Shown here: one piece after another, positions 1 to 64,000 of the stretch
Layout of the letters: each line of letters begins with the position of its first letter
How positions within the stretch are numbered: the first letter of the stretch is position 1
Assembly (NCBI RefSeq): GCF_002896875.1
Contig: NZ_CP023278.1
Coordinates: 5,774,501 to 5,838,500 of the forward strand
Length of the DNA stretch: 64,000 nt
Direction: 5' to 3'
DNA from: Nostoc sp. CENA543
GTDB lineage: Bacteria; Cyanobacteriota; Cyanobacteriia; Cyanobacteriales; Nostocaceae
Position numbers and translations under genes: made by a program
The notes under the pieces: generated by a model
Databases searched by the model: none
Told to the model about the DNA's origin: nothing
Seen by the model: only the letters and a program-made list of their open reading frames with translations

Positions 1-722
1 TATTGCAAAACCCAGAAATCCTGATTCTCGATGAAGCTACCAGTGCATTAGATACCGTATCCGAACGTTTAGTACAAGCTGCATTAGATGAGTTGAGCCG
101 CGATCGCACTACCTTAGTGATTGCTCACCGTCTCTCTACGGTACAAAACGCTGATCAAATTGCAGTCTTAGATCAAGGACAGGTAGTGGAAGTAGGAACT
201 CACGAACAACTCCTACAAAAAAATGGTTATTATGCACGCCTTTATTCTATGCAGTTTAGCAATGTTCCTGAAACTACCAGTTACAGCAATCAAAGCTTGT
301 TGCGAATTTCCCATGAACTGCGGAATAAGTTGAACTCTATGATAGGCGTACTGCACCTATTACTAGACGAAATGACGGAAAATAATCAAGAAGACCAAGC
401 ATTAATTGAAGATTCCTACAAATCTACCTTTAAAATCCTCAACACTCTAGAAATATTCGAGGATATAGTCCAACAACAAAATCATTATCTCAGCAACGCC
501 TCATCCCACAATCAAGATGATAGTGTGCAGATGGGACATTTACAGAAAATTCAAGAACTAAATCTCAAATTTAACGCCTTACTTGTATCACTGCGATCGC
601 TTACAGAAAATTATCTAGAAGCGCAACAAAATCGCTATCAGACACTCAACGAAGCTCTGCACTTAGGGATGAATCTACTGAGTTTCTTAGAAAACTTTGA
701 AAACAAAATACACGACAATTAA
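1..722 (+). CDS. ABC exporter ATPase, 3' part, with HisKA-like tail (HepA-like)
   Basis: The gene is cut by the window's left edge; the reading frame is already open at base 3. What remains is the end of an ABC exporter ATPase: Walker B with its catalytic glutamate ([11 protein letters not shown]), the H-loop (IAHRLST) and the usual final segment [17 protein letters not shown], where most fused exporters stop. Here another 150 or so residues follow. Visible residues about 97-160 look like a histidine-kinase dimerisation helix ([13 protein letters not shown], His at visible residue 104), but no HATPase domain follows. The next genes are glycosyltransferases 14 bp downstream and onward, so a polysaccharide or glycolipid substrate is likely. 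Position and neighbours resemble hepA of the Anabaena heterocyst envelope polysaccharide island, but without the transmembrane half this stays an inference. Confidence 0.85.
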
Positions 723-736
723 CCCTAAGAATTCCC

Positions 737-1939
737 ATGAAAAATAAATATCTATTTTTTAGTAGAACCATATCACTTAAGCCAGATACAGCACATGAAA
801 TACATGATGTGCTTTGTGCTAACGCCGCCGCTAATCTTGGGTATGATGCAGTTTTAGTCTATCCAGATACTCAACGTGGTAAATTCAATCCTGGGGAACT
901 ATTTTCACCTTTTCATCTCAGATACCCAGAGCAAGATTTTGTAGAATTTTACGATGTCCAAGAAAAGTTAAAAATTGCTACTTTACCCATGCCTTGGCCA
1001 ATTGATTGCGTCGGCGGAAAATTTACTGCCAGCATGACAGTATTGACGCGTTATTACCTGCCATTTCATTTATTACCCCAAACAAAAATTGTCCATACCA
1101 GAGATTGGAACTTTGCCAAAGCCGCAGTCAAAAACCAGATTCCCACCATCTACGAACGGCATTATTTCCAATCAGAAAAATTCCCAGCAGAAATTGTCCA
1201 TAGTCCGTTTTTTCAAATTGCTATTACCCAATCAGAACCGATTAGACAAAGCCTCATTGAACAAGGTATGCCGCCAGAAAAGGTAGTTTGGTTGCATAAT
1301 GGTTTTGATCAATCTTTCTTGCTCAGACAACCACAACAAGCCGAAGAATGGCGCAAACAGCTACTAGAAAATGAACGACAACAGCTTGTAGTTTATTCAG
1401 GAGCTTTATACCCTTTCAAGGGGATTGATGTTTTAATAGATGCTGCCAAAGAATTACCACATATTCAGTTTGCGATTACTGGAGGGAAAGAAGACCAAGT
1501 TAGAGCCTATCAACAACTAGCCAAAGAAAAACAAGTAGATAATGTTAAGTTTCTAGGCTGGATATTACCCAGACAAAGATTAGTAAGTTTATTTCAAGCT
1601 GCGGATATTTTAGTGCATCCACACTGTTCTGGTAAGTCTGCTGACTTCACAAATCCTGTGAAATTTTTTCAATACATGGCTTCAGGAACACCCATAGTGA
1701 TCACAGAAATCACCCCTTTAATGCCATTTAAAGATATGCCTTTATCGGCTGTATGGTGCGAACCTGATCAGCCTCAAAAACTCGCCCAAGCAATCCAACA
1801 AGCCTTAGACATTTATCCCAGAAAAATATCAGGTTATCTCCATAATATTGAATTAGCTCATCAATTTTCTTGGGAAAATCGAGCCGAAAAAATATTGAGT
1901 TATGTAGAAGAGCCTTTACGTCCTGCCATGACAATTTAG
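737..1939 (+). CDS. GT4-type glycosyltransferase
   Basis: A 400-residue retaining glycosyltransferase with a GT-B fold. The C-terminal half carries the family 4 pattern: VVYSGALYPFKGIDVLIDA (start of the donor domain), the GWILPRQRLVSLFQAADILVHP block, and a FFQYMASGTPIV segment in place of the usual E-x7-E donor site. It should move a sugar from a nucleotide-sugar donor onto a growing glycan at the cytoplasmic membrane face. It starts 14 bp after the ABC exporter gene and is followed at 34 bp by another glycosyltransferase, so it belongs to the same transcription unit. By position it matches the first glycosyltransferase after hepA in the HEP island. Donor and acceptor are unknown. Confidence 0.85.
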   Translation: MKNKYLFFSRTISLKPDTAHEIHDVLCANAAANLGYDAVLVYPDTQRGKFNPGELFSPFHLRYPEQDFVEFYDVQEKLKIATLPMPWPIDCVGGKFTASMTVLTRYYLPFHLLPQTKIVHTRDWNFAKAAVKNQIPTIYERHYFQSEKFPAEIVHSPFFQIAITQSEPIRQSLIEQGMPPEKVVWLHNGFDQSFLLRQPQQAEEWRKQLLENERQQLVVYSGALYPFKGIDVLIDAAKELPHIQFAITGGKEDQVRAYQQLAKEKQVDNVKFLGWILPRQRLVSLFQAADILVHPHCSGKSADFTNPVKFFQYMASGTPIVITEITPLMPFKDMPLSAVWCEPDQPQKLAQAIQQALDIYPRKISGYLHNIELAHQFSWENRAEKILSYVEEPLRPAMTI

Positions 1940-1973
1940 AAAAATTTCCTATTCCCTATTCAATATAACGCTA

Positions 1974-2933
1974 ATGAATCTAAAAACCGTTGGGATGATT
2001 AGTAGCTATCGCAATCTTGATCAAAGAGGTGATTGGCTATGGCAACAAACTCCACATCAATTTGGTCTTTGGGGCAATATTAAAATGCAAGCATTAGCAC
2101 CCCAACCAGACTTTTTATTGATGTATCAATATGATTTTCCGAAGAAACCTCAGCCTCAATCTTTAATAGATAAGTTACGCAAAAAACTACAGAAACCAAA
2201 TGTTGATGTTAGTTCACGCTTAAGAGGAGTTCCCAAAGAAAGAATTATCTATCTTTTGCGCGAACCTCCTTTAGAAGAAGTTGTGGAGAAAAATAAACAC
2301 TATTACCAAGTAGCTACTAAATATTGTGGCTATATTTCTGGCCCCGATGATTTTGCGCCTGTGCCTGATTATATGCCGGCAATTTGGTATCATAACAACT
2401 CATTTCAAGAATTAAACGAAATGCCAGTACCTGAAAAAGTCGCGCCTTGCAGTTGGATTACTTCTGGCATTAATCGCACCGCTAATCATCGCCAAAGATT
2501 ACAATTTTTAGAGTCACTACAAAATCATCAAATTAAGTTTGATTTGTACGGACGCAATTTACCTGTTTCTGCAAAATCAAGGGGTGAATTAGGTAATAAG
2601 TGGCACGGCATGGCTCCATACTATTACAACTTATCTATTGAAAATTATGCCGAAAATAGTTGGTATGTCAGCGAAAAATTATGGGATGCTTTATTAGCTT
2701 GGTGTTTACCAATTTATTACGGAGGGTCAGCCGCCGATAAATTGTTACCTCCAGGCAGTTTTTTACGCTTACCTAGTTTAGATGAAAAAGGGATTGCCTA
2801 CATTCAAGAAGTGACTGCTACTCCTGATGCTTGGTATGCAGCGAAGGATGCGATCGCAGAGGCTAGACAAATTATCTTACATAAGCTGAATTTACTTAAT
2901 TGGTTGTCAGAATTTGTCACTAAATTCTCATAG
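1974..2933 (+). CDS. GT10 (fucosyltransferase-like) glycosyltransferase
   Basis: A 319-residue protein. Residues 222-251 hold the signature of family GT10: an ENYAENSWYVSEKLWDALLAW stretch (written in parts: ENYAENSWYVSEKL, then a DALLAWCLPIYYGG donor-loop segment). This matches the fucosyltransferase block in which the acidic and lysine residues hold the nucleotide-sugar phosphates. Family members make alpha-1,3 or alpha-1,4 fucosyl and related linkages, with inversion. The N-terminal half is divergent and gives no acceptor prediction. It sits fourth from the left edge of the visible operon, 34 bp after the GT4 gene and 15 bp before the next one. Fucose or a related sugar as donor is only inferred from the family. 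Confidence 0.75.
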   Translation: MNLKTVGMISSYRNLDQRGDWLWQQTPHQFGLWGNIKMQALAPQPDFLLMYQYDFPKKPQPQSLIDKLRKKLQKPNVDVSSRLRGVPKERIIYLLREPPLEEVVEKNKHYYQVATKYCGYISGPDDFAPVPDYMPAIWYHNNSFQELNEMPVPEKVAPCSWITSGINRTANHRQRLQFLESLQNHQIKFDLYGRNLPVSAKSRGELGNKWHGMAPYYYNLSIENYAENSWYVSEKLWDALLAWCLPIYYGGSAADKLLPPGSFLRLPSLDEKGIAYIQEVTATPDAWYAAKDAIAEARQIILHKLNLLNWLSEFVTKFS

Positions 2934-2948
2934 GAAAGGAGTAATTCT

Positions 2949-3944
2949 ATGGATGGGATTTGTACCCTTGCTAATGACCGAGTTTACGACCAATTAATTG
3001 CTTTGCTTAATAGTATAGAGGCAATTTATGGGCGGCCGATGCCTGTTTGTGTCTATCCTTATGACGATAATACAACTCAAATTGCTGCCGAAATTGCCCG
3101 CCGTCCTCATGTGCAACTATACGATAATCAAGAATCTATTCGACAATGGGATGAATTTGTGCGCCGTGTTTGGGATACTCACCCCACAGCGCAAGCTAAT
3201 TGGCAAAAAGTTAATGGGGATAAATATTATCGGGTGGGGACTCATCGTCGTTACTGTGCTTTTGATGGGCCGTTTGATAGATTTGTCTACATGGATGCAG
3301 ACACTTTATTGATGAGTCCCTTAGATGAAATTTTCGCCCGTTTAGATAAATATGACTGGGTAGTTTATGATTTTCAGTATAAAGATTTATCTCATGTTTA
3401 TGATTTATCTTCTCCTAAATTAGTAGAAATATTTACCACAGCAGAATTAGAAGCTAAGGCATTTTGTTCTGGTTTTTATGCCTCTAAAAAAGGTGTATTT
3501 AACTCTCAAAATCAAGAGATGCTTTTAGAAAAGCTGCGTCAGGGAGAAGCAGAAATATTATATCCAATGGCTCCTGATCAAACAGTCTTAAATTATATGG
3601 TCATGCGCTCAGGAATTTCTCACTGTAATCTGAGTTACGAACTAGCAGAAGAGCAGAAAACAGGCTGTTGTGTTACCTCTACCCATTTTACTAGTCAAGA
3701 TAATATCCTATATGACCAAGGTAAGCGATTAACTTATTTGCATTATATTGGGGTTAAATCTCGATTTTTTGAGCAATTGTGTGCTGGAAACAATGTTGGC
3801 TTTCCTTACCGTGATGAGTTCTTACATTACCGCTATTTGCATGAGCCAAATCAGCGTCCACAATTTACGACTAAGCCCAAAGCTTACAACGCTCCGCCGA
3901 GTTTAGGCACAAAAATTTTAAGAAAATTAGGATTAAAAAATTGA
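2949..3944 (+). CDS. GT-A type glycosyltransferase (paralogue A1)
   Basis: A 331-residue predicted sugar transferase with a GT-A architecture resembling GT8-like proteins. The N terminus (ICTLANDRVYDQLIALLNSI) forms the nucleotide-binding strand and helix, and FVYMDADTLLM at 112-122 contains the metal-binding D-x-D. The start ATG is well placed after a GGAAAGGAG ribosome-binding site. It shares its N-terminal motif, PYDDN block and FDGPFD/FFGPFD approach to the DxD with the next gene, so the two are tandem paralogues from an old duplication. The stop codon abuts the next gene's Shine-Dalgarno sequence, so translation is probably coupled. Annotation pipelines often leave such proteins as hypothetical; the substrate is unknown. 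Confidence 0.75.
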   Translation: MDGICTLANDRVYDQLIALLNSIEAIYGRPMPVCVYPYDDNTTQIAAEIARRPHVQLYDNQESIRQWDEFVRRVWDTHPTAQANWQKVNGDKYYRVGTHRRYCAFDGPFDRFVYMDADTLLMSPLDEIFARLDKYDWVVYDFQYKDLSHVYDLSSPKLVEIFTTAELEAKAFCSGFYASKKGVFNSQNQEMLLEKLRQGEAEILYPMAPDQTVLNYMVMRSGISHCNLSYELAEEQKTGCCVTSTHFTSQDNILYDQGKRLTYLHYIGVKSRFFEQLCAGNNVGFPYRDEFLHYRYLHEPNQRPQFTTKPKAYNAPPSLGTKILRKLGLKN

Positions 3945-3951
3945 GGTGAAG

Positions 3952-4881
3952 ATGATGAGCCGGGGAATTTATATTATTGCCAATGACAAGGTAACAGATC
4001 AGGCGATCGCACTCCTCAATAGTATCCGGTTGCATGACCAAGATACACCTATTATCATGATTCCTTATGATGACAACTACCATCAAATAGCCGAATTACT
4101 CAATCAACATTATGGTGTACAACTCTATGCAGATTTAGATTTTATCGACCGGCTGTCCCGCAAATTACATGAACTATTTGGCAATCAATTTTTTGCTCGT
4201 CCCAATCAATTCCGTAAACAAGCTTGTTGGTTTGGCCCTTTTGATGAATTCTTGTATATTGATACAGACATTGTTGTTTTTGAAAAGATCATTAATAATC
4301 TCAATTATTTAGCTGAATCAGATTTTATTTGTTGTGATTATCAACATCTAGGTGGTATTAAAAACGTTTTCACATCCAAAGTATTAGAAGAAAAAGTTTT
4401 TACAGAAACCGAAGTTCAAGACATTTTTAACGGTGGTTTTTGGGGTGCTAGGAAAAATATCATTTCCGAAAACGATTTGTATACAACCTTTAGTGAGTGT
4501 GCGGCTCATCCAGAGTATTTTGATTTTTCTGAAAAGACTTCTGATCAACCGATTATCAATTATATGTTGCTCAAACGAATTCCTCGCCGATTTAATATTG
4601 TTCGCAGGCCAGGCAAAGCACCTGGTAATTGGGGGGGTTCGCCGCAATTTCAAACTCAAGGAAATATCTTATTTGATCCTACAGTTAACCAACCTTTGCA
4701 ATATCTCCATTGGGCAGGGATTCGGATTCAGCCAGGCTGTCCCTACTGGGAAATTTGGGAACACTACCGCAATCTCAATTCTGCATTACCTGCCGCTAAT
4801 ATACCTGCGCCAGTTAAACCAAATCAGTGGCAAAAAACACTTAACCATATTAAACAGCAGTTACGCAAACTCAAAATCTAA
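3952..4881 (+). CDS. GT-A type glycosyltransferase (paralogue A2)
   Basis: A 309-residue paralogue of the preceding gene. It shares IIANDKVTDQAIALLNSI at the N terminus, the IPYDDN block and the D-x-D metal site (LYIDTDIV, about residues 102-109). A GTG at 3946 would give two more residues, but GAGG at 3943-3946 sits at the right distance upstream of ATG 3952 or ATG 3955, so an ATG start is preferred. It is the last gene of the left operon: a perfect 11-bp terminator hairpin lies about 95 bp beyond its stop. With the preceding genes it probably builds repeat units of an exported polysaccharide. No donor sugar can be read from the sequence. Confidence 0.75.
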   Translation: MMSRGIYIIANDKVTDQAIALLNSIRLHDQDTPIIMIPYDDNYHQIAELLNQHYGVQLYADLDFIDRLSRKLHELFGNQFFARPNQFRKQACWFGPFDEFLYIDTDIVVFEKIINNLNYLAESDFICCDYQHLGGIKNVFTSKVLEEKVFTETEVQDIFNGGFWGARKNIISENDLYTTFSECAAHPEYFDFSEKTSDQPIINYMLLKRIPRRFNIVRRPGKAPGNWGGSPQFQTQGNILFDPTVNQPLQYLHWAGIRIQPGCPYWEIWEHYRNLNSALPAANIPAPVKPNQWQKTLNHIKQQLRKLKI

Positions 4882-4897
4882 CAAATTCGTTGGCATC

Positions 4898-4949
4898 ATA
4901 CCAATTTTGGGTTAAAAGCCTAGATTGATCGACTATTCCAGAATCTCGA
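4898..4949. repeat. 52-bp dispersed repeat, inverted copy at 61526-61577
   Basis: The segment beginning ATACCAATTTTGGGTTAAAA and ending CCAGAATCTCGA reappears in reverse complement at 61526-61577. Both outer blocks are nearly identical and the 12 bp in the middle differ. Both copies lie between genes. Confidence 0.7.
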
Positions 4950-4975
4950 CATAATAAATTTTTAATTTTACTTGG

Positions 4976-5016
4976 GAGTGCTTAAGGGTATACACTTAAG
5001 CACTCTCATCTTTTTT
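4976..5016 (+). terminator. Rho-independent terminator
   Basis: A perfect 11-bp stem (GAGTGCTTAAG at 4976-4986 pairs with CTTAAGCACTC at 4995-5005) has an 8-base loop and is followed by TCATC and six T. It closes the glycosyltransferase operon ending at 4881. Confidence 0.88.
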
Positions 5017-5250
5017 AAAGCAAGGCATACACGCAATGGTGTATAAACTCGCAGTTTCATCAGTTAATCATTAAGATTAGTCATACTATCAGTGAAAATA
5101 CAGTAAATTTATGTCTACTTGCGGTTGATAAGTATCAATATATTGTAATCTTATGTTTAAGGCATTCTGGGACATCTGTAAAAATACTGTCAGTTTAATC
5201 CATTAGCAAGACTGAAAAGGCATTGAAGTGTATAGCCATAAGGAATATTT

Positions 5251-6021
5251 ATGACTTACGAACAACAAGATTACTGCTTCTGCACATTAGCTTTACGGAA
5301 AAAATATCGTCAGTTAACACAACAGTTGGCTGGTGAATTGGCGAAATATGCACCAGGAAAAATGTTCGTAGTATTAACAGACCAACCAGCAGATTTTCAA
5401 GATTATGCCAATGTATTAGCTTTTAAACATAACCAACGCGGAATTTTGCATTGTTATCACGATAAAAGCTTAGTAATGGAATTAGCTTTGGCAAAATTTA
5501 CCGCCGCCATATATATTGACGCAGATACAACGATACTGTCTCCTTTACCTGAAAATTTGCATTGGAAACCAGGTATTACAGCAGGTCATTGTGAGAATTT
5601 AGTGGCTCATGTGACGAGATACACCCCCGAAAGACTACCACATATTCGCAAAGTAGCCGCGCATTTAAACATCACATTGGAAGATGCACCATATATTGGT
5701 GAGTCTTTATTTATGATTGCCAGGGATGAAGGTAGAGAAATCGAATATCTCAAATACTGGGCAAAGATTGGTAGATATTTAGAGTTGCGTGGTATTCATG
5801 CAGGTTCAGGTAATGCAATGGGATTAGCAGCAGCTAAAGTTGGTTGGGATGTGTCTAGAGAAGGTTGGTCAGAAGTTAGAAATATCACGAAACATTTAGA
5901 TGCTTCCTACACTAACAAACAAAGTGTATGGGATTTGTGGAAAAGAAAACTTGGCTATCACTACCGTTTAAATAAAGCTAGGCTAACCGCTTTAACAGAT
6001 TTTCAATTCTTCTATAGATAA
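5251..6021 (+). CDS. GT-A type glycosyltransferase (paralogue B1)
   Basis: A 256-residue predicted glycosyltransferase. The N-terminal FCTLALRKKYRQL forms the first strand and helix, VLTDQPADF follows at about 41-49, and the metal site is IYIDADTTIL (DAD at 90-92). It is closely similar along its whole length to the next gene, including an identical FCTLAL start, the H-N-Q-RGI segment and a final YHYRLNKARL block. It has its own upstream region, because a strong terminator precedes it. In the Anabaena HEP island the run of genes after hepA also ends with such small transferase-like proteins (from memory). Function beyond sugar transfer is not readable. Confidence 0.7.
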   Translation: MTYEQQDYCFCTLALRKKYRQLTQQLAGELAKYAPGKMFVVLTDQPADFQDYANVLAFKHNQRGILHCYHDKSLVMELALAKFTAAIYIDADTTILSPLPENLHWKPGITAGHCENLVAHVTRYTPERLPHIRKVAAHLNITLEDAPYIGESLFMIARDEGREIEYLKYWAKIGRYLELRGIHAGSGNAMGLAAAKVGWDVSREGWSEVRNITKHLDASYTNKQSVWDLWKRKLGYHYRLNKARLTALTDFQFFYR

Positions 6022-6200
6022 GTCAACAAATTTTAGATTTGGGATTTTAGATTGACTTTACCCATCAAGAGATTGAGCAAGTTTTAGATTTTGGATTTTG
6101 CAATTTAAAATCTAAAACTTGGAAAGTCAAAGTCTCGCATCATTTCCCTTATTTATCTTGAGTCAGTGCAAGAAAGTTTTGCCAAATTTAACTGAACTAA
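6022..6200. repeat. TTTAGATTTTGGATTTT-type repeats between paralogues
   Basis: Several partial copies in both orientations of a TTTAGATTTTGGATTTT-like unit (about 6030-6125). The same type of sequence recurs at about 16993-17042. No gene is seen here. Confidence 0.5.
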
Positions 6201-6210
6201 ATACTGAACA

Positions 6211-7017
6211 ATGGTAACATCAGCAAAAGATTTTTGTTTCTGTACCTTAGCCCTTGGTAGTAAATACCGTGGTTTGGCGAAAGAACTCGCAGCCGGACTA
6301 GAATTACATTTCCCTGGCATTATATTGTTAGTTTATACCGATCAGCCGCAAGATTTGAGCGATCGCCACAATATTATTGCTGTCAAGCACAGTCAACAAG
6401 GTATCCGGTATTGCTATAATGACAAGCGTTTTGTCATCGGCGAAGCCTTATCTAAATATCATTCTGTCATCTGGGTAGACGCAGATACCAAAATTGTGGC
6501 TGGTATTCCTGATGATATTCAATGGTCTCCTGGTATTACATCAGGAAATTTTCTCCCGATTTTTGAGCATAGCAGAAATAAAAAAGTGCCGAAAAGACTG
6601 GAATTAATCAAAAAATTAGGCACAAAATTAGGAGTGGAAACCGAGAATGTCAAGTATGTGCATGAGGATTTATTCATCATCACTAGAGATGGAGGAAAAG
6701 AGCAAGAATTTATTCAGCAGTGGGGAATCATCGCTAACTATTTTGAATTAAACGGTATCCATCAAGGTGAGGGAAATTCCATTGGTTTAGCTGCATCTAA
6801 AGTGGGTTGGAGTGTCAATAGCCATAACTATGAGATAGTCAAAAAGGCTTTACAACACACATACGCTTCTCGTGAAAAGGATTCCAGAAAATTTTGGGAT
6901 AAGTTAAAAGACCCCAAAGCTGTTAGCGAAAAAATTCAACGTCAACTCAGTTATTACTATCGTCTTAACTTAGCAAGATTACTCACACTGAGGAATTTTA
7001 ACTTTTACTATCGATAA
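6211..7017 (+). CDS. GT-A type glycosyltransferase (paralogue B2)
   Basis: A 268-residue tandem paralogue of the preceding gene. It shares FCFCTLALGSKYRGL, VYTDQPQDL, the WVDADTKIV metal site (DAD at 90-92), the ELNGIHQGEGNSIGLAASKVGW block and the C-terminal YYYRLNLARLLTLRNFNFYYR-type ending. The two genes are separated by 189 bp containing short TTTAGATTTTGGATTTT-like repeats. The conserved Gly-Ile-His-x-Gly-x-Gly-Asn motif near the C-terminal third is present in both paralogues and may contribute to acceptor or pyrophosphate binding; that is inference. This is the last gene of the visible glycosyltransferase island. Confidence 0.7.
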   Translation: MVTSAKDFCFCTLALGSKYRGLAKELAAGLELHFPGIILLVYTDQPQDLSDRHNIIAVKHSQQGIRYCYNDKRFVIGEALSKYHSVIWVDADTKIVAGIPDDIQWSPGITSGNFLPIFEHSRNKKVPKRLELIKKLGTKLGVETENVKYVHEDLFIITRDGGKEQEFIQQWGIIANYFELNGIHQGEGNSIGLAASKVGWSVNSHNYEIVKKALQHTYASREKDSRKFWDKLKDPKAVSEKIQRQLSYYYRLNLARLLTLRNFNFYYR

Positions 7018-7574
7018 GTCCAGGGTCTTTTTTTCACCATTCATCTTTACTGAGAGGATGGCTGAAAAGTATTAAATATTGATCTCAATCCCCTTGATAT
7101 TCTCTTATCAAAGGGGGAAATAGAGTAAAATACCTCTTTTTTGAGGTGGCTTTAGGGAAATGTGAGAGTATTGGGTACATCCCCAAGAAATTTTCAAACA
7201 TCCTCATATGCTTTTGTTTACAAATCATCTCTAAATAATTGCATTCACCCTTGGTCTACGCCTTATATAGCGGTTCCCAGTTAAGTGAGGTACAGATAAT
7301 ATTTTGAAACGCAGAGGGGCGCGGAGTAAATCGCAGATTTACGCAGAGATTTGTACCTCAGCAGACTAGAAAACGCTATATATTTTGGAATTAAGTTTAA
7401 TGTGAATTAAAATCTAGTAATTCCATAGAAATTTGTATATGGGGTTTACCGAGATCATCGTTAATTGTTCACGGTATTTGATTAATCTGCCCCTACGAAG
7501 TCTCACTAGCTACCAGCGTAAGCTATTTTTTGGATATAAAAGTTTTCCTAATTCACATCAGGAATGACTTTTGA
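7018..7574. other. 557-bp gene-free region
   Basis: Between the last glycosyltransferase and the 3' end of the response regulator. It contains an imperfect hairpin at about 7089-7117 (CCCCTTGATA / TATCAAAGGGG) without a T-tract, and the inverted-repeat element at 7264-7382. No supported ORF or RNA gene. Confidence 0.6.
7264..7382. mobile_element. MITE-like inverted-repeat element
   Basis: A 119-bp element bounded by a perfect 9-bp inverted repeat (TATATAGCG at 7264-7272, CGCTATATA at 7374-7382). A second inner inverted pair follows (GTGAGGTACA at 7285-7294, TGTACCTCA near 7352-7360). Its centre holds the ACGCAGAG-type low-complexity sequence common in Nostoc genomes. It has no coding capacity. 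The rest of the gap 7018-7574 shows no gene. Confidence 0.65.
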
Positions 7575-7997
7575 TTAAATATGGGCGTATGCTAATTCCT
7601 TCGCAATGGCAATTGTTAACAGATTGAGATTGATAGGTTTGACAAAATAATCACTCGCACCTAATTTAATTGCCTTTTCTTTATCAATTTCAAAAGCAAA
7701 TCCTGAAACAACAATTATAGGTATGTTATGGCAGCTAGGGTGTTGTTTAACCTGTTGTAGTAAATAATAGCCATCAATATCTGGCAATTTTAAATCTAGT
7801 AAAATCAAATCAGGATTAAAACTCTTAATATTAAAAATAAAATTTTCACCATCCGGAAAACTTAAAACATTGTATCCGAAATATTTTAAGTAATCACTCA
7901 ATAACATCCTATTTATCTTATCATCTTCAACAATGAGGATACGTTTGATTTTTTGGCAACAACTATCGTGAGGTTGTAACAACGAATTATTAAACAT
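7575..7997 (-). CDS. single-domain (CheY-type) response regulator
   Basis: A 140-residue receiver domain with nothing attached. The acidic pair is in LIVEDDKIN, the phospho-acceptor Asp is in LILLDLKLPDIDG, the conserved Ser is in IIVVSGFA, and the lysine is in YFVKPINL. It will be phosphorylated by a partner histidine kinase and act through protein contact rather than DNA binding. About 20 N-terminal residues precede the receiver fold. It is isolated, with 557 and 664 bp gaps on its two sides, so no kinase can be paired with it by position. It is the family most often found as the output of hybrid kinases in cyanobacteria. Confidence 0.92.
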   Translation of the reverse strand: MFNNSLLQPHDSCCQKIKRILIVEDDKINRMLLSDYLKYFGYNVLSFPDGENFIFNIKSFNPDLILLDLKLPDIDGYYLLQQVKQHPSCHNIPIIVVSGFAFEIDKEKAIKLGASDYFVKPINLNLLTIAIAKELAYAHI

Positions 7998-8661
7998 TAT
8001 TCATATTTATTGGTAATAAAGTTTTGTGTCAAAGTCAAGTCGTAAAAACAACTGAGACAATATCTAAATGAGTAAAAGCAGAGCCAGATAATATTTCAAG
8101 TTGCTAATACAGAAAATTTAGTTATCAGATTCAGTGTAAATCTTGTTTTTATCCTGTTAGTAGAGGGGTGTGACCCCTAATATGGTCTTTTTGCTGTCAT
8201 GTTAAATGTTATTTAAACTTTCTATAAAAAAATAAACAGGCTTTTTACACAAGACTCAATCGAATTATTTCGTCTGGGATTCATCGTTGATTTTTAGCTA
8301 CAACTCCTTACAGTATTCTCTTTTTGTAAAAACTTTTCTGTTACCTATTGGAGATATAACTTCCAGCAATCAAAGCAAATTTTTAATACACGCATCCTAT
8401 TTGATTTTTGAAAAAACTCGGTACAGTTTTTATTCCCTGTTTCCCGTTAAGAGTTCCCTAGCTTTGTGAGTGATTGCTATAGTATTAGTATTTATTTTTT
8501 GATGACTTGAGTAAAAGATAGAGTACATATACTCAAATGCTTAATCAGTATCATACAGAAAAATATTGATTCCAAATAAGAAAATTCAATAAAATCAAAA
8601 AGAAGGAGCTATAAGCCCCTTTTCCTGTATTAATGAATGAAATTACAATTTTTATCTCTAA
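7998..8661. other. 664-bp gene-free region
   Basis: AT-rich and upstream of the response regulator on its strand. It holds the terminator of the PEP-CTERM gene at 8595-8625. A 60-codon frame at 8287-8469 has no ATG start, no ribosome-binding site and no recognisable composition, and is not called. Confidence 0.55.
8595..8625 (-). terminator. terminator of the PEP-CTERM gene
   Basis: On the minus strand AGGGGCT (8614-8620) pairs with AGCTCCT (8604-8610) with one G-T pair and a 3-base loop. It is followed by TCTTTTTGATTTTATT. It lies about 40 bp beyond the stop codon at 8662. Confidence 0.7.
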
Positions 8662-9609
8662 TTAAATGCCTTTTTTAGACTTGCGCTGTACGGTGAACAT
8701 ACCAGCTACGCCTAAAAGACCAAGCACAATAGAAGGTTCTGGAACTGCTTGCGATGTTTTGATGGGAACTAGACCTTGGAAAGTCACTTCATAGTTACCA
8801 CTGTGTGAGATACCGTCGGTTGTTTCCTTTAAGCCGGACTCGGTAGCAAAAAAGCTGAACAAATAATCGGTTTTACCGTTATAGGTATACTTCACAATTT
8901 CGCTAGCTTGCATTTTTTTATTTTCTAGCTGTGTTTGCAAATTCTTGGCAATAGTTTTAGTTGGGCTGTTTGGTAAGCTATTAACGTATAGATTAAAGTA
9001 AGGCAGCAATAAAGGTGTAGCATTCAAATGTCCTGCTAACCCAATACTGACTAAGCCTGTTTGATCATCTTGGTTAACGTAAGAAATATTTGGATCACTA
9101 AACCTCTGGAATCCTCCATTATTTTTAAACGCATTGAAAAACCCTGTACCAATAGAAGTTCCTACTAAGCTACTAAAACCGTTAGCAGTTAAAGCCTGGT
9201 TGAACCAATATTCACCGAAGCTTTTACCTGTATCTTTGTAAAGACTAGTCCAGTCAGAAGCGGTTAAGCTACTGAGTGTGATGGCTTCACCGCCAATTGT
9301 TCCTGACAAGGTGGTATTTTGTGTAAAGTCATTAGCAGTAAAAGTTGATTTTTCGGTACTAGCTCTTAACTCTACGTTACCAGTAGGATTAGCGGCATTA
9401 CCCTCTAAGATTTTTGTGATATTTGCTGTTTTCTTGTCTACGGAAACAGTGCTTGTACCCTTAACGTCATAGACCAAGTAATCAGTATATGCTGTACCGC
9501 CGATGGTAACACCAGTTAAGCTACCTGCTTGCGCGGGAGAAGTGGCGATCGCACTTACACCCATAGCTACTGCACTACCAATCACAATAGCGTGAATAGT
9601 TTTCTTCAT
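8662..9609 (-). CDS. PEP-CTERM sorting-domain exported protein
   Basis: A 315-residue exported protein. Residues 1-28 form a Sec signal peptide (MKKTIHAIVIGSAVAMGVSA, then cleavage after SPAQA). The middle is a Ser/Thr/Asn-rich, probably beta-structured domain with no recognised enzyme motif. The C terminus is a PEP-CTERM anchor: VPEP, a hydrophobic helix (SIVLGLLGVAGMFTV) and a basic tail QRKSKKG. An exosortase is expected to remove this anchor and fix the protein outside the cell, but none is encoded in the window. A Shine-Dalgarno-like AAGGGAG lies just upstream of the ATG, and a terminator follows the gene. Function is unknown; an extracellular matrix or cell-surface role is the usual guess for this class. 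Confidence 0.85.
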   Translation of the reverse strand: MKKTIHAIVIGSAVAMGVSAIATSPAQAGSLTGVTIGGTAYTDYLVYDVKGTSTVSVDKKTANITKILEGNAANPTGNVELRASTEKSTFTANDFTQNTTLSGTIGGEAITLSSLTASDWTSLYKDTGKSFGEYWFNQALTANGFSSLVGTSIGTGFFNAFKNNGGFQRFSDPNISYVNQDDQTGLVSIGLAGHLNATPLLLPYFNLYVNSLPNSPTKTIAKNLQTQLENKKMQASEIVKYTYNGKTDYLFSFFATESGLKETTDGISHSGNYEVTFQGLVPIKTSQAVPEPSIVLGLLGVAGMFTVQRKSKKGI

Positions 9610-9884
9610 TACTCCCTTTTTCCTTAATTTATTAGAGTTTTTGTATTGATCCGGTTTATAGATGCAGAGACGTTGCGATCGTTATTTTTAATAACACAAT
9701 CAACAAACCAAGTTTATATTAGGTAATCACCAACTCTAATGGAGTAAAGTTAAAGCTGATTGCGAATAAATTAATGATGAATAATTAGTTAATTAATGAT
9801 GAACGTTACTAGTGATTATCTCTGTAGCTTCATTATCGAAAAAGAAAAACAGAAATCAAATTTTAACTATTAATAGGGTGGTTT

Positions 9885-12365
9885 CTAAGTTAGAATCGCA
9901 CCACCCATTAAGCGTTCATAGCGATACTTCAACTCGGCTTTCATTAAAGGCCAACGCTCTAAACTAGTATCTAGTTCTATAACTTTTTCGGCTGCTTGTC
10001 TGGCTAATATTAATACTTCTTCGTCTTCTACCAAACTAGCTAAGGTAAAATCAGGCACACCAGATTGGCGAGTTCCTAATACTTCTCCCGGCCCGCGAAA
10101 CCGCATATCCATTTCGGAGATGAAGAAGCCGTCTTGAGACTGTTCCAATACTTTTAGTCTTTGTTGAGCATCGGGACTTCTGGAACTACTCATTAATAAA
10201 CAGTAGGATTTTGCTGCACCCCGTCCTACTCTTCCCCGCAATTGATGTAGTTGAGATAAACCAAAACGCTCTGCATTTTCAATGAGCATGACTGTGGCAT
10301 TAGGCACATCTACACCAACTTCTACAACCGTGGTAGAAACTAAAATCTGCGTTTTATTATCCCGAAATTTGGTAATGGCTTCGTCTTTCTCGGCTGAACT
10401 CATACGCCCATGCAGCAACCCAACTTGAAATTCGGGAAACACCGTTTCTTTGAGCTTTTGGTGTTCTTCTACAGCCGATCGCAAGTCTAGTTTCTCTGAT
10501 TCTTCTACCAATGGCAAGACTACATAAACCTGCCGACCTTGGGCAATTTCTCGCCGCATTAAGTCATAAGCAAAGGTGCGCTGTTGACTGATTAGGGCTG
10601 TAGTTTGAATGGCTTGTCGTCCCGGTGGTAACTCATCAATCTGGCTGACATCCAAATCCCCGTGTATAGTTAGTGCTAATGTCCGGGGAATGGGGGTAGC
10701 AGTCATGGTTAATACATGGGGTTGTTCGCCTTTTTGTTGTAACAACGCCCGTTGTTTGACTCCAAATCGGTGCTGTTCGTCAATTACCACTAACCCTAGT
10801 CGCCGAAAATTTACGGTGTCTTGAATTAAGGCGTGAGTTCCTACCAATAAAGGTAATTCGCCGGTGATTAATTGGGAATGAATTTCCCGCCGTTTGGCAG
10901 TTTTAGTTGAACCCGTAAGTAATTCCACTGGTAAATGTAATAAGTTAAACCAGCTAACTAATTTACGATAATGCTGTTCTGCTAAAACTTCTGTTGGAGC
11001 CATTAATGCAGCTTGATAGCCAGATTGAATGGCGGCTAAAATTGCTACCACAGCCACAACAGTTTTACCTGAACCCACATCACCCTGTACTAACCGATTC
11101 ATTGGTGAGGTTTTTTGTAGGTCGTTGAGAATATCGTTGAGGACGCGTTGTTGTGCGCCAGTCAATTGAAATGGTAGGACTTGGTAGAATTTCTCGATTA
11201 ATTCACCTTTGGGTGCAAGCACTGCACTAGTCTGAATGGCTTTAGCTTGTTGTTGGCGTTGTAGTAAACCCAGTTGCAGATAGAAAAATTCATCAAATAC
11301 GAGGCGGCGACGGGCAGTTTGCAGAGTATCGCTATCGTCAGGAAAATGGATATTTGCGATCGCATCCTTTAATTCCATCAAACCATACTTTTCCCGCAAA
11401 CCTTTGGGTAAGGGGTCTTTTAATTGCGCGGCCGCAGGTAAAGCTGCAATTACCGCCTGTCGTACCATATTCGCCATCACTCCCTCGGTGAGTGCGTAAA
11501 TCGGTACTACTCGCCCCATTGTCAGCGATTCAATCGTATCCCCTGGATGTGCCAAAACCTCTAACTCAGGGTTATCTAAAGTTAAGCCGTATTTACTGCC
11601 TTTAACTAACCCACAAGCTGCTACTACACTTCCTACAGGGTAGCGGCGTTTTAAACTTTCTTGCCAAGCACGACTAGTAAACCTCGCACCTGCCCAAAAA
11701 CGACCGACTTTGATTTGACCCGTATTATCTTTGAGAACTAATTCTAAAATCAATAATTTTTGATTTTTGGGGCTGACAAAGCAGTTGCAACGCTTAACTG
11801 TCGCCACAATTGTCACCGTTTCACCCCCTTGCAACTCCCGAATATTCACTTGTCGGGCATAGTCAATATGGTCACGGGGATAGTAAAACAGTAAATCGCG
11901 TACAGTATACAAACCCAAAGCCGCCAACTTATCAGCTTTCCGAATCCCTATTTCTGGTAAATCGCTAAGTTTTTGGTCAATTTTGGGGGCTAACCTCCGA
12001 CTAACTTCAGCTACAAGTGGTGCAGAATTAGGAACTTTCGCCTTATAACTCCTCCCTTGCTCCTCTGCTCCCCTGCTCCCCTGTCCCCCTTCTCCTTTTT
12101 GCAGTTGGTAAAGATATCGCCGTGTTTCCGCTATCAAATGCTGACGTTCTTTGAGTTCCAGATTGGGATAATTAGCAAACTGCGCCGCCATGTCTTGCCA
12201 GCGACGACGTTCAGTTGCTGGTAAACTCGTAGGGAATTTCCCAAATGTCAGGCTGAGAAATTCACTGAAGCGATACTGTCTACCCACCAAATCAGTAAAA
12301 CCGTTTTCGGCTTCCACTGCTAAGGCTTTATGTAAGCGTATCCAATCTGGTTGGTCGTTAGTCAT
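9885..12365 (-). CDS. recG: ATP-dependent DNA helicase RecG
   Basis: An 826-residue superfamily 2 helicase that remodels stalled replication forks and branch-migrates Holliday junctions. Visible features are the wedge/OB region around 165-270, Walker A (QGDVGSGKTVVA), the DEQH box (VVIDEQHRFG), motif III TMTATPIPRT, motif VI with QLRGRVGR, and the RecG-specific C-terminal FRGPGEVLGTRQSG. The N terminus carries the long extra domain usual in cyanobacteria. Residues 90-106 are a Gly/Gln/Ser/Glu-rich insert encoded by CTCCCCTG-type repeats that normally occupy intergenic DNA. The start codon itself lies in a TAATGACTAA repeat tract, so an alternative start a few codons on cannot be excluded. Confidence 0.97.
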   Translation of the reverse strand: MTNDQPDWIRLHKALAVEAENGFTDLVGRQYRFSEFLSLTFGKFPTSLPATERRRWQDMAAQFANYPNLELKERQHLIAETRRYLYQLQKGEGGQGSRGAEEQGRSYKAKVPNSAPLVAEVSRRLAPKIDQKLSDLPEIGIRKADKLAALGLYTVRDLLFYYPRDHIDYARQVNIRELQGGETVTIVATVKRCNCFVSPKNQKLLILELVLKDNTGQIKVGRFWAGARFTSRAWQESLKRRYPVGSVVAACGLVKGSKYGLTLDNPELEVLAHPGDTIESLTMGRVVPIYALTEGVMANMVRQAVIAALPAAAQLKDPLPKGLREKYGLMELKDAIANIHFPDDSDTLQTARRRLVFDEFFYLQLGLLQRQQQAKAIQTSAVLAPKGELIEKFYQVLPFQLTGAQQRVLNDILNDLQKTSPMNRLVQGDVGSGKTVVAVVAILAAIQSGYQAALMAPTEVLAEQHYRKLVSWFNLLHLPVELLTGSTKTAKRREIHSQLITGELPLLVGTHALIQDTVNFRRLGLVVIDEQHRFGVKQRALLQQKGEQPHVLTMTATPIPRTLALTIHGDLDVSQIDELPPGRQAIQTTALISQQRTFAYDLMRREIAQGRQVYVVLPLVEESEKLDLRSAVEEHQKLKETVFPEFQVGLLHGRMSSAEKDEAITKFRDNKTQILVSTTVVEVGVDVPNATVMLIENAERFGLSQLHQLRGRVGRGAAKSYCLLMSSSRSPDAQQRLKVLEQSQDGFFISEMDMRFRGPGEVLGTRQSGVPDFTLASLVEDEEVLILARQAAEKVIELDTSLERWPLMKAELKYRYERLMGGAILT

Positions 12366-12421
12366 TAGTCATTGGTTATTAGTCATTAGTCAACAGTCAA
12401 CAGTCAATAGTCAATAGTCAC
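12359..12421. repeat. heptamer STRR, TAGTCAA/TAGTCAT family
   Basis: About nine degenerate tandem heptamers (TAGTCAT, CAGTCAA, TAGTCAA). The block begins inside the first codons of recG, so the repeat provides the recG start codon on the minus strand, and it runs to the end of the short gap. The same family recurs at 34318, 54556, 55075, 56325, 57551 and 62960. Confidence 0.85.
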
Positions 12422-12444
12422 TACTGTGGACTTTGGACTATTGA

Positions 12445-13332
12445 CTAATCTTCATACCAACTAGCACGCCATGCGGCTTCGGCTTCAGCAATTGAGCGTT
12501 CTCTTTGCTTCTTTTGATACTCCCTTCCTAGTTTATTCAGTTGTCCTAAGATTTCACGAATTTGTTTGCGATGATTAGCAACTGTTGTATCAGCAAATTC
12601 GATTTCCCCTAAGCGTAAGTTAATAGTCATGATTTGAGTTAAACCAGATTTTTCTGTCTCTTGCTCGTCGGCAATCTCCAGAACTAAGTTAAGAATATTG
12701 GGTGGCCCCGGCATCATCTCGGCTGAACCTTCTGAGGCGGCTGCGGCTGCCGCTTCTAAAACAGGTTCTGGTAGTTTTTGCGGTAAAATTCCGGCATTTT
12801 GTAAGATTAAATTAGCCTCATGGGAAACTTTTCTGAGAGTATGTTGCATTTGCACTTCTAGATGCTGTTGCCATTTCGCTAATTCGATGGGGTTGGAAAT
12901 TTCTACACTATAGGTTTGAGGCGATGAGTTATTAACTGATTCACTATGTGAAGATGATAGCTCAGACGGCATTTCACCTTCTGTCACCTCATGGGAAATT
13001 GTTATTTCTTCTACATCTTCCTCATCTTCTTCATCTTCCTGACTAATCAGACTGCTGATTAATATCTCGGCGGCTTTTTGACCTAACTTGCGGATACTTT
13101 GTTGCAGTTGTTGTCGCTGATTTAGTGACAACTTCAGAAAGTTTTCGGGATAGCCTTGGGTACACAGGTGGTAACTGGCGAGAATTAACTGTTTTCTTAG
13201 GGCTTGACCCAAAGCTGCTAAATAACTAGCATAAGCCATTTGCATTTCTTTAGCGATCGCCTGAATCGCTTCTTGCAACACAGCAAGTTCTCGTTCAATT
13301 CGCTCAATAGCTCTAACCATATCTTCACCCAC
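12445..13332 (-). CDS. conserved hypothetical protein, coiled-coil and acidic
   Basis: A 295-residue protein that I do not recognise as a named family. Residues 5-35 are a heptad-rich helix (IERIERELAVLQEAIQAIAKEM). A helical segment follows up to about 95, then a strongly acidic stretch (EDEEDEEDVEE) and a low-complexity Ser/Glu region. The C-terminal 70 residues are another helical segment ending KKQRERSIAEAEAAWRASW. No signal peptide or membrane segment is seen. It lies between recG and tsf on the same strand, 79 bp upstream of recG across a repeat tract, and a terminator separates it from tsf. The composition suggests a cytoplasmic scaffold or binding protein. Confidence 0.75.
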   Translation of the reverse strand: MGEDMVRAIERIERELAVLQEAIQAIAKEMQMAYASYLAALGQALRKQLILASYHLCTQGYPENFLKLSLNQRQQLQQSIRKLGQKAAEILISSLISQEDEEDEEDVEEITISHEVTEGEMPSELSSSHSESVNNSSPQTYSVEISNPIELAKWQQHLEVQMQHTLRKVSHEANLILQNAGILPQKLPEPVLEAAAAAASEGSAEMMPGPPNILNLVLEIADEQETEKSGLTQIMTINLRLGEIEFADTTVANHRKQIREILGQLNKLGREYQKKQRERSIAEAEAAWRASWYED

Positions 13333-13400
13333 TTGAGCCTTATATGGTACAAATGTATGTTTATTTAGTAAAGAATCAATTCTAGATTTTTAAAATTTTA

Positions 13401-13435
13401 AATAAAATACAGGTCAGGCAAATAGCTTGACCTGT
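13401..13435 (-). terminator. terminator downstream of tsf
   Basis: On the minus strand ACAGGTCA (13428-13435) pairs perfectly with TGACCTGT (13409-13416) around an 11-base loop. It is followed by ATTTTATTTAAA. It lies some 200 bp after tsf and so probably ends the rpsB-tsf transcript. Confidence 0.7.
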
Positions 13436-13540
13436 CTGTAAGAGAGTGCTGAGTAATCAGTAATGAGTAATGAGTGATTTTGTCTTATCTTCAGTATATA
13501 TGTACTGATTTTCTGACAGAGAATTGAAAAACCTTTCAAC

Positions 13541-13632
13541 TTAGCACTCAGCACTCATAACTACTCAGCACGGGCTAAACGCCCCGCTTACGCTAACAGC
13601 ACTCAGCACTCATAACTACTCAGCACTCATAA
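13541..13632. repeat. CTCAGCA heptamer STRR with GGGCTAAACGCCCCGC block
   Basis: Repeated ACTCAGCACTCATAACT-type units flank a 30-bp GC-rich block (about 13570-13600, GGGCTAAACGCCCCGCTTACGC). A near-identical block lies in the same setting at 15890-15920. The region adjoins the tsf stop codon. Confidence 0.75.
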
Positions 13633-14574
13633 CTACTTAGCACCCATTTGAGCTGCTACTTCTTCAGCAAAGTTACTTTCTTGTTTTTCAATACCTTCAC
13701 CTAAGATGTAGCGCACGAAACGGCTCACAGTCACATCTTCACCAACTTTCGCTTTCACTTGCTTGACTAATTCTTCTACAGAAATACTTTGGTCGCGAAT
13801 GTAAGGTTGGTCTAGCAAGGTCATCTCTTTCAGACGCTTTTCAATTCGCCCCTGAACGATTTTTTCTCTGATGTTTTCTGGTTTGTTAGCCAAGTCTTCC
13901 TTGCCCATTTCGACATCTTTTTCTTTTTGGACAACTTCGGCAGGAATGTTGTCTACGCTGACATACTCAACGTTGGGACAAGCAGCTACTTGCATAGCTG
14001 AGTTCCGTGCCAAGGATTGGAAGTCCTCGTTAGTAGTGGGTGCTTCTGATTTAGAGTTAACCTCAACCAATACACCAACTCTACCGCCAGTGTGGATGTA
14101 GCTGTCTACTACTCCTGGTGTGTCTTGGATAGCAAAATTCACAAAGCGACGTACTTGAATGTTTTCACCTAAGTTAGCAATGCTTTGCTTGATGAATTCA
14201 TCTACAGTGACGCTGTTATCTTCGATGTAAGGTTGAGCCAGCAAAGATTCCAAACTATCAGCTGTTGCTGCTTGCTGGGCTAGATTCTTAACTAGGGCTT
14301 TAAAAGCATCGTTACGGGCAACAAAATCTGTTTGGCAATTGACTTCTATGAGTACACCTACTTTGCCGCCGGGCTGAACGAAGGTTTCTACCAAACCTTC
14401 AGCCGCAATGCGATCGCTTTTTTTACCCGCAGAGGCGATACCTTTTTTCCGTAGCCAGTCTATAGCTTCTTCGACATTGCCGTCAGTTTCTTTCAACGCC
14501 TTTTTACAGTCCATCATGCCTGCACCAGTTTTTTGGCGTAGCTCTTGGACGAGTTTTGCAGATATTTCCGCCAT
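13633..14574 (-). CDS. tsf: translation elongation factor Ts
   Basis: A 313-residue guanine nucleotide exchange factor for EF-Tu. The N-terminal UBA-like module is clear ([22 protein letters not shown]), with the TDFVARND motif that contacts EF-Tu at about residues 81-88. The family's second half is present as a diverged copy ([13 protein letters not shown]). The gene follows rpsB by 331 bp on the same strand, the usual order. It starts at the ATG giving [13 protein letters not shown], with an AGGNNAN-like sequence upstream. Nothing is missing. The length is larger than in enteric bacteria, as is usual in cyanobacteria. Confidence 0.97.
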
Positions 14575-14905
14575 GTTGCCTCAATTCCTAACTTGACCTT
14601 GAGTTGTTATCGCTCACCAAAGCTGTGCTGAGTAAAGATAAATTACTCATCACTCATGACTCAGCACGATGCAAGAGTTCTGAGTATTTCTATCTTACTC
14701 AGGGCTGGAGAAGAAAAAACGATGAAATTCAAACTATTAGAGATGAAGCATGAGGTGTGAGCTTAATCTGCTTCATCTTTCATCTTGATTTAGTGTTAAA
14801 AGCTATTGCGCTGGGACAATTTACACTTATTCTTTATCTACCGTTAAATTTTGACATTCAACCAGCAGTGAGGAATTATGTCTTTCCCTGCACAAGAACA
14901 GTTGA
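14575..14905. other. rpsB-tsf spacer
   Basis: 331 bp without a gene between rpsB and tsf. It contains short CTCAGCA-type units near 14625-14670 and otherwise unremarkable AT-rich DNA. No ORF is supported. Confidence 0.5.
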
Positions 14906-15694
14906 TTATTCTTCTTCGTCGTCGGAAGCAAACTCACTGTAATCACTTTCTTCGTAATCGTACTCTTCCTCAGCACCTTCGTAATCTTCGTATTCTTCCT
15001 CTGCATCTAGCTGACCGTGACGACCTTCATAAATAGCATCGGCTAATTTGCCCACGATCAATTTAATTGATCTGATTGCGTCGTCATTAGCTGGGATGGG
15101 AATATCTACTACATCTGGATCACAATTTGTATCCAGCATAGAGACGATGGGGATGGAGAGTTTTTGGCATTCTTGCACAGCGTTATATTCCCGACGCTGG
15201 TCAACAATTACCACTACATCAGGAACTTTCCGCATGGTTTTAATACCACCCAAATATTTTTGCAGCTTCGCCATCTCGCGACGCAGCATTGATGCTTCTT
15301 TCTTGGGCAATAAATCTAACGCACCGTTTTCTTCCCGCCGTTCCAAATCTTTCAGGCGGTCTACTCTGGTTTTGATAGTTGCCCAGTTGGTGAGCATTCC
15401 ACCCAGCCAGCGTTGGTTGATATAGTGAGAACCACAACGGGCAGCTTCTTGGGCAATAATCCCTGCTGCTTGCCGTTTTGTGCCGACAAAGAGAAACTTT
15501 TTACCTTGCTCCGCCTGCGATCGCATATAGTTATACGCTTCATCCATCAATTGGGCTGTTTGCACCAAATCGATGATATGTACACCATTACGCGCAGTGT
15601 AAATGTATGGAGACATTTTAGGATTCCAACGTCGGGTCTGATGCCCAAAGTGAACTCCTGACTCCATCATTTGAGCCAATGAAACAACTGGCAT
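14906..15694 (-). CDS. rpsB: 30S ribosomal protein S2
   Basis: A 262-residue small-subunit protein. Diagnostic stretches are [15 protein letters not shown] near the N terminus, the FVGTKRQA segment, [12 protein letters not shown], and the C-terminal [14 protein letters not shown]. The last 35 or so residues are an unusually acidic, tyrosine-rich extension (many E, D and Y) that E. coli S2 lacks; similar tails occur in cyanobacterial S2. It is the first gene of the rpsB-tsf unit. The start gives [19 protein letters not shown], with a GGAGT sequence about 5-9 bp upstream on the minus strand. Confidence 0.97.
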
Positions 15695-15799
15695 ATATTT
15701 TTTACTCCTATTCGGGTTAAACCTCCATCCAGGCGTATTTCTCCACGAGAAACACCCGAATTCCCAGATGTGCGGAATTTAGACAACTCTACTAGGGTA

Positions 15800-15940
15800 A
15801 CACAGAATGGGGAATTGGGAATGGGGAATTGGGCAGGGGGCAGGGGAAGCAGAGGAGAAAAACTAATAACTCACAACTCAGCACTCAGCACCGGCTAAAC
15901 GCCGCGCTTCCGCTAACAGCACTCAGCACTCAGCACTCAA
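15800..15940. repeat. mixed GGGGAATT and CTCAGCA repeats with GC block
   Basis: GGGGAATTGGGAATGGGGAA-type units (15808-15860) run into CTCAGCA heptamers. A CGGCTAAACGCCGCGCTTCC block at about 15890-15915 is a near copy of the one at 13570. The tract reaches into the 3' end of the glycosyltransferase gene that ends at 15923. Confidence 0.75.
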
Positions 15941-16891
15941 TTGAGCATAAGCCTCATACACACCCTTGACGTTGTACCAGTTGAGGAAAATTCGGGCGAT
16001 TTCTAAAGCTAGCTGGGGTTTACCGGAATCAATCAACCACTGTAACAACGGTTTCATGGTGCGTTCATTTAATGCGCCGTTGAGGGAAAGAATTCCCCAC
16101 AATAAACGATGTATCCAGGTCATTTGAATCATCATTTTGACTTCCCAGGTGGGATGCTTTTGATAAAACAAAACTCCCATCCTTCCCCGTTGAATTTCTT
16201 TTTCGATGAGGTTGGGGATTTGCTCTAAGTTAAATGGGGGATGCCAATGATAACCGACGGCGGCGGGACACTTAATCAGTTTCAAACCCAGGTTTTTGAG
16301 TCTGACACCTAGTTCTAAGTCTTCCCAGCCGTAGAGTTGAAAGCCTGTGTCAAATAATCCGGCTTGTTCTAGCCAGTGTTTAGGGATGGCGACATTACCT
16401 GTGGCGAAAAAGGCTGCGGAGAAATCTGTGATTTTATAGGGTTCGGCGGTGGGATTGTCGAAATTACAAGTATTAATAACTGCACCGTAAGTAAAAAAGC
16501 GATCGCTCCCCAATTTCTCTTTACCCTGCACTAACGCGTCTGCATGAGCTTGCAGGAAGTTTTCTAGGACTACTAAATCACTATCTATAAATATAATGAT
16601 GTCCCCTTGTGCCTGTTCTACACCCAAATTCCGCGCCGCCGCCGGGCCGGCATGGTCTTGCTCAAACCAACGCACATGGGGAAATTCTTCTTTATGTGCT
16701 GTTAACCAATCTAGCGTACCGTCAGTAGAACCATCATCCACTAAGACAATTTCATAATTACCCACAACGCTTGACGCGCTGAGTTGCTGCATTTCTAAGG
16801 CTCGCAAGCATTTTTCTAGAATCGGCTGGCGATTATAAGTTGGTATCACAACGCTGATAAACACAGTCTCACCCACAACACAACTACCCAT
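15923..16891 (-). CDS. family 2 glycosyltransferase
   Basis: A 322-residue inverting GT-A enzyme of family GT2. The nucleotide-binding N terminus is FISVVIPTYNRQPILEKCL, the UDP-site acidic pair is in IVLVDDGSTDGT, the D-x-D equivalent is IIFIDSDLVV, and the C-terminal ED motif is GWEDLELGVRL. About 90 C-terminal residues follow the catalytic core. There is no membrane segment, so it acts at the cytoplasmic side, perhaps in lipid or polysaccharide glycosylation. Its last codons lie at the edge of the CTCAGCA repeat tract, so the C-terminal few residues (AQLSAEC) are partly encoded by repeat DNA. No partner genes flank it. Confidence 0.88.
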   Translation of the reverse strand: MGSCVVGETVFISVVIPTYNRQPILEKCLRALEMQQLSASSVVGNYEIVLVDDGSTDGTLDWLTAHKEEFPHVRWFEQDHAGPAAARNLGVEQAQGDIIIFIDSDLVVLENFLQAHADALVQGKEKLGSDRFFTYGAVINTCNFDNPTAEPYKITDFSAAFFATGNVAIPKHWLEQAGLFDTGFQLYGWEDLELGVRLKNLGLKLIKCPAAVGYHWHPPFNLEQIPNLIEKEIQRGRMGVLFYQKHPTWEVKMMIQMTWIHRLLWGILSLNGALNERTMKPLLQWLIDSGKPQLALEIARIFLNWYNVKGVYEAYAQLSAEC

Positions 16892-17594
16892 CTCCAGAAT
16901 AGGACAGCCTGGTACTCAACACAGTTCCTAGCGCGTCCTGAGAACTGAATTCGTAATTCAGCAACAACAGATAACGCGCAAAAGTCAACCACTTTTAGAT
17001 TTTAATTTCTGGGTTGAATCTAAAATCCAAAATCTAAAATTCGGAGATTCAATACAAAAATCGTACTTTTTTTATCAGTGAAGGCAAACGAACTTTCCCT
17101 CAAGAAATAATGGTTAATAAACTCATATTAATTATTATATAACCCAATCTTAATTTTCTTTAATTAAATTTTCAGTGATTGTTGTTAGTTTCAACACCAT
17201 AAACCACTATTAGAGAATATTTGATAAGTCTTTTGTGGCTGACTACTTTAATTCGATTGTAGTCACGCGCCTTTATTGAAAAGGCTTGTCAGCATCCTAT
17301 TATTATGCTTGCCTCAATATAAATAGGATGAATTAGTCAAAAAATAGGACTCAATCAAATATTTTCTGAGTTTGGGTTTTTGCCGATCATTAACTGTTGA
17401 TATCAATAAAAATTGAGGTTCATATGTAATTTGATGTTTTTTTGTTGTCAAACAAAATGACCAAAAGAGTGCTGAGTACTGAGTAAAAAGTAGATGAATT
17501 GGACTCAGCACTTAGCACTCAGCACTACTGAATCTTTGATTTACAAGATGAACTTAACAGTTAACTCATTAGTGTCAAAATGGAGAACTAGGTA
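16892..17594. other. 703-bp gene-free region upstream of phoX
   Basis: It contains AATCTAAAATCCAAAATCT-type repeats (about 16993-17042) and CTCAGCA heptamers at 17467-17526. The promoter region of the phosphatase gene must lie between 17527 and 17594. A CTTAACAGTTAACT sequence at about 17552 is a weak resemblance to a Pho box, not convincing. No ORF is supported. Confidence 0.5.
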
Positions 17595-19784
17595 ATGAAG
17601 GGACGCTTTCACCCCAAAAATAACGTGACGCTTAACCCATCTCGTAACGAATCAATTCGTGATGTGATTGATCGCGTCAGCATGAGTCGTCGGCGGTTCA
17701 TTATGACGGCAGCTAGTGCGTCGGTGCTAACTGTGGTAGGTGAAGTTTCTCTGGGAGGCTTTCTCCAGAGTGTTGAAGCCGCTCCAATTCCCAAGGGGAC
17801 AGGATTTGGTGGTATTGGCTTTAAGAGTGTTCCACCGAATCTATTCAATCCAACTACAGGAGTTCTAGAAAAGGATCTTGTTAGTGTTCCTGAAGGTTAT
17901 ACAGCTAAAGTATTGTTTGCTTGGGGAGATCCCATCATGCCTGGCGCACCAACTTGGTTAGCAGATGCTTCCCAAGATGCTGCTGCTCAAGCAATGCAAG
18001 TGGGGATGCACCATGATGGTATGCACTACTTTCCTCTATCACCAGGCAATGTAGTTGGTCGGACAGTCAGTTCCCAGGCAAGATCATTAAGAAGCTTTTT
18101 AAATCAGGACATAAATAATGGTTTGCTGTGCGTGAACCATGAGTATACCCACGAATCAATTCTGCATGGTTCTGAAGGTTTGAGTCCAGTGACAATCCAG
18201 AAAGTGCGGAAGTCTCAAGCTGCTCATGGTGTTTCTGTTGTAGAAATCACTAAACAAGGCAATGATTGGACTTATAAGCCCAATTCGCCCTATGGTCGTC
18301 GCATTACTGGTAATACCGAGATGCGAGTTTCTGGGCCTGCTGCTGGTAGTGATCTGTTGAAGTCGAAGAAATTTAACATTACTCCCAGTGGTTCAGTTGA
18401 TACTGGAACTTTCAACGATGGTTACACCGCATACGGTACGCTGAATAACTGCGCTAACGGGTACACTCCTTGGGGTACTTACTTAACTTGTGAAGAAAAC
18501 TGGAATGGCTACTTTGGACACAATGGTGAAGCTTTAGTTTCCACACCAGGAATTGAAGACGCGGAAATTGTCAAAGACCAAAATCGTTACGGTCTAGCAA
18601 GCGGTGGGTTCGGTTATCGTTGGCATGAGGTTGATCCACGCTTCAATTACCGCACTAACCCCCTTGAACCCCATTTATTTGGTTGGGTAGTCGAGATTGA
18701 TCCATACGACCCTCAAAGTAAACCAGTTAAGCGTACTGCTCTTGGCCGATTCAAACACGAAAGCGCACAAGTTGTTGTGGATGACAATAATCATGTAGCT
18801 TTCTATATGGGTGATGATGAACGCAACGAATATATTTACAAGTTTGTTTGCGCCCAAAAATTAAACCCTGGTAATCCTGCGGCTAACCGTGATTTGCTTG
18901 ACAATGGAGTTTTGTACGTTGCTAAATTTAATAGCGATGGTACTGGTCAGTGGCTACCTTTGGTCTATCGTCAAAATGGTTTGACACCAGAAAACGGTTT
19001 TAGAAGCCAAGCTGAGGTTCTAGTTAAGACTCGTCAGGCGGCGGATATAGTCGGCGCAACGATGATGGATAGGCCAGAGTGGACAGCAGTGCGTCCTCGA
19101 ATTGGTGGATATAAAGAGATTGAAGTCTACTGCACATTAACCAACAATAATCGTCGTGGTACAAACCCAGTCTCTTCTAACAACCCCAATGGTACAACAA
19201 CAGCAGGTGCTGCTCGTCCTCCTGTTGATGCTGCTAATCCCCGTCCTGATAACCGCTACGGTCATATTATTCGCTGGCGTGAAGATGGACGTGCTGTTAC
19301 AGCAACAACTTTCAAATGGGATATTTTTGTTGAAGCTGGCGACAAAACCAGAACAGAAGCCAATCTCAAGGGCAATATTAATGGTGATGATTTCAGTTCA
19401 CCTGATGGTTTGTGGTTTGATGACTTTGGTCGTCTTTGGATTCAGACTGATCAAGCAGGTGATGGTCGTGGTAGCACAATCAATAATGTTCCTGAACTAA
19501 TCAACATTGGTAGCAACGCTATGTTTTGTGCTGATCCCAACACCAAACAGGTGAGACGCTTCTTAACTAGTCCTACAGATTGTGAGGTAACTGGTATTAC
19601 TAGCACACCTGATGGTAAAGCGATGTTCATCAATATTCAGCATCCTGGTGATAGTGGAACTACCGCAAATCCCACATTATCTAGTAACTGGCCTTTCAGC
19701 CAAGGTTATGGTTTACCTGGTCGTCCCCGTTCTGCAACGGTAGTTATTACCCGCAATGATGGTGGTGTCGTTGGGGCTTTGTAA
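17595..19784 (+). CDS. phoX: PhoX-type alkaline phosphatase (DUF839), Tat-exported
   Basis: A 729-residue periplasmic phosphatase of the PhoX family, which frees phosphate from organic monoesters using iron and calcium rather than zinc. Residues 30-60 contain a twin-arginine signal (SRRRFIMTAAS, then hydrophobic VLTVVGEVSLGGF), so it is exported folded. The family-typical NHEYTHE segment (about residue 180) and the TCEENWNGYFG and SPDGLWFDDFGRLWIQTDQ blocks are visible and supply metal ligands. The length fits the family. The gene stands alone; a strong terminator follows. Regulation by phosphate starvation is expected from the family. Distant DUF839 members have no proven phosphatase activity, so the exact substrate is inference. 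Confidence 0.85.
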   Translation: MKGRFHPKNNVTLNPSRNESIRDVIDRVSMSRRRFIMTAASASVLTVVGEVSLGGFLQSVEAAPIPKGTGFGGIGFKSVPPNLFNPTTGVLEKDLVSVPEGYTAKVLFAWGDPIMPGAPTWLADASQDAAAQAMQVGMHHDGMHYFPLSPGNVVGRTVSSQARSLRSFLNQDINNGLLCVNHEYTHESILHGSEGLSPVTIQKVRKSQAAHGVSVVEITKQGNDWTYKPNSPYGRRITGNTEMRVSGPAAGSDLLKSKKFNITPSGSVDTGTFNDGYTAYGTLNNCANGYTPWGTYLTCEENWNGYFGHNGEALVSTPGIEDAEIVKDQNRYGLASGGFGYRWHEVDPRFNYRTNPLEPHLFGWVVEIDPYDPQSKPVKRTALGRFKHESAQVVVDDNNHVAFYMGDDERNEYIYKFVCAQKLNPGNPAANRDLLDNGVLYVAKFNSDGTGQWLPLVYRQNGLTPENGFRSQAEVLVKTRQAADIVGATMMDRPEWTAVRPRIGGYKEIEVYCTLTNNNRRGTNPVSSNNPNGTTTAGAARPPVDAANPRPDNRYGHIIRWREDGRAVTATTFKWDIFVEAGDKTRTEANLKGNINGDDFSSPDGLWFDDFGRLWIQTDQAGDGRGSTINNVPELINIGSNAMFCADPNTKQVRRFLTSPTDCEVTGITSTPDGKAMFINIQHPGDSGTTANPTLSSNWPFSQGYGLPGRPRSATVVITRNDGGVVGAL

Positions 19785-19815
19785 TTTAGAATTTTCTCAT
19801 TCATAATTTATGTAG

Positions 19816-19848
19816 TAGAGACGTTGCACTACAACGTCTCTATTTTTT
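19816..19848 (+). terminator. terminator of phoX
   Basis: A perfect 11-bp stem (TAGAGACGTTG at 19816-19826, CAACGTCTCTA at 19832-19842) with a 5-base loop and six T directly after it. Confidence 0.9.
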
Positions 19849-19853
19849 CACGT

Positions 19854-19881
19854 AAAAAAAGACAGGTAAAAAACCTGTCTT
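19854..19881 (-). terminator. terminator of the second PEP-CTERM gene
   Basis: On the minus strand AAGACAGGT (19873-19881 read backwards) pairs with ACCTGTCTT around a five-base loop, followed by seven T. It faces the phoX terminator back to back. Confidence 0.88.
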
Positions 19882-19902
19882 GTTGGTATGAAAAAACTGT
19901 TT

Positions 19903-20436
19903 TTAGCCTGCTAAGGCTGCTTTTTTCTTACGTTTCATCCATAGTCCTAAAGTAGTAGCGATCGCAGTTCCACCCACAGCAAATGGTTCTGGTACTTTGG
20001 TGTAAGTTACTGTACCTGCTAGGGTTGTATTGACTGAGTTGCTGATTGTGTAAAAGTTGTTTCCTCCTATCTCTGGGGTGCTGGGGTCACTAGCGATGAG
20101 AAACTGATCAGCTACAAAATAAGTCAGTCCTTGGAATTTACCTGCATCAAAAGTGACTACGGGATAATTAGCAAAATCAACATCATCGGCTTCTGTATAG
20201 TTATTTCCTAGATAATTGAATGTGACTTTGAGTCCATTTTCTACCCCTAATGTTTCCAACCCTAAACCGGTTAAAAATGAGTCCTCGTATTTAACCGAGC
20301 CAAAATATTGAGCAGCACTAGTATTGACTGTGAAATTGTAATTTACAATAGCTGCTTGTGCTGGTTTAGATGCGATCGCAGCTACGGAAATGGCTGTTGC
20401 AATAGTAGCAAGGCCTAAGTTTTTACCTAATGTCAT
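19903..20436 (-). CDS. PEP-CTERM sorting-domain exported protein
   Basis: A 177-residue exported protein. It has a signal peptide of about 28 residues (GLATIATAISVAAIASKPAQA, cleaved after AQA) and a short beta-rich passenger (VNYNFTVNTSAAQYFGSVKYEDS). It ends in a PEP-CTERM tail: VPEP, a hydrophobic segment (FAVGGTAIATTLGLWM) and KRKKK. The passenger resembles the small cyanobacterial PEP-CTERM proteins of unknown role. It is monocistronic with its own terminator, and convergent with phoX, so a shared function is not implied. Residues at the end (KKAALAG) extend slightly past the basic cluster. Confidence 0.83.
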   Translation of the reverse strand: MTLGKNLGLATIATAISVAAIASKPAQAAIVNYNFTVNTSAAQYFGSVKYEDSFLTGLGLETLGVENGLKVTFNYLGNNYTEADDVDFANYPVVTFDAGKFQGLTYFVADQFLIASDPSTPEIGGNNFYTISNSVNTTLAGTVTYTKVPEPFAVGGTAIATTLGLWMKRKKKAALAG

Positions 20437-20650
20437 TAGAAAATACTCCCAGGCTTAATAGTGAACCCTTACGCAATTTCACTTAATAAACCTTTAGGCA
20501 ATGACTCAAGGTTAAGGAATATCAAATAAAAGGTTAAGTAGCAACATACTGACAATATACAGCAGTTAGTAACTTCACGTTTTGAATTGTTCTAGTTACT
20601 AGTTGTCTACCTCTTGCTAAACTGGAGTCAAATATTTATCTTTCTCTACA

Positions 20651-20950
20651 ATGCAAGTATATTTAGAACGCACGGGGGGTTTTACTGGAATTAGTAAAAC
20701 TATCTGTGTTGACACTAATAAACTACCGAATCCGACAGCAGAGGAATTATCAAAACTTGTCGCCTCAGCAGATTTTTTCCGACTACCTGAACAAATAATT
20801 CCTGAGCATGCCCAGTGCGATCGCTTTCAATATAGACTCACTGTAGAAAATCATGGTCAGCAACACACAGTGATTGTTAGTGAAACTGCGCTCACTAACA
20901 CCTTAAGAACTCTTATTGAATACTTGAATCAGTTACAAATATCTCAATAG
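20651..20950 (+). CDS. emfourin-like (protealysin inhibitor family) protein
   Basis: A 99-residue cytoplasmic protein without signal or membrane segment. The pattern RTGGFTGISKT near the N terminus, VDTNKLPNPTAEEL-KLV in the middle, and D-x-F-x-Y-x-LTVE (DRFQYRLTVEN) followed by LRTLIEYLNQL at the end match emfourins. These proteins bind and inhibit thermolysin-like M4 proteases such as protealysin. In bacteria where this is known the inhibitor gene sits beside its protease gene. Here the neighbours are a PEP-CTERM protein and a BtuF-like protein, and no M4 protease lies in the window. The function is therefore open: an orphan inhibitor, or one acting on a distant protease. Confidence 0.65.
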   Translation: MQVYLERTGGFTGISKTICVDTNKLPNPTAEELSKLVASADFFRLPEQIIPEHAQCDRFQYRLTVENHGQQHTVIVSETALTNTLRTLIEYLNQLQISQ

Positions 20951-20977
20951 AACATTTTGGATATTTTTAAAAGGGAC

Positions 20978-21041
20978 TGGGGATTGGGGATTGGGGATCT
21001 TCAAATTTTACCTTTTGCCTTTTGCCTTTTACCTTTTGCCT
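20978..21041. repeat. GGGGATT and TTTTGCC heptamer repeats
   Basis: GGGACTGGGGATTGGGGATT (20978-20998) is followed by a TTTTACC/TTTTGCC tandem (21009-21041). The second tract runs up to the stop codon of the convergent gene. Confidence 0.85.
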
Positions 21042-21968
21042 TTACAGTCTCTCCCAGGCTTTTCCTTTGTAACCGTAATCAAAAATCTCTGGATGTAGGA
21101 TTTCTGCCATAATTTCTAGAGAATCTACCAGTCTGGGGCCAGGACGGTTAAAGTAGGCATTGCCATCGGTGATGTAGACTCTACCGCTTTTCATCGCATG
21201 GAGTTGTTGCCAGTCTTGGTGCTGGGCGAATAATTCCGCTTCTTGACGGGTGCGATTTAAGTCAAAACCACAAGGCATAAAAATGATCACATCTGGGTTA
21301 CTAATCAATAGGTTTTCCCATTGCACGTAGGGAGATGGTTGACCTGTAACACAAAATAATGATTGTCCTCCAGCTAAATTGGTGAGTTCAGGAATCCAAT
21401 TAGCCCCTACCATCAGGGGGTTTGTCCATTCAATACAGGCGACAGTCGGGAATTCTACCAGAGACAGACCTTGAATTTTTTGTTGACAAATTTTAACGCG
21501 GGCTTCTAAGTTTTCTAAGAGTTGAACAGCATCGACATTAAAGATACCCGCTACACGTTCAATGTCATTCCAAACGTCTTCTAGCAGATTAGGCTGTAAA
21601 GAAACGACTTGCGGTGAGCTTTGAGTCAGTTCAGCCACAGCCTTTTCTACTTCTTGTAAGCTGACGGCGCAAACATTACACTGATCTTGAGTCAAGATAT
21701 GAGTAGGCTGCAATTGTTCTAAAATCTCGGTTTTGACTTGGTAAATACTAAGAGCAGACTGTAGCAAATTGTTTATCTGATCGTGGATTTGCTCACTGGG
21801 GGTATTACTATCTATACGCGCTTGGGTACAAATAGGGCGGTCTGTAATTTCCGGAGGATAGTCGCATTCGTGCGATCGCCCAACCACATAATCTGTTAAA
21901 CCCAAGGCTGCTAAAATCTCTGTTCCACCGGGAATTAGAGAAACAATTCTGATATGAGAATTCTGCAT
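21042..21968 (-). CDS. BtuF-like cobalamin/iron-chelate binding protein
   Basis: A 308-residue protein with the class III periplasmic-binding fold (helical-backbone type). It has RIVSLIPGGTEILAALGLTDYVVGRSHECDYP at the N terminus and LLISNPDVIIFMPCGFD plus ITDGNAYFNRPGPRLVDSLE in the second lobe. These blocks match cobalamin-binding BtuF-like proteins. However, no signal peptide is visible: the fold begins about eight residues after the start Met. Either it works in the cytoplasm, or an upstream start was missed; none is apparent. No permease or ATPase gene is next to it. Two other corrinoid genes (cobQ, and a tandem CobO-type gene) occur elsewhere in the window. Confidence 0.75.
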   Translation of the reverse strand: MQNSHIRIVSLIPGGTEILAALGLTDYVVGRSHECDYPPEITDRPICTQARIDSNTPSEQIHDQINNLLQSALSIYQVKTEILEQLQPTHILTQDQCNVCAVSLQEVEKAVAELTQSSPQVVSLQPNLLEDVWNDIERVAGIFNVDAVQLLENLEARVKICQQKIQGLSLVEFPTVACIEWTNPLMVGANWIPELTNLAGGQSLFCVTGQPSPYVQWENLLISNPDVIIFMPCGFDLNRTRQEAELFAQHQDWQQLHAMKSGRVYITDGNAYFNRPGPRLVDSLEIMAEILHPEIFDYGYKGKAWERL

Positions 21969-22521
21969 AATTTTACCACCTCTCGATCAGAGGCTCTAGC
22001 CTTAGCTTAATTGTGACAAAATTTAGCGGTGGCAGTATCTTTCTAGAGGAGAATACACAAATATTAATTTCTTAGACATTCTGAAAATGAGTGTATCTAT
22101 GTATATAGATAATGGTAAAAATATAAAAGTATTTATACAATATTAATCATTTCGTCAGTAATTAGTCGGAATCGCTATCTAAAATACTTTTGTTAATGTA
22201 TAGTTTGATCAATATTTATTGATTCTGATTTACCGTTACCATACTGCGCCATGAACTGAATTTTTATAATTTATGTGAAATTTTAATAAAAATTTCACAA
22301 ATCTATGTTGTTTGTAATTGGCAACTACCAATTTGAAACCTGATATCAAGTTAAAAACAGCATCTTAAATAGAGGGTGCGTTTAAAAGCATAATTCGTAC
22401 AAAATTAGCTAAAAAAATATACCTTCGGTGTATGTAAATGTGTATATCAAAGTTGTATTTATATAAACAGTTCTATTCATGTTTTAGAACTGCAATGCAA
22501 AGTGATTTCTGTTGAAAACAC
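21969..22521. other. 553-bp gene-free region between divergent genes
   Basis: Very AT-rich. It must contain the promoters of the BtuF-like gene and the histidine kinase. No ORF over 60 codons, no hairpin of note and no repeat tract were seen. Confidence 0.55.
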
Positions 22522-24243
22522 ATGCAGGTGCTAGTGGTAAAAGATATTACTAAGTTCTCACAGTCCCAAGAGGTACTGTCAATTTCAGACAAAGAGCGAC
22601 GAAAACATAGCCAAACACTACTGCATTTAGCAAGTAGCAGAACCTTTCAGACAGGAACTCTAAGTGCTGTATTCAGAGAAATAACCGAGGCTACAGCGCA
22701 CGCACTTTCAGCGCAGCGTGTGAGTGTGTGGTTTTACAATCAGGAAGGTTCAGGACTTGAGTGTATCGATTTGTACAACCTGAATAATCAAGAGCATACT
22801 TTTGGCCAGGTTTTGTCAAAAGTGAATTACCCTGCTTACTTCCAAGCTTTAGCATTAGCAGAGAGTCTGTCTATTAATAATGTCATCATAGACCAAAGAA
22901 CTCAAGAATTATTTACAACTTATCTTTCCATTTTTGAGGTGATTTCGCTACTCAGTACACCAATTTGGCTAGGAAATCGTTTGTTGGGGTTTTTGTGGTG
23001 CGAACATTGTCACGAAGTTCGAGAGTGGACTGGAGAAGAAAAATATTTTGCAGGTGCGATCGCTGATTTTGTCTCATCAGCTATTGAAGCGAGGGAACGC
23101 AACGCAGCACAGGTAGCAACACAAAAAAGTGAAGCTCTATATCGAGCTATTTTTGAGAATTCAGTTATGGGGATTGCAGTTCTAGACCAGAAAACCCAGA
23201 TATTAGATATGAATCCTGGATTATGTCAAATGCTGGGTTACAGTCGAGAGGAATTATTTAGTCAAGACTTCACTGATTATATTTTTCAGACACAAGCAGA
23301 GTTAGATAATTATCAAAAATTATTAGGAGAACTATATATAAATATTAATCAACATAATGCACAAAAACACATTGAAATTGATAGACGCTTCTTACATAAA
23401 AATGGCAAATTAGTTTGGGCGAAACTTTGTATTTCCGTTATGCCTAGTTCTGATGATCAGACTGAATTACTATTAGTAGTTGTCAAGGACATGACTGAAT
23501 ACAAAAAAACCGAGTTGCAACTGCGTGCCTCACAAGCATCAGCAGAAGCAGGTAATAGAGCCAAAAGCGAATTTTTAGCAACCATGAGTCATGAATTGCG
23601 AACACCTTTAAATGCAATTATGGGGTTATCACAACTATTACAGCATGAGATAGCTGGCTCTTTAAATGACAAGCAAAAAGAATATATTAATTGTATATAT
23701 AGTAGTGGCGAGCATTTGTTAACAATGATTAATGATATTTTAGACTTATCAAAGGTAGAACTAGGTAAGGAAGAGTTATCATTAGAACCGATAGCAGTTG
23801 TAGATTTATGTAATTATTTATTATCAATTGTCAGCGATCGCGCCCATGAAAAAGGCTTAAAACTGACTCATGAAATTGACCCTGCTGTCAATATTTGCAT
23901 AGCTGATGATTATCGATTGAAGCAAATGTTATTCAACTTGCTGACTAATGCGATTAAATTTACCATTCGTGGAGAAGTTTCTTTAATAGTCAAAAAAGCT
24001 GCTCAAGGAATCACATTTACAGTTGCAGATACTGGCATTGGTATTGATTCTAGTCAATTTAAATTTTTATTTGAGCCATTCAAACAGCTAGATAGTAAAT
24101 TGAATCGTCAATATGAAGGGACAGGATTAGGTTTAGCTTTAACGCAAAAATTAGCTAGATTACACGGTGGTGATGTCACAGTAACGTCAACTTTGGGAGT
24201 AGGAAGTCAGTTTACCTTGTTTTTACCAGAACAGGAGATTTGA
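22522..24243 (+). CDS. GAF-PAS sensor histidine kinase
   Basis: A 573-residue soluble kinase. It consists of a GAF domain at about 35-195, a PAS domain at about 205-328 (LYRAIFENSVMGIAVLD), a HisKA helix with the phospho-acceptor His357 (FLATMSHELRTPLNAI) and an HATPase domain with N box (LLTNAIKFT), DTGIGID and GTGLGLALTQKLA. The GAF domain keeps no obvious bilin cysteine motif, so it is not called as a phytochrome. Residues 2-14 (QVLVVKDITKFSQ) look like the tail of another PAS domain, since they mirror the end of its own PAS (LLVVVKDMTEYKK). The gene may therefore have lost its N-terminal part. It has no receiver domain and no adjacent response regulator. Confidence 0.92.
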   Translation: MQVLVVKDITKFSQSQEVLSISDKERRKHSQTLLHLASSRTFQTGTLSAVFREITEATAHALSAQRVSVWFYNQEGSGLECIDLYNLNNQEHTFGQVLSKVNYPAYFQALALAESLSINNVIIDQRTQELFTTYLSIFEVISLLSTPIWLGNRLLGFLWCEHCHEVREWTGEEKYFAGAIADFVSSAIEARERNAAQVATQKSEALYRAIFENSVMGIAVLDQKTQILDMNPGLCQMLGYSREELFSQDFTDYIFQTQAELDNYQKLLGELYININQHNAQKHIEIDRRFLHKNGKLVWAKLCISVMPSSDDQTELLLVVVKDMTEYKKTELQLRASQASAEAGNRAKSEFLATMSHELRTPLNAIMGLSQLLQHEIAGSLNDKQKEYINCIYSSGEHLLTMINDILDLSKVELGKEELSLEPIAVVDLCNYLLSIVSDRAHEKGLKLTHEIDPAVNICIADDYRLKQMLFNLLTNAIKFTIRGEVSLIVKKAAQGITFTVADTGIGIDSSQFKFLFEPFKQLDSKLNRQYEGTGLGLALTQKLARLHGGDVTVTSTLGVGSQFTLFLPEQEI

Positions 24244-24365
24244 GGTATAGGGCATAGGGCATGGGGCATGGGGTAAGCAGGAAGTGTGGGAGGGGTGGGA
24301 GGATAGGGAAGAAATCTTTCCCCCTCACTCCCCACACTTCCCCATCTTCCCAGTCCCCAATCCCT
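24244..24365. repeat. composite STRR hairpin repeat, copy A
   Basis: About 120 bp made of GGGCATGGGG units, then GGAAGTGTGGGAGGGGTGGG, a GAAATC centre, and a matching CCCCACACTTCCCC arm, ending with CCCAGTCCCCAATCCC. The two arms pair into a long stem. Copies lie at 41414-41559 (opposite orientation) and 59518-59718. Here it separates two convergent genes and could end transcription from both. Confidence 0.8.
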
Positions 24366-24367
24366 AA

Positions 24368-27349
24368 TTACTCTGCGCCTTCAATGGGTGCAAAGCCTTG
24401 GCGTTGAATGTTTTCGGTGATGGTGCGGGGTTCGAGGAATTGCAGGAGATAATCAGGCCCTCCGGCTTTAGAACCGACACCAGAGAGTTTGAACCCACCG
24501 AAGGGTTGCCGAGCGACGATCGCCCCTGTAATGGTACGGTTAATATACAAATTCCCGACTTCAAAATCTGTCTGTGCCTTGTGAATGTGGGAAGGTGTGC
24601 GGGAATAAATCCCACCAGTTAAGGCGTAGTTAGTATCATTGGCGACAGCTAAAGCTTCAGTAAAATTCTTAACTTTAATCACAGCCAATACAGGGCCAAA
24701 AATCTCTTGTTGGGCAATTATGCCATTGGGAGGCACTTCACTAAAAATGACTGGCCCGACAAAATAACCGTGATCAGGTGCTGATAACTCTAAAGCTACC
24801 TGGGATTCGGCCTTACCCTTTTCAATATACTCACGGATGCGATCGCGTGCATTGGCATCAATCACCGGGCCGACTTGGGTACTGGGTAACTCCGCTTCCC
24901 CAATATTCAAAGATTTTGTCGCTTCCACTAATCGCCGGATAAAAGCATCATAGATACTTTCTACCACTACCGCCCGTGAACAAGCTGAACATTTTTGTCC
25001 ACTGTAACCAAAGGCTGACTGTAACACCCCGACAACAGCTTGGTCTAAATCAGCACTTTCATCAACAATGATGGCATTTTTACCACCCATCTCCGCAATT
25101 ACCCGCTTCATATGCCTTTGTCCAGGCTTGAGGGTTGCAGCTTCGGCATAAATCCGACAACCCACTTCTTGAGAACCTGTAAAAGCAATGACATGAGTGT
25201 CAGGATGACTCACCAAATAAGCACCCACTTGTGAACCCTTCCCAGGGACGTATTGAAATACACCTTGAGGAATCCCCGCTTCCACCAAAATTTCCGTCAG
25301 TTTAGCCGTAATTACAGAAGAAGTTTCCGCAGGTTTGAGGAGAGTACAATTACCCGCAACCAAAGCAGCCACAGTCATGCCACAGGCGATTGCCAACGGA
25401 AAATTCCAAGGTGAAATCACCACAGCAATTCCACGGGGCTGATAAATATATCTATTAGTTTCCCCAGCCACGTCATAAATTACACCCTGATCCAACCGTT
25501 CCATTTCATCGGCGTAGTAGCGACAAAAATCAATCGCCTCCGAAACTTCCGCATCCGCTTCCTTAACAGGTTTACCCACCTCCAGAACAATCCAAGCCGA
25601 GAGTTCCGCCCGACGCTGTTCCATCAAATCAGCCGCCCGACGCAAAACCCCCGCCCGTTCCTGCACAGGCGTATTCTTCCAACCAGGAAAAGCCGCCTTA
25701 GCCGCCCGCATAGCTTTTTCTGCCTGTTCCACCGAAATCAGTCCAACCTTCCCCACCACCTCACTAAAATTAGAAGGATTAACCGAATCAATCACCTCGA
25801 CAGTATTGACATACTCCCCATCAATCAAAGGCAAATAACTCTTTCCTAATTGCTGACGCACCGCCGCAAAAGCCCGCGCCGCCTCATTCCTCTCCTCCTC
25901 CACCGCATAATCTGTATCCACCGCACCCATAAACCCTGCGCCTTCTTTGCGACTCTGCGCCTTTGCGCGAAACAAATCAATATCCGGTGCAGCAAGCAAC
26001 TCCTCCACTGGCTTATTTTCCAAATTTTGCCGTAAAAAAGAACTATTAGCCGTATTTTCCAACAACCGCCGAATCAGATAAGCCATCCCCGGCAATAGTT
26101 CCCCATAGGGACAATAAACCCGCACCCGATAACCCCTATCCACCAAAGCCTTAGCTAACTTATCCCCCATCCCATACAACACCTGCATTTCAAACCGCCG
26201 CCGGGGGACATTCAGACTTTCCGCGATCGCGATCGCCCGTGCTTGCGATCGCACATTATGACTACCGATAGCAGCATAAACATACTGATGATTTTCCAAC
26301 AATAGCTGAGTTATCGCTTCAAAATTCGCATCAGTTGCCGCCTTATCATTAAAAACAGGCTGCGCCCAATGTTTCTGAGCCGCCTTAATAGTTTCCTGAT
26401 CCCAATACGCCCCTTTTACCAAGCGAATAGTTAACGGATAACCACGCTGTTTTAACCAATCGATGATTTTTCCGGCATCCTGTTCACTATCACGCAGATA
26501 AGCTTGAATCGTGATCCCAATATCGGTACGTTGGCGGAACTCATCTTCTAATAAGATTTTTTGCAAAATATTAAAAGTTAAGTCTTTATAAGCGTACTGT
26601 TCCATATCAAAATGGATAGCAGCACCTAAATCTTGAGCATGGCGTAATAAATTACGGATGCGATCGCTAACTCGCTCTTCACTACCTTGAGCATCTAAAG
26701 GGTCAAATTGGGAATAAAAAGCCGTTAACTTCACAGAAACTTGGACTTTTGCCAATGGTTCGCCATCAGCCTCATCAATCACCCCAATATTGCCCCAATT
26801 CTTCGCAGCAGTGGTTAATTGCGTAATTAATTCTCGATAGCGTTCTAGATAAGATTGTGCCTCTACTTCTGTAATTACCGCTTCCCCAAGTAAATCAATG
26901 GTGAAAGCCATCTTTTCTTTGCGGAGTCGTTCAACGGTTTTGATGACTTGTTGAATATTTTCGCCGGAAATATATTTATGAGCTAAAGTCTCAACTGCTG
27001 TCGATACGGTAGTTGCAGCCACTTGTCCTGGCATAGAATCGGCATTAGCAAAATTGAGCATCCCCTTTAAGGCGGCGGGAAGTTCTACAGATTCATCGCC
27101 TAAATATTCTTGCAAATGTGCAGCAATTTCTGATTTACTCCGCAATGCGGGGAGAGTATCAATAAAGCGAAATAATTGCACCCGTAAACCGGGGTTACTC
27201 ATCGCCCAAGCAAGTAATTTATCATCCCAACGCATTTGATCACGCAGAGAAGCTAAAAATGAGCGATTTTCTTGAGTTGCTGCTAAAAGTTGTTTAGCAA
27301 TTTCTTGAGTTTTCGCTTCGTAGGTGCTGGTTTGTATTTGTAGTACCAC
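24368..27349 (-). CDS. bifunctional proline dehydrogenase / P5C dehydrogenase
   Basis: A 993-residue enzyme that oxidises proline to glutamate in two steps. The N-terminal FAD-dependent proline dehydrogenase (about 130-440) shows FTIDLLGEAV, TIRLVKGAYWD and the SHNVRSQARA and EMQVLYGMGD blocks. The C-terminal NAD-dependent glutamate semialdehyde dehydrogenase (about 500-990) has its active cysteine at 787 (SGQKCSACSR) and general base at 753 (AEMGGKNA). The DNA-binding ribbon-helix-helix of enteric PutA is absent, so it is not a repressor. The linker (residues 461-472) is encoded by a CGCAGAG-type intergenic repeat, an in-frame insertion. It is single-copy here with no transporter gene beside it. 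Also called PutA or PruA in databases. Confidence 0.95.
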   Translation of the reverse strand: MVLQIQTSTYEAKTQEIAKQLLAATQENRSFLASLRDQMRWDDKLLAWAMSNPGLRVQLFRFIDTLPALRSKSEIAAHLQEYLGDESVELPAALKGMLNFANADSMPGQVAATTVSTAVETLAHKYISGENIQQVIKTVERLRKEKMAFTIDLLGEAVITEVEAQSYLERYRELITQLTTAAKNWGNIGVIDEADGEPLAKVQVSVKLTAFYSQFDPLDAQGSEERVSDRIRNLLRHAQDLGAAIHFDMEQYAYKDLTFNILQKILLEDEFRQRTDIGITIQAYLRDSEQDAGKIIDWLKQRGYPLTIRLVKGAYWDQETIKAAQKHWAQPVFNDKAATDANFEAITQLLLENHQYVYAAIGSHNVRSQARAIAIAESLNVPRRRFEMQVLYGMGDKLAKALVDRGYRVRVYCPYGELLPGMAYLIRRLLENTANSSFLRQNLENKPVEELLAAPDIDLFRAKAQSRKEGAGFMGAVDTDYAVEEERNEAARAFAAVRQQLGKSYLPLIDGEYVNTVEVIDSVNPSNFSEVVGKVGLISVEQAEKAMRAAKAAFPGWKNTPVQERAGVLRRAADLMEQRRAELSAWIVLEVGKPVKEADAEVSEAIDFCRYYADEMERLDQGVIYDVAGETNRYIYQPRGIAVVISPWNFPLAIACGMTVAALVAGNCTLLKPAETSSVITAKLTEILVEAGIPQGVFQYVPGKGSQVGAYLVSHPDTHVIAFTGSQEVGCRIYAEAATLKPGQRHMKRVIAEMGGKNAIIVDESADLDQAVVGVLQSAFGYSGQKCSACSRAVVVESIYDAFIRRLVEATKSLNIGEAELPSTQVGPVIDANARDRIREYIEKGKAESQVALELSAPDHGYFVGPVIFSEVPPNGIIAQQEIFGPVLAVIKVKNFTEALAVANDTNYALTGGIYSRTPSHIHKAQTDFEVGNLYINRTITGAIVARQPFGGFKLSGVGSKAGGPDYLLQFLEPRTITENIQRQGFAPIEGAE

Positions 27350-27538
27350 TGATAGTGAACTCCTGATGAAATGTCAGAGTTTTCTGAAGACTGCGTTTTC
27401 TATTGTGGCGCGTGATTTTTTTTGTCACCACAGATTAAGAAACTCAAAACTCAAAATGTAGATTCAAGTTTTCGAGTGGAAGATTTTCAGACAACGTGTA
27501 CAACAGTAATATACGTATGGAAAGAGGGCTAGGGAGAG

Positions 27539-28585
27539 ATGAGGAATATACGGAAAAATTCAGTGTTTTTCCCGAAAGCACTGAACTCACTCCTGAGCAT
27601 TTTGATGATAACTGCTGTCGGTTTAGGAGGTTGTACAGATCAGCCTAGTGACGAACAATTGGAAGTATGGCGTGCAGAAGCGATCGCCCGCAATGAGAAA
27701 ATCATGGCGGATCATGCCAAAAGCACGCAGCCCCAGGAGTGGAATTTAGCTATTCAGGGGGAAACTACGACTGGTAAAACGGTGACATTGAATTGGCAAC
27801 AGCTACAATCAATAGCCTCCACTAATCTCAAGACTGCCGATCCTAATTACATTCTGCAACCGGATCAAGTGTTTGATTTTCGGGGTATTCCTGTATCCAC
27901 ACTGCTCAAAAAGTATGGTTATCAGCCTGATGTGACGGAAGTAACTTTTATTGCTTATAACTCTTACCAAGTGACGGTGGATTTATACGATTTGTTAAAG
28001 TACCCCATTATTTTAGCGATCGCCAACAATGGTAAACCCATCAGTCGCGCCCAAGGTGGCCCCATTTATCTAGTCTTTCCCCATAGCCAATATCCCCATC
28101 TACAACAACAATATCCTGAATCATTTTGGATATTCTATGTCAGCAATATTGTAGTGGGAACAGAAGCAATGCGTCTCAAGGTGGGAAAACAAGAATTAAA
28201 TGCAGCAGATTTAGAAAAATTACCCCAAATTACTGTTACAGAAACTGTTGGTTATCGTAGTGGCTGGCCGAGTGGCAAAGTGCAATTACATGGTGTACGT
28301 CTGCGAGATATTTTAACGGTTAATGCTCCTGATTTCCTCGCAAAAGAAATTGTTGTTCAAGGCAAAACTACCCCTTCCCAAAATAACCTCAATTCAGTCA
28401 TTTTAACTGCTAATGACATTAAAAAATGTGACATTTTCTTGGTTACAAAATGGGGTGATGAGAAAAAAACCATACCCGCCAGAATGGGTGGGCCACTTAC
28501 CCTGGCTTTTGGTTCTGACTGTCAAACAAAAACTAATGGTTTGCGGTGGGTAAATTTTGTAGAAGAACTGGTAATTAAGCCATGA
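27539..28585 (+). CDS. lipoprotein with two sulfite-oxidase-fold (Mo-cofactor type) domains
   Basis: A 348-residue exported lipoprotein. The signal ends in a lipobox, VGLGGC, with Cys32 as the acylation site. Two related domains follow, about 63-195 and 230-345, each resembling the molybdopterin-binding fold of sulfite-oxidase-like proteins (RGIPVSTLLKKYGY with ARAQGGPIYLVFP-like; HGVRLRDIL with PARMGGPLTLAFG). I see no cysteine at the place of the molybdenum ligand in either domain, so catalysis is doubtful and a ligand-sensing role is plausible. The last 4 bp overlap the start of the adenylate cyclase gene (ATGA), so the two products are probably made together. The pair reads as a surface sensor and its membrane effector. 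Confidence 0.7.
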   Translation: MRNIRKNSVFFPKALNSLLSILMITAVGLGGCTDQPSDEQLEVWRAEAIARNEKIMADHAKSTQPQEWNLAIQGETTTGKTVTLNWQQLQSIASTNLKTADPNYILQPDQVFDFRGIPVSTLLKKYGYQPDVTEVTFIAYNSYQVTVDLYDLLKYPIILAIANNGKPISRAQGGPIYLVFPHSQYPHLQQQYPESFWIFYVSNIVVGTEAMRLKVGKQELNAADLEKLPQITVTETVGYRSGWPSGKVQLHGVRLRDILTVNAPDFLAKEIVVQGKTTPSQNNLNSVILTANDIKKCDIFLVTKWGDEKKTIPARMGGPLTLAFGSDCQTKTNGLRWVNFVEELVIKP

Positions 28586-30039
28586 AATTTCCGACTTTCA
28601 AGTCAATTCGTACCCGAATTATGGTCAATACTACGCTGTTATTATTGACTGTAATTTGCGCGATTGTCTCTGTATGGGCTAAAAGTGAAAGTCACCTCTA
28701 TCGAACCGAAAATGTGCAGGATGCTAACTCTTTTGTGAGAGTTTTAACTTATACTTTAGGTGATGAATTAATTGAAGAAAACTGGAGTCAAATCCGGCTC
28801 ACTTTGGATGTTCTTTTACGAGAAAATCGAGATTTTGTCTATGTGTTTATTTCCGATGCTCGTCAGCAAAATCGGATTATTGCCACTTCGATTAATTATT
28901 TGCAAAATCAGTATGTCCCCGATATTGTACCTCTCAAGGTCACAAATACAGTTGTAGAATCCACAAAACCATCAGTGGTAATGGAAACCTTTATTCTCCG
29001 CGATGTCTACTTTTCTGGGAATCTCAGAGCTAGACGGGGTGAGAGAATTATGGAAGTTGCGTCTGATATTCGCCTGTCCTCTGGGAAAAAAATCGGTACT
29101 GTCCGTATGGGGATTTCTTTACGTCGCATAGACCGTGCTATTACTAATGTGGTGAATCAGGCTTTGGGTGTGGGTTTCATGGGATTAGTATTTGGTTGGG
29201 TACTGGCTTATATTTTAGCCAAGCGGTTAAGTGATCCTATCCAACGTTTGCAAATAAGTGCCACTAAAATTGCAGCCGGAAATTTACAACATCGCGCCCA
29301 AATTACCAATAAAGACGAAATAGGCGCGTTGGCGAATTCCTTTAATGAAATGTCTACGGCTTTGCAAAGTTCATTTAATAAGTTACAAAAAACTTTAGAA
29401 TCTTTTGAGTTATTTGTCCCCAATAAATTTATTTTAGCGATCGCACCCCAAGGAATTGAAAATATTGCTGTCGGTGTCGCTGCGACGAAAACCATGACGA
29501 TTTTGTTTTGTGATATTCGGGGTTACACATCTATGTCGGAGATGATGACACCCCAAGAGACTTTTAGCTTTTTAAACGATTATTTGGCTTGTATGGGAAA
29601 AGCTATAGATCAAGCTGGTGGATTTATTGATAAATATATCGGTGATGCCATTATGGCTTTATTTGATGATGTAGGTTGTGATGGGGCATTACAAGCCGCA
29701 ATTTTGATGCAACAAGCTTTAGATAAGTTCAATTATGAGCGACGACACAATAATTTACCAAAAATCTTTGTGGGGATTGGGATTCATCGCGGTGAAGTGG
29801 TGATGGGAACGGTAGGTTTTACTTGTCGGATTGATTCTACTGTCGTGGGTGATGCAGTCAATCTGGCTTCCCGCGTTGAGGGATTAACTAAGCAATATGG
29901 TTGTACAGTGTTGATTACCGAGTCAGTATTGAAAAATTTATCATCGCCAGAATTATTCACTTTGAGACTAGTAGATCCAGGCGTAAAAGTCAAAGGCAAA
30001 GATGAGGCGATCGCTATTTATGAACTTCTAGAAAATTGA
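28582..30039 (+). CDS. HAMP-domain class III adenylate cyclase
   Basis: A 485-residue membrane cyclase making cyclic AMP. Its parts are TM1 at 17-33, an external domain of about 160 residues, TM2 at 197-213, HAMP at 213-265 and the catalytic domain from 300. Metal-binding aspartates are Asp311 (LFCDIRGYT) and Asp355 (YIGDAIMA). Lys351 specifies adenine, Asn427 and Arg431 (AVNLASRVEG) stabilise the transition state, and Thr420 replaces the usual Asp. That Lys/Thr pattern is the class IIIb type, several of which are stimulated by bicarbonate (from family knowledge). The gene overlaps the lipoprotein gene by 4 bp. It probably responds to something at the periplasmic face detected with that lipoprotein. 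The gene to its right converges 8 bp away. Confidence 0.9.
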   Translation: MKFPTFKSIRTRIMVNTTLLLLTVICAIVSVWAKSESHLYRTENVQDANSFVRVLTYTLGDELIEENWSQIRLTLDVLLRENRDFVYVFISDARQQNRIIATSINYLQNQYVPDIVPLKVTNTVVESTKPSVVMETFILRDVYFSGNLRARRGERIMEVASDIRLSSGKKIGTVRMGISLRRIDRAITNVVNQALGVGFMGLVFGWVLAYILAKRLSDPIQRLQISATKIAAGNLQHRAQITNKDEIGALANSFNEMSTALQSSFNKLQKTLESFELFVPNKFILAIAPQGIENIAVGVAATKTMTILFCDIRGYTSMSEMMTPQETFSFLNDYLACMGKAIDQAGGFIDKYIGDAIMALFDDVGCDGALQAAILMQQALDKFNYERRHNNLPKIFVGIGIHRGEVVMGTVGFTCRIDSTVVGDAVNLASRVEGLTKQYGCTVLITESVLKNLSSPELFTLRLVDPGVKVKGKDEAIAIYELLEN

Positions 30040-30047
30040 TATCATAT

Positions 30048-30794
30048 CTAATCTTGAATAATCCGAAAACCGTCACAAGGATAAATTTTCTGAACGCGAA
30101 AAATTTGTCGGGGTTGAAAATCTTTGACAGTACAAGTCCAAGTTATAGAAAAATCTAAGCGATGGCGAAACAATAACTGAATCCCTGGGGAAGTAGATAA
30201 CAACAAACCATGATACCTGACAAGATGCAAATCGAAATTATTGTCTTGAATGAGTAAATCTAAATTCTCACTTTTCAAGATTGTTTGACGCATGACTGGT
30301 TCTAGAATAAATATCATCCCATAGCGTCGAATATACCGAACTTTTTCGCGGTTTTTTCCGGCTTGGTTGCAAACGCCGTAACCTGAAAGCAAGACTCCTT
30401 CATTATCAACTAATGATAGGTTATTCCTAATAATTTGTTTATTGAGTTCTGTTTCAATATATTTAATTTCTTTGTGATTGAAGTAATCTAATTTTTCCCT
30501 GTCTAAATATTTACGATATAAAACATCTAATAAAGTAACTTCTGTTTCTTGCCAATCGCTATCGGTTTCGCCATCTGGAATCGAGGTGCATCTATATATG
30601 TAACCATCAGTTTTACAATTATGCTTCCACAATTGAAATTGTTTGTGAAAAGGACGATGCAGAGGAAATTTTTGCCGCCCTGTATATTCTCGATTCACTT
30701 CTATGAATTTGAAAAATACTTGACGAACAGTCTGAGGTGTCAGCACCAACAACCGCCCATCACCCGCTAATGATAGTTGGATTGGTACATCCAT
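30048..30794 (-). CDS. hypothetical protein, unrecognised
   Basis: A 248-residue soluble protein whose family I do not recognise. It is rich in Arg, Tyr and Leu, and no signal, membrane segment or catalytic motif is evident. The C-terminal half is probably beta-rich (FDLHLVRYHGLLLSTSPG). It starts at the ATG giving MDVPIQLSL, only 6 bp after the stop of the upstream partner, so the two genes form a two-gene unit on the minus strand. Convergent overlap with the cyclase side is tight (8 bp). Neither codon use nor base composition looks foreign. Confidence 0.7.
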   Translation of the reverse strand: MDVPIQLSLAGDGRLLVLTPQTVRQVFFKFIEVNREYTGRQKFPLHRPFHKQFQLWKHNCKTDGYIYRCTSIPDGETDSDWQETEVTLLDVLYRKYLDREKLDYFNHKEIKYIETELNKQIIRNNLSLVDNEGVLLSGYGVCNQAGKNREKVRYIRRYGMIFILEPVMRQTILKSENLDLLIQDNNFDLHLVRYHGLLLSTSPGIQLLFRHRLDFSITWTCTVKDFQPRQIFRVQKIYPCDGFRIIQD

Positions 30795-30800
30795 AATTTA

Positions 30801-31523
30801 CTATTGATTTGGCGGTGATGGTAATTTAGCCAGAATTGTTTGGCTAATTCTGTCAATTACATTATCCAGTACAGGGTCATTTTCTCTGCCTTTCGTATTC
30901 GCTTCATCAATCGCTACTTGAATCGCTGTCTCTAAATCATCAACCATTTCTTCTAATTCATGAATAAGTTTAACTTCTAAACCATAATCAATTTCTATTT
31001 TTTGAGTATAGTGAGTAATAACTTTATAACGTTCTTCGTAGGTTCTGATTCTCGTAGTTGAATCTTCTTCATAGGGAACATATCTAGTTTCTGTTTCCTC
31101 ATGTTTTTGTTTGACATGAGCAAAGGCAGGACGATGATCAATTGTGGTATTGTAAATGAGTTTAGGATTTCTTCGCGGCAGTTTGCGAACTAATTCCGAC
31201 AAAACAGCACAAGCACTTTGCAAGGCGCGTAATTGGGGAACGGTTAGTTCTACTGCAATTCCATACCAGTTAAAAGTTCCTGTATTTTGAGAGTTGGCTT
31301 TTTGTCTTGCGCCGTGTTGACTGACTACATCTTTGACAATTTCTAACACGCGCACACTAATTTCTTCAGGGGAATAATCTACATAAGTTTCTCTAACTTC
31401 GTCTTGTAGTTCATCTTCAGCATTATAATTACGATGGCGAACTTCTTGCGCTCTGATTTTTTCAATCCAGGCGATCGCTTTAGCTAGTTCTCGTTTTTGT
31501 TTGGTAAATGTGGTCTGAACCAT
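30801..31523 (-). CDS. hypothetical protein, partner of the following gene
   Basis: A 240-residue soluble protein, mostly helical by composition. It starts with a basic helix (KQKRELAKAIAWIEKIRAQ) and ends with an acidic helical stretch (IHELEEMVDDLETAIQVAIDEA). The middle holds a charged repeat-like segment (EETETRYVPYEEDSTTRIR). No domain is recognised. The gene is first in a pair with the 248-residue protein; the 6-bp spacing argues for translational linkage and a joint function. A 1.1-kb gene-free stretch lies upstream of it. Possible roles in nucleic-acid or protein binding are speculation. Confidence 0.7.
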   Translation of the reverse strand: MVQTTFTKQKRELAKAIAWIEKIRAQEVRHRNYNAEDELQDEVRETYVDYSPEEISVRVLEIVKDVVSQHGARQKANSQNTGTFNWYGIAVELTVPQLRALQSACAVLSELVRKLPRRNPKLIYNTTIDHRPAFAHVKQKHEETETRYVPYEEDSTTRIRTYEERYKVITHYTQKIEIDYGLEVKLIHELEEMVDDLETAIQVAIDEANTKGRENDPVLDNVIDRISQTILAKLPSPPNQ

Positions 31524-32617
31524 ACTTATAAATTTATAAAGAACTGTTGATTTAAATTAAGTTTTTTAGATTTAAAAGAAAGGCCTTACCTGATATCTGG
31601 ATACGCAATATTTCTAAAGCATTACTACCATAGAACCAAAAGGCTTAACGGTTAAAACCGAGGAGACTCCGCCACCAATATATTCGCCAGTTATGATTAC
31701 CAAATCGCCGATAAATTTACAGATCCAGAGGACTTATCTTGATTTTAGTGCCTACTTTCTTCTCTCTAAATTATGCGATTCATAGTCAACATAACTAACA
31801 TCCAACGAATATCTACCTGATAGTGACTCTCTGAGTTACTAAAACCTCCCTGACATCTGCACTTGCAGACTTCAGCTAAACTCACACATCATCCCTATGT
31901 CACCATAGGAAAAGACTGACAGATTGATTCTCCGCACACACGACCTTTTAAGGTAGTCGTTCCCCTGGTTGTAACTGTATTAATACAACGCCGCCACGTT
32001 CAAAAAAAGTGAATTGAAAATAGTCATTTAACAGGGAATCCCGCAGGATTTAAGAGTTCTTGTGAGAATTTGCCCGTGCCTGTATCTAATAATGTCTGGA
32101 ACACATTATATTTGATTGGACAACGGATGAAAGCCTTCCTCCCTCTCTGGTATCTATTTTTGAAGATATGAGAAGTTTACGACCCCAACGAACATCTCAG
32201 GTTTAGACCCCTCCCTCAATTTTTTAGGCTACTTCCACATTAGTTTTTCAAGGATCTGTTTCCTATCCTCTACTTGTCTGGCGGAACGTTTTGCTATGAC
32301 TCCTATGTCTTTTTGTCTTGGCTGTTGAACAACTTGGATGTGTTTTCTGAAATGTTAATGCTATAGCCTTGAACGAGATTTTTTGTCGTAAAGACATACA
32401 TCTTTACTTTTTGGCAGGCTCAACCTTTCCAGCAATAACTCAAACTAAGTTTGAGCTATTACAATATTTATTTAACTATAGCCAGTATCATTTTGTCTAG
32501 TTAATTTACGTTATATCTCTGAGTCATCTTTTCCCTTAAAAGAGACTGCCAACTTCTAGATAAATAGATTCAGCGTGTTAAAACTTAAGAAGAATAACCA
32601 TATACTAATATTTCGTT
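31524..32617. other. 1.1-kb gene-free region with serial hairpins
   Basis: No frame longer than 60 codons. Four hairpins follow one another: 31822-31840 (AGTGACTC/GAGTTACT), 31850-31875 (CTGA-TCTGCA/TGCAGA-TCAG with matched internal loop), 31894-31909 (CCTATG/CATAGG, 4-base loop) and 31940-31960 (ACGACCTT/AAGGTAGTCGT). A 37-codon open patch on the minus strand at 31616-31733 reads like coding sequence but has no start. Either a structured RNA or a decayed gene could explain this; neither is shown. Confidence 0.5.
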
Positions 32618-33295
32618 ATGTTTAAGAACAATCTCAAAGATATTTTATTGTACCGATGGCAACAAACGCTCGAACCTTTTGGTGTTGACCAAGTAGCGAT
32701 GGAAACAGCGTTTGCTCAATTAGTTACCGTTTATTCTGCCCCCCATCGCCACTACCATAATCTAGATCATATTAATCATGTACTAGAGATTATCGATACT
32801 TTAAAAACTTACACTGATAATTTAAGTGCTGTACAATTGGCGGCTTGGTTTCATGATGTCGTTTATGAACCCCAAGCCCAAGATAATGAAGAAAAAAGCG
32901 CAGAATACGCAGATCAGCTACTAAATACTTTAAAACTTCCCACTGAGCATATTAATACTGTCACTCGTTTGATCCTGAACACAAAAAGTCATCAAACTGA
33001 TGAACGTGATCTAGATAGTCAGGTTTTATTAGATGCGGATTTAGGAATTCTAGCAGTCAACCCAGAACATTACCTTAAATATGCAGATGCTATTCGTCAA
33101 GAATACTCTTGGTTATCGACCCTAGAATATATGACAGCACGTAAACAATTTTTACAAAAATTTTTGCAAAGACCACAAATATACTGTACGCCTTTAATGT
33201 TAGAGTTTGCAGAATTATTTGCTCGATATAATCTTAACGCCGAAGTCTACAGGATAACTCATCCCTACACTCAAGAGCAGGAATCATCTGCCTAA
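32618..33295 (+). CDS. HD-domain metal-dependent phosphohydrolase
   Basis: A 225-residue predicted metal-dependent phosphohydrolase of the HD superfamily. The metal site runs through YHNLDHINHVLE, the doublet WFHDVVYEP (His-Asp) and LLDADLGIL. The family contains nucleotide-cleaving and (p)ppGpp-like hydrolases, but the substrate of this branch, often annotated as predicted HD phosphohydrolase, is unknown. It stands alone on the plus strand, preceded by the gene-free region and ending 4 bp into the convergent ribokinase gene (stops overlap). The ATG has no strong Shine-Dalgarno sequence. The cytoplasmic location follows from the lack of signal and membrane segments. Confidence 0.85.
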   Translation: MFKNNLKDILLYRWQQTLEPFGVDQVAMETAFAQLVTVYSAPHRHYHNLDHINHVLEIIDTLKTYTDNLSAVQLAAWFHDVVYEPQAQDNEEKSAEYADQLLNTLKLPTEHINTVTRLILNTKSHQTDERDLDSQVLLDADLGILAVNPEHYLKYADAIRQEYSWLSTLEYMTARKQFLQKFLQRPQIYCTPLMLEFAELFARYNLNAEVYRITHPYTQEQESSA

Positions 33296-34221
33296 AATTT
33301 CACTCCCTTCTCCTTAAGAAAAGCATCGAAAGTAAATTTATCGGGTAAAGAAGTTTGCGCGCCTAATTTGGTAGCCGCTAATGCACCTGCGGCTGTTCCC
33401 CAAACTACTGCTTGATGTAAGGATAAGCCATGATCAAGTGCTGCGGCTAAACCAGCGTTAAAAGCATCACCAGCAGCTACAGTGTCAACTGCATCAACTG
33501 TAAACGCTGGGACTAAAAACGTTTCTTCAGGTGTGGCGCAAATTGCACCTGCTGCACCTAGTTTGACGATCGCAGATTTTACTCCCCTTTGCAACAACAC
33601 CGCAGCAGCTTTGGTGGCTGTCTCCTCATTGTTTACAGGAAAACCCACTAGTTGTCCGGCTTCCACTTCATTGGGTGTAATAATATCTACCAATGGATAA
33701 AGTTCGGCTGGTAAATGGGATGGTGCTGGGGCTGGGTCTAAAATGACTGTAATATTGGCATCATGGGCTACTTTTGCCGCAGCAACTACAGCAGGCATAG
33801 GAATTTCTAGCTGTAGGAGTAGGGCTTTAGCTGTTGGTAATAATTGGGTTAAGCGTTCCACATCTTCTTGATTAACTTGTCCATTCGCACCAGAAATCAC
33901 CACAATGTGATTTTCTCCGCTATGGGAGACAGTAATAATAGCTACACCAGAATTAGCACTTTCATCGAGAAAAATCTTGCTTGTTTTGACACCAGCATCT
34001 TGCAGACTTTTAACTAACTCCGTCCCAAAATTGTTAGCACCCACACGCCCAACCATATACGTAGGAATTCCCAATCTAGCAAGTGCTACAGCCTGATTTG
34101 CACCTTTACCACCAGGAATTTTAAAAAAGTTTTCCCCCGTTAAAGTTTCACCAGCCAGAGGTAAACGAGGGGCTGTGACGACTAAGTCTATATTGATACT
34201 GCCGAAAACGATGATACTCAT
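33292..34221 (-). CDS. rbsK: ribokinase
   Basis: A 309-residue PfkB-family sugar kinase phosphorylating ribose at O5. Diagnostic segments are MSIIVFGSINIDLVVTAPRLP, GGKGANQAVALARLG near residue 40, and the C-terminal catalytic motif VDTVAAGDAFNAGLA. The true start is the ATG at 34219-34221: the longer open frame before it (SPIPNPQ units) is encoded by the GGGGATT heptamer tract and is not conserved protein. No Shine-Dalgarno sequence precedes this ATG; the repeat comes right up to it. Ribose transport genes are not next to it. Its 3' end overlaps the convergent HD gene by 4 bp. Confidence 0.92.
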   Translation of the reverse strand: MSIIVFGSINIDLVVTAPRLPLAGETLTGENFFKIPGGKGANQAVALARLGIPTYMVGRVGANNFGTELVKSLQDAGVKTSKIFLDESANSGVAIITVSHSGENHIVVISGANGQVNQEDVERLTQLLPTAKALLLQLEIPMPAVVAAAKVAHDANITVILDPAPAPSHLPAELYPLVDIITPNEVEAGQLVGFPVNNEETATKAAAVLLQRGVKSAIVKLGAAGAICATPEETFLVPAFTVDAVDTVAAGDAFNAGLAAALDHGLSLHQAVVWGTAAGALAATKLGAQTSLPDKFTFDAFLKEKGVKF

Positions 34222-34390
34222 GGTGTTGGGGATTGGGGATTGGGGATTGGGGATTGGGGACTGGGGATTGGGGACTGGGGACAAGGAGACAAGGTAGACA
34301 AGGTAGGAGAGGAGAAAAACTAATGACTAATGACTAATGACTAATGACTGTTGACTAATGACTGTTGACTATTGACTATTGACTTTATCG
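34222..34390. repeat. GGGGATT and TAATGACTAA heptamer tracts
   Basis: Seven or more GGGGATT/GGGGACT units (34226-34280) abut the rbsK start codon. After a short spacer, TAATGACTAATGACTAA units (34319-34386) run towards the CcbP-like gene. The rbsK and ccbP-like promoters must lie in or beyond these tracts. Confidence 0.88.
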
Positions 34391-34448
34391 ACAGATATTG
34401 ACCAAAGGCTTTAACATATCAAACTGTATAACAACAGATGAGAGTCTT

Positions 34449-34829
34449 ATGGCTAGTGTAGAACGTGACGAAACCAGGGAAGAACGCATCGAACAAGAGA
34501 TTATTGCCGATGCTGAGGATAAGGAAGACCGGGCAATGGGTTGGTATTATTACCTTGACGATACTTTAGAATTTCCTTTTATGGGGAAGTGGAAGAAGAA
34601 ATCTCGCAAAACTTCTACCATTGACGAGAAGCCTGTAGAAGTCTTGGGAATGGCACCAGAAGATGATTGTTTAAGGGATATGTATGTGGAAGTTGCTTAT
34701 ATAGGAGGGAAGGAAGACGATATACATACCGCCAAGCTGTCGGATATAGAACCCATTGATGTCGATGAAGATACTCAAGAAGCGATCGCTGATTGGATGT
34801 ATTGGCTAGCTAGAGGCTACAAATTCTAG
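34449..34829 (+). CDS. CcbP-like calcium-binding protein
   Basis: A 126-residue acidic protein related to CcbP, the calcium-binding protein that in Anabaena holds free calcium low and restrains heterocyst formation. The family pattern is clear: IEQEIIADAEDKEDRAMGWYYYLDDTLEFPF, then VLGMAPEDDCL, and a C-terminal WMYWLARGYKF. No EF-hand is used; acidic surface clusters bind the ion. The ATG at 34449 follows GAGAGTCTT and is preferred to a TTG at 34398. It faces away from rbsK. Whether this copy is the heterocyst-controlling CcbP or a paralogue cannot be decided from sequence alone. Confidence 0.72.
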   Translation: MASVERDETREERIEQEIIADAEDKEDRAMGWYYYLDDTLEFPFMGKWKKKSRKTSTIDEKPVEVLGMAPEDDCLRDMYVEVAYIGGKEDDIHTAKLSDIEPIDVDEDTQEAIADWMYWLARGYKF

Positions 34830-34839
34830 TTAAAATTTA

Positions 34840-35400
34840 CTATAAATGACGAATTATCTGGCAGGGATTACCAACTGCAACGACATTTGCAGGTATATCT
34901 TTAACAACGACACTTCCTGCACCAATAGTAGTGTTGTCCCCAATGGTAACTCCTGGACAAACAATTGCACCACCACCAATCCAGACATTATTACCAATTT
35001 TAATGGGGGCAGCTAATTCTCTACCTGTGAGCCGAATTTCTGGTTCTGTAGGATGGTAAGCAGCATAAATCTGCACATAAGGAGCAAATAAAACATTTTC
35101 ACCAATTTCTACTTGATTGCAGTCTAAAATTACACATCCATAATTCATGTAAGTGCCATTGCCTACGGAAATATTAGCACCGTAGTCACAATGAAATGGC
35201 GGCACTATAGTAATTTTTTCTCCGATTTTAAAAAACAGTTCCTGTAAGATTTGCTGACGTTGTGTTAATTGTTCTGCTGAGGTGGCGTTATACCTTCTTA
35301 AAAGCTGATTAGCCCGTCTTTGATCTGCCACTAGTTCTGGATCATCTGCTAGGTATAATTGACCGGCTAGCATTTTTTGCTTTTCAGTTTTTTCTGTCAT
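34840..35400 (-). CDS. maltose O-acetyltransferase family protein
   Basis: A 186-residue trimeric acetyltransferase using acetyl-CoA. The N-terminal helix (MLAGQLYLADDPELVADQRRANQLLRRYN) is the Maa/NodL domain, and hexapeptide repeats (VEIGENVLF, IKIGNNVWIGGGAIVCPGVTIGDNTTIGAGSVVVKDIPANVVAVGNP) form the left-handed beta helix. The catalytic His is in the AAYHPT segment. It may acetylate a sugar or galactoside. It converges with the CcbP-like gene (10-bp gap) and is otherwise isolated. Cytoplasmic. Confidence 0.92.
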   Translation of the reverse strand: MTEKTEKQKMLAGQLYLADDPELVADQRRANQLLRRYNATSAEQLTQRQQILQELFFKIGEKITIVPPFHCDYGANISVGNGTYMNYGCVILDCNQVEIGENVLFAPYVQIYAAYHPTEPEIRLTGRELAAPIKIGNNVWIGGGAIVCPGVTIGDNTTIGAGSVVVKDIPANVVAVGNPCQIIRHL

Positions 35401-35549
35401 AAATCCAGCCCAGAGGAGTCAGCGTGTAATTTCATGCCTGTACAAAGGTTATCTTTCAGGGAATTATGTGTGCTGAAAAAAATTTGTTCCTCAACATAAT
35501 GTAATAAGTATAATTATTGATTATCAGAATTTAATATTTTCAGTTTAGA

Positions 35550-35662
35550 TATAGCAGTCCTATCTGATTTGTGAGAACTCGCGGTGTCAAGAACCCCGAC
35601 TTCTCAAAGAAGTCGGGGTTGTCGGGGTTCTTGTGTTTCATAAATGATTTAGGACTGCTATA
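35550..35662. mobile_element. MITE-like element with 13-bp perfect inverted ends
   Basis: TATAGCAGTCCTA at 35550-35562 is repeated in inverted form as TAGGACTGCTATA at 35650-35662. The interior contains a nearly perfect GC-rich hairpin (AACCCCGACTTCT / AGAAGTCGGGGTT) and a further GTCGGGGTTCTTG copy. Length is 113 bp and there is no coding capacity. This looks like a small non-autonomous element. Confidence 0.72.
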
Positions 35663-35667
35663 AAACC

Positions 35668-35701
35668 AATTCGCAATTCGCAATTCGCAATTCGCAATTA
35701 A
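35668..35701. repeat. AATTCGC heptamer STRR
   Basis: Four to five AATTCGC units in tandem. The same family in reverse (GCGAATT) occurs at 39811-39851. Confidence 0.88.
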
Positions 35702-35907
35702 TTCAGCCACCAACAAGGGGTGGGGTTTTTACCTACCTTGGGAAACAAGGATTTTTTCGCCCACCAGGGGCGAGGTTTTGAACCTATCTTTTTCCAATAA
35801 ATAGCAAATCACTTTGGTAAATGTACTCATTAATAGCCCCAATATTAATACAGATTTTATCCTGATTCAATATGAATAGATACGCAATTAACTTCAACTA
35901 AAAATTG

Positions 35908-37206
35908 CTAATAATTAGCCGCTTCATTAAATACATAATAACGGGCTTTGCCTTGTTGCTTTGCCCGGTACATAGCACTATCAGCAGCCCTGAGTATACG
36001 TTCTGGTTCATCAGTATGTCCATGACTTAAAGTAATACCAATACTGGCTGTCGTATATATTTGATTCCCATTTAAACTTATTGGTAAACCCAGGGTATCT
36101 TGAATACGTTTAGCAACGTTAATGACATCATTAATATCTTTAATTTCTTCTAACAATACAGCAAATTCATCACCGCCAAATCTGCTAACAGTATCACAAC
36201 TACGTACACATGATTCTAAACGTCTAGCGATCGCTACTAAAAAATCATCGCCCATACTGTGACCAAAGCGATCGTTGATCCCCTTAAAACCATCTAAATC
36301 TAAAAATAAAACTGCAAACCGATAATCACTACGGCGTTTACTGCGTTCTACTGCTTGTTTTAGGCGATCTAAAAATAAAGTGCGATTTGGTATTCCTGTC
36401 AGTCCATCACAAAAGGCGTTACGCAGTATTTGGAGTTCTGTGAGTTTACGTTGCGTAATATCTTGAAAGACTAATACAGCACCTGTAACCCTGCCATTAT
36501 GATCCCGAATTGGTGCTATATTATCGCCAATAGGTATTTCTTTTCCTTCCTTAGAAATTAGTATACAATTTTCTGGTAAATTTACCACTTCACCAACTTG
36601 CACCGCCTGTTTTGCTAAATTACCGATTACTTCATCCATATCTTTATCAACTAAACTCAAAACATCAGTAAAAGCTTTTCCAATCGCTTCATTTTGTTGC
36701 CAACCAGTCAGTTGTTCTGCCATTGGATTCATCATTTGGATACAGCCATGATTACAGGTAACAACTACCCCACAAGCCATGCTGTTAATAATCGCCTCTA
36801 TTTTTTGTTTTTCGATTTGTAAACTTCTATAATTTTGATATTGTTCCAAAGCTATTTCCACAGCTAAATGTAAATCAGACTCTCTAATCGGCTTTAGAAT
36901 ATAACTAAAAGGATGACTTAGCTGATTTTTAGGTAGTTTTATATATTCTGAATACTCAGTTATATACAATACGGGTATATGAAATTTGTGTTGAATAATA
37001 TCTATTACCTGTATACCGTTAATCTCTTTGGTTAGACAAATATCAAATAATACTAAATTAGGGTAGTGTTCTGCTACATTTTTAATGGCTTTTTCGGCTG
37101 AATCTGTGATTTCTAGAACATCATACCCCAGCTTTTGTAAACTATTTTTAATATTTAAAGCCAGGATTTTTTCATCCTCAACAACTAGGATTTTGCGGTT
37201 TTGCAT
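35908..37206 (-). CDS. response regulator with PAS and GGDEF domains
   Basis: A 432-residue diguanylate cyclase regulated by phosphorylation. The receiver domain is at 1-120, with the acidic pair in VVEDEKI and the phospho-acceptor in LVLFDICL. A PAS domain lies at about 135-255 (IINSMACGVVVTCNHG) and a GGDEF domain at about 270-428 with the intact active motif RFGGDEFAVL. It is predicted to make cyclic di-GMP when phosphorylated. No EAL domain is attached. An RxxD inhibitory site upstream of GGDEF is not evident at the usual position. It stands alone; no kinase gene is adjacent. The C-terminal residues (YVFNEAANY) run into AT-rich DNA. Confidence 0.93.
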   Translation of the reverse strand: MQNRKILVVEDEKILALNIKNSLQKLGYDVLEITDSAEKAIKNVAEHYPNLVLFDICLTKEINGIQVIDIIQHKFHIPVLYITEYSEYIKLPKNQLSHPFSYILKPIRESDLHLAVEIALEQYQNYRSLQIEKQKIEAIINSMACGVVVTCNHGCIQMMNPMAEQLTGWQQNEAIGKAFTDVLSLVDKDMDEVIGNLAKQAVQVGEVVNLPENCILISKEGKEIPIGDNIAPIRDHNGRVTGAVLVFQDITQRKLTELQILRNAFCDGLTGIPNRTLFLDRLKQAVERSKRRSDYRFAVLFLDLDGFKGINDRFGHSMGDDFLVAIARRLESCVRSCDTVSRFGGDEFAVLLEEIKDINDVINVAKRIQDTLGLPISLNGNQIYTTASIGITLSHGHTDEPERILRAADSAMYRAKQQGKARYYVFNEAANY

Positions 37207-37535
37207 ATTAAAATAGCCTATCTGCTAAGGTTCAGATATTGCTGATAATTCAACTATATCTAAAGCTGAATAATTATATGATAGTCAATCTCTCAAGTAT
37301 CGGTGTGAGCATATGACTAAACTAGGAAATCTTTATGATGTTCTAGCATGGTTCTTCATCATTTAAACCCTGTAAAAATATAAAATAATTCTCAAATTTT
37401 ATTTGGAATAGCGGCAATAATTAATACAAAAAATATGTATAGTAAACAACAAAATAAAAAAACTCCATTTCTCAATCAATGGAGTTTTTCAAAAAGAGAA
37501 ATTATAGAAATCACAAGTCTATTATATCCAATGCC
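37207..37535. other. 329-bp intergenic region
   Basis: It holds the folB terminator (37458-37489) and the promoter region of the GGDEF regulator. Otherwise AT-rich with no gene. Confidence 0.5.
37458..37489 (-). terminator. terminator of folB
   Basis: AAAAACTCCATT (37458-37469) pairs perfectly with AATGGAGTTTTT (37478-37489) around an 8-base loop. On the minus strand the T-run follows the stem. It lies about 50 bp beyond the folB stop. Confidence 0.85.
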
Positions 37536-37898
37536 CTATTCCCTCTTTCTAGTCAGTTCAATACTAATTTTGCCGCCAAAATCTGGAATGGGTGCAGCAG
37601 GTTTAGTAACTATGACTTGCACTTGTGTAATTTGATTGCATTCTTGGATAATACAGTCAGCGATCGCACCTGCTAACCTTTCGATTAAAGCAAACTTAGA
37701 AGTCTTAACCAGATGTTGAATCAAGCTAATAACACCGCGATAATCTAGAGTATCAGCGATCGCATCAGTTTTGGCAGCTTGAGATAAATCCAGCCACAAC
37801 CTGACATCCACCTCAAACCATTGTCCTAAAACCTGTTCCTCTGGCAAATAGCCAGTGTAGCCATAGCAGCGAATTCCGGTTAAGTGAATACAATCCAT
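37536..37898 (-). CDS. folB: dihydroneopterin aldolase
   Basis: A 120-residue enzyme of folate synthesis that splits dihydroneopterin into hydroxymethyl-dihydropterin and glycolaldehyde. The family pattern is seen in CYGYTGYLPEEQVLGQWFEVDVRL (catalytic Glu in the EEQ segment), DTLDYRGV and FALIERLAGAIA. The length fits. It is divergent from menD and has its own terminator. The start gives MDCIHLTGIRCYGYTG. It should act as an octamer in the cytoplasm. No other folate genes lie nearby. Confidence 0.94.
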   Translation of the reverse strand: MDCIHLTGIRCYGYTGYLPEEQVLGQWFEVDVRLWLDLSQAAKTDAIADTLDYRGVISLIQHLVKTSKFALIERLAGAIADCIIQECNQITQVQVIVTKPAAPIPDFGGKISIELTRKRE

Positions 37899-38064
37899 AA
37901 AAACTTGAGTCAGAATTTTGCATCAGTCAACAGTAATCAAGCGTATAGTGTTGTGTTACATAGCATCAACACTAGCCAATAAATGATTTATTGTTTTGCC
38001 CAGCAATGAAACTGGTAACAAATAACTGATAAATTGAATTTCGCTATGCAATTTATTGGCTGCT

Positions 38065-39798
38065 ATGGATGTGATGCGGTTCGCCGAGAAAAATATTAAT
38101 CAACTGTGGGCTTATATCTTAACTGAAACACTAAAGCGTTTAGGATTAACTTGTGCAGTCATTTGTCCTGGTTCGCGTTCCACACCCTTAGCAGTCGCCT
38201 TTGCCCAACAAGCCCCAGAAATTGAAGCAATTTCCATTCTAGATGAACGTTCCGCCGCCTTTTTTGCCTTGGGAGTTGCTAAAGCCACCAGTCGTCCTGT
38301 AGCAATTGTTTGCACCTCTGGAACTGCGGGGGCGAATTTTTACCCAGCCGTGATTGAAGCGAAAGAAAGCCGTGTACCCTTACTGATACTAACCACTGAT
38401 AGACCGCCAGAATTACGAGACTGTCATTCTGGACAAACAATAGATCAAGTCAAACTCTACGGCAATTACCCGAACTGGCAAACAGAATTAGCTTTACCCT
38501 CCCCCGAAATGGGAATGCTAGCATATCTGCGACAAACAATAATTTATAGCTGGGAGAAAACCCAAACCCCAACACCAGGCGTAGTACACATCAATATCCC
38601 CCTGCGTGACCCCCTAGCACCCATTCCCGATGGTCATGATTTAACTCATCTACTAGCCCAATTCCACCCCGAAAAATTCTTCGCCAACATCACAAATCCT
38701 ACCCCATGCCCCATATCCTATGCCCCATGCCCTATTCCCCAATCTAATCGAGGAATCATCATTGCTGGAGTAGCCCAACCATTACAACCAGAGGAATATT
38801 GTAGAGCGATCGCCAGAATTTCCCAAACCCTCAATTTCCCCGTACTAGCAGAAGGACTTTCCCCACTGCGGAATTTTGCCGACCTCAACCCCTATCTCAT
38901 TTCTACCTATGACCTGATTTTGCGAAATCAGCAACTAGCCGACAAGCTAGCACCTGAAATAGTGATTCAAATAGGTGATATGCCCACCAGCAAAGAACTG
39001 CGGACTTGGCTAGACACTCACCAACCCCTACGCTGGATAATTGACCCCAGCCACCAAAACCTCGACCCTCTACATGGCAGAACAACACATTTGAGAATGA
39101 GAGTTGAGGAAGTTTCGGTTAAGTCTGGGGGTGCTGAAATTTCTTGTGAATATTTACAGATGTGGTGTGATACAGAAGCTAAAGTTAGGGCAAATGTAGA
39201 TACAAATTTGGCGCAAATAGAAGAGTTAATAGAGTGTAAAGCCGCTTGGTTAATCTCTCAAATACTGCCACCAGGAACACCGTTGTTTATCGCCAACAGT
39301 ATGCCTGTGCGGGATGTGGAATATTTTTGGCGACCCAATAATTTAGGAGTGCGATCGCATTTTAACCGAGGTGCAAATGGCATTGACGGCACATTATCCA
39401 CCGCATTAGGAATCGCCCACCGTCATCAAAGTAGTGTAATGCTCACAGGAGACTTAGCATTATTGCATGACACTAACGGGTTTTTAACCAGAAATAAATT
39501 TATCGGACATTTAACCATTGTCTTAATTAACAACAACGGTGGCGGGATTTTTGAAATGTTACCCATCGCTAAATTTGACCCACCATTTGAAGAATATTTT
39601 GGCACTCCCCAAGACATTGATTTTGCTCAGTTATGCACTACCTATGGTGTACAGCATGAGTTAATTACTTCTTGGCAACAGTTACAGCAAAGATTAAACC
39701 CACTACCAATTACCGGAATTCGCGTTTTAGAAGTGAGAACAAATCGTAAAGCTGATGCCAAATGGCGACAGGAAAATTTAGGTAAATTTAGTAGCTAA
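38065..39798 (+). CDS. menD: 2-succinyl-5-enolpyruvyl-6-hydroxy-3-cyclohexene-1-carboxylate synthase
   Basis: A 577-residue thiamine diphosphate enzyme that adds succinyl semialdehyde (from 2-oxoglutarate) to isochorismate. This is an early step of phylloquinone synthesis for photosystem I. Visible are the N-terminal VICPGSRSTPLAVAF block, GTAGANFYPAVIEA, DRPPELRD, and the C-terminal diphosphate/metal motif GDLALLHDTNG with NNNGGGIFEMLP. The TTG at 38056 is replaced here by the ATG at 38065. Residues about 211-226 (a Pro/Cys-rich TPCPISYAPCPIPQ segment) are encoded by CCCCATGCCCC-type intergenic repeats inserted in frame between two domains. Divergent from folB. Confidence 0.95.
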   Translation: MDVMRFAEKNINQLWAYILTETLKRLGLTCAVICPGSRSTPLAVAFAQQAPEIEAISILDERSAAFFALGVAKATSRPVAIVCTSGTAGANFYPAVIEAKESRVPLLILTTDRPPELRDCHSGQTIDQVKLYGNYPNWQTELALPSPEMGMLAYLRQTIIYSWEKTQTPTPGVVHINIPLRDPLAPIPDGHDLTHLLAQFHPEKFFANITNPTPCPISYAPCPIPQSNRGIIIAGVAQPLQPEEYCRAIARISQTLNFPVLAEGLSPLRNFADLNPYLISTYDLILRNQQLADKLAPEIVIQIGDMPTSKELRTWLDTHQPLRWIIDPSHQNLDPLHGRTTHLRMRVEEVSVKSGGAEISCEYLQMWCDTEAKVRANVDTNLAQIEELIECKAAWLISQILPPGTPLFIANSMPVRDVEYFWRPNNLGVRSHFNRGANGIDGTLSTALGIAHRHQSSVMLTGDLALLHDTNGFLTRNKFIGHLTIVLINNNGGGIFEMLPIAKFDPPFEEYFGTPQDIDFAQLCTTYGVQHELITSWQQLQQRLNPLPITGIRVLEVRTNRKADAKWRQENLGKFSS

Positions 39799-39810
39799 GT
39801 GCGATAGCGG

Positions 39811-39851
39811 GTATTGCGAATTGCGAATTGCGAATTGCAAATTGCGAATTG
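39811..39851. repeat. GCGAATT heptamer STRR
   Basis: Five units, one degenerate, starting right behind the menD stop. The open frame of the following nuclease remnant begins in this tract. Confidence 0.88.
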
Positions 39852-40289
39852 GTATTACCCCTAGCGACATTAGCCAGAAGTGAATCACCCACAAACCTAC
39901 TCACCCAAGTTGTGGCTGCCGTCGATATGATTGAAGAAACAGACGAACGACAGAACATATCCGCTTGTATACAAGTATTGGCTGGTTTGCGGTTTGAGAA
40001 AAGTTTGATTACACAACTTTTTAGCGAGGAAATTATGCAAGAGTCGGTAATTTACCAAGATATTTTGCAAAAAGGAGAAGAACGCGGCAAAAAACAAGAG
40101 GCCTTAGAACTGATCCTACGTCAGCTAGCACGCCGCTTTGGTGCAGTTGAACCAGAAACACAACAGCAACTTCGTACTTTAGCGACTACTCAACTAGAAG
40201 ATTTAGCCGAGGCTTTGTTAGATTTCACTCGTCCCAGCGATTTAGTCAATTACTTGGCGAATATTTCCCCACCGCCAGCTAATTCATAA
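39852..40289 (+). pseudogene. Rpn/PD-(D/E)XK nuclease transposase-like gene, N-terminally truncated
   Basis: The open frame from 39828 translates the repeat tract first and then, from about 39852, aligns in style to the C-terminal half of Rpn-type recombination-promoting nucleases. It shows LTQVVAAVDMIEETD, an AGLRFEKSLITQLF helix, MQESVIYQDILQKGEERG, and the DUF4351-like ending LEDLAEALLDFTRPSDLVNYL. The N-terminal part with the PD-(D/E)XK nuclease core, about 140 residues, is missing. The break lies exactly at the GCGAATT repeats, so a repeat-associated deletion or rearrangement is likely. The remaining frame is intact and could be made, but not as an active nuclease. Confidence 0.7.
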
Positions 40290-40393
40290 GTGTAGAGTAG
40301 ACGACTGTAGCCATGCGATCACCTGACCTTTCACCACTCCACTACAATATATATAGATATTGTTGCGAATTGTATATTTAGGGTTTAGCTGTC

Positions 40394-41413
40394 ATGGCTG
40401 CCGCCGTTTTAATTCAAAATCTACAAAAGCGTTACGGTACCGTTGAAGCCGTCAAGGATGTTTCCTTTCAAGTAGAACCAGGAGAAATCTTTGGTTTACT
40501 CGGCCCCAACGGTGCAGGTAAGACTACTACTCTGCGCGCCTTGTGTACCCTCACCACCCCAGATGCAGGCAAAATCGAAGTATCTGGGATTTCTGTGTTG
40601 GATAACCCTAGAGTAGCTAGACAACGGTTAGGCTATGTAGCCCAAGAAGTCGCCATTGATAAAGTCTTAACAGGCAGAGAACTGCTGCAATTACAAGCCG
40701 CACTGTATCACCTCCCCAGTGCAGTAGCTAAACAGCGTATTGAGACAGTTTTAGACTTACTCGGTTTACAAGAATACGCCGATAAAAAAACCGGGACTTA
40801 CTCCGGTGGTTTACGCAAGCGTCTAGACTTAGCGGCTGGCTTACTTCATGCCCCAGATGTTCTAGTTTTGGATGAACCAACTGTAGGGCTTGACATAGAA
40901 AGTCGGTTTGTGGTGTGGGAATTCCTGCGGAAATTAAAGGAATCAGGAACAACGGTAGTTATTACCAGCCATTATTTAGAAGAAATTGACGCACTAGCCG
41001 ATCGCGTCGCGATTATTGACCGGGGTGTGGTGATTGCCGTCGGTACACCCTCAGAATTAAAAGATAGAGTCGGGGGCGATCGCATTACCTTACGCATCCG
41101 CGAATTCTCACCCACAGAAGAAGCTACACAAGCCAAAGAACTCCTGCAAGGATTATCTTTCGTCAAAGAAGTCATCATCAATAGCGCGCAAGGTAACTCC
41201 CTTAACTTAGTAGTTACCCCCCAAAACGATGCCCTAATAAGCGTCCAACAAGCACTCAACAACGCAGGCTTACCCATCTTTGGCATTGCCCAATCCCGTC
41301 CCAGCCTCGATGATGTCTACCTCGCCGCCACCGGACGCACCCTCATGGATGCCGAACTAGCAGCAGTCGCCAACCGTGATCCGAAAGCGGAGAAAAAACA
41401 AAATATGCGATAG
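40394..41413 (+). CDS. ABC-2 type exporter, ATP-binding subunit
   Basis: A 339-residue ATPase of the drug/polysaccharide-resistance type. It has Walker A (GPNGAGKTT), Q-loop, signature YSGGLRKRLDLAAGLLHAP, Walker B (LVLDEPTVGLD) and an H-loop His (TSHYLEEID). About 100 C-terminal residues form the extension usual in DrrA/CcmA-like proteins. The next gene in the same direction is the matching membrane subunit, but the two are separated by 146 bp of composite repeat DNA. The exported substrate is unknown. The start has the typical MAAAVLIQNLQKRYG opening. Confidence 0.93.
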   Translation: MAAAVLIQNLQKRYGTVEAVKDVSFQVEPGEIFGLLGPNGAGKTTTLRALCTLTTPDAGKIEVSGISVLDNPRVARQRLGYVAQEVAIDKVLTGRELLQLQAALYHLPSAVAKQRIETVLDLLGLQEYADKKTGTYSGGLRKRLDLAAGLLHAPDVLVLDEPTVGLDIESRFVVWEFLRKLKESGTTVVITSHYLEEIDALADRVAIIDRGVVIAVGTPSELKDRVGGDRITLRIREFSPTEEATQAKELLQGLSFVKEVIINSAQGNSLNLVVTPQNDALISVQQALNNAGLPIFGIAQSRPSLDDVYLAATGRTLMDAELAAVANRDPKAEKKQNMR

Positions 41414-41559
41414 GAATTGGGGACTGGGGACTGGGAAGTGTGGAGAGTGTGGGGAGAGAGGGGGGAAAGATTTCTTCCCACACCTCCCACACCTCCCACA
41501 CTTCCTGCTTGCCCAATGCCCCATTCCCAATGCCCCCTGCCCCATTCCCAAAACACGTT
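41414..41559. repeat. composite STRR hairpin repeat, copy B
   Basis: Reverse-oriented copy of the element at 24244 and 59518. GGGGACTGGGGACTGGGAAG, then a TGTGGGGAGAGAGGGG arm, a GATTTCTTCC centre and CCCACACTTCCTGCTTGCCC, ending in CCCCATTCCC units. It separates the ATPase and permease genes of one exporter and ends at the permease's ATG. Confidence 0.8.
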
Positions 41560-42447
41560 ATGAGTGTAACCCCTAAATCTGATATCAATTGGCAAGTTGC
41601 CACAACACCACAAGCCTACACCGAAGCTAAACCTAACTTTTTCGGTGAATTAGTTCAAGAGACTCTGGCTTTAACTCGTCGCTTGTTTATTCAATTACAA
41701 CGCCGTCCCTCAACTCTGGTGGCGGGGATTATTCAGCCTGTCATGTGGTTGGTGCTATTCGGTGCTTTGTTCCAAAATGCCCCAAAAGGTTTATTTGGCA
41801 GTACGACAAATTACGGGCAATTTTTAGCCGCAGGTGTAATTGTATTTACAGCCTTTGCGGGAGCGTTGAATGCTGGTTTACCTGTGATGTTTGACAGGGA
41901 ATTTGGCTTTTTAAACCGCTTGTTAGTCGCCCCCCTAGCTTCGCGCTTCTCAATTGTCTTTGCCTCAGCCATCTTTATTATTAGTCAAAGCTTACTGCAA
42001 GCGGCTGTAATTGTTGGTGCAGCAGCGTTTCTGGGTGCTGGACTACCAGATGTCACAGGACTAGCTGCGATCGCTCTCATCGTTTTTTTGCTAGCATTGG
42101 GTGTCACAGCTATTTCTCTAGGGTTAGCTTTTGCCCTACCAGGACACATTGAATTAATAGCAGTAATTTTTGTTACTAACCTACCATTATTATTTGCTAG
42201 CACTGCCCTCGCACCTTTATCTTTCATGCCCAAGTGGTTACAGGTTGTGGCTACCCTTAACCCCCTTAGCTACGCCATTGAACCAATTCGCTACCTCTAT
42301 ACTCACAGCAGTTGGGGATTATCTAGCGTCGTCATGCAAGCCCCTTGGGGTGAAATTACCTTTGGTAGTGCATTGCTAATCTTATTTGGTTTTGCATTAG
42401 TAGCTTTAATTAGCATTCAGCCCCAACTTCGCCGGACTCTTGCTTAA
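41560..42447 (+). CDS. ABC-2 type exporter, membrane subunit
   Basis: A 295-residue permease with six predicted membrane helices (for example STLVAGIIQPVMWLVLFGALF, FLAAGVIVFTAFAGALNAGL, ALIVFLLALGVTAISLGLAFAL). The final helices lie near LILFGFALVALISIQPQ. It shows the ABC-2 pattern with the G-x-LFG signal in helix 2. The start is the ATG at 41560 giving MSVTPKSDINW; the longer open frame upstream encodes only repeat-derived SHTSHTS and PFPMPPAPFP. It pairs with the ATPase upstream. The exported compound is unknown. Confidence 0.9.
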   Translation: MSVTPKSDINWQVATTPQAYTEAKPNFFGELVQETLALTRRLFIQLQRRPSTLVAGIIQPVMWLVLFGALFQNAPKGLFGSTTNYGQFLAAGVIVFTAFAGALNAGLPVMFDREFGFLNRLLVAPLASRFSIVFASAIFIISQSLLQAAVIVGAAAFLGAGLPDVTGLAAIALIVFLLALGVTAISLGLAFALPGHIELIAVIFVTNLPLLFASTALAPLSFMPKWLQVVATLNPLSYAIEPIRYLYTHSSWGLSSVVMQAPWGEITFGSALLILFGFALVALISIQPQLRRTLA

Positions 42448-42465
42448 GATAAATACAGCATCAAT

Positions 42466-42523
42466 GAAAAAAGGGTAAAAGTTAAAATATTCTTTGCTTT
42501 TGCCTTTTAACTTTTACCTTTTT
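42466..42523 (+). terminator. terminator after the ABC exporter
   Basis: A long imperfect stem AAAAAGGGTAAAAGTTAAAA / TTTTAACTTTTACCTTTTT with a TTTGCTTTTGCC loop, ending in T-rich DNA. It is made of TTTTGCC/TTTTACC heptamer units. Confidence 0.6.
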
Positions 42524-42553
42524 ACTTCTCAAACATGGTGTTAGAGGATGTTT

Positions 42554-42937
42554 ATGAAAAAATCATTTCCCGCGATCGCTAAACTTTTAGTAGCAACTGT
42601 AGCCAGTTTTAGCTTTACTTCCCTACTCACAGACCAATCTAGCCTCGCCCAACTCGGTACAGTAGATGCAGGTGGTAATAATACCGATCAACAAAATAAC
42701 GTTGACTTTAGCAACGGCAATTTCAATATGTTCGACTTAATTCACCGCGCCCAGTTCGGTACAAGTTCTTGGAACGCCGATCAGCAAGGGCAACAAATTG
42801 ATGAAGCCGCTAAAGCTTTTAGAGAAAGACAAAATCGAGCCAATCAGAATAATCAACCACAAGGACAAATACTTCCTTTACCAGTTATTAATACCCCCAG
42901 TTCCGCAGAACCAGGGGTAAACCAAGGTAATCAATAA
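42554..42937 (+). CDS. small exported protein of unknown function
   Basis: A 127-residue protein with a Sec signal of about 33 residues (MKKSFPAIAKLLVATVASFS, cleavage after SLAQ). The mature part is short, Asn/Gln-rich and probably partly disordered, with one compact block (FNMFDLIHRAQFGTSSWNADQQGQQIDEAAKAFRE). It ends in a Pro-containing LPLPVINTPSSAE segment. The ATG at 42554 is preferred to the one at 42548. I do not recognise its family. The gene is preceded by the ABC exporter terminator and followed by CACTCA-type repeats at 42950-43085. Confidence 0.72.
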   Translation: MKKSFPAIAKLLVATVASFSFTSLLTDQSSLAQLGTVDAGGNNTDQQNNVDFSNGNFNMFDLIHRAQFGTSSWNADQQGQQIDEAAKAFRERQNRANQNNQPQGQILPLPVINTPSSAEPGVNQGNQ

Positions 42938-43084
42938 TAGTGATGAATTTTGAGTGCTGAGTTTTGAGTGAAGAAATTACTTAGCACTCTTTTGTGAAAA
43001 AGTTTCCTGATCTGAGATTACTAAATCAAGTGTCTCTACTTTAATTAATTAACCACTCACCACTCACCACTCACCACTCAGCAC

Positions 43085-43525
43085 TTAATTAAGTCCCAAA
43101 GCCACTAAAACATCGCTAGCGTGGGTAGCTGTGTTGACAGCAGCATCAACATGAGCAATTTTGCCTTGGGCATCAATAACGTAGGTGACACGCTTGGCAT
43201 AACCACCGCCATCAACATCGTAAGCTTTGATGATCGAGTGGTCGGTATCAGCCAATAAAGGGAAATTCAAATTATATTTTTGGGTAAATGCTTGATGGGA
43301 AACTTCATCATCAGCACTGACTCCCAGCACCACAATATCCTTGCCTTGATAATCGTCTTTGGCATCCCGGAAGCTACAAGCCTGCTTAGTGCAGCCTGGG
43401 GTGTCATCTTTGGGATAGAAATATAAAACAACGGTCTTTCCAGCAAAATCAGATAACGAGACGGTGTTACCGTTGGTATCTTTGACGGTAAATGCAGGTG
43501 CATCTGTACCAACCGCTAAAGGCAT
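43085..43525 (-). CDS. thioredoxin-dependent peroxiredoxin, PrxQ/BCP type
   Basis: A 146-residue peroxidase that removes hydrogen peroxide and organic hydroperoxides using thioredoxin. The peroxidatic cysteine is in the PKDDTPGCTKQACSFRD segment (first Cys), and the second Cys five residues later is the intramolecular resolving cysteine of the PrxQ subfamily. The C-terminal YVIDAQGKIAHVDAAVN completes the fold. No signal peptide is present. Its start ATG follows an AGGAAGGG-like sequence on the minus strand. In cyanobacteria several PrxQ copies occur; which one this is cannot be told. Confidence 0.93.
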   Translation of the reverse strand: MPLAVGTDAPAFTVKDTNGNTVSLSDFAGKTVVLYFYPKDDTPGCTKQACSFRDAKDDYQGKDIVVLGVSADDEVSHQAFTQKYNLNFPLLADTDHSIIKAYDVDGGGYAKRVTYVIDAQGKIAHVDAAVNTATHASDVLVALGLN

Positions 43526-43634
43526 AATGAACCCTTCCTGTTTTAGATTGTTGATGACTTTGAAATTTTACAATAATTTACAATGATTTCATGACATAAA
43601 TGTAAAAACTCAAGGGAAGGAAAATATCTTTCCC

Positions 43635-44051
43635 ATGCCCAAACATCACAATATGGTTAACTCACAAAACTCCAAAGTATTGACCTATCAGCCCAGCAGC
43701 ATCAAAAGAGCCGAAAAATCGCTGATTTGTTCTCCCTTCAAAATCAAATTATTTGAAACCATGCGCCATCAGAGTATCGCCTTGAGTGCGATCGCCACAG
43801 AAAATGGTGTAAAAAATGGTTACACTCAACAACCCCTCTCAGAGTTAGCCTGTGATGACGCTTTGGGTTGGTTAATTCAAGTCGGGATGTTAAGGCGCGA
43901 AGTCGATGGACAGGGGATTACAGATAGTTTTCGCCTCACACCCCTGGGTCATCAACTACTGGAAAAATACCAAAGTCAAGACCTACCTACAGCTTCCTGG
44001 AGCGATCGCTTGTCTAATGCTATGATTCGTTGGCTCAGAATTCCCTTTTAG
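43635..44051 (+). CDS. Npun_F0494-type conserved cyanobacterial protein
   Basis: A 138-residue protein. I recall the family name Npun_F0494 for cyanobacterial proteins of this kind, but give it only tentatively. The sequence is soluble and basic at the start, with a probable winged-helix-like part (LACDDALGWLIQVGMLRREVDGQGITDSFRLTPLGHQLLEKY) that resembles the end of a DNA-binding domain. The C terminus is basic (RWLRIPF). The gene is divergent from PrxQ with a 109-bp gap. No enzyme motif is seen. Function unknown. Confidence 0.7.
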   Translation: MPKHHNMVNSQNSKVLTYQPSSIKRAEKSLICSPFKIKLFETMRHQSIALSAIATENGVKNGYTQQPLSELACDDALGWLIQVGMLRREVDGQGITDSFRLTPLGHQLLEKYQSQDLPTASWSDRLSNAMIRWLRIPF

Positions 44052-44342
44052 CTAAATCAACTCTCCAAAAGTTAGGATTCAGTATCTATAGGGAACAATA
44101 TATACGGAAAGACATCAACCCATTTATCAATTCTTTATCAATTTCGTCCCAGGAAATTGCCGGAATTGTTAAGCTGGGTTGCATATTTGCTTTAACTTAA
44201 GGCAGAATACTTGCTCTCGTTCTACGATGGGCATTGGGCATGAGTCATTGACACCAGGTCAATCCTCACACTCATGCAAATTTATGTTATCAAGAATTAC
44301 GCATTAATATTATCCCCTGATTGTGAGTAAGTAACAGTGGCT
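44052..44342. other. 291-bp intergenic region before cobQ
   Basis: Upstream of cobQ. Contains a short GGGCATGAGTCATTGACACCAGG stretch (split here: GGGCATGAGTCATTGACA, CCAGG) and no recognisable cobalamin riboswitch. No gene. Confidence 0.45.
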
Positions 44343-45818
44343 ATGAAATCTATTATGGTGGTGGGGACAACTTCCCACGCAGGGAAATCACTGATAACTA
44401 CAGCTATTTGTCGAATTTTGTCGCGGCGTGGCTGGCGAGTAGCCCCCTTTAAAGGACAAAATATGGCTTTAAATGCTTATGTCACAGCCAATGGGGGAGA
44501 AATCGGTTACGCGCAGGCGGTACAAGCCTGGGCTGCGGGGGTAATTCCTTGGGTAGAAATGAACCCGATTTTGCTCAAACCCCAAGGAGATATGACTTCC
44601 CAGGTAATTATGCGGGGGAGATATGTCGGTAAAGTCAATGCTGCCGATTACTATGAACAGTATTTTGAAATGGGTTGGCGAGCCATTGAAGAATCTTTAC
44701 AACATTTAAGTACAGAATTTGATGTCATCGTTTGTGAAGGTGCTGGTAGTCCCGCAGAAATTAACCTCAAGCACCGCGACTTAACTAATATGCGGGTAGC
44801 AAAACACTTAAATGCACCCACAATCTTAGTAGTAGATATTGACCGTGGAGGAGCATTTGCCCACGTTGTCGGCACACTTGAGCTACTCGAACCAGACGAA
44901 CGGCAATTAATTAAAGGTATAGTAATTAACAAGTTCCGAGGACAGCGATCGCTTTTAGAACCCGGAATCAAATGGTTAGAAGAACGGACAAAAATTCCGG
45001 TAATTGGTGTCATTCCTTACCTCCAAGAATTATTCCCCGCCGAAGATTCTCTAGATTTACTAGAACGTAAACCAGCAAAAGCCCACACAGATATCAATAT
45101 CAGTGTGGTGCGCTTACCCAGAATTTCCAACTTTACCGATTTTGACCCCTTAGAATCAGAACCCACAGTTTCCGTCAAATACATTAGTCCCAAGCACGAT
45201 TTAGGACATCCAGACGCAGTAATTATTCCAGGGACAAAAACTACAATTGCGGATTTAATCATTCTGCAAAAAAGTGGTATGGCAGAAGCAATTCAACACT
45301 ATGCCGCCTCTGGTGGTACAGTGTTAGGGATTTGTGGCGGCTACCAAATTCTTGGACAAATCATCGCCGATCCTGAAGGGGTAGAGGGACAAGCCGGTCG
45401 ATATCAAGGTTTAAATCTCTTACCGATTAAGACCGTGATTACAGGGCAAAAAATCGCCCGTCAGCGTCAAGTTAGCTCCAATTTCCCCCAAATGGGACTA
45501 CCTGTAATTGGTTTTGAAATTCATCAAGGGCGATCGCGTGTAGACATTCCCAGCGATAATCAAGGCTATCAACCTTTATTTGATGATGCTAACTTAGGAT
45601 TGGTAGATAAATGTCAATCAGTGTGGGGAACATATCTCCACGGACTATTTGACAATGGCCCCTGGCGACGCGCTTGGCTCAATCGTCTGCGTCAACAACG
45701 CGGCTTGAAATCCTTACCCACAGGGGTCGCCAACTACCGAGAACAACGAGAGCAGATGTTAGATAATCTGGCTAGCGAAATTGAAAATCATTTAGATTTA
45801 ACGCCCTTTTTGTCGTAG
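44343..45818 (+). CDS. cobQ: cobyric acid synthase
   Basis: A 491-residue glutamine-dependent amidotransferase that amidates adenosylcobyrinate diamide at four positions. The N-terminal P-loop domain opens with MVVGTTSHAGKSLITTAICR, and the C-terminal glutaminase-like domain has its catalytic Cys in VLGICGGYQILG and a His in HGLFDNGPWRRAW. The GTG at 44337 is replaced here by the ATG at 44343. A [2Fe-2S] ferredoxin gene follows 14 bp downstream, so the two are cotranscribed. The wider window also has a tandem CobO-type gene and a BtuF-like gene, but far away. Confidence 0.95.
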   Translation: MKSIMVVGTTSHAGKSLITTAICRILSRRGWRVAPFKGQNMALNAYVTANGGEIGYAQAVQAWAAGVIPWVEMNPILLKPQGDMTSQVIMRGRYVGKVNAADYYEQYFEMGWRAIEESLQHLSTEFDVIVCEGAGSPAEINLKHRDLTNMRVAKHLNAPTILVVDIDRGGAFAHVVGTLELLEPDERQLIKGIVINKFRGQRSLLEPGIKWLEERTKIPVIGVIPYLQELFPAEDSLDLLERKPAKAHTDINISVVRLPRISNFTDFDPLESEPTVSVKYISPKHDLGHPDAVIIPGTKTTIADLIILQKSGMAEAIQHYAASGGTVLGICGGYQILGQIIADPEGVEGQAGRYQGLNLLPIKTVITGQKIARQRQVSSNFPQMGLPVIGFEIHQGRSRVDIPSDNQGYQPLFDDANLGLVDKCQSVWGTYLHGLFDNGPWRRAWLNRLRQQRGLKSLPTGVANYREQREQMLDNLASEIENHLDLTPFLS

Positions 45819-45832
45819 TTAGGCTAAATTGC

Positions 45833-46069
45833 ATGAGTGTTGTTGTCCGTTTTTTACCAGATGATGTCACCATTAACGCTGAGGTAGGAGAACCCCTGTT
45901 AGATGTAGCAGATAGAGCCGGGGTTTTCATTCCTACTGGGTGTTTAATGGGGACTTGTCACGCTTGCACGGTAGAACTAGACGACGGCGACACCATTCGC
46001 GCTTGCATCACCTCTGTACCACCGCAAGCAGAACTTACCATTCATTTATTTAGTGACCCAACTTGGTAG
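45833..46069 (+). CDS. plant-type [2Fe-2S] ferredoxin, small
   Basis: A 78-residue electron carrier. The cluster cysteines are in GCLMGTCHACTVE (C-x4-C-x2-C) and RACITS (fourth Cys). It is shorter than photosynthetic ferredoxin (about 98 residues) and lacks its CYAGACSTC pattern, so it belongs to a side branch. The close link to cobQ (14 bp, same strand) suggests that it may serve the reductive steps of corrinoid chemistry, for example delivering an electron for Co reduction; that is inference. No signal peptide. Confidence 0.9.
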   Translation: MSVVVRFLPDDVTINAEVGEPLLDVADRAGVFIPTGCLMGTCHACTVELDDGDTIRACITSVPPQAELTIHLFSDPTW

Positions 46070-46128
46070 TTTTGGTTTTGTTCAAGATTTGGATAGAGTG
46101 GCATTGAAATCACTATGATTAAGTTTTT

Positions 46129-46341
46129 ATGCCCAAGAAAATCCGAGAATTGAAACAAATGCTCCGCCAAATTGGTTTTACAGAATTGCCAGGAAAAGGA
46201 AGCCATACCAACTGGGTACACCCTTTGTATCCTGGAAAAATTACAATTTCAGGTAAAGATGGAGCAGATGCTAAACGCTACCAAGAACAGGAAATAAGGC
46301 AAGCAATAGAGATAGTTGAGGGAAATCAACAAAATGAGTAA
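46129..46341 (+). CDS. hicA: HicA-family mRNA interferase toxin
   Basis: A 70-residue toxin of a type II toxin-antitoxin pair. The double-stranded-RNA-binding-like fold is seen in IRELKQMLRQIGFTELPGKGSHTNWVHP, with the active His in GSHTNW. HicA cleaves mRNA when free of HicB. The gene order toxin first, antitoxin second, and an 8-bp overlap with hicB fit the family. A promoter probably lies in the 60 bp after the ferredoxin gene. The pair sits between ferredoxin and SRPBCC genes, without other defence or mobile genes. Confidence 0.9.
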   Translation: MPKKIRELKQMLRQIGFTELPGKGSHTNWVHPLYPGKITISGKDGADAKRYQEQEIRQAIEIVEGNQQNE

Positions 46342-46552
46342 GATTAAATACCAAATGGTTATTCAGTGGTCTGAAGAAGATAATTGCTTTCTCGTAGGAT
46401 TACCTGACTTTCCTGGACAACGCTGGCGCACTCATGGAGATACGTATGAGTTAGCGGTAGCAAACGGTATTGAAGCTTTAGAGTCTTTGATTATTGCTTA
46501 TGAAACTGCGGGTGAACCACTACCAGAACCAGCCGTATGTTCTGTTACTTAG
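46334..46552 (+). CDS. hicB: HicB-family antitoxin
   Basis: A 72-residue antitoxin with the partially degraded RNase H-like fold: YQMVIQWSEEDNCFLVGLPDFPGQRWRTHGDTYELAVANGIEALE. It neutralises the HicA product encoded just upstream. The start is the ATG at 46334, which overlaps the hicA stop by 8 bp; the longer frame (MREINK) is not needed. A C-terminal helix-turn-helix or ribbon-helix-helix DNA-binding domain, found in many HicB proteins, is absent in this short form. Autoregulation therefore may not follow the usual scheme. Confidence 0.9.
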   Translation: MSKIKYQMVIQWSEEDNCFLVGLPDFPGQRWRTHGDTYELAVANGIEALESLIIAYETAGEPLPEPAVCSVT

Positions 46553-46630
46553 ATTTTTTATACTTAATAAGTGTGCTGGGTCTGATAGTTCGACCCAACC
46601 CACAAACTTGATTTCACCAATCTCAGCTAA

Positions 46631-47086
46631 TTAAGAAGAGGCTGAATTTGCTTTAGCGTTTAAAGCATACTCTTTAAACCTTTCTAAATCGGCTTGAATC
46701 GTTGATTCTACGGCTCGACCTAAAAATAGGTTATCCATGATTTTGCCCAAAATCCCAGGAATAGCATAGGAAACTGTCATTTTCACGATGCTACTACCGT
46801 GGCGATCGTAAAAGCGAATCGCTCCTTGATTTGGTAAACCATCGATTGATTCCCATTGAATAATTTGATGGGGGACAGTTTTCAGGATGCGGGATTTCCA
46901 GGTAAATTCCAGTCCGCCTGTGTTTAATTTCCACAGAGAAACATCTGGGTTATCAGGGGGAATTTTCACAGAATCTATCCATTTCATCCACTTCGGCATT
47001 TGCTCTAGGTCAGACCACAAGCCCCAGACTAAATCAATGGGGGCTTCGACTTCAACCTGTACGCTATGTTCTAGCCAATCAGCCAT
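46631..47086 (-). CDS. SRPBCC (START/cyclase-dehydrase-like) protein
   Basis: A 151-residue lipid- or ligand-binding helix-grip protein (polyketide cyclase/dehydrase-like). Visible features are VEVEAPIDLVWGLWSDLEQMPKWMKWIDSV, the central beta strands ending in GLEFTWKSRILKTVPHQIIQWES, and a C-terminal long helix. The start is the ATG giving MADWLEHSVQVEVEAP at 47086; the longer frame upstream overlaps crtQ and is not conserved. It lies 25 bp downstream of crtQ on the same strand, so a link to carotenoid or other lipid handling at the membrane is possible, but it is inference from position. Confidence 0.85.
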   Translation of the reverse strand: MADWLEHSVQVEVEAPIDLVWGLWSDLEQMPKWMKWIDSVKIPPDNPDVSLWKLNTGGLEFTWKSRILKTVPHQIIQWESIDGLPNQGAIRFYDRHGSSIVKMTVSYAIPGILGKIMDNLFLGRAVESTIQADLERFKEYALNAKANSASS

Positions 47087-47111
47087 TATTTTTCGATGTT
47101 TAGATTTAACT

Positions 47112-48551
47112 CTATTGTTTAATATTTTCGAGAATGACTTTGGCGGCGCGTCTGCCAGAAATTGTTGCCCCTTCCATGCTATCAATGTAGTCTTGTTGAG
47201 TGTAACTACCTGCGAGGAAGAAATTAGGCACTGGAGTTTTTTGGTCAGGACGATACACATCCATTCCTGGGGCTTCGCGATATAAAGATTGAGCCAATTT
47301 AACGACGCTATACCAAGTCATATTTAATTCCCGTGATGAGGGGAATAATTCATGGACTTGTTTGAGGACGTGTTGGGCGATCGCTTCGTTACTTTCCTTA
47401 ATAAAGGGATCTCCTGGTGTCAGCACTAGCTGTAATAATGACCCCTGCCCCGGACGATAATAATCACTAGGACTAGTCAAGGCTAAATCCGCAAAGCAGG
47501 AAAAATCAGCATCAGCCGTATACAGTAAATTATCTAGCCCTGCTGCTTCCTGGAGTTGTTTACGCTTTTCCCCATCTTGCAGTTCTGTCACCCAACCATC
47601 AAACCGTAACTGTACTGTGGCAACTGGGACTGCTTCTAGTTTATAAATATTGTCAAATTCTGACCATTTGCGCCATTGTTGGGGTAAAATTCGCTGAATT
47701 CCTGGGACATCACAAGCGCATAGATAAGCATCCGCAGTGATTAATTCTGTCGTGTCTCCTTGGGCAACTACTAAGCCAGTGACGTGGGTTTGTCCATCCA
47801 CTTCCGTAAACTGAATTTCTCGGACTTGACGACGTGTATAAACTTGTGTGCCTCTATCTGCTAAGTATTTGAGAATGGGTTTGTGGAGATATTCATCAGG
47901 AGAACCTTCCAACATTCGCAGTACAGAAGCTTCGCTGCGGACTGCAAAAAATTGAAAGATAGTTAACATACAACGGGCGGAAATATTTTCGCAGTCGATG
48001 AATCCCAAGGCGTAAGCAATGGGATTCCACATCCTTTTGATACTGCCTTCACTACCGCCGTGACTGCGAAACCAGTCAGCAAAACTGACTTTATCTAAGT
48101 TGCGGATAGTTCTCATTGCTCCGTCAAAGTCTACTAGTCCTCGCACAATCGGACTGGTTCCGAGAGCGATCGCATTTTGTAGCTTATCCTGTAACGAGAG
48201 TTGAGAAGTGGTGAAAAATGCTTTTAACCCATTAAAAGGCGCGCCTGTAAAGAAACGAAAGTCTAACGCACCGGTGCGCCCACCTTTATTGATAAAAGTG
48301 TGGGTGTGTTCTTTGAGGCGTAAACTTGACAACGCCCCGACTTTATTCATGAGTTCAAACAGTTGGTAGTAGCACCCGAAAAATACGTGCAACCCCATTT
48401 CTACGTGGTTGCCATCACCATCAATCCAACTACCGACTTTACCCCCAACAAACGGACGGGACTCAAAAATTTGGACTTCGCAGCCTGCATCAGCTAAATC
48501 CACTGCGGTTGCTAGCCCAGCCAATCCCGCACCTACAATTGCAACGCGCAT
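47112..48551 (-). CDS. crtQ: zeta-carotene desaturase
   Basis: A 479-residue FAD enzyme (plant-type, ZDS family) that turns zeta-carotene into lycopene. The Rossmann N terminus is [21 protein letters not shown], with the family's [13 protein letters not shown] block and the C-terminal [30 protein letters not shown]. It feeds carotenoid synthesis in thylakoid and outer membranes. The gene is the first of a two-gene unit with the SRPBCC protein. A 287-bp upstream region follows on the minus strand. Length and both dinucleotide-binding motifs are complete. Confidence 0.96.
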
Positions 48552-48838
48552 TCCGTCTTTCCTTTTCAGTTTCTTTACAAATTGTAACTGGGTTGGTGTC
48601 GGAATTTGCGACTTATCTCTAGCGACGTACTTTTTTGTGGGATGGCAAAGTCATGCACCTGATGATCGAAAATTTGTGTTTGTTTGGTTCTGCCGAAATT
48701 GCAGTGACTAGATTCTCTACACCTAAAGCGTGTATTTGCCACTAAAAAAACTTTTGTCAAAAGTTGTGGACTAAAAACCCCTCTTTAGATATTTATTGAG
48801 TAGTCAAAAGATTTTTTGTCATAACATCAAAATACCTC

Positions 48839-49009
48839 CTATCTACTCACTTCTTTATTGTCATCTGATACAGGTAAACTTCTAATCAGTTCCCGAATTA
48901 CATCAGTTGCAGGTCTACCTGTCTGTTGACAGTATTTTTCTAGTTTTTCTGCTTCCTGTGCAGCTAGATTTACAGTTATACGTTTGACGGCCCATTTTTT
49001 ATTAGTCAT
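48839..49009 (-). CDS. small ribbon-helix-helix (CopG/Arc-type) protein
   Basis: A 56-residue protein, below the usual size cutoff for ORF calling. It begins MTNKKWAVKRITVNLAAQEA, then EKLEKYCQQTGRPATDVIRELIRSLP and a short acidic tail DDNKEV. The basic strand (KRITVNL) plus two helices is the ribbon-helix-helix pattern of small DNA-binding repressors and antitoxins. The ATG at 49009 (or 49015) sits in an ATAATGACTAAT context that resembles the TAATGACTAA heptamer family. It is a single gene with no visible toxin partner; the plus-strand frame at 49031-49234 is probably not real. DNA-binding role inferred from fold alone. Confidence 0.65.
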   Translation of the reverse strand: MTNKKWAVKRITVNLAAQEAEKLEKYCQQTGRPATDVIRELIRSLPVSDDNKEVSR

Positions 49010-49015
49010 TATCAT

Positions 49016-51322
49016 GCTATCTGCTGTGTATTGACATCATCAAAAACAAATAAAACGACAAGGAAGACGATAAGATTATCAGAATTTGTGTCAAGAAACA
49101 AGCGATACCGTTCCCCACAAAAATATTCGTTTCGTCAAATCACTCGTCGGTTTTTCAAGAAACATCAGAAACTGCTTACAGTTGGAGAAAGGGTAATAGG
49201 GAAAACTTCCTTTTCAAAAAAACTTGAGATGTAGATAACTTAATTCCCAGGACGCAAGTTGCCATATGAATTTGATTTAGTCATGTGACATTCAAAAAAG
49301 TCTCCAAAGTGGTAATTTATTCAAAAATTCGACCTTTTCTCTGCTTTAAATTCACAAATGAATCTCAAAAAAATGTCTGACATCAATAATCAATGACAGC
49401 TGATATCTAGAAGTATGTCAATGGAAAACATGAACTTCTGGCTGTTTATAAGCTGGGATTAAAGAAGCAGCGTTTCCTGAGATTTTCTTTACTCAACTAT
49501 CTCACTGCATTGACTAATGACAATGCTAGATAAAATTTTCCTGTTAATTAATCACAACAAAAATCATCCCTGAAATGATTTTGTTTAAGCTACTTTGATG
49601 TTTAAATTGGTAATTTGTCATCATTCTGCTGACAATTTTTACCATGATGTAAATTATGATGAAACATAATTACAGCTATTTCAGATAGATTTAACTAGCA
49701 GAAATGTTTTGATTTTTTCAAAAAATTGCTGAAACTGTTTAAGTTTTGTTCCCGTTCTTTTTAGCAAGGAATCACAATTATTTGTGACTTAAAGGAAATA
49801 GTTATCTATGAATGATAATTCCACTTTCATCTATAACCAGATTTGTGATATGCTTTGCCCGCAATCATGACATATTCACCACCTTAGTATTTGTTAATTT
49901 CTTGACATTTACATGAGGCATTTATGAGTTGTATTACGGCTATTATATCCAGATTACTATGATTTTGGAGAATCTTTACCCAAAGGATAAAGTAGCTTTT
50001 TATGCTTTATAAAAACTCTATGAAACTCTGATAATTTTACCTAAAATTTTGATTAATCTTGTTGACAAACACCAATCAATATAATCAATAACAATAGGCA
50101 TGATGCTACTGTTTATTAAACTTGCTGAAATACCCATGAAAAATAGCTGACGATATTCAGGTATGAATACAGGATATATTTTCACTTTCTTAAGTTACCC
50201 AGGTATTTGCAATAAATCACAACTAAATAGCGAATTTATAAAATTTTAATAAATCAAACAAGTAATTCATAAATGGAGCAAGCAATGATGAAGAGGGAGA
50301 AATGTAGGCGTAACAGCATTGCTACTGTAGTCAAAGCTTACTGGCTAACTTAAAAAAGAGTGATAAGAGAAAATTGGGGGTTTTATAACCGATTTCAATG
50401 GTGTTTACCCGCGACTGGAAACGTTAAATCAATGGAACGGCATAGAGGTTGTTTTAAAGCTAGTTGACCATCTTAGGAAAAATAAAAACTACCCAGTTTG
50501 ATGAAAAACTGAGTTTGTCTTTAAATTCGACGTTATGACGGATACAGAAGCAGATTGTTTCCCCTATCAGGGACTTACAAATAAAAAAATATACAATCAA
50601 CCGCTTTGGTAAGGAGAGAGAATTTTGATAGAAGGCTTCTCCGTTCATAACTTCCCTGCGGGACGCTACGCGAACGGAGGGGAGCAGGGGGAGCAGGGAA
50701 GTAAAAATTCAATGAAAATATTTGTTCTGACTCATGGAATAATTGATTTTCTAGAAGTTCCTAAGCATCTCAAAAAGCAGATTTCTTAACCAGATGCAAT
50801 AACTTCTAATCCTGAAAGGATGTTGAGAAATTAGCGATAAAGACTAAATTAATTCACGCTATTTTATATTGTGTGACACAGCTATAGGAACCCGCTTTGA
50901 TTCGGTGAAATCATTTGCTTAGGAAGGGAACAAGGAACGGGGAACGGGGAACTGTTAAGAAGGAATAAAAGTGTACCTAGCTTCGCACAAATCAAATATG
51001 AGTCCTATAGTTTGATTTTCACCGACCTAAGTAGCCGTCATGAACTGCGTATACAAGAAAACATGAAAAAGTCTTTCCCTTACACCCTTACACCTCTATA
51101 CCCCTACACCCCTTTTTCAAGTCAGAACGACTGCAACAACCAAAACTATGTCCAATAGTGTAAAAATACTAGGATTCAGTTCTGTGTTGTTAGCTATAGC
51201 GCGAAGTTTCGCCAATGCTGAGTAAACATCCCAGTTCTGTCCACTGTATGGAAGCAGAGGAAAATATCAACACTCACTGTGAGGTAACACTTAAGTTTGT
51301 AAGCGATTCCTGACTTAGTTAA
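49016..51322. other. 2.3-kb gene-poor region
   Basis: Very AT-rich DNA with no convincing gene. Frames at 49031-49234 (basic, TTG start) and 50460-50648 lack starts and ribosome sites. A palindromic GC element with CTCCGTTC/GAACGGAG arms lies at 50639-50679. Inverted short ends CTATAGGA/TCCTATAG lie near 50883 and 51002. A single CCCTATCAGGGAC motif at 50561 recalls a CRISPR repeat but is alone. A 5' leader of the 545-residue gene probably lies near 52961, not here. It may hold regulatory RNAs. Confidence 0.5.
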
Positions 51323-52960
51323 TTATTCCAGTTGAAATTGAGGCATGAGTTGGAGAGTACCAATACCTAAATCTTTGGGTGAGAGCGATCGCGCTTCAAA
51401 TAAAGCCATCATATCTCGCAATTGGGGATTACCACGGGAAGCACCCGTTAAACCTTTGGCAATGATTAACCCGCAATAGCCTTTGGTATTCTTACACCGT
51501 TGATTCCATTTTTTCCGCGCTTCCACATGGATGGGATCTGCATCTAGAAATTCCCCAAACAGAAACAATTCACCGTTATGAGTTTGTAATAAACCTAAAT
51601 CATAGCGATCGCCATCAAAAGGATCAGCACCAGGATTAAAGCAAATAGCTTTGAGTCCGCCGGTCGCTTCTAGAGTTTCTATCACAGTTTTGGCTTTGGG
51701 GCGGGAGGTTTGGATTAAAATGACGGGTAATCCATCCCCCACCGCTTTAATTTCCCCAGCTTGGTGATAAGTTACACCTTTTCTGAGAAACTCTAACATT
51801 TCCCAAGAAATTACTCCCAAGCTGAGAAAAGAATCTTCTGGGATTAAGTCATCTCGCAAGGAACGGAACAGAGATGAACCGAGATCCTCTTCATCTTCCT
51901 CTGAAATAGATAACTCTGCCATTTCCTCTAATTCGGTGGCGAGTTGTGGCATAGTCGAAATGGTAACTGGAACTAATTTAGTTCCTTCCCGCGCTTCCGG
52001 TAAAGAAATACGATAGCGATGACTCAGACTGGGGAAATCGTCTGCATGAAGTTGATGTCGATGGTCACGAATAAACCGAGAAAGACTCTCTAAAGCTAGA
52101 AATATAACTACTGCATCTTCCTCATACAAGACAGACCGTAAGCCTTCTAGGGGGTGAATTGTCCCGAAGGTCGGGTCAATCTCTGATAAAGCTAAGTCAG
52201 CTAAATCATCAAATTCATCTTCTTCCTCGGTATCATCCTCACGCTCAAAGGTGAGAAATAAACAATCTTGCTTGAGAAAAGCTTCTTCTAAGTGTCCTTG
52301 AGAATCATCATCCTGCAAGACTGCGGCGCGAAATCGCTTCAGGGACTCTTCGGAGCGGTAAAATAAAATCCCATACTCCATGCCCAACATGCCCATGACT
52401 GAGGCATAGAGTGTACCAATATCCCACTTATTGATTTCAATAGATAATATCTGTTGTTCTTCTAAAAATTCCCAAGGAGCTGCTTGCCAAATGGCAAATG
52501 CTTTTTCGTGTAAGACTTGGGCATATTGTGGCGGTAAATCGGGGACTTGATTATCGATAATTTCTGCAAATCCGCGAAAGAGTTCATCAATTAAAGGTAG
52601 TTCTGGTGCGTAATCAATGGCGATGTCTAAATCTTGCAGTACGCCACGTAAATAAAACTGAATTTCGCGGTCTTTGACAACAATTCTTTGAGGTCTAGCA
52701 GGTTTAGCGGGACTGTGGGGATTTTCCATTGCTCGCATTAAAGTGCGAACTATTGCTTCCGGGCCAGTTTCAGGAGAGATGACATCCATCCCCCTCACCA
52801 TACCTTGTGAACCATCTACCCAAAGAATACATTCTCCCTTACCTTCAGAGTGGGGGTGCGGAGTAGGTGATGACAACGGACGGCGATCGCCCTCCCATAC
52901 AGAAGGAATTTGGGTTAATTTCTTCAACCGACGACTGGTAGAGCGATTAAAACTTGTCAT
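51323..52960 (-). CDS. conserved cyanobacterial hypothetical protein (DUF6930-like)
   Basis: A 545-residue soluble protein typical of cyanobacteria; I recall domain DUF6930 in such proteins, tentatively. It begins with a basic Ser/Arg stretch, has a middle section with RIVVKDREIQFYLRGVLQDL and a long central acidic loop (REDDTEEEDEFDDLADLALSEID), and ends with a compact domain (GLLIAKGLTGASRGNPQLRDMMALFEAR). There is no membrane segment or clear catalytic residue set. The gene is isolated with a 362-bp gap upstream of it. Base composition is normal for the region. Function unknown. Confidence 0.75.
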   Translation of the reverse strand: MTSFNRSTSRRLKKLTQIPSVWEGDRRPLSSPTPHPHSEGKGECILWVDGSQGMVRGMDVISPETGPEAIVRTLMRAMENPHSPAKPARPQRIVVKDREIQFYLRGVLQDLDIAIDYAPELPLIDELFRGFAEIIDNQVPDLPPQYAQVLHEKAFAIWQAAPWEFLEEQQILSIEINKWDIGTLYASVMGMLGMEYGILFYRSEESLKRFRAAVLQDDDSQGHLEEAFLKQDCLFLTFEREDDTEEEDEFDDLADLALSEIDPTFGTIHPLEGLRSVLYEEDAVVIFLALESLSRFIRDHRHQLHADDFPSLSHRYRISLPEAREGTKLVPVTISTMPQLATELEEMAELSISEEDEEDLGSSLFRSLRDDLIPEDSFLSLGVISWEMLEFLRKGVTYHQAGEIKAVGDGLPVILIQTSRPKAKTVIETLEATGGLKAICFNPGADPFDGDRYDLGLLQTHNGELFLFGEFLDADPIHVEARKKWNQRCKNTKGYCGLIIAKGLTGASRGNPQLRDMMALFEARSLSPKDLGIGTLQLMPQFQLE

Positions 52961-53256
52961 AGAGTGAGTTAACCAAAAGAAGCAATATATTAAGTAACCT
53001 TTAGGGAATGGCTAGCCATGAATCACTGTTTCTTGGCTTGGCCTGAAGGTGTTAGGGACTCAAGTTGTCACAGGGATGGATGTATCTCTAAAAAAATACC
53101 GAATCTCTAAACACACCGAGTCTCTCAATTCTAGAATAAAAACCTTTGGCTGCTTTTAACGGAGTGTTTACAATTGGCAATTTGCGGCACCATTCTCGCT
53201 AGAATATATACAAAAATTGCTAGACAATCCAAATTTTTAAGGAGTCGGAAAAGCGG
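52961..53256. other. 296-bp divergent promoter region
   Basis: Between the divergent DUF6930-like gene and the IscA-type gene. No ORF and no strong hairpin seen. The IscA-type gene has an AAGGAG site at 53238-53243. Confidence 0.45.
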
Positions 53257-53613
53257 ATGACACAAGCAACTCAATCTCAACAGCGTGGCATACAGTTGAG
53301 TGAAGCAGCTCTACGCCAAGTCAAGTCCCTCCAGGAAAAGCAAGGTCAGGACTTATGCTTGCGAGTGGGAGTCCGGCAAGGAGGCTGCTCTGGAATGTCT
53401 TATATGATGGACTTTGAACAAGAAAGTCAGATTACTGAACATGACGATGTGTTTGATTACGACGGCTTTAAGATAGTTTGCGATAAAAAAAGCTTGTTGT
53501 ATCTTTATGGCTTAATGCTTGATTATAGCGATGCCATGATTGGCGGTGGTTTTCAATTCACCAATCCCAATGCTAGCCAGACCTGTGGGTGTGGTAAATC
53601 GTTTGGTGTGTAA
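53257..53613 (+). CDS. IscA/SufA/HesB-type iron-sulfur assembly protein
   Basis: A 118-residue scaffold/carrier for [2Fe-2S] or [4Fe-4S] clusters. The fold is seen from [20 protein letters not shown], with the first cysteine in [17 protein letters not shown] and the two conserved C-terminal cysteines in [12 protein letters not shown]. The A-type carrier passes clusters to apo-proteins such as photosystem I or nitrogenase accessory factors. An AAGGAG ribosome-binding site precedes the ATG. It stands just before a TPR gene (109-bp spacer) and is not part of a suf or nif cluster here. Confidence 0.93.
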
Positions 53614-53722
53614 TCAATAGTTCATAGTTTATAGTCTCACAGTCTAATTTGGCAGAATTTTGACTGTAGACTCTTGACTTATGATTATGATTAGCTATTG
53701 ATTGCCCATTGATTAATTTTAT

Positions 53723-54145
53723 ATGACTCAAACAGTAGAATCCCTGTTTGACACAGGTTTAGAACGTTATAAAGCTGGAGAAGCGGCGGCTGATTTAATC
53801 CCCGTGTTTAAAGAGGTATGCGATCGCTCTCCTAAAGCTAGTGCAGCTTGGATTTGTCTTGCGTGGTTATATCTCCTCGAAGATAAACCCAGTTCTGCAC
53901 TCAAGGCTGCCCAAAAAGCAGTTAAATTAAATCCTCAAGATCCTCAAGCGAGAGTTAATCTGGTTTTGGCTATGCTGGAAACTAACCAGAAAGGCGTTAG
54001 ACAACACATTGATATTGCTAACCAATTGATGCTGGTGAATACAGAATGGCGCGAGGAAATTCAAAAGAGTATTGAAGATGGGTTCAGCAGAAAACCCGAT
54101 TGGCAAAGTTTAGCCAAAGTTAAAGCCTGGATTTTAGGCGAATAA
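53723..54145 (+). CDS. TPR-repeat protein
   Basis: A 140-residue helical protein with tetratricopeptide repeats. The clearest is ASAAWICLAWLYLLEDKPSSALKAAQKAVKLNPQD (split: ASAAWICLAWLYLLEDKP; SSALKAAQKAVKLNPQD), followed by another unit ARVNLVLAMLETNQKGVRQHIDIAN. Such proteins bind partner proteins. It follows the IscA-type gene by 109 bp and probably has its own or a shared transcript; whether they act together is unknown. No signal or membrane segment. Confidence 0.83.
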   Translation: MTQTVESLFDTGLERYKAGEAAADLIPVFKEVCDRSPKASAAWICLAWLYLLEDKPSSALKAAQKAVKLNPQDPQARVNLVLAMLETNQKGVRQHIDIANQLMLVNTEWREEIQKSIEDGFSRKPDWQSLAKVKAWILGE

Positions 54146-54310
54146 ACGTTGAAAAGGCAAAAGGTAAAAGGCAATAGGTAAAAATAAACAATCTTTTTTT
54201 TACTTTTACCGTTTTACTTCTTTTTCAATTCCCTAATGAAAGAAAAAATGTAAAACTCTTTTCTTTTTACTTTTGCCTTTTTACTTTTTACTTATTTTTC
54301 TAGTTTCTAC
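54146..54310. repeat. TTTTGCC/TTTTACC heptamer repeats, inverted arms
   Basis: GGCAAAAGGTAAAAGGCAAT units (54150-54190) and TTTTTACTTTTACC/TTTTGCC units (54198-54297) form inverted arms around AT-rich DNA. The arrangement resembles a terminator made of repeats. No gene. Confidence 0.7.
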
Positions 54311-54316
54311 TTGCTT

Positions 54317-54562
54317 ATGAAAGAAAAACTGTTAAATTGGCTTAACTTGATTTTAGTGGCGGATGTGTTTTTAGTGTTGTTTGGGTTTGCTTGGTTTGCG
54401 ATCGCGGTTATGGGTGACGCAAGTGGAGTTAATCTAGGTTTAGATTTATGGCATCAACTTTGGCAACCTGTATTTAACCCAGCCATTGGTATTTTGATGG
54501 GTGGCGCGCTACTAAGTGGTTTAATTAGTTGGGTGTCGAAAAAGTTTAGTTCTAGTCAATAG
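54317..54562 (+). CDS. small membrane protein with two helices
   Basis: An 81-residue membrane protein. The helices are NLILVADVFLVLFGFAWFAIAV and FNPAIGILMGGALLSGLI, and the C-terminal tail is basic (VSKKF). The start is the ATG at 54317 (MKEKLLNWL) rather than a TTG at 54311. Its stop codon TAG lies in the first unit of an adjacent TAGTCAA repeat tract. Similar small membrane proteins are common in cyanobacteria, and I do not recognise its name. The preceding TPR gene lies 171 bp upstream across a repeat tract, so a shared transcript is uncertain. Confidence 0.72.
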   Translation: MKEKLLNWLNLILVADVFLVLFGFAWFAIAVMGDASGVNLGLDLWHQLWQPVFNPAIGILMGGALLSGLISWVSKKFSSSQ

Positions 54563-54614
54563 TCATTAGTCAATAGTCATTAGTCAATAGTCATTAGTCA
54601 ACAGTCATTAGTTA
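54556..54614. repeat. TAGTCAA/TAGTCAT heptamer STRR
   Basis: Seven or eight AGTCAATAGTCATTAGTCAA-type units. They start within the stop codon of the small membrane-protein gene. Confidence 0.88.
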
Positions 54615-54650
54615 AATATCTTTTTAATTTTTAACCCGTGAAAACTTTGC

Positions 54651-54833
54651 CTACGGTGAGAGTCTTTTCTTTAACTCAGCTTCCAATTGTTCGCCTGTAC
54701 TAACTACTACTCTATTTGATTTAGCTCTAATAATAGTCAAATAGTGTTGAAAGGCTTCTTCGTCTTGAGGATGACTCTTTACATACTCCCGTAACTCGGC
54801 TTCGGTTAATTCTCGATAACTTAAATCGCTCAT
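54651..54833 (-). CDS. small DUF6887-like protein
   Basis: A 60-residue protein beginning MSDLSYRELTEAELREYVKSHPQDEEAFQHYL. Its helical AELREYV..HPQDEEAFQ pattern recalls a small cyanobacterial family often found next to a DUF6888 gene (I recall DUF6887). The upstream gene on the same strand overlaps its start (TAATG), so the two are one translational unit. Basic C terminus LKKRLSP. A toxin-antitoxin-like role has been proposed for such pairs in general, but nothing here proves it. Confidence 0.6.
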   Translation of the reverse strand: MSDLSYRELTEAELREYVKSHPQDEEAFQHYLTIIRAKSNRVVVSTGEQLEAELKKRLSP

Positions 54834-55009
54834 TACATAATTTCCTCTCCGTTACTCAAAATCTCCACTAGGATAGTTTGGCCTATAAGTACAACTATTC
54901 TCTGCGATCGCGTGTCGTATCGAGTCAACTCGATTGTTTGTAATAAGTTGCTTACTCGCACACATAAATCATAAAAGGCTTTTAATTGTTCAATTGTAGG
55001 TTCAGACAT
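54833..55009 (-). CDS. small DUF6888-like protein
   Basis: A 58-residue protein, too short for most ORF callers. It begins MSEPTIEQLKAFYDLCVRVSNLLQ and ends VVLIGQTILVEILSNGEEIM. The LKAFYDLCVRVSN start and the ILVEILSNGE ending match what I recall of DUF6888 proteins, which precede DUF6887 genes in cyanobacteria. The stop TAA shares its last A with the next gene's ATG. The start is an ATG with no clear upstream ribosome site. The pair stands alone between two repeat-flanked genes. Confidence 0.6.
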   Translation of the reverse strand: MSEPTIEQLKAFYDLCVRVSNLLQTIELTRYDTRSQRIVVLIGQTILVEILSNGEEIM

Positions 55010-55074
55010 CCTAATACAATGTGCCTTTGTAATTAGATTTAAGGGAAAATTGCCTTGAAATTCAGCGCATTTGC

Positions 55075-55111
55075 ACTATTGACTATTGACTATTGACTAT
55101 TGACTATTGAC
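55075..55111. repeat. TTGACTA heptamer STRR
   Basis: Five perfect TTGACTA units in tandem, ending at the stop codon region of the epimerase gene. Confidence 0.9.
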
Positions 55112-55112
55112 T

Positions 55113-56033
55113 CTACTTCACAATATCCTTGAGTGCTGGTTGTAGGTTGGTGTATTGATACTCAAAACCAGATTCCAAAGTCCTTTTTGGTAATACTTGT
55201 TGTCCTTCTAACACCACAATCGCACCATCTCCTAACAATGCTTCTAAAGCAAAACCAGGAACGGGCAGCCAAGAGGGACGATTCATTACTTGACCTAAAG
55301 TTTGACTTAAATCATTCATACGTACAGGTTTGGGCGCAGTAGCATTATATACGCCTTCCATTTCTGGTTTTGTCAAGGACTGCACAATCAAATTGACTAA
55401 ATCATCTACATGAATCCAGGAAAACCATTGTCTACCGCTACCAATCGGCCCCCCTGCAAAAAGTTTAAAGGGAGTCAGCATTTTTGCTAAAGCACCACCT
55501 AGTCCTAAGACAATCCCCAGGCGCAAAATTACCAACCTAACACCAGTGTCTTTGACTTTCCGCGCTTCTGTTTCCCAGGCTTGACAAACTTGAGCGAGAA
55601 AATCTGTTCCCGATGCACTATCTTCATCGAAAGCAGCAGTTTCGCTAGTACCGTAGTAACCAATAGCAGAAGCGTTAACTAACACACTAGGTTTAGGATT
55701 AGCTTTGGCGATGGCTTCGACGATTTTTTGTGTTACGACTTGACGACTATTGAGGATTTCTTGTTTTTCTTGTTCTGTCCAACGTTTTTCGGCTATGGGT
55801 TCGCCGGCTAAGTTAACTACCCCATCACAACCAGCAATGCTATCTTGCCAAGCACCGGATGTAGTGGGTGTGTAAGCAACAATCTCTACATTTTTAAAAA
55901 CTTCTTGGGGAAACACTCTTTGAGCAGAAGTAGTGTTTCTCGTTAATATCAGTATTTGATGACCTTGTTTGTGGAGTCTTTCTACCAAACGACTACCAAC
56001 AAATCCTGTTGCACCAGTAATTGCTATCTTCAT
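55113..56033 (-). CDS. TIGR01777-type NAD-dependent epimerase/dehydratase
   Basis: A 306-residue extended short-chain dehydrogenase of the YfcH/TIGR01777 type. The Rossmann motif is MKIAITGATGFVGSRLVERL, the catalytic Tyr-x3-Lys pattern is altered in SAIGYYGTSE, and the C-terminal PVPGFALEALLGDGAIVVLEGQQVLPKRTLE is diagnostic. The start is the ATG at 56033; the longer frame is unsupported. Plant homologues affect plastid division, but the bacterial role is unsettled. It is a single gene upstream of a TTGACTA repeat tract, and no partner gene is adjacent. Confidence 0.87.
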   Translation of the reverse strand: MKIAITGATGFVGSRLVERLHKQGHQILILTRNTTSAQRVFPQEVFKNVEIVAYTPTTSGAWQDSIAGCDGVVNLAGEPIAEKRWTEQEKQEILNSRQVVTQKIVEAIAKANPKPSVLVNASAIGYYGTSETAAFDEDSASGTDFLAQVCQAWETEARKVKDTGVRLVILRLGIVLGLGGALAKMLTPFKLFAGGPIGSGRQWFSWIHVDDLVNLIVQSLTKPEMEGVYNATAPKPVRMNDLSQTLGQVMNRPSWLPVPGFALEALLGDGAIVVLEGQQVLPKRTLESGFEYQYTNLQPALKDIVK

Positions 56034-56077
56034 AACGCACCTCAGCCAAACCCTTATTTTAAAGTTTTTTAGCAATT

Positions 56078-56112
56078 TTGGGGATTGGGGACTGGGGATT
56101 GGGGACTGGGAA
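56078..56112. repeat. GGGGATT/GGGGACT heptamer STRR
   Basis: Four tandem units just upstream of the epimerase gene on its strand. Confidence 0.85.
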
Positions 56113-56213
56113 ATTTAGGGGGTAGAGACGTTTTAACAGTGAACAGTGATCAAGTAACTGATAACTGGTGACTGATAACTGTTCACTGTTTTCATGTAGA
56201 GTCTCTACGGGAA

Positions 56214-56324
56214 TTATCTATTTTTAGTGGTGAAGATGGTTGTGAACATCATTAACATTCCACCTCCCAGGATAGCGATCGCTAGTCCTCCTGTCACCAA
56301 ATCGAGCAAGTTTTGGTTTTCCAT
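56214..56324 (-). CDS. 36-residue membrane protein
   Basis: A very short open frame outside normal ORF-calling limits. The protein MENQNLLDLVTGGLAIAILG, continuing GGMLMMFTTIFTTKNR, has one hydrophobic helix of about 20 residues and a basic end, the shape of small photosynthetic or respiratory complex subunits. It opens with ATG and closes with TAA, and an HIP1 site lies inside it. There is no Shine-Dalgarno sequence; a TAGTCCA repeat precedes it. I cannot assign a family. Conservation of the frame in relatives would decide whether it is real. Confidence 0.5.
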   Translation of the reverse strand: MENQNLLDLVTGGLAIAILGGGMLMMFTTIFTTKNR

Positions 56325-56409
56325 CGGTCAATAGTCCATAGTCAATAGTCCATAGTCTACAGTCTAATGACTAATGACCAATGACTAATGACTAATGACT
56401 AATGACTAA
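56325..56409. repeat. TAGTCAA/TAATGAC heptamer STRR
   Basis: About ten units of the family running from the 36-residue frame to the CobO-type gene's stop codon. Confidence 0.88.
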
Positions 56410-57546
56410 TTAAAAATCCACTCCGCGTTTGAGTTCTACGCCGTGGTTAGCATAGTGTTTGTGGCAATAAACTTCTGAGTGAATGCTGGCTAAGTCAAAG
56501 TAGGCGGGGTGATTTTGACAGCGACCGGTAATAATGATTTCGGTGTCGCGGGGTTTGCGGAGTAGTGCTTGCACGATGGGTTCTACGGGAAGCAGTTCTA
56601 AATCGACGGTGGGGTTGAGTTCGTCGAGGATGATGGTTTTATAGAGTCCAGAGGCGATCGCAGTTTTGGCAATCTCCCAACCTCTTTCGGCTTCTACATA
56701 GTCTAATTCTTGGCGAGAATTACGCCAAACAATCGCATCTCGACCACAGCGTTGATGATCTACAACTTCGGGATAGGATTGTCGCAAGGCGGCGATCGCT
56801 GCATCTTCTGTGTAGCCGCTACCACCTTTGAGCCACTGCATAATTAATACACGGGTTGAGCCTGGGTGATTGATACCTCTACCTATGGCTTGTAAGGCTT
56901 TACCTAAAGCACTAGTAGATTTACCCTTGCCTGCACCTGTATAAATTTCAATCCCTTGCATGAGTAATTCTGTGGCTGTGGGATGGTGCTGGGGTTTCAT
57001 TTCTGAGTGCAAATCCGCAATATCTAATAATTGTTGCGGCGCACCGCGTCCAGTGGCGATGATTTCTAATTCTTGGGGTTTTGATTTGATTGTCCGCACT
57101 ACTTCATCGACGGAGAGTAAACCTAAATCCAGGACGGGGTTAAGTTCATCTAAGACGACGACGGAATATAAACCGGAAGCGATCGCGCCTTTGGCGACAT
57201 CCCAACCCCGCGCCGCTTCAGCGCGATCAAAGGCTGTGATTTCATCGACACCAAAAAATTCTGCTCTCCCAGTGCGGACTTGATCAATTAGATGGGGAAA
57301 ACCGCGTTGTAAAGCTGCGATCGCACCGTCTTCATCATAGTCTCGTTCCGGCCCTTTCAAAAACCGTAGTAGTAAGACCCGATTAGAATTACTCGGTGTA
57401 TTGATTCCCAAACCTATTGAGCGTAAAACAACACCTAAAGCAGCTTGGGATTTACCCTTACCCAAGCCATCATATACGTGTATTTGACCCGTCAGTCGTT
57501 CTGAACGCACTTGTGCTGTGCGAATACCAATACCATTCCTAGTCAT
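56410..57546 (-). CDS. tandem CobO-type (cob(I)alamin adenosyltransferase-like) P-loop protein
   Basis: A 378-residue protein made of two CobO-like halves. The first has its P-loop at about 27-34 (GLGKGKSQ) and the second at about 204-211 (GAGKGKST). Each half repeats the same series: LGKALQAIGRG-like helix, RVLLLRFLKG or MQWLKGG, AERGWEIAKTAIASGLY, LDELNP, and a TGR-x-apq ending. CobO adenosylates the corrinoid ring using ATP. A fusion of two copies in one chain is unusual for the enzymes I know, and one half may be regulatory. It lies near fraCDE but on the other strand. Whether both P-loops are active cannot be read. Confidence 0.85.
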   Translation of the reverse strand: MTRNGIGIRTAQVRSERLTGQIHVYDGLGKGKSQAALGVVLRSIGLGINTPSNSNRVLLLRFLKGPERDYDEDGAIAALQRGFPHLIDQVRTGRAEFFGVDEITAFDRAEAARGWDVAKGAIASGLYSVVVLDELNPVLDLGLLSVDEVVRTIKSKPQELEIIATGRGAPQQLLDIADLHSEMKPQHHPTATELLMQGIEIYTGAGKGKSTSALGKALQAIGRGINHPGSTRVLIMQWLKGGSGYTEDAAIAALRQSYPEVVDHQRCGRDAIVWRNSRQELDYVEAERGWEIAKTAIASGLYKTIILDELNPTVDLELLPVEPIVQALLRKPRDTEIIITGRCQNHPAYFDLASIHSEVYCHKHYANHGVELKRGVDF

Positions 57547-57550
57547 TGTG

Positions 57551-57612
57551 TTTAGTTATTAGTCAATAGTCAATAGTCAATAGTCATTAGTCATTAGTCA
57601 TTAGTCATTAGG
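57551..57612. repeat. TAGTCAA/TAGTCAT heptamer STRR
   Basis: Eight tandem units directly upstream of the CobO-type gene's start. Confidence 0.88.
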
Positions 57613-57817
57613 TAAAGCACTCTACCTTGTCCTCCTTGTCTACATTGTCTCTTTTCCCTCGTCTTCCCATACCCTGTCTCATTTGTAAAACTATGGGTAT
57701 ATTAACGATAAATTGGAGTATACTGTCACACCAAGGTAGTAAGCGGCAAGGAAAGATGATTGTTCTTGGCAGTGTCTACAACTATACTCACTCAGTTAAC
57801 TCTTAGATTAAATTTGT

Positions 57818-58375
57818 ATGTTCGATAATATTACTCTCCCTATAATCTGGCCTGTTGGAGTCATTCTATTTAATTTTTTGTTCTTTTTAATTGCCATCCC
57901 CATTGAGGCCTACGTCTTTCACCGAAGATTAAATTTTGATAAAAAATCTAGCACCTTTTATGCGATCGCAGTCAACCTGTTCTCTGGTGTCGTTGGTTGG
58001 GTAATTTTCTTTTTCGTAGAACCTAGGTTGCCAGTGCCAATTAAAACTGATCTAATTAATTATGTATTTTTTAATGTTTTAAAATCTAGTAACACTCAAG
58101 GGATTTTAATTTTAACGACTGTAACTATTTTCTTTGGCACATTCTTGATGAAATTTTTTCTCTTAAGAATTTTGGTGTTTTCTTTAAGTGAAGATTTCGG
58201 CAAAACTCAAGATGATAGACCTTTATTGACACGGATACAAAATAGCTTTCTTGGTAAGGCTCAATTTCAAAATACTAATTTAGTTACCACTACAATCATA
58301 GCAAATTCGCTGAGTTACACTGCGATTACTTTTATTTTATGGTTTAGAACTTTAAGGATATTCACTTCATACTAA
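57818..58375 (+). CDS. fraC: FraC, filament integrity membrane protein
   Basis: A 185-residue membrane protein with about four helices ([65 protein letters not shown] and a C-terminal one). It is identified by place and size: a small polytopic protein, then a five-helix protein with a soluble tail, then an ABC-2 permease, which is the fraC-fraD-fraE order known from Anabaena. FraC is needed for intact filaments and for intercellular molecule exchange at septa. Codons start with ATG 57818, and the distance to fraD is 106 bp. The promoter lies in the 205-bp gap before it. Confidence 0.82.
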
Positions 58376-58481
58376 ACACGAGTTATTTCCAAGATTGCTC
58401 AAATCAATCTCAACCTGCTTATTCAACATTCAAATCATCTCAATTATTTATTCTTGTCTGCTGTTATCAAGAGGTGTATAG

Positions 58482-59510
58482 ATGAACTCGCTACTCAAAG
58501 ATATTTTTGGATTATTTGGTATTTTGGATGATGTCTATAAACAACTGAAAAAAATCTTAATTCCACCAAAAGCGTATTCTTGGCAAACCCTGATTTATTT
58601 AAGTGTTTTTTCAGGTTTTATGTCTTCTTTTGCTGTTAGCCCTATTAGAGATATTATCGCGCTTTGTGGTTGGTTATTTTTAATTGCTGGAACTGCTTGG
58701 TATACCACTGATGATCCTCTAAAAGTTCCTGGTACTAATATGCCTATAGGCGCGTTAATTACCGGATTTTTAGTGTCTGTTTTTGCCTTTGGTAATCAAA
58801 GAGATTTATTAACACCCAGAACAGTTGTCATTTGGCCGACAATAGCAGCTTTAATTACAGCGATTCCAGATTTTATTGAGGGGACTGATACTGATTCTAA
58901 AGCGCGGATACCCAAACCAGAAGCACGACAGAAAATTATTATTTTAGTTGCTAGTTGTATGGTGATTAGCTGCTGGTTAAACTTTTATTTTGTTATGGAT
59001 AAGTGGCTACAAGAATATCCAAGTTTACTAGCAGATGAATTTCAAAATAGTACCTTTGTGGTTAGAAGGGGAGAAAGAGAAAGAGTCCCAGAAAATGGGG
59101 TATTAATTTTAAATCAACTACAACCATTAGTAGAAGCGCAAATTTCTGACAAACCTTGGTCAGAAGTTGAAAGATGGTTATTAGAAGCAAAAGTTAATGT
59201 AGGACAACTAGGAAGACAAATTGTAGATAAGAATCTATCTCAGTTTGATGAAAAAGAATTATGGCGTATTGAACCGCGTGTAACTAATACTAAAGCTGGC
59301 GGTTACGTATTAGATTTACTAGCAATTTGGACAGGCCCTAGTGCTGGTGTCAAAGGTTATTTCTTAAGAAAATTATGTCGAATTGAACCACTAGCAGCAT
59401 CAAGAAATCGCAGTTCTAGCAGTTCATCAGAAGACAAAATTGCAGTAGCCGAAATTTCCTGCGATCGCACAATTTCCATTAAGCGTGAAACACCCCCACC
59501 ACAACAATAA
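58482..59510 (+). CDS. fraD: FraD, septal junction protein
   Basis: A 342-residue protein with five predicted membrane helices in the N-terminal half: [37 protein letters not shown], a third at [14 protein letters not shown], a fourth at [15 protein letters not shown] and a fifth at [20 protein letters not shown] soluble C-terminal domain of about 155 residues follows, ending in a Ser-rich and acidic tail. The topology agrees with what is known of FraD, a component of septal junctions needed for cell-to-cell transfer in heterocyst-forming filaments. fraC precedes it and fraE follows after a 200-bp composite repeat. Upstream GAGGTG at 58470-58475 fits a ribosome site. Confidence 0.85.
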
Positions 59511-59517
59511 AATTTAT

Positions 59518-59718
59518 TTGGGAATGGGGCATGGGGCATAGGGCAAGCAGAAAGTGTGGGAGGGGTGAGAGGTGTGGGAGGTGTGGGAAGAAATCTTTCT
59601 CCCCTCTCTCCCCACACTCCCCACACTTCCCCATCTTCCCAGTCCCCAATCCCCAATCCCCAGTCCCCAATCCCCAGTCCCCAGTCCCCAATCCCCAATC
59701 CCCAATCCCCAATTCCCA
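59518..59718. repeat. composite STRR hairpin repeat, copy C
   Basis: GGGGCATGGGGCATAGGGCA units, then AGTGTGGGAGGGGTGAGAGG arm, a GAAATCTTTC centre and CCCCACACTCCCCACACTTC arm, ending in a run of CCCCAATCCCCAGTCCCCAA. The tract ends at the ATG of fraE, so no ordinary ribosome site precedes that gene. It lies inside the fra operon. Confidence 0.82.
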
Positions 59719-60492
59719 ATGATTAAAACACTAGTAATTGCTAAAAATGTCTTTCAGGAAGTGGTGCGCGATCGCATCCTGTATATTATCGGATTTTATA
59801 CTCTTGCTTTGGCTGTGGCTAGTCGTGCTTTACCAGAATATGCAGCTAATACCGAAGATAAAATGTTTCTAGATTTTGGCATAGCAGCAATGAATGTAAT
59901 TTGTTTAATTGTTGCTATTTTTATCGGCACAGGTTTAGTGAATAAGGAAATTGAAAAACGCACGATTTTATTATTGATTTCTAAACCTGTTAGTCGTGCT
60001 GAATTTATCGCTGGTAAATTTTTTGGTTTATCGGCTGTGCTAGCTGTGTTAATTGCTAGTATGACGGTTATCTATTTACTATTTTTACAGTTCGGTAATG
60101 TTAAATATGCAGTTGGCAGCATGTTAATGGCAGCAATATTTTTATTATTGCAGATAGCTGTAATTACGGCTGTGTCTATTACTTTTGGTGTGTTTACTAG
60201 TTCTTTATTGGCTGTTGCTTTAACATTTGCTGTGTATTTGATGGGGAATATTACACAAAATTTGGTGCAACTGAGCCGGATGAGTCGTAATATTTTTATG
60301 GAAGGGATTACCCAGGGTTTATATTTAGTTTTGCCTGATTTATCGCGTCTAGATTTAAAAAATGAGGCTGTTTATGGTTTGCAAGCAATACCAAACGCCT
60401 CAACTCTCATGGGTAATGCAGTATATGGGGTAATTTACATTACCATGTTATTGGCGATCGCTATTTTCCTGTTCTCCCGCCGAGAATTTTAA
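59719..60492 (+). CDS. fraE: FraE, ABC-2 type permease subunit
   Basis: A 257-residue membrane protein of the ABC-2 permease type. It has six hydrophobic segments, among them [60 protein letters not shown] and [19 protein letters not shown]. FraE is the third product of the fra operon, needed for filament integrity. The start is the ATG at 59719 giving [18 protein letters not shown]; the longer open frame from 59572 encodes only repeat-derived SPQSPIP units. An ATPase partner is not encoded in this window. fraD lies 208 bp upstream across the repeat. Confidence 0.85.
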
Positions 60493-60502
60493 CTTTCCCT
60501 CT

Positions 60503-60556
60503 TTCATCTTTTGCCTTTTACCTTTTGCCTTTTGCCTTTTGCCTTTTACCTTTTGT
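60503..60556. repeat. TTTTGCC/TTTTACC heptamer STRR
   Basis: Seven tandem units between convergent fraE and a sugar permease gene. Confidence 0.9.
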
Positions 60557-60560
60557 CTTC

Positions 60561-61445
60561 CTAAGATTCTTCTCCCCAGCTTTGTAATTGTAAATAAACT
60601 AATACCAAAGTAAAAGCTAGTAACACAGTAGCGGCGGCGGCTGCATAACCAAAATCAAATTGACCGAAGGCTTCTTGATAAATATAGTAAACTAACAGAT
60701 TCGTAGTATTTAACGGCCCACCCCCGGTAACTACATAAACTTGCTCGAAACTTCGTAAAGTGAAAATAGCAGTAGTGATTGTGGCAAAAATTAAAGTCGG
60801 ACGCAATCCAGGTAAAGTAATGTGCCAAAATTGTTGCCAACCATTAGCACCGTCTAATTCTGCGGCTTCGTAGCGACTAGGAGGAATGGCTTGTAAGCCT
60901 GCTAGGAATACCACCATATTAAAACCTAGTTGTTTCCAAACACTTAAAACAATTAATACAGGCATTGCCCAAAATGTATCTCCCAGCCAAGAAATAGGGG
61001 GAAGACTAAATAAACTTAAAAATGCGTTGACGGGGCCGGAAGCTTGAAATAACCAACGAAATCCTAAACCAGCCGCTACTAGAGATGTAATAGAAGGTAA
61101 AAAATAAGCACTCCGCAAAAAACCGCGCAGCACTATGGAACGATTTAATAAGACTGCTAAACCAATAGGAATAATCAAACTAGGAATAACTGTAGCAACG
61201 GTAAAATAAACTGTGTTGCCAAGAACTTGCCAAAAATCAGGATTGAAAATTAAACGCCAGTAATTTTTTAACCCTACCCAATAAGCACCTGTAGAAGTAA
61301 AACTCCCAGCCGTAAAACTCAGGTAACACAAATAAGCTATCGGCCAAATAACGAATAAACCTAATAAAATCAGTGCGGGTGAGAGAAAAGTCCAAGCGGC
61401 AAATGTATCATTATCTAACCATGACTTTGCATATTTTTTTTGCAT
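60561..61445 (-). CDS. carbohydrate ABC transporter permease (MalF-type)
   Basis: A 294-residue inner-membrane permease. Six helices are predicted, beginning with TFLSPALILLGLFVIWPIAYL, and the coupling-helix EAA motif is seen as SRYEAAELDGANGWQQFWHITLPGLRPTL (in parts: SRYEAAELDGANG, QFWHITLPGL). It should import a sugar together with a second permease, a binding protein and an ATPase, none of which is in the window. In Nostocales such transporter subunits are often scattered. It converges with fraE. The start gives MQKKYAKSWLDND and the upstream AAGAGGATAAT is a possible ribosome site. Confidence 0.93.
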   Translation of the reverse strand: MQKKYAKSWLDNDTFAAWTFLSPALILLGLFVIWPIAYLCYLSFTAGSFTSTGAYWVGLKNYWRLIFNPDFWQVLGNTVYFTVATVIPSLIIPIGLAVLLNRSIVLRGFLRSAYFLPSITSLVAAGLGFRWLFQASGPVNAFLSLFSLPPISWLGDTFWAMPVLIVLSVWKQLGFNMVVFLAGLQAIPPSRYEAAELDGANGWQQFWHITLPGLRPTLIFATITTAIFTLRSFEQVYVVTGGGPLNTTNLLVYYIYQEAFGQFDFGYAAAAATVLLAFTLVLVYLQLQSWGEES

Positions 61446-61497
61446 TATAATTATCCTCTTGGCTGTTTAGTTAGAGTGCTGAGTAATGAGTGCTGTT

Positions 61498-61577
61498 ATA
61501 CCAAATTGGGATAGGTAGTATTGTTTCGAGATTCTGGAACAGTTTAAGAATCTAGGCTTTTAATCCAAAATTGGTAT
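61498..61577. repeat. dispersed repeat with inverted ATACCAA ends
   Basis: The outer ends ATACCAAATTGGGA (61499-61512) and TCCAAAATTGGTAT (61564-61577) are imperfect inverted copies. The right 52 bp repeat the sequence at 4898-4949 in reverse. About 80 bp, no coding capacity. Confidence 0.65.
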
Positions 61578-61675
61578 GAGTTAGGTAAACAGTACGGGTT
61601 TACCTTCCACTTGACTAATAGTATTTTTAACTCAACACTTGTCGTGTTTACGTAATTTTGAATTGTGAATTTTCT

Positions 61676-62317
61676 ATGACCATCTGTGCTGATTCTACCT
61701 CTAGTCTTGTTTCTCCTTGCGTTAATAACCATCAATTTACTGTAATAAATCCTCTCAAACTAGGAATTTTGGCTTCTGGTAGCGGGAGTAATTTTGAAGC
61801 AGTCGCACAGGCTATAGAAGACAAGCAACTCAATGCCCAAATACAAGTTTTAATTTACAATAATCCTTCAGCTAAGGTTGCACATAAAGCTGCTAACCGA
61901 GGGATTGAAACAGTATTATTAAATCACCGCGAATATAAAAATCGTGCTGCATTTGATGAGGAAATTGTCAATACATTGCGGCGTTATGATGTAGATTGGG
62001 TAATTTTAGCTGGTTGGATGCGAGTTGTCACATCTACATTTATTGACGCTTTTCCCAATAAAATTATTAATATTCACCCCAGTTTATTACCCAGTTTTAA
62101 AGGTATTCATGCTGTCGAACAAGCCTTAGAAGCTGGGGTAAAAATTACTGGTTGTACAGTGCATTTAGTATGTTTAGAAGTCGATAGCGGCGAAATTTTA
62201 ATACAAGCAGCTGTACCAATACTACCAAATGATACAGCCGAAACACTCCACGCGAGAATTCAAGTCCAAGAACACAGAATTTTACCACAGGCGATCGCCC
62301 TAGCTGCACAAAAGTAA
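61676..62317 (+). CDS. purN: phosphoribosylglycinamide formyltransferase
   Basis: A 213-residue folate-dependent enzyme that formylates GAR in the third step of purine synthesis. The family pattern is complete: LGILASGSGSNFEAVAQAI, the catalytic NIHPSLLPSFKGIHA (Asn and His), and TGCTVHLVCLEVDSGEIL with the Asp. About 30 residues precede the fold, so the start is uncertain: ATG 61676 is chosen over a TTG at 61658, and a later ATG is not available. Single gene, convergent with the CPBP protease. Confidence 0.95.
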   Translation: MTICADSTSSLVSPCVNNHQFTVINPLKLGILASGSGSNFEAVAQAIEDKQLNAQIQVLIYNNPSAKVAHKAANRGIETVLLNHREYKNRAAFDEEIVNTLRRYDVDWVILAGWMRVVTSTFIDAFPNKIINIHPSLLPSFKGIHAVEQALEAGVKITGCTVHLVCLEVDSGEILIQAAVPILPNDTAETLHARIQVQEHRILPQAIALAAQK

Positions 62318-62324
62318 TTCTTAA

Positions 62325-62906
62325 TTATCCTTGCTGGATTTTCCACAAACAACTAGAAATCCAGTTTGTCACCATGTGAGCCACAATCGGCACTAGTAAG
62401 TTACCCGTTAACAGTGCGCTATATCCCAGTATGATCCCAATAATAGTTGCCCAAACAACATAAGGCCATTGTTGATAACCGCTCAAGTGTAAAATGCCAA
62501 AGCAAACACTAGAGCCGATAACCGCCAGGTGATCTAATCCTAAAGCGGGTAACATTACACCCCGAAATAATAGTTCTTCACTTAACCCAGGTAGCAAACC
62601 TAACCAAATTAAATCCGGCCAAGCTAAAGGCTTCAGCACCATTTCTAGGTAATAATCAGCACTATAGCGGTACTTTGGCCATACACGATAAGCTAGACCA
62701 CTTAACCCAGTAATGAATAAACCTATACCCAGTCCCAAGAGTAAATCTCTAGGATACAAATGCCATTCAAACAGCAAAAAGTTACCAAAGTATAACCATA
62801 CCCTGGCAATTGTCCACAACAATAATGCAGTGACTCCCATCGCCACTAGAACTTGGACACGCGATAAATATGGGATTTCTGGTTCTTGTTTTTGTTTTTC
62901 TACCAC
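62325..62906 (-). CDS. CPBP family intramembrane metalloprotease
   Basis: A 193-residue polytopic protein of the CAAX protease and bacteriocin-processing (CPBP/Abi) family. It has five or six hydrophobic helices. The active-site motifs are SEELLFRGVMLP (EE-x3-R), FGILHLSGYQQW with a metal-binding His, and VAHMVTNW with the last His. These proteases act on membrane peptides or prenylated proteins; the substrate is not known. It converges with purN (7-bp gap) and sits close to the repeat tract at 62918. No maturation partner gene is adjacent. Confidence 0.88.
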   Translation of the reverse strand: MVEKQKQEPEIPYLSRVQVLVAMGVTALLLWTIARVWLYFGNFLLFEWHLYPRDLLLGLGIGLFITGLSGLAYRVWPKYRYSADYYLEMVLKPLAWPDLIWLGLLPGLSEELLFRGVMLPALGLDHLAVIGSSVCFGILHLSGYQQWPYVVWATIIGIILGYSALLTGNLLVPIVAHMVTNWISSCLWKIQQG

Positions 62907-62917
62907 GGGTTTTTGGA

Positions 62918-63006
62918 GACTGAGGGACTGGGGACTGGGCAGGGAAAGCGGGGAGATAAACTAATGACTAATGACTAATGACTATTGACTAATGACTATT
63001 GACTAT
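62918..63006. repeat. GGGGACT and TAATGAC/TTGACTA heptamer tracts
   Basis: Short GGGACTGGGGACTGGG units (62921-62940) and then nine TAATGACTAATGAC units (62962-63006). The latter provide the stop codon and last codons of the DUF3326 gene. Confidence 0.85.
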
Positions 63007-64000
63007 TGCCAAAGATCCTATTTGAGAAGTCAAGGAAGTCGGGTTTATCCCTGCTTTGTGTGCTACTAATAAACCTGCTGCTTCTAAATATGAGTTGACT
63101 TTTATGGCTTTGATTCCCAAACTTTGGGGTGGGACTTTGATTTGAGTTTGATTTTCCTCCACTGCGATGATTTGACATGGTTTTTGGCTGAGGCTAAGTA
63201 ATGCACTGCTACCACAAGCTGTGGCTGGCATAATTATGGCATCTACTTGCTCTGCCCAAATGTCGTCGGGGAGGGATATAGTTAATTCCTTTTCTACTAT
63301 AAATTGTGGGGCGCGATTTAATCCTACAAGTACACTTGGTAAAAAAGTATAACCTAATTCTTCCGCCGCAGAACGAGGAGATAAATTTGGTTGGGGCGGT
63401 TCAGCTGCTAAGGCTGGTGCATGGGCGCAGGGAATTTGAAAGTTTTTGACGATTAAATGGCTAATTACAGCCTCTGCGCCAGCAATGGGATCTACGCCTT
63501 TGCCTTGGCGGTAGTTTTGTGCGGCCTCTTCATCTATATTATCGGGAAAACGGGCAACAACTGCGATCGCCTCTGCTTTTGCTTGTTTAATTAATGTTTC
63601 TGCGCCTCTGAGTAAACTATCGGGGTTGTTAATTGTTCCCCAACTTACGCCTGATGCTGATGTACGTAATTCTACGTTTAATGGGGCATCTGTAATTACA
63701 TAATCAGTCAAAGCTAAACCGAGTGTAGCCTGGGCTGCATCGGCTGCTTGTAGATGTCGCAGCCTTAACTCTGGTTCAATACCTTGGTCTAAAAGTAAAC
63801 CTATCTTGTTACTGCGTACAGGACGCAAACCCCAGTTTCCAGTAGCAAATTTATCTAGTCCATAGCCTTCGACATAGAAAGCGTTGGGGATATTCCAGTA
63901 CAAACTTGCACCATTGAGGACATTAGGATGAGTGATCAGGCGATCGCAAACCTGTGCTAATAATCTAGCTACGGGTATAGCATCCCCAGCATAACCACCA
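62989..64000 (-). CDS. DUF3326-type conserved protein, 5' end cut
   Basis: Truncated by the window's right edge: the frame stays open to base 64000 (visible start GGYAGDAIPVARLLAQVCDR), so the apparent start at 63903 is internal. About 336 residues are visible. The sequence resembles the DUF3326 proteins, common in cyanobacteria and plants, with blocks NIPNAFYVEGYGLDKF, RPVRSNKIGLLLDQG and HAPALAAEP. No catalytic motif is certain. The last residues AIVNSH and the TAG stop are encoded by the TAGTCAA/TAGTCAT repeat tract, so the true C terminus may have been changed by repeat insertion. Confidence 0.8.
   Translation of the reverse strand, partial: GGYAGDAIPVARLLAQVCDRLITHPNVLNGASLYWNIPNAFYVEGYGLDKFATGNWGLRPVRSNKIGLLLDQGIEPELRLRHLQAADAAQATLGLALTDYVITDAPLNVELRTSASGVSWGTINNPDSLLRGAETLIKQAKAEAIAVVARFPDNIDEEAAQNYRQGKGVDPIAGAEAVISHLIVKNFQIPCAHAPALAAEPPQPNLSPRSAAEELGYTFLPSVLVGLNRAPQFIVEKELTISLPDDIWAEQVDAIIMPATACGSSALLSLSQKPCQIIAVEENQTQIKVPPQSLGIKAIKVNSYLEAAGLLVAHKAGINPTSLTSQIGSLAIVNSH

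Follow-up and report, generated by a model that had tools for sequence, protein, structure and literature searches.

A PruR-like lipoprotein encoded with a membrane adenylate cyclase in Cyanobacteriales: a candidate pterin receptor with cAMP output

Introduction

PruR is a periplasmic pterin-binding protein encoded directly upstream of DcpA, and in the Agrobacterium model outlined in passages of a 2026 review, PruR loaded with pterin attaches to the periplasmic portion of DcpA, the c-di-GMP activity of which then shifts (PMC13259868). The same passages give Asn102, Tyr104 and Trp160 as the pterin residues of Agrobacterium PruR, with the Tyr sometimes replaced by Phe and the Asn by Asp. They also describe the roles of cyanobacterial pterin glycosides as incompletely understood, light protection and phototaxis having been proposed (PMC13259868). 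In Synechocystis, according to excerpts of a 2012 review on UV-A, cyanopterin occurs in the tetrahydro form at an abundance equal to that of chlorophyll a, and phototaxis is altered in a pterin glycosyltransferase mutant (PMC3546692). These excerpts link pterins and, separately, cAMP to UV-A phototaxis; they attribute the rise of cAMP under UV-A and under blue light to another cyclase, Cya1, and they name no pterin receptor acting on cAMP (PMC3546692).

Here we describe a cyanobacterial gene pair that joins a PruR-like lipoprotein to a membrane adenylate cyclase. A search of the literature found no paper on such a lipoprotein/cyclase pair; an earlier mention is possible, the original PruR paper lying outside the coverage of that search.

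Results

A lipoprotein gene and a membrane cyclase gene overlap by four nucleotides

The window, a stretch of 64,000 nucleotides from the 7.2-Mb genome of Nostoc sp. CENA543, carries on its forward strand a lipoprotein gene (27539..28585, 348 aa) followed by a membrane adenylate cyclase gene (28582..30039, 485 aa). Both open reading frames are confirmed as genuine genes, and the 4-bp overlap originally predicted for them was borne out by ORF analysis: an ATGA at 28582-28585 is common to the lipoprotein stop and the cyclase start. The closest named relative found, Nostoc sp. CMAA1605, has 93% identity in the lipoprotein and 97% in the cyclase. The two-gene layout of PruR-DcpA and PruR-DTB, with a membrane signalling protein downstream, is present here.

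On the other side of the lipoprotein gene, and divergent from it, lies putA (24368-27349, minus strand), which encodes a proline dehydrogenase joined to an aldehyde dehydrogenase. Of 46 other loci examined, 21 have putA beside the lipoprotein gene as well, 20 of these in the window's own family, and the adjacency possibly reflects shared synteny only. The gap between the two genes contains the sequence GTGA-N9-TCAC (27412-27428, found by eye) that could be a regulator site or a chance occurrence. Downstream of the cyclase are two ORFs of 248 and 240 aa on the minus strand (30048-31523), neither with a Pfam match above the cut-off. At 13 of the 46 loci, none of them in the window's own family, the pair is preceded by a thioredoxin-like (AhpC/TSA) gene of the same orientation (e.g. 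L086:3413-3991; Pfam was checked for one of the 13). Between lipoprotein and cyclase, an additional ORF of 157-160 aa is found in the first copy of the pair in one family (L049, L052, L054 and L057).

The lipoprotein contains two domains of sulfite-oxidase type

The signal peptide of the lipoprotein has a lipobox, L29-G-G-C32, identified by eye. Of 45 aligned rows, 44 retain Cys32, the exception being a gap in a row whose start was set late. The lipid anchor is followed by a helix (residues 34-62, 27638..27724, plus strand; helix 38-62 in the AlphaFold2 model) with a mean pair identity of 0.47, then by domain 1 (residues 66-207, 27734..28159, plus strand) and domain 2 (residues 210-345, 28166..28573, plus strand).

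Pfam finds a single PF00174 domain above the cut-off, which is domain 1, and did not detect domain 2. Two stretches matched by Pfam might be taken as proof of a duplication; since both lie inside domain 1 we rejected them and used hhalign instead. Aligned in the two directions, domains 1 and 2 matched with E values of 1.8e-8 and 4.8e-9, the best among 20 column-shuffled control profiles being 0.0037. The AlphaFold2 model (45 sequences, mean pLDDT 85.4, pTM 0.77) shows a similar order of strands and helices twice, preceded by helix 38-62. Together with the residue counts given below, these results identify domain 2 as a diverged copy of the domain 1 fold, and the two sulfite-oxidase-like domains predicted on a lipid-anchored protein were recovered. 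The protein is thus unlike the single domain of about 170 aa typical of PruR.

Domain 1 is nearest to PruR

When the AlphaFold2 model was compared with the PDB using Foldseek, the best seven matches were all PruR structures (from V. cholerae, V. vulnificus, A. fabrum and K. pneumoniae; E 1.3e-10 to 3.9e-9, target TM 0.81-0.86), and sulfite dehydrogenases ranked after these seven entries. A profile search of the PDB gave the same order, with E = 9.7e-18 for Agrobacterium PruR (7kos) and 0.0015 for the nearest sulfite oxidase. We also built a tree of 36 domain sequences comprising 11 domain-1 and 11 domain-2 rows (hand-chosen), five plasmid and two cyanobacterial PruR-like proteins, and seven cysteine-bearing SUOX proteins as root. 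Domain 1 grouped with the PruR-like proteins apart from the cysteine-bearing SUOX with support of 94/92, slightly below the tool's starred level of 95/80, and domain 2 formed a separate clade (100/99). The five PruR rows were not monophyletic, one of them joining the two cyanobacterial rows with a long-branch warning. Domain 1, as modelled, thus has a SUOX-type fold nearest to that of PruR. The original prediction knew of no such system in the literature; because structures, profile and tree all place the lipoprotein's first domain nearest to PruR, this needs correction, a small pterin being the ligand to expect and not the molybdenum cofactor.

Pterin-site residues are kept and the molybdenum-ligand cysteine is absent

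In the 7kos profile alignment, with the numbering offset counted, N141, Y143 and W197 of domain 1 correspond to Asn102, Tyr104 and Trp160 of Agrobacterium PruR. The Asn/Asp-x-Tyr/Phe plus Trp combination of the PruR pterin site is kept in all 45 aligned sequences, as DxY..W in 36, DxF..W in five and NxY..W in four; the window lipoprotein is of the NxY..W type. This conservation suggests that domain 1 binds a pterin. Since the Asn102 position is Asp in 41/45, ligand specificity may differ from that of PruR. Domain 2 also has a Trp in all 45 sequences (W337), which hhalign places opposite W197, and the same alignment finds no domain 2 counterpart of the Asn/Asp-x-Tyr stretch.

We next turn to the cysteines, of which the lipoprotein has three (32, 297 and 328), none of them in domain 1. 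C297 and C328 of domain 2 are invariant (45/45) and, in alignments read by eye, do not fall at the position of the cysteine that we take to be the molybdenum ligand of SUOX proteins. By the same reading, that position is Thr99 in domain 1 (Thr in 45/45) and about Gly238 in domain 2, and it is a cysteine in the two other SUOX proteins of the host genome (L001 and L002). The lipoprotein thus shares with PruR the lack of a molybdenum-ligand cysteine, as had been claimed for both domains, and does not show this hallmark of sulfite oxidase molybdoenzymes. Among the relatives, the only cysteine in domain 1 is at position 139 (19/45), off the ligand position in the by-eye alignment. We considered Cys139 as a possible molybdenum ligand and rejected it because cysteine-bearing SUOX proteins have a cysteine in that stretch (CYGGY, 5/7 examined) besides their upstream HCV-type cysteine.

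The partner is a class IIIb cyclase with a Cache-like outer domain

Hydropathy shows two hydrophobic segments in the cyclase (about residues 11-37 and 190-214), between which lies a Cache-like outer domain (residues 68-180, 28783..29121, plus strand). These are followed on the same strand by a HAMP domain (residues 212-262, 29215..29367; PF00672, E = 7.3e-15) and a class III catalytic domain (residues 301-476, 29482..30009; PF00211, E = 1.3e-19), both above the Pfam cut-off. D311, K351, D355, T420, N427 and R431 are invariant in 48/48 cyclases and align with a photoactivated adenylyl cyclase. We take them to be the two metal-binding Asp, the Lys/Thr substrate pair and the Asn/Arg pair. The Lys/Thr pair sets both the class and the substrate of a cyclase, and here presumably denotes class IIIb; the full class IIIb residue set is present in all 48. 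The prediction of a membrane class IIIb cyclase with HAMP therefore stands, whereas the accompanying idea that bicarbonate might control the enzyme is a guess drawn from the Lys/Thr pair by itself. Neither a GGDEF/EAL nor a histidine kinase output was found, the GGDEF match of the cyclase (E = 0.16) lying below the cut-off. The host genome has seven PF00211 places in total.

The AlphaFold2 model of the cyclase (pLDDT 79.6, pTM 0.43) runs from a long helix through an alpha/beta outer domain (68-180) and a second long helix to HAMP and the catalytic core. The outer domain matches dCache_1 weakly, below the cut-off, and residues 6-267 match the WalK model NF033092 (E = 7.5e-21) with a score well short of the cut-off set for that model; 'Cache-like' is therefore the most that we claim. 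We also looked at whether this could be a receptor of the DcpA type, since W68-x7-D76 resembles the WX7E motif. This was rejected, because the fold is predicted to be alpha/beta and because, across the 48 cyclases, the position matching the E is variable (D in 26, N in 17, another residue in five). As WX7E is not conserved in the cyclases, the mode of docking is not transferable from PruR-DcpA. The motif is a weak test, since a W-x7-E/D pattern occurs in just three of the six other PruR-like partners examined (five plasmid, one cyanobacterial), the outer regions of which differ by eye.

The two genes occur, decay and duplicate together

We searched 388 genomes of the window's order, Cyanobacteriales, sampled from a larger group. 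The best few candidates per genome were scored (up to five for the lipoprotein and six for the cyclase), so that absence is not absolute. Lipoprotein matches at E = 1e-6 or better were obtained in 56 genomes: 44 have the double-domain gene, five have remnants and seven have distant single-domain proteins. The last, which we excluded from the pair counts, are five SUOX proteins bearing the HCV motif (L092-L096) and two single-domain PruR-like lipoproteins (L090 and L091). The double-domain lipoprotein is present in 48 copies, two of which (in G317 and G465) are split over two frames. With the first 276 residues of the cyclase as query, the search recovered 48 copies, each with its best piece at E = 1.4e-46 or better, in the same 44 genomes; the next match had E = 7.8e-16, and most of those listed from there on span about residues 160-276, that is TM2 and HAMP.

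Among the best few candidates per genome in the 388 genomes, no intact double-domain lipoprotein or orthologous cyclase was found without its partner. Nor was an intact cyclase found in the five genomes with lipoprotein remnants, one of which (G553) gave a weak match (E = 3.1e-8). In the 10-kb stretches taken from these genomes, pieces of the cyclase lie next to the lipoprotein fragment in one (G539), whereas none were found in the other four. The pair sought in other genomes is thus conserved.

In 44 of the 48 pairs (the window and 43 of 44 measured loci) the two genes lie on one contig and strand, at most 1.3 kb apart and with the lipoprotein first; the 4-bp overlap of the window recurs at 20 of the 44 measured loci. 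The genes are 3.1 kb apart in G172, on different contigs in G062 and G532, and near contig ends in G008, where the pair is cut. A pattern-based scan of named genomes, many of them the same as in the 388-genome search, gave 40 loci. The cyclase was on the adjoining stretch in 38, and the remaining two match the G062 and G532 assemblies, where it was found elsewhere in the genome. Two of the 40 loci are in Myxococcales/Deltaproteobacteria MAGs (33% identity in the lipoprotein, 45-46% in the cyclase). The pair is also present, with the 4-bp overlap, on a Leptolyngbya plasmid. The lipoprotein reached E = 1e-10 or better in 16 of 292 genomes sampled from the phylum, all 16 of them Cyanobacteriales and one with a remnant (G064).

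Pairwise distances of lipoprotein and cyclase correlated with r = 0.93 over 42 loci (maximum of 1000 permutations, 0.22), a value that plain vertical descent would give as well. Finally, four genomes of one family have two copies of the pair, and at the seven of these eight loci that were compared, both proteins divide into the same two copy groups.

Discussion

We propose, with a probability of roughly 60%, that the pair is a PruR-like receptor for pterin, or for another small ligand, with cAMP as its output. The lipoprotein would be a receptor subunit of PruR type, held by its lipid anchor on the periplasmic side of the inner membrane. Its domain 1 would bind a small pterin, most likely a tetrahydropterin or a glycoside of one. 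Ligand loading would alter docking of the lipoprotein on the Cache-like domain of its partner, and the signal would pass through TM2 and HAMP to the catalytic domains and change cAMP output in either direction. The Cache-like domain may in addition sense a ligand of its own. A two-part signalling device had been predicted from the start and has good indirect support: the pair co-occurs, decays and duplicates together, and its analogue PruR-DcpA works in this way. Direct contact of the two proteins and an effect on cAMP would be part of such a device.

It is possible, if unlikely, that the lipoprotein belongs specifically to the cyclase yet binds another ligand or none; it would then have a docking or redox role, for instance by way of C297-C328, while the Cache-like domain would be the true sensor. 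The invariant C297 and C328 (45/45), the well conserved Cache-like domain (mean pair identity 0.56) and the thioredoxin-like gene upstream in the same direction at 13/46 loci would all fit such a role; however, a C297-C328 disulfide is a guess, and domain 1 retains the PruR pterin residues in 45/45 and groups with PruR in the tree. We regard it as quite improbable that the genes are co-transcribed for a shared purpose and their products never touch, the lipoprotein serving some cAMP-dependent process. An intact partner was never found alone among the best few candidates per genome in 388 genomes, duplications are matched within one family, and interaction is reported for the PruR-DcpA precedent. 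Three of 48 pairs are clearly separated (G172, G062 and G532) and would fit this reading. A true molybdoenzyme of the sulfite oxidase family that happens to adjoin a cyclase is scarcely credible and was rejected, since, despite the Pfam name PF00174 and a fold common to sulfite dehydrogenases, the lipoprotein has no cysteine in domain 1 and Thr99 and about Gly238 where, in alignments read by eye, the host's own SUOX proteins (L001 and L002) carry the presumed ligand cysteine.

On the favoured reading, pterins beyond the inner membrane may be detected by the cell, which would respond with cAMP. A doubtful extension is that the pair is the receptor for pterin glycosides, compounds produced by cyanobacteria in large amounts, with the lipoprotein reading the redox or UV-A state of periplasmic tetrahydropterins and relaying it to cAMP. 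In the host genome, GTP cyclohydrolase I is found at three places and the PTPS domain is matched three times; as these families are common, they are no proof regarding the ligand, and the UV-A and pterin context of Synechocystis may not apply to the window pair. If the extension were true, a specific receptor could be named for these abundant glycosides, together with a second messenger acting downstream of it. The pairing of a PruR-like protein with an adenylate cyclase provides a tangible, testable connection between pterins and cAMP.

Several described systems share parts of this make-up. The catalytic core is like that of the cyanobacterial class III cyclases, photoactivated OaPAC (4yus) and Spirulina CyaC (1wc1). 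The Lys/Thr pair is found in the photoactivated enzyme by alignment and presumably also in CyaC. Unlike in these enzymes, the sensor input here is an outer Cache-like domain with a lipoprotein partner. The receptor half, TM-outer PAS/Cache-TM-HAMP, resembles that of WalK, in which partner proteins such as YycH have a role, and the WalK-YycH model ranked 18th in Foldseek; the output of WalK, however, is a kinase and not a cyclase.

At both loci examined in a different cyanobacterial family (L090:3468-5688 and L091:4974-7149), the gene immediately before that of a membrane PAS-GGDEF protein codes for a PruR-like lipoprotein with one domain, likely a PruR/c-di-GMP pair. It shares the lipobox, an NDY motif and the gene order with the window pair and differs in having one SUOX domain, a diguanylate cyclase output and a different membrane protein. 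As a separate observation, a PruR-like gene on a Deinococcus plasmid (L102:3839-7664) is followed by genes for a PAS-domain protein and two response regulators.

PruR-DTB, as presented in passages of the 2026 review, has the same two-gene layout and a modular output, with a DcpA-type outer domain and a sensor histidine kinase output in place of the cyclase found here (PMC13259868). The closest parallel is PruR-DcpA of A. tumefaciens (7kos, 7kou): in both there is a SUOX fold outside the inner membrane with no molybdenum cysteine and with Asn-x-Tyr plus Trp, and in both its gene lies directly upstream of that of a membrane second-messenger enzyme. In contrast to PruR, the lipoprotein here has two domains and a lipid anchor, and in contrast to DcpA, the cyclase has a Cache-like outer domain with no conserved WX7E and an output of cAMP, not c-di-GMP. 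Since the receptor domain differs, the pair would work like PruR-DcpA without being a member of it, and would add cAMP as a third output of PruR-type signalling, along with a receptor domain of another kind.
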